From contig WJMD01000123.1 of NCBI GenBank assembly GCA_014728125.1, positions 1-32,773 of the forward strand: a DNA stretch of 32,773 bases. Reading direction: 5' to 3'. The notes beneath the pieces are model-generated. The model saw only the letters and a list, made by a program, of their open reading frames with translations. It was not told the DNA's origin and did not search any database. Position numbers and translations under genes: made by a program. Source of the stretch: Candidatus Effluviviaceae Genus V sp. (GTDB lineage Bacteria; Joyebacterota; Joyebacteria; Joyebacterales; Joyebacteraceae). Of the stretch, positions 1 to 32,773 are shown in pieces (the first letter of the stretch is position 1; each line of letters opens with the position of its first letter).

Positions 1-360
1 GACGAACCCGTCCCGGCCGACATCGCGGCGGGCTTCTTCTGGCAGAAGTTCACCCTGGGCGATGAGCTCATCGACGCCACCGCCTTCACGGTCGGCGTGC
101 AGGCCAGCAAGCAGCTGCCGGCCGGCGTCGTCCTGTTCGAGCCGTACCTCGGACTCAGCATGGACATGTTCTCGATGGACGTCACGTACGACTACGAGGG
201 GGACGAGGAGACGGAGACGATCGACCTCTCCTTCGAATCGGACACCGCCTTCAGGGCCACGGTGGGCATGTCGGTCACCGCGTCGATCGTCGGTCTGAAC
301 GCCGAGTACAGCCTGTCCGACAGAAGCAGCTTCGCTTTCGGCCTGGCGCTCGGCTTCTAG
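1..360 (+). CDS. C-terminal part of an outer-membrane beta-barrel protein (5' end outside window)
   Basis: The frame is open from base 1 and stops at 358-360, giving 119 residues of the C-terminus. The chain alternates polar and hydrophobic residues in strand-like segments, has acidic loops (around residues 63-75), and ends in Gly-Phe. A terminal aromatic residue is the usual BAM-recognised end of an outer-membrane barrel. A Met occurs at 97, but the upstream codons read equally well as barrel strands, so the gene very probably begins before the window. No specific family can be assigned from this fragment. The next gene follows after 22 bp on the same strand, so the two may be cotranscribed. 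Confidence 0.7.
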   Translation, partial: DEPVPADIAAGFFWQKFTLGDELIDATAFTVGVQASKQLPAGVVLFEPYLGLSMDMFSMDVTYDYEGDEETETIDLSFESDTAFRATVGMSVTASIVGLNAEYSLSDRSSFAFGLALGF

Positions 361-382
361 AGACGAGGGGAAGGAGAACCAG

Positions 383-1003
383 ATGAAGACCACAACATGG
401 ATAGCGATCGGCTTCCTGGCCGCCTCGCTCCTCGTCGGGGCGACCGGCTGCATTCTCGACGAGAAGGTCATCGAGCTCGTGTTCAAGAACTCGACCTGCA
501 TGGACTTCGAGGAGTACCACGAGACCGAGGTCTTCACGACGCCGGAGGTCGTTGACGTCGCGGACGACATCGACGACGCCCTCGCCGACCAGAACCTGTC
601 GCGCGATGACCTCCTCGATGCGAAGCTCATCGGCGGGACATACCAGGTCACCGACTTCCAGCATACCCACGACTGGGACATCTCCGGCACCATCACCGTC
701 CGCAGGACCGACATCAGCGACGGCCCGGAGACGATCGTCATCTACACGTCTCAGTCGCTCGAGGACGCCATGCCGGCGCCGGTAACGGCCCAGCTGGACT
801 CGGCGGGCGTCGCCCTCTTCAACCGGGCGCTCGACGACTATCTCAACTGGGAGGACCCGATCCTCGAGTTCTCGGTCAACAACGGGGACGTCGAGCCGAA
901 TCCGAGCGCTCAGGATCCGCTTGAGTTCGACTGGACCGCGTGCCTCAAGATGTACATCATCGTCGACGAGACCTACGAGGTCCCCGACGTGTTCGGCGGC
1001 TGA
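383..1003 (+). CDS. Predicted secreted lipoprotein, unknown function
   Basis: 206 residues. The N-terminus has a Lys, a hydrophobic stretch (residues 7-20) and a lipobox-like ATGC ending at Cys23, so lipid attachment after signal peptidase II cleavage is likely. The lipobox is slightly atypical, with Ala at -3 and Gly at -1. The start is supported by a purine-rich GGGGAAGGAGAA just upstream. The mature part is acidic, has few Cys and no catalytic motif I recognise; its strand-rich pattern suggests a small beta domain. It lies 22 bp after a beta-barrel gene and is followed by a strong hairpin, so it closes that transcription unit. It may work with the barrel at the outer membrane, but that is inference from position only. 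Confidence 0.7.
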   Translation: MKTTTWIAIGFLAASLLVGATGCILDEKVIELVFKNSTCMDFEEYHETEVFTTPEVVDVADDIDDALADQNLSRDDLLDAKLIGGTYQVTDFQHTHDWDISGTITVRRTDISDGPETIVIYTSQSLEDAMPAPVTAQLDSAGVALFNRALDDYLNWEDPILEFSVNNGDVEPNPSAQDPLEFDWTACLKMYIIVDETYEVPDVFGG

Positions 1004-1035
1004 TGCTCGTCCGATCGAGACCGCTTCTCAACATG

Positions 1036-1062
1036 AAGGCCGCCGGGGCTCCCGGCGGCCTT
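1036..1062 (+). terminator. Strong hairpin terminator after the lipoprotein gene
   Basis: A perfect 12-bp inverted repeat (1036-1047 with 1051-1062) encloses a 3-nt loop, 33 bp after the lipoprotein stop. It is followed by TTCGTCGTCG rather than a clean T-run, so termination may be only partly intrinsic. The 125 bp from here to the next start show no clear promoter. Confidence 0.75.
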
Positions 1063-1187
1063 CGTCGTCGGCAGGCACGTCCGTGCGGCCTACGCGCGTG
1101 CGCGAAACTCCTCGTATGCCCGCCGAGTCACATCATTGGCGAACGGAGAGACCGTCAACGAGGACCCCTCGGAGCATGGAGGCCGCA

Positions 1188-2840
1188 GTGAACCTGAGAA
1201 GATCGCGAGTGCGCCACCCGACCGCAGCTCTCGCTGCGTCCGCGATCCTCCTGTGCGCTCTGCCCGTCCAGGAGGCGTTCGCAGACGACCTGGCCACCAG
1301 CGTGATCGCCGGGAGCCGGGGGCTGTCCCCGGGCGACACCACGGTGTTCACTGTCTGCGAGTCCATTGTGCGGCTCTTCGAGGAGCGGCCGGATGTGGCG
1401 TGGCCCGGCTACTCGCTGGCCGAACAGCCCTTCCTCGTCTACGTACCCGACTGCATGTGCCTGTTCTTCAACCCGCCGGCAGGGCACTCCGGGTTCGAAG
1501 AGCCCCCCAGGGAGTGGCCGTCTCTGAACGGGGCGTACGTCTTCCGCGACGGCAGCCTCCCCGGTCTCGTCGGACAGCTGGCGTTCGACGTGGACGTGGC
1601 CGATACCCTGGTGGTGGCCGTCGGTCTCCCGGAGCAGTTCCCTGCGGGGATCGAAGACATCGAGTTCGAGATCTTCGCGTACATCGTCCACGAGGCCTTC
1701 CACCAGTACCAGCACACGGCGTTCGAGCGGACCTCCTGGTACCGAGAGGAGCGCTACCCCATTTCGGACGCGGAGAACAGCGCGCTTGCGTGGCTCGAGA
1801 TGCGCATTCTGGAAGATGCGCTCCTCGCGTCATCATCAGGCGACGAGGAGACGTGCCGGCACAGGGCAGGCCAGTTCGTGGCCGTGCGCCACCTTCGCTG
1901 GAACATCGCCTCGGAGTTCGTGCGCGGGTTCGAGAGGGGCAAGGAGCTGATGGAGGGAACGGCCAAGCACGTGGAACTCAGGGCCGTCGTCGGTGCCGCC
2001 TCGCTCGAGTATGTCTCTGAGATCGACGGCACGATGAGCCCCCTGGCGGGCGTACTTCCCCGATCGTCACTCTGCGAACTCATCGTCGATGAGCTGGTCG
2101 AGCGGAGAGGCGAGCGGTGTCTGCAGCCACAAGACGTCCCCAGGAACCGGATATACGCGGTCGGCAGCGCGCAGTGCTATCTCCTCGACCATCTGGGATG
2201 CGAGTGGAGAGAGGCCGCCGCGACGGGCGGCGACGACTTCTCCTACTCCGAGCTGCTCCAGAAGAATCTCGAGATGCCTGACCCGGCGCTCGAGCCGGCG
2301 GCGCGGGCGGCTATGGGGGAATACGGCTACGACGGACTGCTGGCCGCCGCGAAGACCGCGTGGGAGGAATACCGGAGGGGCTACTCCGACGCGCTGGCCC
2401 GCTTCGAATCGCAGGAGGGCACGCGCGTCGAGATCGTCATGCCCACAACGAACGTCTCCCGGTCGCGTCGAACGAGGGAGCGGAAGTGGCTGATGAACGC
2501 GGGCGCTTCCTGCCTGTGCGCCGGCTTCGAGGTCTACACGGCGCGCGGCGGCGGGTGGTCCTTCGAGCTCCACGACGCGGGTCTTCTTGAACTCAGCGAT
2601 TGGGACGCGGGCAGCAGGAAGGTCGTCATTTACGAGCCCGGTGATCTCAAGGTATCGGTCGACGGCGAGACGTTCCAGACCCCGCCGCCCCACGAGGCGG
2701 ACTACGACTCACTGAGCGTCGCAGGAACCTGCTTCAACCTGACCAGCGATGACAGCGGGCGTGTCAGCATCGCTGACGAGGTTGTGCGCGTCTGGCTCTC
2801 AGACGGCCTCAGTGACACAGGCAGAGAGACCGGACGCTAG
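1188..2840 (+). CDS. Secreted putative zinc metallopeptidase with HEAFH motif
   Basis: 550 residues from the GTG at 1188, preferred because GGAGG lies 5 nt upstream; an in-frame ATG at 1176 is possible but has poor spacing. A signal peptide is evident: Arg-rich start, hydrophobic core about residues 10-23, cleavage near AFA/DD. The motif YIVHEAFHQYQH (HExxH at residues 168-172) is the classic Zn-binding helix of gluzincin-type metallopeptidases. About 30 residues later, in DAENSALAWLE, acidic residues could supply the third ligand. The C-terminal ~120 residues look beta-rich. I do not recognise the family; length and architecture differ from thermolysin and M1. It could be a secreted protease or an inactive homologue. 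Its stop overlaps the convergent tldE stop in a shared CTAG. Confidence 0.72.
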   Translation: MNLRRSRVRHPTAALAASAILLCALPVQEAFADDLATSVIAGSRGLSPGDTTVFTVCESIVRLFEERPDVAWPGYSLAEQPFLVYVPDCMCLFFNPPAGHSGFEEPPREWPSLNGAYVFRDGSLPGLVGQLAFDVDVADTLVVAVGLPEQFPAGIEDIEFEIFAYIVHEAFHQYQHTAFERTSWYREERYPISDAENSALAWLEMRILEDALLASSSGDEETCRHRAGQFVAVRHLRWNIASEFVRGFERGKELMEGTAKHVELRAVVGAASLEYVSEIDGTMSPLAGVLPRSSLCELIVDELVERRGERCLQPQDVPRNRIYAVGSAQCYLLDHLGCEWREAAATGGDDFSYSELLQKNLEMPDPALEPAARAAMGEYGYDGLLAAAKTAWEEYRRGYSDALARFESQEGTRVEIVMPTTNVSRSRRTRERKWLMNAGASCLCAGFEVYTARGGGWSFELHDAGLLELSDWDAGSRKVVIYEPGDLKVSVDGETFQTPPPHEADYDSLSVAGTCFNLTSDDSGRVSIADEVVRVWLSDGLSDTGRETGR

Positions 2841-4174
2841 GAGCCTGTCACGGCCACATCCTCCAGCCTGATGTAAGGCAGTACGTCGGAGAAGAGCCGC
2901 TCCCTCTCCCTTGACACGGCAGCCACCTTCGGCAGGAGATCGAACGTGTTGCCGGCGATCATCGTGCCGGTCAGAGGCTCCTCCAGCTTGCCACCGCGGA
3001 TCATGCGGCCGCCCTTGACGACGCCCGAGAAATCGCCCGACACCGGGTCGGTGTTCCCCGAGAAGCGCTTGACGTAGACGCCCCGGTCGACGCCGGCCAC
3101 CATGTCGTCGAACACGGTCTCCCCCGGGGCGAACACGATGTTCGTCGATGAGACGCTCGGCACCGACTGCGCGCCGCCGCCCGCGTGACCCGTGCTCGCT
3201 CGTCCCTCGCGGCGCGCCCGGTACGCGTCGTAGAGGAAGTTCCTGAGCGTGCCCTCCTCGATGATCGGGAGCGTCCTCGGAGCCTGTCCCTCCCGATCGA
3301 AGGACGCCGAGGCGAAGCCGTCCTCGAGCGAGGCGTCGTCGGTCACGGAGATCATCGGGGACGCCACGGCCTTCCCCATGCTCTCCCCGAACCTGCTCGA
3401 GCCTCTCTGCACGGACGAGGCCAGAACGGAGTACGTGATCGGATAGGCGATGATCTCGGCGGCCGCCATCGGAGAGAGAACGAGCGTGCCGGTGAAGCTC
3501 TCCCCCTTCCGTGCGCCCAGCGAGGCGACGACGTTCTCGGCGAAGGTCCCCGCCGCGCGCTCGCAGTCGATCCCGTCGACGCGTCTCGAGGCGTCGAACT
3601 GGAAGTCGAACGACGAGACGGTTTCGCCGTCCCGGGCCATTCCCATGACGAAGCAGTAGAGCCGGCTCACCGGCTCGGCCAGCCGGACGCCCTTCGAGGA
3701 GACGACGGCCCGCGCCCCCGCATAGCAGTGAAGCTGCCCTCCGTCCACCGTCACCCTCTCGTCGTATCCCCGGGCGACGTCGAGCATCGCGAGCGCGCTC
3801 TCGACGGCCCGGTCGACGCCGTACTCGGTCGCGGCCGGGTCGTAGATCCCCTCGAGGTCGTCGACAGGTACGGGGTCGGGGAGCCCGTTGTGCTCGTCGG
3901 GCGGAGCCGCGGCCGCGATGCCCATCGCCCGCTCGACGGCCGCCTCGATCTCGGCGTCCTCGAACGTGTTGACCGAGGCGAAGCCCATGCGCCGGTCCCG
4001 GAAGACGCGAATGCCCACGGCCTCCGACTCGGCCGACGAGGCGATCTGCAGATCGTTCTTCTGAAGCTCGACATCGATCGTGCGCCCCGAGGAGGCGAAC
4101 GCCTCCGCCTCGTCGGCCTCGTGGCGCTTCGCGGCGGCAACGGCCGCTTCGCAGATGGTCAGAAGTCTCTCCAT
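2837..4174 (-). CDS. tldE: TldE/PmbA-like subunit of the TldD/TldE metalloprotease
   Basis: 445 residues, close to the 450 of E. coli PmbA. TldE is the non-catalytic partner of TldD; the heterodimer cleaves unfolded peptides and processes modified peptides such as microcins and CcdA. Family hallmarks visible are the N-terminal region ending in VGIRVFRDRRMGFA (about residues 52-65) and the C-terminal GDFSGVVKGG followed by GTMIAGNTFDLL. No HExxxH motif is present, as expected for the E subunit. The ATG at 4174 is chosen because GGGGGAGGT lies just upstream; a longer frame has no such site. It begins 4 bp after the tldD stop, so the two are translationally linked in the order D then E. The 3' end overlaps the convergent metallopeptidase gene by 4 bp. 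Confidence 0.93.
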   Translation of the reverse strand: MERLLTICEAAVAAAKRHEADEAEAFASSGRTIDVELQKNDLQIASSAESEAVGIRVFRDRRMGFASVNTFEDAEIEAAVERAMGIAAAAPPDEHNGLPDPVPVDDLEGIYDPAATEYGVDRAVESALAMLDVARGYDERVTVDGGQLHCYAGARAVVSSKGVRLAEPVSRLYCFVMGMARDGETVSSFDFQFDASRRVDGIDCERAAGTFAENVVASLGARKGESFTGTLVLSPMAAAEIIAYPITYSVLASSVQRGSSRFGESMGKAVASPMISVTDDASLEDGFASASFDREGQAPRTLPIIEEGTLRNFLYDAYRARREGRASTGHAGGGAQSVPSVSSTNIVFAPGETVFDDMVAGVDRGVYVKRFSGNTDPVSGDFSGVVKGGRMIRGGKLEEPLTGTMIAGNTFDLLPKVAAVSRERERLFSDVLPYIRLEDVAVTGS

Positions 4175-4178
4175 GCCG

Positions 4179-5567
4179 CTACCTCCCCCCCACGATGACG
4201 TTGCACCGGACGAACGGTCCGCCGCCGTCCACCTTCGCGGGCTGTCCCTTGCCGCAGTGCCCGCTGCCGATCGTCCAGCGGAAGTCACTGCTCAGCATGT
4301 CCACACTCTGCAGCACCTCGAAAGCGTCGCCCGAGATAGAAGCACCTCGGAGAAGGCGGCCGACCTTGCCGCGCTTGATCTCGTAGGCCTCCTGCACACC
4401 GAACATGAACTCGGCGTTGGCGTCGGCCTGCCCGCTTCCGCCGCCCTTGAGAAGCAGCCCGTCGTCGATGCTCTCCACCATCTCCTCGAACGAGCTCCCA
4501 CCCGGCTCGATGTACGTGTTCCGCATCCTGATGAGCGGCGGGTCATCGAAGAGCCATGCCCGCGCGTTCCCGGTCGGCGCGACATCGAAGAGCGCCGCGG
4601 TCTCGCGGTCGTGAAGATACGACGAGAGGACTCCGTTCTCGATGACGGCCGTGCGCCCGGCGGGGACCCCCTCGTCGTCGACGAGGACCACGCCGCCGGC
4701 GTGCTCGCCCCCGATAACGGAGGGCCCGCTGTCGCAGAGCGTCACCAGCTCGCTCGCGACGCGCTCCCCGATCCGGCCCGCGGCGGCCGAGCCCGCAAGC
4801 ACGAAGTCTGCCTCGACCGTGTGGCCGATCGCCTCATGCGCGAGCAGACCGACGAGCTCCGGATCGAGCACGACCTGGGTCTTCCCTCCCGGAGCGTACG
4901 GCGCGTTGAGAAGGTCGACGGCCGTTCGGCCGGTCTTGTCGGCGATCTCCTCGGCCGAGTTCGGTCCGAAGAGCTCGGGCCACCCGCCGGTCACACCGGT
5001 CCCGTGGAACGCGGTCGTCATGTCGTCGCTCGTCCCGGCGACGGCCATGGCGACGAACTCGAGCTTCGCGTCCTCGATGTGGGCGTCCGCGCCGTCCGTC
5101 GAGACGACCCACTTCTTGTCCAGAAGCTCCGTGTAGCGGCACATCGCCGAACGGATGGTCTCGGAGGCCTCCATGGTCCGCCGCTCGGTGTCGACAACGA
5201 GCGCGGTCTTCTCCTCCGCGGAGTGCGAGGCGATCTCCTCAGCGTCGCCGGTCCGGAAGTCACCGACGGCGAACTCGCAGTCCGCGAGACGGTCGACCCG
5301 CGCCTTCCTGCCTCCGGCCGACCCCTTCGCGGCGAGCGTCGCGTCCCGAACGGCGCGCTCGATGCTCTCCCGGTCGAGCCGGGCCGTGCTCGAGAACCCC
5401 CACGTTCCGTCGACGAGCACTCGCACGCCCGCGCCGCTTCCCTTGTTCGACGACGCGCTCTCCATCACGCCGTTCCTGACGGCCAGGCGGAGGGCGTTCC
5501 TGTCGTGCACACGAACCTCGGTCCAGTGCTTCGCGTTCCCAACGATCTCCCTGAGAAGCTCCCTCAT
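4179..5567 (-). CDS. tldD: TldD-like catalytic metalloprotease subunit
   Basis: 462 residues (E. coli TldD is 481). The Zn-binding motif HEAIGH is at residues 244-249, inside the characteristic LLAHEAIGHTVEADFV stretch, and the C-terminal part has family glycine-rich elements such as GGGSGQ and ASISGDAFE. TldD supplies the active site of the TldD/E peptidase, which acts in the cytoplasm on small unfolded or modified peptides. The ATG at 5567 is supported by GAGGGAGTGAGC upstream. It sits 74 bp downstream of the glycosidase stop, so readthrough from that gene is possible, though the functions are unrelated. No RiPP precursor is visible beside it, so the natural substrate here is unknown. Confidence 0.95.
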   Translation of the reverse strand: MRELLREIVGNAKHWTEVRVHDRNALRLAVRNGVMESASSNKGSGAGVRVLVDGTWGFSSTARLDRESIERAVRDATLAAKGSAGGRKARVDRLADCEFAVGDFRTGDAEEIASHSAEEKTALVVDTERRTMEASETIRSAMCRYTELLDKKWVVSTDGADAHIEDAKLEFVAMAVAGTSDDMTTAFHGTGVTGGWPELFGPNSAEEIADKTGRTAVDLLNAPYAPGGKTQVVLDPELVGLLAHEAIGHTVEADFVLAGSAAAGRIGERVASELVTLCDSGPSVIGGEHAGGVVLVDDEGVPAGRTAVIENGVLSSYLHDRETAALFDVAPTGNARAWLFDDPPLIRMRNTYIEPGGSSFEEMVESIDDGLLLKGGGSGQADANAEFMFGVQEAYEIKRGKVGRLLRGASISGDAFEVLQSVDMLSSDFRWTIGSGHCGKGQPAKVDGGGPFVRCNVIVGGR

Positions 5568-5641
5568 GCTCACTCCCTCTTCCCGTTCGCTGTGTCGTGC
5601 GGTGTTCCGAAGATACGGCGCCGGGCGGTCCGGGACCTGTC

Positions 5642-7963
5642 TCAGTCGCCCTCGGGCAGCAGAACGGCCCCCGACATCGGTTCGAGCTCGACGGCGACCG
5701 AGGCCCCGGCCGGGCCCGCGATGACCGGAACGATGCTCCCTGAGAGGGCCTCGACCACGCTTCCGTGGTCCTCGACCACCGGAACCTCCACCGACACCGC
5801 GGTCGGTCCGGCGTTGAGGACGACGTAGGCGACGTCGTCGTCCAGGCTCCTGCGGTAGGCGAAGACCCTGCCGTCGCTGACGAGCGTCTCGAAGTCGCCC
5901 CTCGAAAAGAGCGGGTGCGACGTCCTGATGGCCGCCAGCCTTCTGACGTGGTCGTGGACGTCGACCCGGACGGGCTCCGTCTCCCACGTCCACCGGAACG
6001 GACGACGGCAGTCGGGGTCGCCCCCGCCCTCCATCGCGATCTCGTCGCCGTAGTAGATCGTGGGCGCGCCGACGTAGGTCATCGAGAAGAGCATCGCGAG
6101 CTTGAGCCGGTCGACGTCTCCGCCGCAGTTCGTCAGGAAGCGCGGCGTGTCGTGGCTCCCCAGCAGGTTCATCTGTGCGCGCACGCCCTCATCCGGGTAG
6201 ATCAGCCGCCCGGGCGCAAGGGCGCGGTCGAACTCAGCCGCGTCCATGTCGCCGCTCGCGATGAACCCGAGCACCGGGTCCCGGAAGTAGGCGTAGTTCA
6301 TGACCGCGTCGTAGTAGCGCCCGTTGACCCACTCTGGCGACGGCCCCCACAGCTCGCCCACGATGTAGGCGTCCGGGTCGACGGTCCGGACCCGTTCCCG
6401 GAAGAGCTCCCAGAACCAGAACGGTACCTCGCCGGCGACGTCGAGGCGGAACCCGTCGACGTCGGCCTCAGTAAGCCAGTAGACGGTCGCGGCGAGCAGA
6501 TGCTCGACCACCGGCCAGTTGACCTGCGCGTCCGTGATGTCCTTGACGCCCTGCTCGTCGGGGTTGTCCCGGGCGAGGTCGAAGTTGAGGTTCGGCATCC
6601 AGCCGAAGCCCCACCAGCAGTCGTAGTAGTCCTTCGCGTTCGGGGGCGGGTTGACGCCCTCGCCGGGGAGCGGCCACTCCCTCCACTCGTACCAGTCCCA
6701 GTAGGGCGACTCGGGACCCCGCTCGCGCGTGTCCTGGAACGCCCAGAAGGTGTGCCCGGTGTGGTTGTATGCGAGGTCCATGATGACGCGGATGCCGCGC
6801 TCGTGAGCCGCGTCGACGAAGTCGGCGAACTCCTGGTTCGTCCCGAAATGCGGGTCGAGCCGCATGTAGCTGACGGCGTCGTACTTGTGATTGCTCTGAG
6901 ACTCGAAGAGCGGATTGAAGTAGATGACCGTGACGCCGAGGTCGGCGAGGTAGTCGAGGTTCTCGCGGACGCCGGCGATGTCGCCGCCGTAGAACGAGTT
7001 CCAGTCGGGCTTCCCGTCGGTGCGGTACGGGCTCTTCGAGAGCCCCTCCACATCGTACCAGTCATCGACGAAGTGGAAGTAGACGTCGTTGGTCTTCCCG
7101 GAGGCCGGGAGGTCGGTCAGTCCCTCGTAGTACCACTCTGAGAAATCCTGGTCGTTCGACGCGTCACCGTTGGCGAAGCGTTCCGGGAAGATCTGATAGA
7201 AGATGCCGTCCTTGGCCCAGTCGGGTGTCGCGAAGACCGGGAACGCCTCCGCGTCGAAGACGAACGTACCGGCCGCTTCGCCGGTCTCGGCAAAACCGCC
7301 GGGTCCGAGCCAGAGCTCGGCGTCGCCGTCTGTCAGGGTGAACGCATAGTCGAACCGGGTGCCGGTCGCGGCCGTCCTGACCTCGGCCTCGAGGTAGTCA
7401 AAGAGCCCGTCGGAGTCGACGCGTTCCATGGGCACCGACGTGCTTCCCCGCGCTCCCTCGATGACAAGTGCCGCATCCGAGATATCGCCTGTCCAGACCC
7501 TCGTCCTGAAGGCGACCGTGCCGTCGCGGGCGACCGAGACCTCCCACGCGTGCCTGCCGTGCCCCAGCTGGAACGTCGTGATGACGCCGTCGCCCCGCTC
7601 GAGCGCCACGTCCTCGAAGCGCTCGTCGACCACGACGACCGAGTTCTGCCCGCCGTAGCCGTCTGGATGGAAGTCGTCGGCGGTCTCATCGGTGATCCAG
7701 TTCCCGTCGGCCACGAACTTGTACTGATACCGGCCGATCGGCAGGAGCAGCGTCACCTCGAAACGCCCGTCGACCTCTTCCATCGGAGTCGCGTCCGTGC
7801 TCCAGTTGTTGAACTGCCCGGCGAGGTAGACCTGTGACGGCGCACCGTCGGGCTCGTAGACGAACGGCACCTGCTTGAGGGCCCCCGCGTGCACCGGGCC
7901 GGCGGCCGTCGCAATGCCGACGAATACGAGCGCCGCGAGCGCGATGAACCGAACCTGTCGCAT
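5642..7963 (-). CDS. Secreted GH13 alpha-glucan hydrolase, neopullulanase/cyclomaltodextrinase-like
   Basis: 773 residues. An N-terminal signal peptide (about 1-26, ending VHA) is followed by an E-set/CBM48-like module (about 30-110) with QVYLAGQFNNWS and YQYKFVADGNW, then a CBM34-like N-domain (about 115-240) and a GH13 barrel. Catalytic residues are visible: nucleophile D508 in GFRLDVA, general acid E537 in IVGELWG, and D605 in GSHDTPRF. Region I is DLAYNH. The GDEIAMEGGGDPDCRRPFRW stretch is typical of neopullulanases and cyclomaltodextrinases. It should hydrolyse alpha-1,4 (perhaps alpha-1,6) glucans outside the cytoplasm. The ATG at 7963 is chosen over a GTG at 7972 because it is better spaced from GGAGGAAGG. 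The N-terminal E-set module makes it longer than typical cytoplasmic family members. Confidence 0.93.
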   Translation of the reverse strand: MRQVRFIALAALVFVGIATAAGPVHAGALKQVPFVYEPDGAPSQVYLAGQFNNWSTDATPMEEVDGRFEVTLLLPIGRYQYKFVADGNWITDETADDFHPDGYGGQNSVVVVDERFEDVALERGDGVITTFQLGHGRHAWEVSVARDGTVAFRTRVWTGDISDAALVIEGARGSTSVPMERVDSDGLFDYLEAEVRTAATGTRFDYAFTLTDGDAELWLGPGGFAETGEAAGTFVFDAEAFPVFATPDWAKDGIFYQIFPERFANGDASNDQDFSEWYYEGLTDLPASGKTNDVYFHFVDDWYDVEGLSKSPYRTDGKPDWNSFYGGDIAGVRENLDYLADLGVTVIYFNPLFESQSNHKYDAVSYMRLDPHFGTNQEFADFVDAAHERGIRVIMDLAYNHTGHTFWAFQDTRERGPESPYWDWYEWREWPLPGEGVNPPPNAKDYYDCWWGFGWMPNLNFDLARDNPDEQGVKDITDAQVNWPVVEHLLAATVYWLTEADVDGFRLDVAGEVPFWFWELFRERVRTVDPDAYIVGELWGPSPEWVNGRYYDAVMNYAYFRDPVLGFIASGDMDAAEFDRALAPGRLIYPDEGVRAQMNLLGSHDTPRFLTNCGGDVDRLKLAMLFSMTYVGAPTIYYGDEIAMEGGGDPDCRRPFRWTWETEPVRVDVHDHVRRLAAIRTSHPLFSRGDFETLVSDGRVFAYRRSLDDDVAYVVLNAGPTAVSVEVPVVEDHGSVVEALSGSIVPVIAGPAGASVAVELEPMSGAVLLPEGD

Positions 7964-7992
7964 GGCATCCACCTTCCTCCATCAGAGACGAC

Positions 7993-8012
7993 GCCCGGCC
8001 GAAGGGCCGGGC
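7993..8012 (-). terminator. Hairpin between reductase and glycosidase genes
   Basis: A perfect 8-bp stem (7993-8000 with 8005-8012) with a GAAG loop lies in the 76-bp gap after the reductase stop. There is no T-run after it on the minus strand, so it may be a weak or Rho-assisted terminator, or an mRNA end structure. Confidence 0.5.
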
Positions 8013-8039
8013 CGCCGTGACCTGGCGCCGCTCTCGAAG

Positions 8040-9242
8040 CTACGCGCCGGTCTTGAGTGCTCTCTTGAAGTCGAAGTCGTCGCGGGCGACGGCGTCCCCG
8101 AACGCGGAGACGTCCGCCCCCTCGAGGATGAGCTTATCCAGCTCCCGCACGCCCTGCCGGGAGCCGACGACGATGGCGCCGACCAGGCGGCCTCTGTCGA
8201 GCAGGACCTTCCGGTAGACGCCGTCGTCCTCGTATGCGTGGGTGGTACAGCCCTCGCAGAAGACATCGCCGGCGGAGTAGACGTCGACCTCGCTGATCTT
8301 CAGGGTATTCGAGCCAATGATGTCGCAGTCGGCGGACTCCCCTTCGATGCCGTGAGCGGCGGCCTCCGCCATGACGGTCGCCGCCGGGATGATGCCCCAG
8401 ACGCGGCCGTCGAGCTCGGCCACGTCCCCGGCCGCGTAGACGTCGGGGACGTTCGTCCGCATCTTGCAGTCGACCTGGATGCCGCGGTCCCGGTCGATCC
8501 CGGTGTTCCCGACCACGTCCATCGAGGGCCGCACGCCGGTCGAGATGAGCACGATGTCGGCGGGGAGCGTCTCGCCCCCCCTGAGGCTTACCGCCTCGAC
8601 GCTGTCGTCCCCGACGATCGACTCGCACATGGCCTCGGTCACCACATCGATGCCGAGCTCCCCGATCCTCTCCCTGAGCAGGGCCGCCCCCGCCTCGTCG
8701 AGCTGCCGGGGCAGGAGCCGGTCGGCCACCTCGAGCGCGACGACCTCGACACCGGAAGCCGCGAGCCCTCGCGCCGATTCGAGACCGAGCAGTCCGCCGC
8801 CGATAACGACGGCGCACCGGGCGGATCGGGCGGCCTCCCTCAAGGCGACCGCGTCGTCTGCCGTCCTGAGCGTGAAGACGCCCTCGAGATCCGTCCCTCC
8901 CATGGGCGGGACGAACGGGTCGGCGCCCGTCGCCACGAGGAGGCGGTCGTACGACTCACTGCCTCCGTCGGCCGTCACGACCTTCCGGCCGGCGGTGTCG
9001 ATCGACGTCACCTCGGTCGAGAGGCGCACATCGATCCCCTGGTCCTCGTACCAGTCCGGAGGGTTGATGATGATCGACTCGATGTCGACGGCGCCGGCCA
9101 CCACCTCGGGGAGCCGGGGTTTGTAGTAGTAGTGGTAGGGCTCACGGGTGAAGACGGCGATCCCGGCGTCCGGCTCGAGCATCCGGAGGCGCCGGGCCGC
9201 GGTCACGCCGGCGACGCCGTTGCCGATGATGAGGATATTCAT
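8040..9242 (-). CDS. FAD/NAD(P)H-dependent oxidoreductase, likely rubredoxin reductase
   Basis: 400 residues. FAD-binding GNGVAG is at 7-12, the NAD(P)H-binding GGGLLGLESA at about 148-157, and the second FAD motif YAAGDVAE at 269-276, an arrangement typical of class-III-like pyridine nucleotide-disulphide oxidoreductases including NADH:rubredoxin reductase. No redox CxxC is next to either nucleotide site, which fits transfer of electrons to a protein partner. The neighbouring rubredoxin and two diiron proteins make electron delivery to rubredoxin the likely job. The start at 9242 is fixed by the Rossmann N-terminus; no convincing ribosome binding site precedes it, and a hairpin lies 18 bp upstream. 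Nitrite-reductase-like or CoA-disulphide-reductase-like roles are less likely given the context. Confidence 0.88.
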   Translation of the reverse strand: MNILIIGNGVAGVTAARRLRMLEPDAGIAVFTREPYHYYYKPRLPEVVAGAVDIESIIINPPDWYEDQGIDVRLSTEVTSIDTAGRKVVTADGGSESYDRLLVATGADPFVPPMGGTDLEGVFTLRTADDAVALREAARSARCAVVIGGGLLGLESARGLAASGVEVVALEVADRLLPRQLDEAGAALLRERIGELGIDVVTEAMCESIVGDDSVEAVSLRGGETLPADIVLISTGVRPSMDVVGNTGIDRDRGIQVDCKMRTNVPDVYAAGDVAELDGRVWGIIPAATVMAEAAAHGIEGESADCDIIGSNTLKISEVDVYSAGDVFCEGCTTHAYEDDGVYRKVLLDRGRLVGAIVVGSRQGVRELDKLILEGADVSAFGDAVARDDFDFKRALKTGA

Positions 9243-9260
9243 GGGGAATGAAGGATCCGG

Positions 9261-9279
9261 GAGCCCCGGCGCGGGGCTC
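9261..9279 (-). terminator. Hairpin between rubredoxin and reductase genes
   Basis: Stem 9261-9267 pairs perfectly with 9273-9279 around a 5-nt loop, inside the 44-bp gap between the two genes. There is no T-run, and the downstream start lacks a clear ribosome binding site. It may attenuate reductase expression or mark an RNA processing site rather than fully terminate. Confidence 0.45.
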
Positions 9280-9286
9280 CGGGTTC

Positions 9287-9448
9287 CTAGTCTACAGGCT
9301 CGAACTGGTCCTTCGCCGCGCCGCAGACCGGGCAGACCCAGTCGTTCGGCAGATCGTCGAAGGACGTTCCGGCGTCAACGCCGCTCCCGGGGTCACCCTT
9401 CTCAGGGTCGTAGACGTATCCGCAGACTGTGCATCTGTACTTCTTCAA
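9287..9448 (-). CDS. Rubredoxin
   Basis: 53 residues, the standard size of a free rubredoxin. The two iron-binding knuckles CTVCG (Cys6, Cys9) and CPVCG (Cys39, Cys42) are intact, with the usual [10 protein letters not shown] and the DLPNDWVCP segment between them. The start is a TTG at 9448 with GGGAGG 7 nt upstream; this gives the canonical N-terminus MKKYRC, whereas longer starts add an unrelated Arg-rich stretch. The protein carries single electrons in the cytoplasm. Being between a diiron protein and a FAD reductase, it most likely passes electrons from NAD(P)H to the ferritin-like proteins for peroxide or oxygen detoxification. Confidence 0.96.
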
Positions 9449-9526
9449 CCGGCCACCTCCCGTTGCGCGAGCCGTCCCGTGCGGCCGGGGCATCCCGGCC
9501 GTCCGGCCCGGCCTTCTCCTCTTCAG

Positions 9527-10018
9527 CTACTTCCTGACCTCTTCGAGGCGCTTGCTGATCTCCACGACGTGCCGCTTCTCCTCCTCGACGAGCTCAGCGA
9601 GAGCTTCCTTCGCGGCGGGCTTCGTCGCAGCGTGCATCGCCTCTGTGTAGTACAGGACCGCGTCCTTCTCGACAGACAGTGCGAGTTCAAGAGCGCTCTC
9701 TGGGTCGAACTCGCGGTCGCTGTACTTCGCCATCTCCTCGATACCCTTGAAGATGCCGCCGTCGACGATCGAGCACACGTAGGCGGACACGTCCGTGTCC
9801 ATCTCCGCGGGCCTCGACCCCATCCCGCCGGCTGTCTCGAGCTCCTTCGATTCAAAGAGCTTGAGGTGCCCCTTCTCGTCCTCCGCCAGCTTCTGGAAGA
9901 CGGCCTTCGTCTCGTCGTCCTTCGCCTTCTTCGCCATCTTCGTGTAGAACTCGAGGCCGGCCTGCTCGATGCACATGCCGACGCGGAAGACCTCATCCTC
10001 GTTCAGGTACTCGATCAT
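9527..10018 (-). CDS. Rubrerythrin-like diiron protein lacking a rubredoxin domain
   Basis: 163 residues. Two helix pairs each supply Glu and ExxH ligands: EQAGLEFY with EDEKGH in the first half, and SVEKDAVLYY with EEEKRH in the second. This is the four-helix ferritin-like diiron fold of the rubrerythrin family. The C-terminal rubredoxin domain of classical rubrerythrins is absent, but a free rubredoxin is encoded 78 bp downstream, which would provide the same electron route in trans. The ATG at 10018 has GGAGGT at good spacing. Expected role: reduction of hydrogen peroxide in the cytoplasm. Fe storage is a less likely alternative. Confidence 0.88.
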   Translation of the reverse strand: MIEYLNEDEVFRVGMCIEQAGLEFYTKMAKKAKDDETKAVFQKLAEDEKGHLKLFESKELETAGGMGSRPAEMDTDVSAYVCSIVDGGIFKGIEEMAKYSDREFDPESALELALSVEKDAVLYYTEAMHAATKPAAKEALAELVEEEKRHVVEISKRLEEVRK

Positions 10019-10106
10019 GAAGCACCTCCGTGGCGGACGGCTCCCGCCGCCCTCGATAATGGACACCGTGCCCGCTCGCGCCGGGTGCGGTGCCCGCAAC
10101 GACCTC

Positions 10107-10559
10107 CTAGTTATCCGTAAGAACGTGCTCGTCGTACTCCCGCTCGAGCGCCAGCTTGTGCCGGGACTCCTCGTGAGCGAGGTTCGCGAAGAGCTCCTTG
10201 AGCTCGGGCTCTGTGGCGTTTGATGCAAGCATCTGGTAGAGGTTGTGCGCCTTCTCTTCCCGCTTCATCGCCACCGTCAGAACATCCTGATAGTCCATGT
10301 CCGGGGAGATCTGCACTGAGTCGGTGTAATCGGCGATCCTGAGGTCCGGGACCTCGTCGACGCGCGCCCAGCTGGCCTCGCCCGCCTGGACCTCGAGCAG
10401 TCTGCGCTTGTGGCCCTCCTCCTGCCGCGCCAGGGACAGGAGCATGTCGCGCACATTGGAGCGCTTCACCATCTCGGCGGCCACCGAATATGTGTCGACG
10501 GCCTCCTGTTCCTTCTGGATGGCGAAGTCGATGATCTCGCTGAAGCGCGTTTCCGCCAT
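10107..10559 (-). CDS. Ferritin-like diiron protein, first gene of the rubredoxin operon
   Basis: 150 residues with the same duplicated diiron pattern: KEQEAVDTY with QEEGH in the first half, REEKAHNLYQ with HEESRH in the second. It is related to but distinct from the following rubrerythrin-like protein, so the operon holds two paralogous diiron proteins. The ATG at 10559 follows GGGAGG by 9 nt. A strong sigma70-type promoter lies directly upstream. The gene is followed after 88 bp by the second diiron gene. Likely a peroxide- or oxygen-handling protein; no rubredoxin domain is fused to it. Confidence 0.85.
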   Translation of the reverse strand: MAETRFSEIIDFAIQKEQEAVDTYSVAAEMVKRSNVRDMLLSLARQEEGHKRRLLEVQAGEASWARVDEVPDLRIADYTDSVQISPDMDYQDVLTVAMKREEKAHNLYQMLASNATEPELKELFANLAHEESRHKLALEREYDEHVLTDN

Positions 10560-10608
10560 GTGAACGTGCCTCCCTGCCTGCGTCACGGGCCTTGCATGCG
10601 GTCCGTAG

Positions 10609-10637
10609 AGGATAGCCAAGGCCCACGGGGCCGTCAA
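10609..10637 (-). promoter_or_regulatory. Sigma70-type promoter of the diiron/rubredoxin operon
   Basis: On the minus strand TTGACG (10632-10637) is separated by exactly 17 bp from TATCCT (10609-10614), about 50 bp before the first start codon of the operon. Confidence 0.75.
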
Positions 10638-10642
10638 CAAGG

Positions 10643-10671
10643 AACCCCCGAGCGCTCGCGCGTCGGGGGTT
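10643..10671. terminator. Inverted repeat just upstream of the diiron operon promoter
   Basis: A 9-bp stem (10643-10651 with 10663-10671) encloses an 11-nt GC-rich loop. It is 5 bp upstream of the -35 box. It could insulate the operon from minus-strand transcription arriving from the gene-less region, or be a regulator site. Confidence 0.45.
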
Positions 10672-11278
10672 CGTCCTGTGGCACCGGGCCGCGTCGACCC
10701 TGGGCGGGGCCGACGCCGTTTCTAGAGGGGCCTCCGGGGAGCACGGTCAGAGGCAAGAGCTGGGCTGCGGCTGACGCTTCTTGGCACTCTTTCTAGCCCA
10801 CCCGGACTTGACGAACTCCCAGAGGCCCCGTGTACTCCGAACAGCAAAACGGCCGGACAGGAAGACCCGCCGGCCGTGTTCGTCGTCGATTCGTGTGTGT
10901 CGAGGAGAGGGACGTTATGCGGTCGAAGGGATATGCCAGACGACACCGGGTTCCGGCGATGCAGTCCGAGAGGATGCGGCGCGCCGTGTGTCCGGCCGTG
11001 TCGATGAGTTCCGCCCCGACTCCCGCGGCGGGTACGAGTTGCAAGGATGTTGGTGTCATGACAGTGGTGCAGGCTCCGATCCCGAGCAATCGTCGACGTC
11101 GCAACGGCGAGTCCGGATGTCGCGTTCGCTCACTGTCAACTGTTACCATACGCTCAGGCCGACGGTCAAGCGATTATGAAGTGCGGTTGTCAAGACCAGG
11201 GCCTATTGGTGAACAACCCTCAGAGCTCGTTCGCCGACCGCTCCTCTCCCCCGCATGCTGCAGACCGCCCGTCCTTGC
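10672..11278. other. About 600 bp without a convincing gene
   Basis: Several frames are open here but all encode Arg/Ser/Pro-rich, low-complexity chains without a good start, as expected of chance frames in high-GC DNA. I looked for tmRNA, RNase P RNA, SRP RNA and tRNA signatures and saw none. The region contains a terminator-like hairpin on the minus strand (10849-10877), a TGTCATGACA palindrome (11054-11063) and AT-richer patches around 11134-11180. An unannotated small RNA is possible; nothing more can be claimed. Confidence 0.5.
10849..10877 (-). terminator. Possible minus-strand intrinsic terminator in the gene-less region
   Basis: An 8-bp stem (10849-10856 with 10870-10877) with a 13-nt loop is followed on the minus strand by TTTTG. 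No minus-strand gene precedes it, so it may end an unrecognised transcript starting around 11130-11180. Confidence 0.4.
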
Positions 11279-11307
11279 TTGATGCGGTCCGCTCGGTCAG
11301 CTATACA
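11279..11307 (+). promoter_or_regulatory. Promoter of the Gld-like ABC cluster
   Basis: TTGATG (11279-11284), a 17-bp spacer and TATACA (11302-11307, extended as TATACATAAT) lie 64 bp before the GTG start of the ATPase gene. Confidence 0.75.
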
Positions 11308-11370
11308 TAATGTGTCGCGTCGACCGTCCCGTCGCAAGTCACTGTCCCGTCACACATCGAGGAGCCGCAC

Positions 11371-12459
11371 GTGCCGACCGCCGACGTTCCAGCCATCGAC
11401 GTCCGACAGGTCTCGAAATCGTTCGGACGGACCGTCGCCGTCGACGGGGTCTCCTTCTCCGTCGGCCGCGGCGAGGTCGTCGGCTTCCTCGGTCCCAACG
11501 CCGCGGGCAAGACGACGACCATGCGGATCCTCACGTGCTTCCTGGCGCCCGACGCTGGAGGAGCGACCGTCGCGGGATGCGACGTCCTCGAAGACCCGCT
11601 GGGCGTGCGCCGGCGGACCGGCTACCTGCCTGAGAGCGCGCCGCTCTACACCGACATGACGGTGGACGAGCATCTTCACTTCGTGGCGACCGTGCGCGGG
11701 CTCCGCGGGGCCGACCGGCGCTCGCGGATCGACGACATGGTGGATCTGTGCGGGCTCACGGACGTTCTCGGCTCCCCCGTCGGTGCTCTCTCGAAGGGAT
11801 ACCGGCAGCGCGTCGGCCTCGCCAACACGCTGATCCACGACCCCCAGGTGCTCATCCTGGACGAACCGACGACCGGTCTCGATCCGACGCAGATCATCGA
11901 GATCCGGGAGCTGATCCGGCGGATCGGCACCGAGAGGACCGTCCTCCTCTCGACACATGTTCTTCCGGAGGTCGAGGCGACCTGCACGCGGGTGCTCATC
12001 ATAAACGAGGGCAGGATCGCCGCGGAGGGCACGACCGACGAGCTCAGGGGACAGTCGTTCGAGGCGGGGATCTCCGTATCGCTGCTGGCCGGCGGAGCCG
12101 ACGTCGACCGCGCGCTCGCATCGCTGCCGTCCGTCTCGGGTCTCGAGCGCCTCACCCGGGACGAGCACGGCTACGTCCGCTTCCTCCTGTCGGGCGACTC
12201 GGGAACGCGTCTGGCCGACGATGTCTTCGAGCTTGTCCGCGACCGGGGGTGGCGCCTAAGGGAGCTTTCGCACTCCAGCGTCTCGCTCGAGGACATCTTC
12301 CTCGACCTGACCTCCGCGGGCCGCGGTCCGTCACGCGGTGAGCAGCGCGCCGGGACCTCTCACAGACCGATCACGGGCGACCCGAGAGCCGGGAACGGCG
12401 AACCACCTCTCGGTGCAGACAACGGCGAACCGGCACCCGAGTGCGAGGAGGAAGCATGA
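11371..12459 (+). CDS. ABC transporter ATP-binding protein, GldA-like
   Basis: 362 residues from a GTG with GAGGAG 6 nt upstream. Walker A is GPNAAGKTT (41-49), with Ala where most ABC-2 ATPases have Gly. The signature is LSKGYRQRVG (140-149), a form common in the GldA/NatA subgroup. Walker B is LILDEP (161-166), and the H-loop lies in LLSTH. The last ~45 residues, after the regulatory domain, are low-complexity and rich in Gly, Pro and Glu. The gene overlaps the permease gene as ATGA, and the pair is followed by GldG-like and DUF4340 proteins. In Bacteroidota, GldA-GldF-GldG form a transporter linked to gliding, and similar sets occur widely in non-gliding bacteria. The substrate is unknown. 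Confidence 0.9.
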   Translation: MPTADVPAIDVRQVSKSFGRTVAVDGVSFSVGRGEVVGFLGPNAAGKTTTMRILTCFLAPDAGGATVAGCDVLEDPLGVRRRTGYLPESAPLYTDMTVDEHLHFVATVRGLRGADRRSRIDDMVDLCGLTDVLGSPVGALSKGYRQRVGLANTLIHDPQVLILDEPTTGLDPTQIIEIRELIRRIGTERTVLLSTHVLPEVEATCTRVLIINEGRIAAEGTTDELRGQSFEAGISVSLLAGGADVDRALASLPSVSGLERLTRDEHGYVRFLLSGDSGTRLADDVFELVRDRGWRLRELSHSSVSLEDIFLDLTSAGRGPSRGEQRAGTSHRPITGDPRAGNGEPPLGADNGEPAPECEEEA

Positions 12460-13175
12460 GACGGACGGCGCTCGCCGTCGCGGGCAGGGACTTCCGTGGA
12501 TACTTCGCCTCGCCGACGGGCTACGTGTTCATCGTCGCCTTCCTCGTTCTCTCGTCCTGGATGTTCTTCCGCGTGTTCTTTCTGCTGGGCCAGGCAAGCA
12601 TGCGCCCGTTCTTCTCGCTCATGCCCTGGCTCTTCCTGCTCTTCGTCCCGGCGGCCGCCATGCGGCTCTGGGCGGAGGAGCGCCGGTCCGGAACGGACGA
12701 GGTCCTGCTGACGCTCCCTGTCCGAGAGAGCGAGGCCGTCCTCGGCAAGTTCGCCGCCTCGCTGGGCTTCCTCGTCCTGACGATCGCGCTGACCTTCCCG
12801 GTCCCGGCCATCGTCGCCCTACTGGGAAACCCGGACCCGGGACCGATCATGGGCGGCTATCTCGGTCTCGTGCTCATGGGCGCGGCCTATCTCTCGATCG
12901 CTCTCTTCGCCTCCAGCCTGACCGACAGCCAGATCGTCGCCTTCATCGTCGCGGCGTCGCTCTCGTTCGCGCTGGCCGTCGCCGGCGAGAGCTTCGTCGT
13001 CACGGCCGTGCCCCGTCCGCTCGCCCCGGTCCTTCGGCACATCGGTCTCGCGCGGCGGTTCGCGAGCATCTCCCGAGGCGTCATCGACTCACGGGACGTC
13101 GTCTACTACCTCTCGGTCATCGCGTTCTTCCTGTACGCGAACGTCCGGGTCATCGCGAACAGGAAGTGGAGGTAG
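12456..13175 (+). CDS. ABC-2 type permease, GldF-like
   Basis: 239 residues with about six hydrophobic segments (near 20-45, 50-70, 95-125, 130-155, 160-185, 210-230), the size and layout of ABC-2 permeases of the GldF/NosY type. The segment RLWAEERRSGTDEVLLTLPV (around 70-89) is a hallmark: the cytoplasmic loop that contacts the ATPase in this family. The start ATG at 12456 overlaps the ATPase stop as ATGA and has AGGAGGAAGC upstream. It forms the membrane part of the transporter with the preceding ATPase. Confidence 0.9.
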   Translation: MRRTALAVAGRDFRGYFASPTGYVFIVAFLVLSSWMFFRVFFLLGQASMRPFFSLMPWLFLLFVPAAAMRLWAEERRSGTDEVLLTLPVRESEAVLGKFAASLGFLVLTIALTFPVPAIVALLGNPDPGPIMGGYLGLVLMGAAYLSIALFASSLTDSQIVAFIVAASLSFALAVAGESFVVTAVPRPLAPVLRHIGLARRFASISRGVIDSRDVVYYLSVIAFFLYANVRVIANRKWR

Positions 13176-13178
13176 ACC

Positions 13179-14807
13179 ATGTACCGGCGTCCGGGACAGC
13201 CGTTCTGGTCATCGGCGACCAGCCTCATCCTGCTCGCGGCCGTACTGGCCGTCGTGGGGCTGCTCTCCAGAGAGTGGTTCGTGCGGGCCGACCTCACCGA
13301 ACGGAACGACTTCACCGTCTCGACCTCGACCAGGGAGCTCCTCCGGGGGCTCGACGACGTCGTCACGGTGACGGTCTACATGAGCGACCGGCTCCCCACA
13401 CACATGACGGGCTTCCGGACACGCATCGAGGACACACTGTCCGAGTACCGGGCCTACGGCGGGGACATGATCGTCGTCCGATACGTCGACCCGTCGGGGA
13501 ACCCAGAGGCCGAGGAGGAGGCGCTGTCGCACGGCATCCGGCCGGTCCAGCTCCAGGCCGTCGAGCAGGACCGGGCGGAGGTCGTCAGCACGTACATGGG
13601 ACTCACGGTCTCCTACGGCGGACGCGTCGAGTCGATACCGCTCCTTCTCGTTCCCGAGCAGCTCGAGTACGAGCTCTCATCGACCATCCTGAAGATCACG
13701 GTCGACAGCCTCCCCGTCGTCGGCTTCCTCACGGGCCACGGCGCACACTCGCCGGACGGGGTCTACTCGCTTGCCGCCGAGTCGCTCGAGCGCAACTACG
13801 AGGTGCGCGAGGTCGACCTGAGAGACGGTGACGAGGCGCTCGAGGGGGTCGACGTGCTCGTCGTGGCGGGGGCGGACGACGTGCCCGACCCGGAGCTCTT
13901 CGTGCTCGACCAGTACATCATGCGCGGGGGACGTGCCCTCTTCCTGCTGAACGCCGTCGCCATCCCCCGGGATGCCGCGACCGGCACGGTCGCGACGGGC
14001 AACATCTACGATTACGTCTCCCGGTACGGCGCGGACGTGCAGCACGAGCTGGTCGTCGACCGCGTCAACGAGAACGCGGCATTCCGTTCGGGCTTCATGA
14101 CGATGACCACACCCTATCCGTTCTGGCCGAAGGCGGTCGCGCCGAACATCTCGACCGAGCATCCCGTCGTGTCGGAGCTCGACGCCATCGCCTTCCCCTG
14201 GACGTCGCCGATCACCCCCTCCAGGGGGAAGACGGACTCGGTCAGATACGAGGTCCTCGCCAGATCATCGGGCCGCTCGTGGACCGCGCCGCCGACGCTC
14301 GGCCTCGACCCCCGGGCCCCGGTCGAGCCGCCGCCCGAGAAGGCGAAGGCCATCGAGGCCGGGCGGGCCGCGGGTCACGACCTGATGGTCGCACTGACCG
14401 GTCGGTTCGAGAGCGCTTTCCTGAACATGCCCGTCCTCGTCACGACGGAGAGCGGAGCTCCGCGGCCCACCTATCCCGAGGGAAGGCTCGACGGAAGCAG
14501 GCCGACGCAGATGATCGTCGTCGGGAACGCCCGGATGTTCGCCGACGACTTCTACACGCGCTCCCCCACGAGCCCTATCCTCTTCCTGAATGCCGTCGAC
14601 TGGCTGACCCACGGCAGACGGCTGATCGACGTGCGGTCGAAGGCCATCGACGACCGACCCCTCCCGGAGATCTCCGAGAACGGCCGGCTGGCCTCCAGGG
14701 CACTCGGGACCTTCGCCGTCCCACTTGCGGTCGCACTGTTCGGCATCTGGAGAGCCTGGGCGCGCGGCCGGCGCACGGGACGCCCACACGGAAGGGACCC
14801 ATCATGA
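13179..14807 (+). CDS. GldG-like ABC transporter auxiliary protein
   Basis: 542 residues. An N-terminal membrane anchor (about 12-30) is followed by a large extracytoplasmic region with VTVYMSDRLPTHMTGFRTRIEDTLSEY-type sequence, which matches the GldG/ABC_transp_aux family, and a second hydrophobic segment near the C-terminus (about 513-530). GTVATGNI and the VVGFLTGHG region are typical of this family. It starts 3 bp after the permease stop with GGAGGT upstream. GldG-type proteins are thought to act with GldA/GldF in an exporter; the mechanism is not established. Its stop overlaps the next gene as ATGA. Confidence 0.87.
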   Translation: MYRRPGQPFWSSATSLILLAAVLAVVGLLSREWFVRADLTERNDFTVSTSTRELLRGLDDVVTVTVYMSDRLPTHMTGFRTRIEDTLSEYRAYGGDMIVVRYVDPSGNPEAEEEALSHGIRPVQLQAVEQDRAEVVSTYMGLTVSYGGRVESIPLLLVPEQLEYELSSTILKITVDSLPVVGFLTGHGAHSPDGVYSLAAESLERNYEVREVDLRDGDEALEGVDVLVVAGADDVPDPELFVLDQYIMRGGRALFLLNAVAIPRDAATGTVATGNIYDYVSRYGADVQHELVVDRVNENAAFRSGFMTMTTPYPFWPKAVAPNISTEHPVVSELDAIAFPWTSPITPSRGKTDSVRYEVLARSSGRSWTAPPTLGLDPRAPVEPPPEKAKAIEAGRAAGHDLMVALTGRFESAFLNMPVLVTTESGAPRPTYPEGRLDGSRPTQMIVVGNARMFADDFYTRSPTSPILFLNAVDWLTHGRRLIDVRSKAIDDRPLPEISENGRLASRALGTFAVPLAVALFGIWRAWARGRRTGRPHGRDPS

Positions 14808-15721
14808 GACGTCAACTCTTCCTGTGGCTGGCAACTCTGGCGGTTCTGCTCGGCGTCTACGCCGCCGTGAGAAACGGCCCGGCGGGACCGGGCGCGGAGC
14901 AGGCCGGCCCGCTCCTCCGCGACCTCGATCCGGCGGCCGTCGATTCGCTGTCGATCTCGTCGCCAGCCGGGACGGTCGAGCTCACACGCTCCGAAGGCCC
15001 GTGGACCGTGGAGCTCGATGACGGACGGACGGTGCGGGCCGACCCGCTGATGGTCGAGCGCGCCGTGGCGGCGCTCGGCTCGCTCTCACGGGACGCTCCC
15101 GTCTCGTTGAACCCCGAGCGGCGCGGGCTCTTCGGCCTGGGTGCGGGCTCCGCGACGGTGGTCGAGGCGGGCGGCAACGTCCTCTCGCTCGGACGCGGAG
15201 GCGCAAATGGGAACAGCGCCTACGTGAGACTCGAAGGCGATGACGCCGTCTACCCGGCTCCGCCGTCGGTGTTGGAGGCGTTCCCGACCGAGCGTGAGGC
15301 GTGGCGCGACCGCGCCGTCGTGCGCTTCAGGCGGCGCGAGGTGCGCGAGCTCATCTACAGGGGGCACGGAGAGGAGGGCCGGGTCGTCGCGATCCGTTCC
15401 ACTCCGGACGGGTGGTTCCTGACGCGTCCCGAGCGACGGGAGGCCCACCAGCGCCCGCCTGACATCATCCTGCTGTCGATCGCTCAGGCGCGCGCTGTGG
15501 AGTTCCTGGAACCGGGCGACGCCGACGGTCTCCCAACGAGCTACGAACTGGTCCTCGTCCTCTCGGACGGCTCGGAGCGTCACATCGAGGTTCTGGATGC
15601 CGGTGAGGACAACATTCTGCGCGTCGCCGGTCGCGGGGTGTTTCGGGTGGACCGGGAGCGCTTCGACCTGATCGAGAGCACCATTCTCTCGCTTCTCGAG
15701 GAACCGCCGGACCGGGGCTGA
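14804..15721 (+). CDS. DUF4340-containing membrane-anchored protein
   Basis: 305 residues from the ATG at 14804, which overlaps the GldG-like stop as ATGA and follows GGAAGGGA. A single N-terminal membrane segment (about 4-20) leads to an extracytoplasmic beta-rich chain with repeats of the form [VL]-x-[IL]-x-R-x-[DG]-G-W, such as VAIRSTPDGWFLTRPE. DUF4340 proteins are regularly encoded directly after GldA-F-G sets, and this layout is the main support. Its function is unknown; a role in transporter assembly is inferred from operon position. The convergent permease gene ends 13 bp away, with no room for a terminator. Confidence 0.82.
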   Translation: MRRQLFLWLATLAVLLGVYAAVRNGPAGPGAEQAGPLLRDLDPAAVDSLSISSPAGTVELTRSEGPWTVELDDGRTVRADPLMVERAVAALGSLSRDAPVSLNPERRGLFGLGAGSATVVEAGGNVLSLGRGGANGNSAYVRLEGDDAVYPAPPSVLEAFPTEREAWRDRAVVRFRRREVRELIYRGHGEEGRVVAIRSTPDGWFLTRPERREAHQRPPDIILLSIAQARAVEFLEPGDADGLPTSYELVLVLSDGSERHIEVLDAGEDNILRVAGRGVFRVDRERFDLIESTILSLLEEPPDRG

Positions 15722-15734
15722 CGCCCGGCGCAGC

Positions 15735-17114
15735 TCAGTCGTGCCGAAGGGCCCGGACGGGGTCGACGCGGGCCGCGCGGGCCGCGGGATAGAGCCCGGC
15801 GAGGAGACTGACGACCACGGCGAAGCCGACCGCGCCTGCCGCGAGCCACAGCGGGATGTGGAAGAAGTCGACGGCCTCGACGCCCTGCGGCCTCAGCCAG
15901 TAGTTGGCTACGGAGTTCGCGATCCGGGTCACGCCCCAGCCCAGGATGTTCCCGAAGACACCCCCCAGCACGCCGATGACGCCGGCCTCGATGAAGAAGA
16001 TGGCGCGGATCTGCCCCTCGTTCCCGCCGAGGGCCTTCATGATGCCGATCTCCCTCGTACGCTCCAGGATCGACGTGACCATCGTGTTGATGATCCCGAG
16101 GGCCGCGATGACGAGCGCGACCGTCCCGACCGCCCCGAGGAGCGCGTCGACGACGATGAACTGCTCCCGGAATTCCTCGAGCTGGTCCGAGAACGTGAAG
16201 ACGCCCAGTCCCATGTCCTCGACGGCCGCTCGCACGGTCGACATGTCCTCGATGCCGGCGACGCGGACGTGGATCGACGGGTAGCCGCCCTCGCTTCCCA
16301 GCTTGCCGAGAAGGTCCCAGACGCTCGAGAACCCGAGGTGCGGCACCGACTCCGCCGTCTCGATGGCGAGATTGACGCCGCCCGAGAGGCTGAGCCCGCC
16401 CAGGCCCTCCGACTTGGCCATGATCCCGCCGATCGGGAACGAGCGGGCCTCGTCCCTGAAAGCGCCGCTCGGGTTCGTGAGCGAGAGCGCGCCGGGCTCC
16501 AGCACCGAGGTCACGATCTCCATCCTCCGGCCGAGGAGTGAATCGGCATCGACGGCCGCAAGGCCGATGACCTCCTCCCGCGTCGAGGACGCCCGTTCCT
16601 CGGCGACGCGGAAGCCCAGGTCGGCCAGAACGCTCTGCGTCACAACCAGAATGCTGTCGTCGTCGGAGGAGAAGAACCTCCCGTACGGGACGTCGTCGAA
16701 TGGCGGGTACGCTCCGAGGCCGACCGGAAGCCCGGCCAGCTGCGCGCGTGTCTCCCGGTCGCCCATCCTCAGGATGACGGGGAAGCGGATCTCGGGATAG
16801 GCCATGACGACACCGGGCAGGTTCCTCAGGGAGTCGAGCACGGCGGCGTCCAGCACGGCGGCATCGGCCATCCGCGAGAGGTCTCCTCCGACGGCCTCCT
16901 CCAGATCGAGTTCGACCGGCAGGACCTGGAGCGTCGTGAAGAGCTGGTTCTTCCTGAACGTCTCGGTCACGTTCCGCTGAACGCCGCTTCCGAACGAGAC
17001 CATGGAGACGAGGACACCGATGCCGATGACGACACCGAGCGTCGTCAGGAACGTCCGGAGCTTCGTCCTCCTGAGATTGTCGACGGCGATGAGAGCGAGG
17101 TCGCCGAACGTCAT
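15735..17114 (-). CDS. MacB/FtsX-like ABC transporter permease
   Basis: 459 residues. One N-terminal membrane helix (about 19-45, with LRTFLTTLGVVIGIG) is followed by a periplasmic MacB-PCD-like domain of about 280 residues, then three helices near the C-terminus. The conserved TREIGIMKALGGNEGQI loop and the PVRALR end are typical of FtsX-domain permeases. The ATG at 17114 has GGAGGT upstream and overlaps the ATPase stop as ATGA. MacB-type transporters act by mechanotransmission on periplasmic substrates such as lipoproteins, toxins or peptides. No adaptor (MacA) or TolC gene lies next to it here. Confidence 0.92.
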   Translation of the reverse strand: MTFGDLALIAVDNLRRTKLRTFLTTLGVVIGIGVLVSMVSFGSGVQRNVTETFRKNQLFTTLQVLPVELDLEEAVGGDLSRMADAAVLDAAVLDSLRNLPGVVMAYPEIRFPVILRMGDRETRAQLAGLPVGLGAYPPFDDVPYGRFFSSDDDSILVVTQSVLADLGFRVAEERASSTREEVIGLAAVDADSLLGRRMEIVTSVLEPGALSLTNPSGAFRDEARSFPIGGIMAKSEGLGGLSLSGGVNLAIETAESVPHLGFSSVWDLLGKLGSEGGYPSIHVRVAGIEDMSTVRAAVEDMGLGVFTFSDQLEEFREQFIVVDALLGAVGTVALVIAALGIINTMVTSILERTREIGIMKALGGNEGQIRAIFFIEAGVIGVLGGVFGNILGWGVTRIANSVANYWLRPQGVEAVDFFHIPLWLAAGAVGFAVVVSLLAGLYPAARAARVDPVRALRHD

Positions 17115-17803
17115 GCGGCCACCTCCCCCCGGTCCACGAAGCACCCGTCGAGCAGGGTCAGGATGCGGTCGGACACCTGACGCGCCCCGGCCTCGTCGTG
17201 GGACACCATCACGATCGTGACACCGTTCTCCCTGTTGAGTCGGCCGAGGAGCTCGACGATCTCGGCCGCCGTTCTGCTGTCGAGATTGCCCGTCGGCTCA
17301 TCGGCGAGCACGACGTCGGGGCGATTGGCGATGGCCCGCGCTATGGCGACCCTCTGTGCCTCGCCGCCGGAGAGCTCGGAGGGCAGATGACCGACCCGTG
17401 CCGCGAGACCGACCGTCTCGAGAAGCTCCCGCGCGCGGTCGGCACGCCGGGCCCTCGGGCAACCCCCGAACGCCAGCGCCAAGGTCACGTTGGCGAGCGC
17501 GGTTCTCGAGGGAATCAGATTGAACGACTGGAAGATCATACCGACGGTCTCCCGCCGGTGGTGCGCCAGCTCGCTCCGCGACATGGCCGACAGGTCCCGG
17601 CCCCCGACCTCGATCCGTCCGCCGGTCGGGCTGTCGAGCCCGCCCAGCAGGTTCAGGAGCGTCGACTTGCCCGAGCCGGAGCGGCCGACGACAGTGAGGA
17701 ACTCACCCTCGTCGACCTCGAAGGAGAGGCCGCGCAGAACGTCGATCTCAACGCGGCCCTTCCGGTATGTCTTCCGAAGATCGACCGTTCGGAGAATGCT
17801 CAT
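17111..17803 (-). CDS. ABC transporter ATPase, LolD/MacB type
   Basis: 230 residues. Walker A GRSGSGKST is at 40-48, the Q-loop in MIFQSFNLIP, signature LSGGEAQRVAIARA from 144, Walker B VVLADEPTGNLDS from 164, and the H-loop in MVSHD. The ADEPTGNLD wording is diagnostic of the LolD/MacB/FtsE branch. The ATG at 17803 is preferred, with GGGAG just upstream; a longer frame overlaps the upstream gene. It pairs with the permease that follows. It lies 49 bp after an amidohydrolase gene on the same strand. Confidence 0.93.
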   Translation of the reverse strand: MSILRTVDLRKTYRKGRVEIDVLRGLSFEVDEGEFLTVVGRSGSGKSTLLNLLGGLDSPTGGRIEVGGRDLSAMSRSELAHHRRETVGMIFQSFNLIPSRTALANVTLALAFGGCPRARRADRARELLETVGLAARVGHLPSELSGGEAQRVAIARAIANRPDVVLADEPTGNLDSRTAAEIVELLGRLNRENGVTIVMVSHDEAGARQVSDRILTLLDGCFVDRGEVAA

Positions 17804-17852
17804 CCTGCTCCCGTGTGAGCGTCGGCTGCCGTGCGTTGCCGGAGACGCGTGA

Positions 17853-19004
17853 TCAGCTCTCATCCGTGAAGACGAGCTCGCCCTCGGCGAAGACCGCGAC
17901 CGGGTACGCCGTGAGGTCGAAAGGGTCGCCGTTCCAGCAGACGAACGAGGCCCACTTCCCCTTCTCGAGCGTTCCGAGAATCCTCGAGACGCCGAGAACG
18001 GCCGCGTTCCGTCGCGTCACGACCTCCACGGCCTCCTGTCTCGACAGTCCGAGACGGATGAACCAGCGCGTCTGGTGGTGCAGCTGCCGGGACGGCATGA
18101 CCGGGTGGTCGGTCATCAGTCCGTACTCGACGCCCGACTCTACAAGGTAGCGGACGTTGCGCCACGATTCGTGTTTGAGTTCCACCTTGTACGCGAACGA
18201 GTCCACGGGGCCGAACACGACGGGGATCTTCCGCTTCCGAAGTTCGTCGTAGATCTCGGGCTGGTGAACATCGCCGGCGTGCTCGACCGTGACCTTCAGT
18301 CCGTACTCGTCCACGAGACGCACGAGGAGCGCGATGTCGTCGATCTTGTGGACGTGGACGCGCAGTCGTTCCTTCCCCGCGAGGATCGTCCGCAGAAGTT
18401 CCTCCTCGGCGGAGAAGGTCATCTCCTTGCGCTTCTTCGCGGGCATCTTCTCGTACTTCTGGACCTTCCGGCGGACCTCCTCGAGCTTGGCCCGGAGGAT
18501 CGCTGCGGCTCCCATGCGCGTCGAGGGACGCTTGCCCTTCCAGCTCACGGTCGACATCGGGTTGTAGCCCAGGGCCGCCTTGATGCCGGACCGCGTGACG
18601 AGCGCGTCCGACGTGTTCTTCGCGTGGTGGCGGATGACCGCCGAACGACCCGCGATGATGTTCCCGCTTCCGGGGACGACACACGAGTAGAGCACACCCA
18701 TCTCGATGGAATCCCGGAACGCCTGGTCGTCCATCTGGATCGAGTCGAGGGCGTCCGGCAGGACCATCAGGGAGTCCATCTGCTCGTTCCCCTCGGACTC
18801 GGCTGCCGGCTCCCCCGCCCGGAACATGCCGATGTGGCTGTGAGGGTCGATGAAGGCCGGCGTCACAACCTCGTAGCTTCCGAGCGCGTCGGTGCGCTTC
18901 CTTCCCGACACGGTCGTGATCGTTGTGCCGTCGAACCCGACGTACGCGTCCTCGATGACGCGCTTGCCGGTGTAGATCGTCTTCGCGTGTACGCTCCTGG
19001 CCAT
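17853..19004 (-). CDS. Amidohydrolase-superfamily protein, imidazolonepropionase-like
   Basis: 383 residues. The metal-binding HxH is in TPAFIDPHSHIGM (about 47-59); later candidate ligands are His in RVHVHKID, His in VEHAGD, and Asp in MTDHPVM, in the order expected for a subtype of the amidohydrolase fold. The C-terminal GTLEKGKWASFVCWNGDPFD is the standard end of this group. No signal peptide is seen, so it should act in the cytoplasm. The substrate cannot be predicted; imidazolonepropionase-like enzymes include many peptidase-like and amide-cleaving members. It has its own promoter and leads a possible operon with a LolD/MacB-type transporter. The ATG at 19004 has GGAGGAAG upstream. Confidence 0.87.
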   Translation of the reverse strand: MARSVHAKTIYTGKRVIEDAYVGFDGTTITTVSGRKRTDALGSYEVVTPAFIDPHSHIGMFRAGEPAAESEGNEQMDSLMVLPDALDSIQMDDQAFRDSIEMGVLYSCVVPGSGNIIAGRSAVIRHHAKNTSDALVTRSGIKAALGYNPMSTVSWKGKRPSTRMGAAAILRAKLEEVRRKVQKYEKMPAKKRKEMTFSAEEELLRTILAGKERLRVHVHKIDDIALLVRLVDEYGLKVTVEHAGDVHQPEIYDELRKRKIPVVFGPVDSFAYKVELKHESWRNVRYLVESGVEYGLMTDHPVMPSRQLHHQTRWFIRLGLSRQEAVEVVTRRNAAVLGVSRILGTLEKGKWASFVCWNGDPFDLTAYPVAVFAEGELVFTDES

Positions 19005-19052
19005 CCGCTTCCTCCGTTCCTCGACTGCCGTTCCACCGTCATCGTCCCGGCG

Positions 19053-19081
19053 AGTCTACCGGAACTGCGCGGCCGGGTCCA
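19053..19081 (-). promoter_or_regulatory. Probable promoter of the amidohydrolase gene
   Basis: TGGACC (19076-19081) and TAGACT (19053-19058) are 17 bp apart on the minus strand, ending 48 bp before the ATG. The -35 box abuts a tRNA T-arm-like sequence. Confidence 0.55.
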
Positions 19082-19083
19082 CA

Positions 19084-19100
19084 GCGGGACTCGAACCCAC
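19084..19100 (-). other. tRNA T-arm-like fragment
   Basis: On the minus strand GTGGGTTCGAGTCCCGC forms a 5-bp stem around TTCGAGT, a perfect T-arm consensus loop. The TATC just before it resembles the junction of the long variable arm of a tRNA-Ser. No matching acceptor 5' strand, D arm or anticodon arm can be folded from the flanks, so it is not an intact tRNA. It may be a remnant left by an integration or recombination event, or chance. Confidence 0.4.
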
Positions 19101-19286
19101 GATACTGAAAAACCGCTCATGGCGGCCGCCCGCCGCCCGCCCGCATCGAAAACGCCCACTCCGTCGGCGTTTCTGAGGGGTTCTCAGGAGCAACTGGACG
19201 GCACGCTCCTTGCATGAAACAAAGAGCGTAGGCCCGGCCGGGCACGAGCAGCGGCGGGCGGGACACTCCCCGGCGGAGGAACGTGC

Positions 19287-20009
19287 ATGTCACATCCCAG
19301 GCGCATTCTGGTTGCAGAGCGCGACAACGACACCCGAGAGAAGCTGGCGGCCGCGCTCCGCGCCGCCGGCTACGCGACATCCGAGGCATCCACCGGCCGC
19401 GAGGCGCTGGAGCACATCCAGCTCGAGCGACCGGAGCTCGCGCTCGTCGGCCTGTGTCTACAGGACATCGGCGGCCGGGACCTCGCCCGCATCTTCGAGA
19501 CGAACGGCGACAAGATACCTGTCAGGACACTCGTACTGGCCGGACCGGGCGTCGCTCCGGAGGACGTCGCGGCCGCGGGCGGCGCCCCCGAGAAGCCCGT
19601 TCTGCGGTGGACTCACGTCGATCAGGTGGTGACCCGCATCAACAGCCTCTTCGACCTCTCGGACGCCGACGACCCCGAACGCTTCTGCGACAAGCTCATG
19701 TGCGGGGACGTGAGCATCGACCCGACGACGCACAGCGTCAGCATCGACGGCCGGACCGTCGAGTTGACGGACCGGGAGTTCCGCTTCCTGCACATCCTCG
19801 CTGTGAACCGGGAGAGAGCGTGCACGAGAGATGAGCTCAAGGAGCTCGTGTGGGGCGACAGCTCAGGTGTCATCGGGAGAACGGTCGACGTGCTCGTCAG
19901 CCGGCTCAGGTCGAAGCTCGCCGAGATCTGTCCGGAGGAACTCGTGTCGACGGTCCGCGGGATCGGCTACAGATTCACCCCCGCCGCGGACGAACAGAAG
20001 TCGCTCTGA
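19287..20009 (+). CDS. OmpR-family DNA-binding regulator with a degenerate receiver domain
   Basis: 240 residues. Residues 5-118 align with a receiver domain (RRILVAERDND...) and about 137-233 with an OmpR/PhoB winged helix (LTDREFRFLHILAVN, RTVDVLVSRLRSKL, VSTVRGIGYRF). The phospho-acceptor Asp is replaced by Gly55 in LALVGLCLQ, the switch Thr/Ser by Ala85, and one acidic pocket residue by Arg12; only the KP pair (Lys103) remains. It should therefore bind DNA without phosphorylation, perhaps controlled by dimerisation, a ligand or its abundance. No histidine kinase is encoded nearby. The ATG follows GGAGG by 7 nt. Confidence 0.9.
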   Translation: MSHPRRILVAERDNDTREKLAAALRAAGYATSEASTGREALEHIQLERPELALVGLCLQDIGGRDLARIFETNGDKIPVRTLVLAGPGVAPEDVAAAGGAPEKPVLRWTHVDQVVTRINSLFDLSDADDPERFCDKLMCGDVSIDPTTHSVSIDGRTVELTDREFRFLHILAVNRERACTRDELKELVWGDSSGVIGRTVDVLVSRLRSKLAEICPEELVSTVRGIGYRFTPAADEQKSL

Positions 20010-20042
20010 CCGGCAGCGCCGGGCGCCCGCGCGGCAGCCTGC

Positions 20043-20780
20043 TCAGGGACCGATGACATCGTCCAGACCCTCGACCTCCCCGCCGGCCGCCTCGAGATCC
20101 TCGGGTGTGCCGATGTCACGCCAATAGGATCGAATGTCGAGCGCGCGGACACTCAGTCCGTCCTCGATCATCATGCGGAAGGCGTCGGGTAGTTCATACT
20201 CTCCCCGCTCCGACGGTTCCAGCCGTCGCGTGTAGTCGAAGAGCACCGGCCCAGCGATGAGAATGCCCGCGTTCACGAGGTTCGACGGAGCGGTGCCGGG
20301 GGCAGGCTTCTCGACGATGCTCCTGATGTGGTCTCCCTCCAGCTCGACCACACCGAACCTGTGCGGGTCGTCCACGTGCCTGACCGCCAGCAGCAGGTCG
20401 GTCGGTTCGGATCGGAACGACTCGGCCATGGCGCGGTACGCGGCGGCCTTCGTCAGGATGTCGCCGAAGGTCAGGAAGAAGGGGGCGTCCTCGACGAAGT
20501 CGCGCGCGGGCTCGGCCGCGCGGCCGGTCCCGTCCTGGACCTGCTGAACGAAGTACGCGAGCCGAAGACCGATGCCCGTCCCGTCCCCGAAGTACTCGCG
20601 GATCTTCTCGCCCATGTAGCCGACAATGATCGCGGCCTCCTCGACGCCCGCGTCCCGCAGGGCGGTGAGGATGTGCCACAGGACCGGCCTCCCGGACACC
20701 TCGACCATCGGCTTCGGGATGGAATCGGTGATCTCGCGCATGCGGGTGCCCTTGCCCGCTGCCAGAACGACGGCCTTCAC
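20043..20780 (-). CDS. Sugar-1-phosphate nucleotidyltransferase
   Basis: 245 residues. The N-terminus VKAVVLAAGKGTRMR carries the nucleotide-binding GxGTRxR signature, followed by KPMVEVSGRPVLWH, the usual KP motif. LTFGDIL holds the metal-binding Asp, VEKP follows, and YWRDIGTPEDLEAA is the family C-terminal element. It should make an NDP-sugar (glucose-1-phosphate uridylyl- or thymidylyltransferase-like) for surface glycans; the exact sugar cannot be read. The start is a GTG at 20780 with GAGGAG upstream. The gene has its own promoter in the gap after mnmA. Confidence 0.9.
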   Translation of the reverse strand: MKAVVLAAGKGTRMREITDSIPKPMVEVSGRPVLWHILTALRDAGVEEAAIIVGYMGEKIREYFGDGTGIGLRLAYFVQQVQDGTGRAAEPARDFVEDAPFFLTFGDILTKAAAYRAMAESFRSEPTDLLLAVRHVDDPHRFGVVELEGDHIRSIVEKPAPGTAPSNLVNAGILIAGPVLFDYTRRLEPSERGEYELPDAFRMMIEDGLSVRALDIRSYWRDIGTPEDLEAAGGEVEGLDDVIGP

Positions 20781-20823
20781 GAGCGTCTCCTCGTCTCGAG
20801 TCGTGTTGACCTGCCTGTGGCGG

Positions 20824-20852
20824 ATTCTAGCACGGTGGCGCACGGGGCTCAA
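20824..20852 (-). promoter_or_regulatory. Promoter of the nucleotidyltransferase gene
   Basis: TTGAGC (20847-20852) and TAGAAT (20824-20829) are separated by 17 bp on the minus strand, about 45 bp before the GTG start and just after the mnmA stop. Confidence 0.7.
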
Positions 20853-20875
20853 CGCGTCGCGGCGTGGGCGCGTCG

Positions 20876-21922
20876 TCAGAGATCGGCACGGCCGCGTTCG
20901 ATGGTGCCGGCGCCCAGCACCTCATCGCCACGGTAGAACACGACCGCCTGCCCCGGGGCGACGGCCCGTGCCGGAGCGGCGAACCGAACAACGGCACGGT
21001 GTCCCTCGACCTCGACCGACGCTCCGAGCCTCGGCGACGCCGACCGGATGCGGACGTCGCAGTCGAACCGCGCGCCCGGGGGCCCGCGTCGAATCCAGGC
21101 GACGCCGGACGCGGTGAGCCCGGGACAGGCCAGTTCCTCCTCGTCCCCGACCACGAGCGTGTTCCTCTCCGCGTCGATCCCCAGAACATAGGTCGGATGC
21201 GGCCTGGACAATCCGAGTCCGGTGCGCTGTCCTACGGTGTAGAGACCGAGCCCCGAGTGCTCGCCGAGCACCGTGCCGCCGGCGTCCTCGATCGCGCCGG
21301 GGACAAGGGCCTCCGGCGCGTGCCGCTCGAGGAACGAGCGCATGTCGCCGTCGGGAAGGAAGCAGATGTCCCTGCTCTCCGCCCCGACGACGCCGCTCAA
21401 GCCCGCATCACGGACGCGCCTCACGGCGTCCCGCTTGAGAACTGGGCCGAGCGGAAGCAGGCACGTGGTGAAGGTCCCGGAGGTCACGGACGCGATGAAG
21501 TACGACTGGTCGCGGGTGTCGTCGACGGCCTCGAAGAGCCGCGGCGAGCCGTCGGACGCCGGCGCGAGCCGGGCGTAGTGCCCGGTGGCGAGCGCGTCCG
21601 CGCCGCTCTCGAGCGCCGCCGCGTGGAGGGCGCCGAACTTTATGGTCCTGTTGCAGAGAACGCACGGGTTGGGTGTCCGTCCCGCGGCGTAGGCACGCGC
21701 GAACGGTACGACGACGTGTTCCTCGAAGGCGTTCGACAGGTCGACGACCTGGTGCGGGATCCCGAGCGCCGACGCGGCCCTGCTTCCCCGATCCGCCACG
21801 TCGCGGGCCGCCGGCCCGGAGGTGAGCATCGTGAGACCCTGGACGTCGTGCCCCCGTTCGAGAAGGAGCAGTGCGGCCGCCGTGCTGTCGACCCCACCGC
21901 TCATCGCGACGGCGATCGTCAC
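20876..21922 (-). CDS. mnmA: tRNA-specific 2-thiouridylase MnmA
   Basis: 348 residues from a GTG at 21922. The PP-loop SGGVDS is at 8-13, the first catalytic Cys is Cys87 in NPCVLCNR, and the second is Cys186 in ESRDICFLPDG. ATGHYAR, DQSYF and the YTVGQRTGLGL element are family signatures. The enzyme thiolates U34 of tRNA-Glu, Gln and Lys, using sulphur passed from a cysteine desulphurase. A second CxxC-like Cys90 next to Cys87 is present, as in many bacterial MnmA proteins. It lies downstream of an OmpP1-like gene on the same strand, with a hairpin between them. Confidence 0.96.
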   Translation of the reverse strand: MTIAVAMSGGVDSTAAALLLLERGHDVQGLTMLTSGPAARDVADRGSRAASALGIPHQVVDLSNAFEEHVVVPFARAYAAGRTPNPCVLCNRTIKFGALHAAALESGADALATGHYARLAPASDGSPRLFEAVDDTRDQSYFIASVTSGTFTTCLLPLGPVLKRDAVRRVRDAGLSGVVGAESRDICFLPDGDMRSFLERHAPEALVPGAIEDAGGTVLGEHSGLGLYTVGQRTGLGLSRPHPTYVLGIDAERNTLVVGDEEELACPGLTASGVAWIRRGPPGARFDCDVRIRSASPRLGASVEVEGHRAVVRFAAPARAVAPGQAVVFYRGDEVLGAGTIERGRADL

Positions 21923-21948
21923 GAGCCTACTCCCGGTTCAGAAGACGA

Positions 21949-21983
21949 CGCCCCGGCCGCTCGGCGTCCGAACGTCCGGGGCG
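21949..21983 (-). terminator. Inverted repeat between the OmpP1-like gene and mnmA
   Basis: An 8-bp stem (21949-21956 with 21976-21983) with a 19-nt loop sits 28 bp after the barrel gene stop. There is no T-run, so it is a possible terminator only. Confidence 0.4.
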
Positions 21984-22010
21984 GATGCATGCTCTCGTGC
22001 GCGTGTCGCG

Positions 22011-23159
22011 CTAGAAGCGGTACCCCACGGTGGCGTGGAGCCCGCTGTTCGTGATCTGCCCGCTCTCACCGTCGATCTCGAACGACTCGTACGTGTAGCC
22101 TGCGTCGACGTAGTACTCGTTGAAAGCGTACGTCCCGCCGAGGCCGAACGCGCTCTCCGGTACGGCCGCATCCTGGATGTCCCCGGTCATCTGAAGCGAG
22201 TAGCCGGCGCGCAGCGTGATCTTCTCGGTGGCGTCGAACTCGCCGCCGAGCGCCACGGTCAGGATCGGATCGTCGAAGCTCGGGCTCCCGAGAACGGCCG
22301 TCGCGTCGGGGTCGAGCTCCACATCGGCCTGATGCCATCCCTCGCGGATGACGGAGGCGTGGAGCGCCAGCCGGTCGGTCGGCAGGACGCTGACCCCGCC
22401 GGTCGCGATCGGCGCGGTCGTGAAGGTGCCGGTCTCACCATCGAGCCCCAGACCCGTTCCCTCGACATCGATCTCCGAGGAGAACCTGTAGCCGGCGCCG
22501 ATGCTGACGCGGTCGCTGGGAGCGAAGATGAACCCGACCGCGTAGCACGACCCAAGGCCGTCGATCTCCCACGAGTCGGTGAGATCGGACCCGACGACCT
22601 CTCTCCCCGTCTCGTTGATGGTCGCGACGCCCGCGGAGAGGCCGATGATCCCCTGTCCCCGGCTTCCGATCCTCGACGTCAGGACGGCCTCGAACGTCCT
22701 GAAGCTCCCGGTGAACTCGCCTGAGTACGACTCGAGAGGCCGCTCTCCCGTCTCGACGGCTCCGGAGAGATCGAGACTGCGGTACGACGGTGTCGCGTAG
22801 GCGAAGCCGAACGACCAGCTGTCCGAGGTCTTGACGGCCGCGGCCTGCGAAAAGAGCAGCCCGTCGTCGGTTGCGTCGAGCGACTCGTCGCCCTGGGGCA
22901 GATAGTCACGCGTCTTGATGTTCACGCGCATCGAGGCGAAGCCCTCCGCGCCCTCGACCATCCCGGCCGCCGCGGGATTCCGGAAGACCGCCGACAGATC
23001 GGCGGTCGCGGCCCCTGCGCCGCAGAGCGCCGCCTCCCTGGCGTTCATGAAATGGGATCCGGTCCTGGGAACATCCCCGATCCGGATCTCGGTCTCGTCT
23101 GCGGATGCGCCTGTCGTCGCGCACAAGACGACGACCGCGAGGACTATGAGCTGCCGCAT
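22011..23159 (-). CDS. OmpP1/FadL- or PorV-like outer-membrane protein
   Basis: 382 residues. A signal peptide (about 1-20) precedes a short plug-like region in which FMNAREAALCGAGAATADLSAVFRNPAAAG-type sequence marks the OmpP1/FadL and PorV family. The rest is a series of amphipathic strands such as SIGAGYRFSSEIDV and KITLRAGYSLQM, ending in the aromatic C-terminus GYRF. It should be a barrel of about 14 strands carrying hydrophobic compounds, or, in PorV-type proteins, serving as a shuttle in type IX secretion. The sequence alone does not decide between them. The ATG at 23159 has GGAAGGAGCAGG upstream. The gene lies 30 bp after the stop of the recoded secreted protein. Confidence 0.85.
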   Translation of the reverse strand: MRQLIVLAVVVLCATTGASADETEIRIGDVPRTGSHFMNAREAALCGAGAATADLSAVFRNPAAAGMVEGAEGFASMRVNIKTRDYLPQGDESLDATDDGLLFSQAAAVKTSDSWSFGFAYATPSYRSLDLSGAVETGERPLESYSGEFTGSFRTFEAVLTSRIGSRGQGIIGLSAGVATINETGREVVGSDLTDSWEIDGLGSCYAVGFIFAPSDRVSIGAGYRFSSEIDVEGTGLGLDGETGTFTTAPIATGGVSVLPTDRLALHASVIREGWHQADVELDPDATAVLGSPSFDDPILTVALGGEFDATEKITLRAGYSLQMTGDIQDAAVPESAFGLGGTYAFNEYYVDAGYTYESFEIDGESGQITNSGLHATVGYRF

Positions 23160-23189
23160 TCCTGCTCCTTCCGGCCCCGGTCAGCGGGC

Positions 23190-23768
23190 TCAGGGATCTC
23201 GGAAGAGCGCCTTGATGCCTCCCCAGCTCCTTTGCTCGACCGGGCTGTCGGTGTAGAAGAACTCGACATAGTCGACCTTGTTCAAACCTCCCGAGACGTT
23301 CTCGACGATGAACAGATAGGTCCCGGGGTTCACGCAGAAGTAGCTGCCGCCGGCAGCGATCGAGAACGGACCTCAGCCGAAGCCGTACCCGTCGTCGAAG
23401 ACGAACGGGCTGTCGATCTCCTGGCCGGGGGTTGGTGCATCGATCATCCGTACCCGGAAGTCGACCGTCTCACCGTAGGCGGACTGATACCCCATCGATG
23501 ATCGGTAGCAGCCTTCCTGGGTGAACGTGACCTTCAGCTTGATCCATTCCCCGGGCAGGTCGAGACCGAAAACGGCCTGAAACTGACTTGCGCCCGAGCA
23601 GTACTCGGTGGCGATTTCGTATCCACCGAGGTCGTTCGCGCCGTACGGCTCGAACTCTTCGCACTCGACCAGCAGGTCGTCCGCGCCCGCGGCGCTCGCG
23701 ACCCAGAGGCCGAGCAGTGCAACGAGAAGACCAAGGCTTCTCGCGGCGGGGCTTGTGATGCTTCTCAC
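23190..23768 (-). CDS. Secreted CBM-like protein with an in-frame TGA (candidate selenoprotein or nonsense mutant)
   Basis: 192 codons from a GTG at 23768 (GGGAG 6 nt upstream) to the TGA at 23190-23192, with one internal TGA at codon 132 (23373-23375). The reading frame is unbroken across it. A signal peptide (about 1-29) is followed by a beta-rich domain: LLVECEEFEPYGANDLGGYE and GLDLPGEWIKLKVTF resemble CBM6/CBM35-type carbohydrate-binding modules. The chain after the TGA continues the domain (NPGTYLFIVENVSGGLNKVDYVEF spans 147-170) and ends in the tail SWGGIKALFR shared with two other secreted proteins here. A perfect hairpin starts 15 nt after the TGA. Options are selenocysteine insertion, a TGG-to-TGA or TGC-to-TGA mutation, or an assembly error. 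Confidence 0.75.
23343..23375 (-). promoter_or_regulatory. TGA codon and SECIS-like hairpin
   Basis: On the minus strand, TGA (23375-23373) is followed after 15 nt by the stem GCTGCC/GGCAGC (23352-23357 with 23343-23348) and a GGC loop. The loop begins 21 nt after the TGA and starts with G, within the usual description of bacterial SECIS elements (loop about 16-37 nt downstream, a G in the first two loop positions). GC-rich coding DNA makes such hairpins by chance, so this is suggestive only. Confidence 0.45.
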
Positions 23769-23986
23769 GATCGGCTCCCAGCTCGATGATGCAGAGTGCT
23801 CGTATCCATGTATTTCGATGCAGTCTCTGAGCGCCGGTCGCGCCCGGACTCGACCCGCCGCCCGCCTCATCCTGTGGCGCCGGTGCCGGACACCCGCCAT
23901 CCTACCCCAGGAGGGGCCCCGACGCAACGGTCCGCCCGTACGGCGCGCGGCGGCTGGCCGGTGCGTCTCCATCGTGTGAAACCCGT

Positions 23987-26638
23987 TCAGGATACCGTAT
24001 CGACGAGGGCCGCCCGCAGCTCCTCCGCCTTCACGCTGTCGCCCCGCGCCGTCGCCGCGTCGAGCCGGGCCTTCAGGAGCAGGCGCGGCTCGGCACCGTG
24101 CTCCTCGGCCTTCGCGAGCGCGGCCTCGGCCTCCCCGTGGCGTTCGAGCTCCGACAGGACGCGGGCTCGCAGAATGTCGGCGCGCCACATGGTCGGAAGC
24201 ACCCTGAGCGCCGCATCGAGGTGGGCGAGCGCCTCCTCGCGCTCGCCGACCGCCCGGAGCATGACCGCGAGATCGTATCTGAGACGCGGGTTGTGCGGCT
24301 GGAGCTCGATGGACCGTCGCATGACCCGCACCGCGTTCCTGACATCGTGCATGGCCCAGTAGCAGCGTCCCATCCCGCTCTGGACGGCGGGCGAGCCGGG
24401 GTCGAGCCGCTCGGCCGCCCGGTAGACCGAGAGCGCCTCCGCGTACCTGCCTCTTCTCGCCAGAAGGTCGCCGTGCGCGAGAACGGCCGCGTGGTCCTCG
24501 GGATCAGCGTTCCGCGCCTCCCTGAGAACCTCGGCGGCGCGCCCGGGCTCGCCGTGGCGCTCGAGATAGAGGGCGAGCTGCGTCCGGTAGCGCGGTTCTC
24601 CGGGATCCAGACGGATCGCATCCTCGATGCTGGCGAGGGCCTCCTCGCGGCGGCCGGCGCGACGGTACGCGTCGAACAGGTTGGCTCTCGTGGACGGCTC
24701 GGCCGGGTCGAGTTCCGCCGCCCGCAGAAGCGACTCGATGCCGTCGTCGATGCGGCCGGTCGCCACGTAGGCGACGCCGAGGTCGTTCCAGGCCTTGGTC
24801 ATCCGGGGCGCGGCCGACGTCACGAGTTCGAGTATCCCCACCGCGTCGCTCGGGCGGCCGCGCACAAGATAGAGCTTGGCCGCCTCCTCCAGGCGGCTCG
24901 CTGCGACGCGGACGGTCCTCGGTTCGACACGTTCCCCATCGTCGAGAAGCCACATGGCCCACGGTCCGCCGGAGACGAGCCGGTCAGGCTCCGGCAGCTC
25001 CCGGGCCGGAACCTCCCCGGATTCGATCCTCGCGAGATAGCCCGCCGGTGCGCACCGCTCGAGGAACCTGGCGCGCGCCAGTTCGTAGTCCGAGGAGATC
25101 GGCCGATCGTCGGCGTTGAGCGACACGAGGAGCTCCACATAGCGCTGGACCGGAAGGACCGATCTGCCATCGGACGGACAGTCGCCCGTCTCGCGACTGC
25201 CGAACGACCTGGCGAGCTGGACCTCCGTTGGGAACCGAACGGTCGGGTTCCAGCGCTCCAGATGCGGCGCCCTGGAGCGCACGTCGATGACCGAGAGGTC
25301 CGGCCGGCGACGTTCGACGTGGAGCGCGTACCACAGCGGGAAGACGGTCTCGTCGTTCCTCGCGAGGACGATCGAGTTCGCCGCGAGCCCGTCGAGCATC
25401 TGGTCGAGGTACACGTCGGCTCCTCCGCCCCGCGCCTCGGCGCGCGACCATCTTCCCGGGAACGAGAGGACAAGAACGACCGCCACGACGGCTGCGAGGG
25501 CGGCCGCCGCGCCCACCCCGCGGACGCTCCCTCCGAGCTCGGCCGGCATGAGCGCCACGGCCAGACCGGCGAGCAGCCCGAGAACGACATAGGCGGGAAC
25601 CAAATAGGCTCCGATGTCGGGGATCGAATAGAGGGCGGCGTGCCCGAGGGTCAGGACGAGGATGACGAGGAGCGCCGCCGCGTAGCGTCTCGAGGCTCTC
25701 CAAAGCAGCACGAGCCCACAGACGGCGGCCGCGAGAAGGGGCCATCCGAACTCCCTGACCAGAAGCTCCGCCACGCCGCGGGCGTCGTGCAGGGCGACGA
25801 GCAGTGACGTCGCGCCGAGCCGCGAGCGGTACGCGACCCCGCCGATGTGCTTCACGAGCGCGTCGAAGCTGTCGATGGGGGCCCAGAGCACGGCGGGGTC
25901 GTGGGCCGAACGGAGCGGCAGGTAGGCGTACGACGTCAGGACCACGAGAGACGCGCCCGCGGCAGCAAGCCAGGTGCGGGCGCTCCGGCCGGGTCGCGTG
26001 AGCGACATGATGACGAGCCCCGGGAGCGCGAGCAGGATCGTCAGGTGATGCGCGAGCCCGATCCCGAACAGAAGACCCGCGACGACGAAGCGACGGTCGA
26101 ACCGTCGCGACGCTTCGCCGGAGGGGTCGACCGTCGCGCCCGGTAGCCCGAGCTCGCCTCTCGCGAGCAGCGCGAGCATGCCCGTCAGTAGCGCCGCCGC
26201 GAGTGCGTACACCTCTGGAATGGTCGACTGCGCGTGTATCTCGGGAACGAGGGCGACGACCGCTCCGGCGAGAGCGGCGCCGACGGCCGTCAGGACGCGC
26301 GAGGGGTGATGGCCCGAGCGTCGCGTCGTGAGCTCCGTGATGTCCCACGTCACGCGCGAGACGAGCGCGCAGGCGAGCGCGCCGCCCACGGCCGAGAGGA
26401 ACGCCAGCCGTGCCACGGGCGTGCCGAGCGGTACCCTGATGGCCAGCGCCGTGAGGATCGTGTAGAGCGGATAGCCCGGCGGATGCGCGATGCCGAGCGT
26501 GCGCGCGACCGCGAGGAACTCGGGCGAGTCGCCCCACGGGAGCGTGCGGGACAGGGTGCTCAGGTAGAGCGTCAGCGCTCCCGCGAAGACGAGAAGGGCC
26601 GTCACGTCCGACGGCTCCGGACGACGCAACCGCGTCAT
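23987..26638 (-). CDS. DUF2723 multi-spanning membrane protein with C-terminal TPR repeats
   Basis: 883 residues. The N-terminal half (1 to about 430) has about ten membrane helices and begins with YLSTLSRTLPWGDSPEFLAV and LGIAHPPGYPLY, the signature of DUF2723, a family with a GT-C glycosyltransferase-like fold. The acidic GDSPE resembles the catalytic loop Asp-Glu of GT-C enzymes. Residues about 575-880 are tandem TPR units (for example AWNDLGVAYVATGRIDDGIES, DPAEPSTRANLFDAYRRAGR). It may transfer a sugar from a lipid carrier to secreted proteins, with the TPR part in the periplasm or cytoplasm binding partners. Acceptor and sugar are unknown. The ATG at 26638 follows GGGGG. Confidence 0.87.
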   Translation of the reverse strand: MTRLRRPEPSDVTALLVFAGALTLYLSTLSRTLPWGDSPEFLAVARTLGIAHPPGYPLYTILTALAIRVPLGTPVARLAFLSAVGGALACALVSRVTWDITELTTRRSGHHPSRVLTAVGAALAGAVVALVPEIHAQSTIPEVYALAAALLTGMLALLARGELGLPGATVDPSGEASRRFDRRFVVAGLLFGIGLAHHLTILLALPGLVIMSLTRPGRSARTWLAAAGASLVVLTSYAYLPLRSAHDPAVLWAPIDSFDALVKHIGGVAYRSRLGATSLLVALHDARGVAELLVREFGWPLLAAAVCGLVLLWRASRRYAAALLVILVLTLGHAALYSIPDIGAYLVPAYVVLGLLAGLAVALMPAELGGSVRGVGAAAALAAVVAVVLVLSFPGRWSRAEARGGGADVYLDQMLDGLAANSIVLARNDETVFPLWYALHVERRRPDLSVIDVRSRAPHLERWNPTVRFPTEVQLARSFGSRETGDCPSDGRSVLPVQRYVELLVSLNADDRPISSDYELARARFLERCAPAGYLARIESGEVPARELPEPDRLVSGGPWAMWLLDDGERVEPRTVRVAASRLEEAAKLYLVRGRPSDAVGILELVTSAAPRMTKAWNDLGVAYVATGRIDDGIESLLRAAELDPAEPSTRANLFDAYRRAGRREEALASIEDAIRLDPGEPRYRTQLALYLERHGEPGRAAEVLREARNADPEDHAAVLAHGDLLARRGRYAEALSVYRAAERLDPGSPAVQSGMGRCYWAMHDVRNAVRVMRRSIELQPHNPRLRYDLAVMLRAVGEREEALAHLDAALRVLPTMWRADILRARVLSELERHGEAEAALAKAEEHGAEPRLLLKARLDAATARGDSVKAEELRAALVDTVS

Positions 26639-26686
26639 CGAACCCCCGGTGAAGAAGCCGACTGGCTCGCTCTCCGTCCGGAGCGC

Positions 26687-26715
26687 ATCCTACCACACTG
26701 TCACCCTTCCGTCGA
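26687..26715 (-). promoter_or_regulatory. Probable promoter of the DUF2723 gene
   Basis: TCGACG (26710-26715) and TAGGAT (26687-26692) lie 17 bp apart on the minus strand, about 50 bp before the ATG. It diverges from the promoter at 26747. Confidence 0.5.
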
Positions 26716-26746
26716 AGCGCGGAGGGAGTCCTCACAGAGCTCTGAC

Positions 26747-26775
26747 TTGCCTCCACGTGCGACCTGTGGTATGCT
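26747..26775 (+). promoter_or_regulatory. Promoter of the secreted protein gene at 26929
   Basis: TTGCCT (26747-26752), a 17-bp spacer and TATGCT (26770-26775). The 153 bp from here to the ATG are a long leader that contains GC-rich repeats but no riboswitch I recognise. Confidence 0.65.
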
Positions 26776-26928
26776 CCGGCCTCGCATCCACATGACACCG
26801 TAACGCGATGGGTGCCTGGTCACAGAGGTTCGACCGGCACCGTGCTCTCCCGACGCCACGTGGCCCCGCGCGGGGCACGGTGTTCGGTCACAGCCCACAC
26901 GGGCGCACGGCGCCCGGGGAGGACCCGC

Positions 26929-27792
26929 ATGAAGCGAATGCTCGTGGTTGCCCTGGCCCTGGTCCTGTCCGTCCCGCTCTCGGCGACGACCTCCCGCGAG
27001 GGCCTGCCCGATGCGGAGTACCCCGAACGCGGGCCGTACGGCACGGCACGCAGCGTTGCCGACGTCCTGATCTGCCTCGACATCGACGCGAACCGCGGTT
27101 TCGGCGACCCCACGCCCCTGTACGCGGACGCGTTCGCCGCCGCCGGTGCGCAGATCATCGCCACGTGCCGCGTCGAGACACCGGGCGGCTCCATCAACTT
27201 CCCGACGGGGATGACGGCCGACAACTACCCGGTCGTCGTCGTGCTGACGAGCGACAACTGGTGGGCCACCCCGAAGAACATCGACCCGGCCGACGAATCC
27301 GCGCTGGCGGCGTATCTGGACACCGGCGGCAACCTGTTGTTCGTCGGGCAGGACTACATGGTCGGCGCGCATCCATCGATGGGTCCGACGAGCGGGTTTC
27401 CGCGGGATTACCTCGGGCTCGACCACTGCCACCAGGACGTGCTCTGGGGCGAGACGACGGCCACGATCACCGGCTCTCCGGGCTGGATTGCGGACGGTCT
27501 GACGCTGTCGCTCACCGCTTCGACGGTCTTCACGGAGAACACTTTCTACCCCGACTGCGCAGACCCCGTCGCAGATGCTGGCTCAGCGTTCTCGTACGAC
27601 GAGGCGGCGCGGGACGGGGTCGTCATCTACCACGACCCGGGCGGTTTCAAGACCGTCTGGTCGGGCATCGAACTCTCCGCGGCGGCGACCGCATCGTTCC
27701 ACGTCGCCATCGACACCATCTACCACTGGTTCCTCGGCGCATCGCCCGTCGTCGAGAGCACCTGGGGCGAGATCAAGCGGCTCTACCGATGA
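26929..27792 (+). CDS. Secreted protein with Rossmann/GATase-like core and C-terminal W-IK tail
   Basis: 287 residues from the ATG at 26929, with GGGGAGGA 5 nt upstream. A signal peptide (about 1-19) is followed by an alpha/beta-like core: VADVLICLDIDANRGFG, ADAFAAAGAQIIATC, YPVVVVLTSDNWW, then ALAAYLDTGGNLLFVGQDYM. That order of strand-helix units and the GGNLLFVGQ motif resemble glutamine-amidotransferase-like or ThuA-like domains of secreted proteins, but the catalytic Cys-His pair cannot be assigned. The extreme C-terminus, SPVVESTWGEIKRLYR, matches the tail of the CBM-like protein at 23190-23768. Function unknown. A terminator-type hairpin follows the gene. Confidence 0.8.
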   Translation: MKRMLVVALALVLSVPLSATTSREGLPDAEYPERGPYGTARSVADVLICLDIDANRGFGDPTPLYADAFAAAGAQIIATCRVETPGGSINFPTGMTADNYPVVVVLTSDNWWATPKNIDPADESALAAYLDTGGNLLFVGQDYMVGAHPSMGPTSGFPRDYLGLDHCHQDVLWGETTATITGSPGWIADGLTLSLTASTVFTENTFYPDCADPVADAGSAFSYDEAARDGVVIYHDPGGFKTVWSGIELSAAATASFHVAIDTIYHWFLGASPVVESTWGEIKRLYR

Positions 27793-27836
27793 GTCTGCGC
27801 CCGCGCGGCTGCGCGGCCGATGAAGTGCCAATGACG

Positions 27837-27865
27837 GCGGCGGGGTCCCTGAGGGGCCCCGCCGC
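27837..27865 (+). terminator. Intrinsic terminator after the secreted protein gene
   Basis: A 9-bp GC stem (27837-27845 with 27857-27865) with an 11-nt loop is followed by TTCGTTTCCCCTC, a T-rich tail. It lies 45 bp after the stop codon. Confidence 0.8.
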
Positions 27866-27915
27866 TTCGTTTCCCCTCTCCCGGCGCTCCTCTGGCGCTC
27901 GGGCTCCTCAGGCGC

Positions 27916-27921
27916 TATACT
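27916..27921 (+). promoter_or_regulatory. Possible -10 box before the DUF2007 gene
   Basis: TATACT lies 70 bp before the ATG at 27991. The -35 position has only CTGGCG or TGGCGC, so this is a weak call. It fits the need for a promoter after the preceding terminator. Confidence 0.35.
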
Positions 27922-27990
27922 GCGTCACGCGCCCCGTCGATCGGGGTGACGGCATTGCAACGACCAGACGCCCGAAAGGAACGACGAAAG

Positions 27991-28287
27991 ATGAAGACCG
28001 GTTCCCCGATCCCGTCGGACATGGCCGTCGTCTACACGGCGAACGGCGAGATGGAAGCTCACGGCATCCGAGCGGCGCTCGAGGCCGCCGGGATCCCGGT
28101 GCATCTCAACTTCGAGGCAGCGGGTAAGCTCTACGCCGTCACGGTCGACGGTCTCGGAGCCGTCAGAATCATGGTCCCCATCGACCGCGTCGACGAGGCG
28201 CGCGAGATCATCTCGACCCCTGCCATGCCCGTTGACGAACTCACCGGCGAATCGGATGAAGAAGGAGAACACGAGGAAGAGGAATGA
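27991..28287 (+). CDS. DUF2007-like small protein
   Basis: 98 residues. The core MAVVYTANGEMEAHGIRAAL followed by EAAGIPVHLNFE and VRIMVPIDRVDEAREII is the short alpha/beta ferredoxin-like pattern of DUF2007, a family annotated as a putative prokaryotic signal-transducing domain. The last 18 residues are strongly acidic (DEEGEHEEEE end). The ATG at 27991 is preceded by AAAGGAACGACGAAAG; spacing is long but it is the only sensible start. Its stop overlaps the thioesterase start as ATGA. The molecular role of DUF2007 is not known; it is often found near metabolic genes. Confidence 0.82.
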   Translation: MKTGSPIPSDMAVVYTANGEMEAHGIRAALEAAGIPVHLNFEAAGKLYAVTVDGLGAVRIMVPIDRVDEAREIISTPAMPVDELTGESDEEGEHEEEE

Positions 28288-28736
28288 GCGAGGGCGAGAC
28301 AAAGAACGTGCTCAAGACCATGGCCGACGACCGCATGTGCTTCGCGTGCGGACCCGACAACCCGCACGGCCTCCACCTGTCATTCGACTACGGCGACGGT
28401 GAGGTCACGACCCGGCACACCTTCGACGGCAGGTACCAGGGCTACAGCGGGGTCGTCCACGGAGGACTCGTCTCGACCGTTCTCGACGAGACGATGGTGA
28501 CCCTCCTGAACCGGATGGGGCTTCTGGCGATGACGGCCGAGCTGACCGTCCGGTACTCGAGCCCGGTGCCCGTCGGCGAGGAGGTGACCGTGACGGCCAG
28601 ACTCGTGCGCTCGAGGCGCCGGGTCCACGAGGTCGAGGCCGAGGCGACGCTCCCGGACGGAGAGGTCGCCGCCACCGCGCGCGGACGCTTCATGTCGCTC
28701 GGCCCGCTCCACGACGAAGCCCCCTCGACCGGCTGA
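28284..28736 (+). CDS. PaaI-type hotdog thioesterase
   Basis: 150 residues. The start of the domain, CFACGPDNPHGLHLSF (about 19-34), is typical of one PaaI-like subgroup, and GYSGVVHGGLVSTVLDETM holds the helix with the catalytic Asp/Glu and the HGG motif. AELTVRYSSPVPVGEEVTV is the usual strand pair of the hotdog fold. It should hydrolyse acyl-CoA thioesters in the cytoplasm, perhaps an aromatic-CoA or other misprimed product; the substrate is unknown. It is translationally coupled to the DUF2007 gene (ATGA overlap) and is followed by a strong hairpin. Confidence 0.92.
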   Translation: MSEGETKNVLKTMADDRMCFACGPDNPHGLHLSFDYGDGEVTTRHTFDGRYQGYSGVVHGGLVSTVLDETMVTLLNRMGLLAMTAELTVRYSSPVPVGEEVTVTARLVRSRRRVHEVEAEATLPDGEVAATARGRFMSLGPLHDEAPSTG

Positions 28737-28762
28737 CCGATCTTCAGACGACCTGAACGACC

Positions 28763-28795
28763 GAGGCCCGCCCTCCCCGGTGGAAGGCGGGCCTC
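28763..28795. terminator. Terminator between convergent thioesterase and repeat-protein genes
   Basis: A 10-bp perfect stem (28763-28772 with 28786-28795) with a 13-nt loop sits in the 96-bp gap between two convergent genes and can serve both. Confidence 0.75.
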
Positions 28796-28832
28796 AGTCG
28801 TGTGCGGCCGTCGCAAGGTGTTGCATCGTTCG

Positions 28833-29630
28833 CTACTGGAAGAGCTGCTTGATCGCGCTCCAGGTCTCCTCCTCGATCCCCGTCTCAGCAAGGAACTCGA
28901 CGGTCATGGACCCGGAGTTGTTCCCCATGTCGGCGAAGCTGAAGTCGACGAGGAACGCCCAGAACCAGCCCGTCGCGTGCGCCGTGAAGACGTACTCCTC
29001 GCCGAACTCGAGGAAGCTCAGCTGAGGATGATAGGGCATCGAGATGTCGCGCGTGAAGATGCAGACGCCGTCGTAGTAGCCCGACGGGTCGCTGTTCGTC
29101 GCCGCGTCGCCGGTGACCGAGACCGTGTACTCCTGCCCCGGTGTCAGCACGATCTTCGCGCCGCCGTACTCGAGCAGTCCGATGCAGTGGAAGACCGCGT
29201 CGACCGTCAGCGTCTCCCGTCCCCTCGGCGAGTCGAAGGCCACCTCCATCGAACCGAAGTTGTCCCCGACGTCCTTGAGCGAGATGTCAACGAGGAACGC
29301 GTAGACGGGATCGAACCCCGCGGTGAGGTCGAACGTCTCCCCCTTCTCGAGGTAGACGATGCGGGGGTGAAGCGCGTCGGTCTTCTCGAAGAAGTAGAGG
29401 AAGAGGCCGTCGTAGTACTGGATGCCGAGCGAGTCGTTCGCGGCGGCGTCTCCGGTCACGCTGACGGTGTACGTGACCCCCGGATCGAGCGAGATGCTGG
29501 GGCATCCCGCCTGCAGGAGGCCGACGCAGTTCTTGTACGAGTCGACGGTCAGCGTCTCGGTGGCCAGTGCGGGCGTCGCCGCGATGGCGAAGACGACCAC
29601 CAGAGCAAGAAAGCAATAACGATTTGTCAC
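28833..29630 (-). CDS. Secreted protein of two tandem repeats with C-terminal W-IK tail
   Basis: 265 residues from a GTG at 29630, chosen for GGGGAGG 5 nt upstream. A signal peptide (about 1-24, ending ALA) precedes two homologous units of about 115 residues. Each starts with ETLTVD, then has a C[VI]GLL core, the shared TYTVSVTGDAA-type segment (YTVSVTGDAA in both), a YYDG motif, an aromatic pair around HP and a second half ending FLVD. The last residues EEETWSAIKQLFQ carry the tail also seen in two other secreted proteins. The duplicated beta domain looks like a pre-peptidase- or adhesin-type module, but I do not recognise a family. The gene has its own promoter. Confidence 0.82.
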   Translation of the reverse strand: MTNRYCFLALVVVFAIAATPALATETLTVDSYKNCVGLLQAGCPSISLDPGVTYTVSVTGDAAANDSLGIQYYDGLFLYFFEKTDALHPRIVYLEKGETFDLTAGFDPVYAFLVDISLKDVGDNFGSMEVAFDSPRGRETLTVDAVFHCIGLLEYGGAKIVLTPGQEYTVSVTGDAATNSDPSGYYDGVCIFTRDISMPYHPQLSFLEFGEEYVFTAHATGWFWAFLVDFSFADMGNNSGSMTVEFLAETGIEEETWSAIKQLFQ

Positions 29631-29705
29631 ATGGCCCTCCCCGTGTCGAAGTCGTGGACCCCCGGACACGTCGGGTCCGGACGGATGTCTCCGTTCGTTG
29701 GTACC

Positions 29706-29734
29706 AGAGTATCATACGACAATCTGCTGGTCAA
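29706..29734 (-). promoter_or_regulatory. Promoter of the repeat-protein gene
   Basis: TTGACC (29729-29734) and TACTCT (29706-29711) are separated by 17 bp on the minus strand, 75 bp before the GTG start. Confidence 0.72.
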
Positions 29735-29764
29735 GGAAGCGTCGAGCGGCTCCCTCTGAAAGAA

Positions 29765-29795
29765 CGGGGCAGGGACCCGGAAGGGCCCTGCCCCG
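29765..29795 (-). terminator. Intrinsic terminator of the PEP-CTERM gene
   Basis: A 10-bp stem (29765-29774 with 29786-29795) with an 11-nt loop is followed on the minus strand by TTCTTTC, 28 bp after the stop codon. It separates this gene from the next promoter. Confidence 0.85.
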
Positions 29796-29823
29796 TGGTG
29801 TTGCCTATGGTGGTCCGCTCGAG

Positions 29824-30489
29824 CTAGCCGCGGAACCGGCGGCGGACGAGAGCGCCGACACCGACGAGCCCTGTGCTCAGAAGCAGCCAGGTCGAAGGCT
29901 CGGGCACGGGCGACGTGTCGCCATCGTGCACCTTGATGTCGTCCACGTACCAGCCCTCGTAGTCGTTCATCAGATGGTCCATTGTGTCGAAGTAGAATCC
30001 GACGCGGACCGCGTCGAGGCCGGCGAACATGTTGAGGTCCGCCTTGAGCCCGATCCACTCGCCCTGGTCGAACCACTGCACGTCGGGATAGAGCGGGACC
30101 CACATCCCGTCTCCGGGCTTCACGACGACGTGGGCCTTATCGAAAAGATGCATCGGCTGGTTCTCGGTCTCGAGCCAGGAGTAGAAGTTCATGTAGGCCT
30201 CATCGGCGCCCGAGAGGTCGATCCACGGGGACATCAGAACGCCCCAGTTCCAGCCGACGTCATAGTCGTAGTTCGGGCCGCCGGTGTTGTAGGCCGCGGA
30301 GTACATCCCGCTGTGCGCACGGTAGGTCTCGAGATGCCAGAGGCTGAACTCCTGCCCCTCGACCTGACCGGTCGTCTCCCATCCTTCGGCGCCCGTCTCG
30401 AAGCCCTCGTGCAGGAATACGGTTGCCGACGCACCCGTCGCGAAGACAAGGCACGCCGCCATCGCAAGAACGATAGCCGTTGCTCTCAT
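29824..30489 (-). CDS. PEP-CTERM secreted protein with jelly-roll domain
   Basis: 221 residues from the ATG at 30489, with GGAGAGGAG 7 nt upstream. A signal peptide (about 1-23) precedes a beta-sandwich domain starting FLHEGFETGAEGWE and ending GWYVDDIKV, typical of MAM-like or jelly-roll modules. The C-terminus has the full PEP-CTERM tripartite signal: VPEPSTW, a hydrophobic helix, and the RRRFRG basic end. PEP-CTERM proteins are processed by exosortase (EpsH family) and usually tied to exopolysaccharide and biofilm; the exosortase lies outside this window. No enzymatic motif is visible. Confidence 0.92.
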   Translation of the reverse strand: MRATAIVLAMAACLVFATGASATVFLHEGFETGAEGWETTGQVEGQEFSLWHLETYRAHSGMYSAAYNTGGPNYDYDVGWNWGVLMSPWIDLSGADEAYMNFYSWLETENQPMHLFDKAHVVVKPGDGMWVPLYPDVQWFDQGEWIGLKADLNMFAGLDAVRVGFYFDTMDHLMNDYEGWYVDDIKVHDGDTSPVPEPSTWLLLSTGLVGVGALVRRRFRG

Positions 30490-30593
30490 GGTGCTGCTCC
30501 TCTCCGGGACCCTCTGGTCCCCGGTCGCCCTCACGCAATGTCTGAGCAAGCCAGCGTGGAGATGCTCCGGTCAAGAATACTCCATCACAGTTG

Positions 30594-30623
30594 AAGATAT
30601 CAGGGACCCGCGAAATCGGTCAA
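30594..30623 (-). promoter_or_regulatory. Promoter of the PEP-CTERM gene
   Basis: TTGACC (30618-30623) and TATCTT (30594-30599) are 18 bp apart on the minus strand, about 105 bp before the ATG and directly after the upstream gene stop. Confidence 0.72.
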
Positions 30624-30666
30624 GGGTTTTCGGGTGCGAACCATCGGTCTGTGCCGCCCTGTGAGA

Positions 30667-31677
30667 CTACCGTATGAGCACAACCGTCTGCGTCTGTGCC
30701 GCTGTGGACGTGCCGTGCAGGCGGGCGAAGTAGACACCGGAGGGACAGCGGCGGCCCTCCACATCCCTTCCGTCCCAGCGGATCACGGCCTCGCCGGGCT
30801 GGGCCCTTCCCTCGAACAGCGTTGCCACGCGGCGTCCGCGAACATCGTAGATGACCACCGACACGTCACCAACCTCGTCACTCGCGAGAACGAAGCGGGC
30901 CTCGCCGCGGGCCGGGTTGGGCGTCGGAGCGGAGAGGCGCAGCGCCGCCCCGGGCGGTTCCGGCACGCCTGTCGCCGTCGCAGGGGCGAAGGCCGACTGG
31001 AGCACGCCGCGGATCACCGGGAGGTCCGACGAGCCGCTCGGGTTCCCTCCCCCGTCGGCCTGGACCCACGCGGCCACGCCCATCCGTGAGTAGTCCCACG
31101 CGGGATCTACATCGAACGATGTCAGGAACGTGACGCTCTCCCCCTCCGCGATGCTGAACGCATCGCCCTGGTAGGCCGTCAGAAACGTCTTCGCGTGGTA
31201 GGGAAGAAACGACGTGCCGTTTGAGGACGGAACGTCCTCGGCCAGGACTGCGGCGGCGGCGAACCGGGCGTTGGACACGTCCTCCTCGGCCGCGATCGAT
31301 ACGGCGAACTCGCCGACGCCGAGCTCGCTGACTTTCATCGTCAGCGGCGAATCGGCCGCGCTGTGCGCGGCGAGGTCGCTCTCCATATGCGAGACCGACC
31401 AGGGCGACGGACAGGACCGGCCGTCGCCCGCCAGAAGGGGCACGGCGGAGTTTCCGTAGTAGGATGAGCGCTGGTAGAAGAACGGGTCGGCGAACTCGTA
31501 CTGCACGAGGACGAGTTCGTCCCTGCCGTGCCTCGACTGGAACTCGTGGACCGCAACTGCGGCCTGCGGGCACGATGCTCAGTAGCGCGATGTGAAGTGC
31601 TCGTAGAGCACCGTCTTCTCGGCGGCGACGGCGCCGACGGCCACGAGCACCGCGAGCAATGTGGATACGAGCCGCAT
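30667..31677 (-). CDS. Omp28/thioredoxin-like secreted protein, predicted selenoprotein (UxxC), with FlgD-like C-terminal domain
   Basis: 336 residues from the ATG at 31677 (AGGAGA upstream) to a TAG, with one in-frame TGA at codon 33 (31579-31581). A signal peptide (about 1-19) leads directly to VLYEHFTSRY-U33-ASC36-PQAA, which matches the EEFTGxWCxxCPxA start of Omp28-like thioredoxin-fold proteins; the TGA sits exactly at the first Cys of CxxC. A cis-Pro-like AVP80 follows. The middle region is beta-rich. Residues from about 250 form a FlgD-like/type-IX-type C-terminal domain: PTPNPARGEARF, VVIYDVRGRRVATLF, CPSGVYFARL. A SECIS-like hairpin follows the TGA. Read conventionally this would be a broken gene, a 32-codon fragment plus a signal-less remainder. 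Expected role: periplasmic or surface thiol/selenol redox protein. Confidence 0.83.
31549..31581 (-). promoter_or_regulatory. TGA codon and SECIS-like hairpin of the Omp28-like selenoprotein
   Basis: On the minus strand TGA (31581-31579) is followed after 14 nt by GGCCGC (31559-31564), the loop AGTT (31555-31558) and GCGGTC (31549-31554): six pairs including one G-U. The loop starts 20 nt after the TGA and has G in its second position, as described for bacterial SECIS elements. An outer 5-bp helix (TCGTG with CACGA) can close it, leaving a 6-nt bulge on the 5' side. Confidence 0.6.
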
Positions 31678-31796
31678 CGTCTCTCCTGTGGTGTCCGAAC
31701 GGTCCGGGACGGGCGGCGGTCGGTGGCAGGGCCGCCTTGTCGGTCGGCAGAGTGCGTGCGTCCCGACGCGGTCCCACCAACGTGTGTGCAGTGCCC

Positions 31797-31825
31797 AGAA
31801 TATCACACGCCTGCGGCTTCATCAA
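31797..31825 (-). promoter_or_regulatory. Promoter of the predicted selenoprotein gene
   Basis: TTGATG (31820-31825) and TATTCT (31797-31802) are separated by 17 bp on the minus strand, about 120 bp before the ATG. An active-looking promoter argues against a decaying pseudogene. Confidence 0.72.
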
Positions 31826-31856
31826 GAAACCGCCGAACACGAGGCCCCGGCCCTTC

Positions 31857-31885
31857 TTGCATCCTTGGCCCCTTCCGGATACGAT
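31857..31885 (+). promoter_or_regulatory. Promoter of hflK
   Basis: TTGCAT (31857-31862), a 17-bp spacer and TACGAT (31880-31885) precede the ATG by 57 bp. It diverges from the selenoprotein promoter with 31 bp between the two -35 boxes. Confidence 0.68.
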
Positions 31886-31942
31886 GTGTGATGCGGGCTC
31901 ACGATGCGTGCCGCCCGCAACAACCTACCGAAGGGAGTCCTG

Positions 31943-32773
31943 ATGGAATACGACCCTGACATGATGGTGCGGCCGCGCCGTCTGCGACTGCCCTCCTTCA
32001 AGGAAGGCGCTGTCCGGTGGGTCGTCATCGGCATCGTGGCCATCATCCTGCTCTCGACGACGTTCTACTCCGTCGCAACGGACGAGGTCGGCGTCGTCAA
32101 GCGCCTGGGCGCCTACGTTCGCACCGCCCAGCCGGGCCTGCACATGAAGCTCCCGTTCGCCATCGAGCGGGTGCAGAAGGTGCGCGTCAAGCACGTGTAC
32201 AAGCTGGAGTTCGGGTTCGCCACCGAGCGGCCCGGCGTGCGGACCGTCTACCGCCGGGGCGACTTCAGTGACGAGTCCCTCATGCTGACGGGCGACCTGA
32301 ACGCCGCCGTCGTCGAGTGGATCGTGCAGTACCGGATCCAGGACCCTCTCAAGTACCTCTTCAAGGTCCGGGAGGTGCCCGAGACGATCCGCGATGTCAG
32401 CGAGGCGACGATGCGTCTCGTGGTCGGCGACAGGACGGTCACCGAGGTTCTGACGGTCGGGCGCCGCGAGATCTCCGATCGTACTCAGCAGGAGATGCAG
32501 AAGCTGCTCGACGAGTACGAGACCGGCATCCAGGTCGTCACCGTCAACCTTAAGGACGTCAACCCGCCGGACCCGGTGAAACCGTCGTTCAATGAGGTCA
32601 ATCAGGCCAAGCAGGAGCGCGAGCAGCTGATCAACGAGGCCTGGGCGGAGTACAACAAGGAGATCCCTGCGGCCGAGGGCGAGGCCCAGCGGATGATCCG
32701 CGACGCCGAGGGCTACGCGCTGGCGCGCGTCAACCGGGCGCAGGGCGACGCAGAGCGGTTCCTTGCGCTCTAC
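31943..32773 (+). CDS. hflK: HflK-like SPFH-domain protein, FtsH protease modulator (3' end outside window)
   Basis: 277 codons are visible and the frame is open to the window edge. A short cytoplasmic N-terminus is followed by one membrane helix (about 26-42, VVIGIVAIILLSTTFY) and an SPFH/band-7 domain: TDEVGVVKRLGAYVRTAQPGLH is the family hallmark. VQYRIQDPLKYLF and the VVGDRTVTEVLTVGRREI region match HflK, and VVTVNLKDVNPPDPVKPSFNEV (about 200-221) is diagnostic of HflK rather than HflC. HflK and HflC form a membrane cage around FtsH and limit its proteolysis. hflC would be expected just downstream. The ATG at 31943 follows AAGGGAGTCCTG. Confidence 0.94.
   Translation, partial: MEYDPDMMVRPRRLRLPSFKEGAVRWVVIGIVAIILLSTTFYSVATDEVGVVKRLGAYVRTAQPGLHMKLPFAIERVQKVRVKHVYKLEFGFATERPGVRTVYRRGDFSDESLMLTGDLNAAVVEWIVQYRIQDPLKYLFKVREVPETIRDVSEATMRLVVGDRTVTEVLTVGRREISDRTQQEMQKLLDEYETGIQVVTVNLKDVNPPDPVKPSFNEVNQAKQEREQLINEAWAEYNKEIPAAEGEAQRMIRDAEGYALARVNRAQGDAERFLALY

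Follow-up and report, generated by a model that had tools for sequence, protein, structure and literature searches.

The window is a stretch of 32,773 nucleotides that makes up contig C123; the genome, assembled in 190 contigs, measures 2.52 Mb and is 97.6% complete. A minus-strand frame of 337 codons contains two stop codons, TGA at codon 33 and TAG at codon 337, and no others, which bears out the claim of an earlier sequence-only reading that a single TGA interrupts an otherwise open frame of 336 codons. The surroundings of codon 33 read VLYEHFTSRY-U-ASCPQAA, where U is selenocysteine (Sec). That reading had also described a good ribosome binding site and a signal peptide, and both descriptions hold, the second as a signal-peptide-like N-terminus judged by eye (Table 1). 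Its clean promoter is not supported: TTGATG-17-TATTCT is present but is a weak match to the sigma-70 consensus and was not reported by the promoter scan. An ordinary list of open reading frames breaks the gene in two, leaving a fragment of 32 residues and a piece of 279 residues that has no signal peptide (31506..30667), the split that had been anticipated for gene callers.

Table 1. Features of the putative selenoprotein locus (window coordinates)
Feature	Position	Strand	Basis
hflK-like (SPFH) gene, divergent neighbour	31904..32773	+	named by resemblance
Weak promoter-like pair TTGATG-17-TATTCT	31797..31825	-	8/12 consensus positions (4/6 + 4/6)
AGGAGAG ribosome binding site, 3 nt upstream of ATG	31681..31687	-	sequence
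Predicted selenoprotein gene, 336 residues, Sec at position 33	30667..31677	-	one in-frame TGA, final TAG (P0001: C written for U)
Signal-peptide-like N-terminus MRLVSTLLAVLVAVGAVAA	31621..31677	-	by eye; helix 2-12 in model
TGA as predicted Sec33, first position of UxxC	31579..31581	-	nearly all homologues have U or C here
Resolving Cys36 of the UASC motif (predicted)	31570..31572	-	C36 invariant
bSECIS-like hairpin GGCCGC-AGTT-GCGGTC	31549..31564	-	covariation among 9 sequences; Sec versus Cys hairpin comparison
Omp28/HBP35-like region, thioredoxin fold and beta domain (residues 20-235)	30973..31620	-	NCBIfam, PDB 5y1a, AlphaFold2
T9SS type A / FlgD-Ig-like C-terminal sorting domain (residues 253-329)	30691..30921	-	FlgD_ig, TIGR04183

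The hflK-like gene adjoins the selenoprotein gene, in divergent orientation, at all seven orthologous loci (L018-L024), with 73-83% protein identity. Downstream, at 29824..30549 on the minus strand, lies a gene for a secreted protein that ends in a PEP-CTERM-like stretch, PEPSTWLLLSTGLVGVGALVRRRFRG; a type IX secretion system (T9SS) is present in this genome as well. This neighbour is shared with genome G005 and is not conserved throughout; the PEP-CTERM-like relatives beside the G005 orthologue are tandem duplicates. The G005 contig (JAPEKQ010000009.1) belongs to isolate MAG173-P120, Cavimicrobium yonglei (Joyebacterota, Joyebacteraceae), which comes from anoxic sulfidic marine water and is described in a paper whose main text makes no mention of selenium (PMC13271369). 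The genome of the window groups in one family with G005, which would make it a member of Joyebacteraceae. Elsewhere in the window, ARAGORN calls a tRNA-Asp at 6945-7040 (+), antisense within a glycoside hydrolase-like frame (5642-7972, -); this call is probably a false positive.

A homologue search of 193 genomes yielded eight loci with close homologues: seven genomes of the same family have one each (G003, G005, G006, G009, G013, G016 and G019), and the eighth is a paralogue on contig C8 of the window's own genome (51% identity). All eight carry TGA at the same codon, and the protein is conserved on both sides of it at 39-50% identity. The 303 codons that follow the TGA without a further stop would arise by chance with a probability of about 0.0013 at the base composition of the window. 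As judged by sequence comparison, conservation across a TGA present in all eight homologues is stronger evidence against chance than the length of the open frame.

When wider homologues, roughly 20-35% identical, are included, column 33 of the 86 aligned rows holds U 44 times and C 40 times; some loci are represented twice, so the rows are not all independent. Among these rows the motif is UxxC in 44 and CxxC in 39, and a Cys stands at +3 in every row but one. These counts agree with the proposal that the TGA occupies the place of the leading Cys in a CxxC motif, and the column, being almost only Sec or Cys, displays no refuting pattern of non-Cys residues. Trp never occurs there in the homologues of the 86-row alignment that lack the TGA. 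A 48-member alignment has five invariant positions: E26, C/U33, C36, R70 and P80. A tree built from 77 domains requires 10 or more switches between Sec and Cys; in it the close clade is one fully supported group in which all nine sequences have U. In one Omp28-like homologue, L036 (G153:C176), the TGA is displaced by two codons (VGCGUAACL), which may reflect a shifted Sec site or an effect of the alignment.

The genome carries the machinery for Sec insertion that the sequence-only reading had proposed as a check. selA (523.5 bits) and tRNA-Sec (73.2 bits; called by ARAGORN as SeC with anticodon tca) are present, as is selD (371 bits), which has an in-frame TGA of its own in CSGUASK. selB occurs as two contig-end pieces, the N-terminal part on C80 and the C-terminal part on C6, and its central portion falls into a gap of the assembly; relatives have a complete selB. 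Across genomes, selA was found in 21 of 23 with a U homologue versus 8 of 14 with Cys homologues only (one-sided Fisher p 0.022; the comparison excludes a genome whose TGA is displaced), and it was undetected in two genomes with U homologues, G004 and G015. The selD gene is itself a selenoprotein gene (L047 1501-2427, G000:C165:5008-5934), and tRNA-Sec lies about 130 bp downstream of it.

Bacterial SECIS elements are hairpins directly after the UGA, with a loop about 16-37 nt downstream and a G early in the loop. The hairpin proposed from the sequence is present in the window and has both features: 20 nt separate the TGA from its AGUU loop, which begins at nt 21. The single sequence is insufficient as a measure of significance, with an unexceptional z of -1.33 and 17 of 200 shuffles folding as well, and the minimum free energy structure from RNAfold favours a shifted register within a longer stem. 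Comparative tests were used instead. Paired changes in homologues, for example GGCATC-AGTT-GATGTC, fix the register, in which 87% of cells pair across the nine sequences of the close clade; slid registers pair in only 26-59%. The covariation score is 0.361 versus a shuffled mean of 0.149, and none of 500 shuffles scores as high. This helix is missing from two of the nine sequences, L023, which has only a weak hairpin in the energy scan, and L024, which forms a strong but different one.

Moreover, the best hairpin after the TGA has a mean energy of -8.9 kcal/mol in 42 Sec genes versus -4.4 kcal/mol at the corresponding place in 36 Cys genes (Mann-Whitney p 3.7e-8, a nominal value because the genes are related), and codon-shuffled z-scores give the same outcome. 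Cys homologues mostly lack the hairpin seen after the codon in Sec homologues. The loop CAGTTG recurs in post-TGA hairpins of L056, L064, L072, L083 and the close clade, starting at about nt 18, 21 or 35, and is perhaps a preferred SECIS loop.

The Omp28-type thioredoxin domain that had been recognized from the sequence is found again by NCBIfam matches, by a sequence profile that detects PDB 5y1a (E 2.8e-8) and by structure prediction. An AlphaFold2 model built on the 48-member alignment (pLDDT 87, pTM 0.69) places a thioredoxin-like N-terminal part, a beta domain and a tail in that order, with Sec33 immediately preceding the helix that comes first in the mature protein. Confidence is mostly above 90 in residues 20-235 and lower in the tail. 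The best PDB match in Foldseek is again 5y1a, the Porphyromonas gingivalis protein HBP35 (E 2.4e-12, TM 0.51/0.54). The FlgD-like surface-sorting tail of the sequence-only reading likewise scores above cut-off, with Pfam FlgD_ig at residues 265-323 (34.3 bits, cut-off 27) and the NCBIfam T9SS type A sorting domain TIGR04183 (25.4 bits, cut-off 23; 28.6 in the genome scan). The genome has 82 TIGR04183 tails above cut-off, this one included. The presence of a T9SS translocon was judged on SprA (516 bits), which was found together with neighbouring stretches.

HBP35 resembles the predicted selenoprotein in its signal peptide, thioredoxin domain, beta domain and T9SS C-terminal domain, and it is the best fold match over the whole length. 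It differs in having Cys in place of Sec in its CxxC motif, and identity with the model is 13%; the transfer of activity therefore rests on fold and motif. HBP35 reduces insulin via two active-site cysteines and complements an Escherichia coli dsbA mutant (PMC2907840), and it is exported by the type IX secretion system (PMC3120885). Heme binding by HBP35 belongs to its own C-terminal part, residues 135-344. The likeness to the Omp28 outer membrane lipoprotein (NF033782 / PF11551) lies in the CxxCP motif region (34.5 bits, residues 11-58). Unlike Omp28, the protein scores below the cut-off of 150, has no lipobox that could be seen and carries both Sec and a tail; one relative, L026, passes the Omp28 Pfam cut-off.

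The closest described selenoproteins are those of GOS_C, a hypothetical protein reported in 2008 from 74 Sec sequences with a Trx-like fold and without functional evidence (Zhang and Gladyshev, PMC2398784). GOS_C is now NCBIfam NF045500, Omp28-related selenoprotein (table of PMC13188914). Shared with it are the thioredoxin-like fold, Sec at the first position of UxxC, Sec/Cys homologue pairs and a SECIS-like hairpin. In contrast to GOS_C, the sequences studied here form a separate clade, so far in one family only, whose members carry a T9SS/FlgD-like tail and lie beside hflK. The NF045500 match spans residues 16-207 at 28.2 bits, far below the cut-off of 200, and strict membership was rejected. 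Because of this score, the group is classed from its sequences as a subfamily of its own within a known selenoprotein type, all of whose members so far have Sec. The domain combination is already known with Cys, in HBP35. The view that it was undescribed is thereby corrected: P. gingivalis HBP35 has the same arrangement, and catalogues have listed UxxC selenoproteins related to Omp28 since 2008. Literature searches that paired selenoproteins with Omp28 found no paper, and those linking selenoproteins with type IX secretion gave a single, unrelated match.

These lines of evidence make it very probable that the locus is a functional selenoprotein gene in which UGA at codon 33 is read as Sec, as the sequence-only reading had proposed; they comprise the machinery in the genome, the Sec/Cys column and the covarying SECIS-like hairpin. 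Ribosomes would read the codon with the help of SelA, SelB, SelD, tRNA-Sec and the hairpin directly after it. If instead the TGA were a real stop, the gene would be a pseudogene or the product of a sequencing error and its remainder would not be made, a reading that fits the two pieces given by ORF calling and the fragmented assembly of 190 contigs. It is highly improbable and was rejected on the eight homologues, in seven other genomes and one paralogue, that keep the TGA at the same codon between conserved flanks; the near-exclusive occurrence of U or C at this column in wider homologues and the Sec machinery also argue against it. Slighter still is the chance that UGA specifies a different amino acid, for instance Trp in a code 4-like manner, or is read by near-cognate suppression. 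The in-frame continuation would suit this reading, as readthrough alone does not name the inserted residue, but the homologues without TGA have Cys and never Trp, the genome has a tRNA-Sec with a tca anticodon and hairpins accompany the TGA homologues. TGA is moreover an ordinary stop here, ending 14 of the 22 likely genes of the window, which led to the rejection of a global reassignment.

The signal peptide would export the product, which is predicted to fold as an Omp28/HBP35-type thioredoxin domain followed by a beta domain, and the FlgD-like C-terminal tail would direct it through type IX secretion across the outer membrane. Export to the surface is probable. A periplasmic oxidoreductase of the Dsb/Omp28 type, in which the FlgD-like domain is a structural Ig domain only, would account for FlgD_ig, a general Ig-like fold, being the best Pfam match of the tail, for the TIGR04183 score lying little above its cut-off (25.4 versus 23 bits) and for the lower model confidence of this region. 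Such a protein is rather unlikely, given SprA, the many above-cut-off T9SS tails of the genome and a domain order and fold like those of the T9SS cargo HBP35. With surface export as the preferred reading, Sec33-x-x-Cys36 would act at or outside the cell surface, most likely as a thiol-disulfide oxidoreductase like the CxxC of HBP35 in vitro; by this analogy, oxidoreductase activity is quite likely.

On balance, the evidence favours an HBP35/Omp28-type subfamily, so far uniformly Sec, that is placed outside the cell by the T9SS in Joyebacterota, a phylum for which no report of Sec use was found in the literature searched. If this is true, the protein would be a selenoenzyme outside the cell, whose substrates in anoxic sulfidic water might be extracellular disulfides, polysulfides or heme, and its subfamily would be one of several Sec/Cys lineages with T9SS tails that current selenoprotein models miss. 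No member of NF045500 above cut-off was found among 290 sampled genomes, yet many of them have Sec homologues, and T9SS tails occur in most of those that were scanned at full length; the selenoproteomes of T9SS phyla are therefore probably undercounted. The thinly described GOS_C/Omp28_seleno group would widen to take in many Sec and Cys proteins, most of them without a name, that bear type IX tails and whose Sec-encoding genes standard gene callers would split at the TGA.

The repeated switches between Sec and Cys among near relatives lend themselves to studying the advantage that Sec brings to an exported protein of the thioredoxin type. At L055 (G123:C186:36000-46500), four tandem Omp28-like genes have N-x-x-C, U-x-x-C, U-x-x-C and C-x-x-C motifs, a natural Sec/Cys/none series. 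The genome studied here has two adjoining Cys-type Omp28-like genes at G000:C97, about 9300-10900 (L050, L051, L054).
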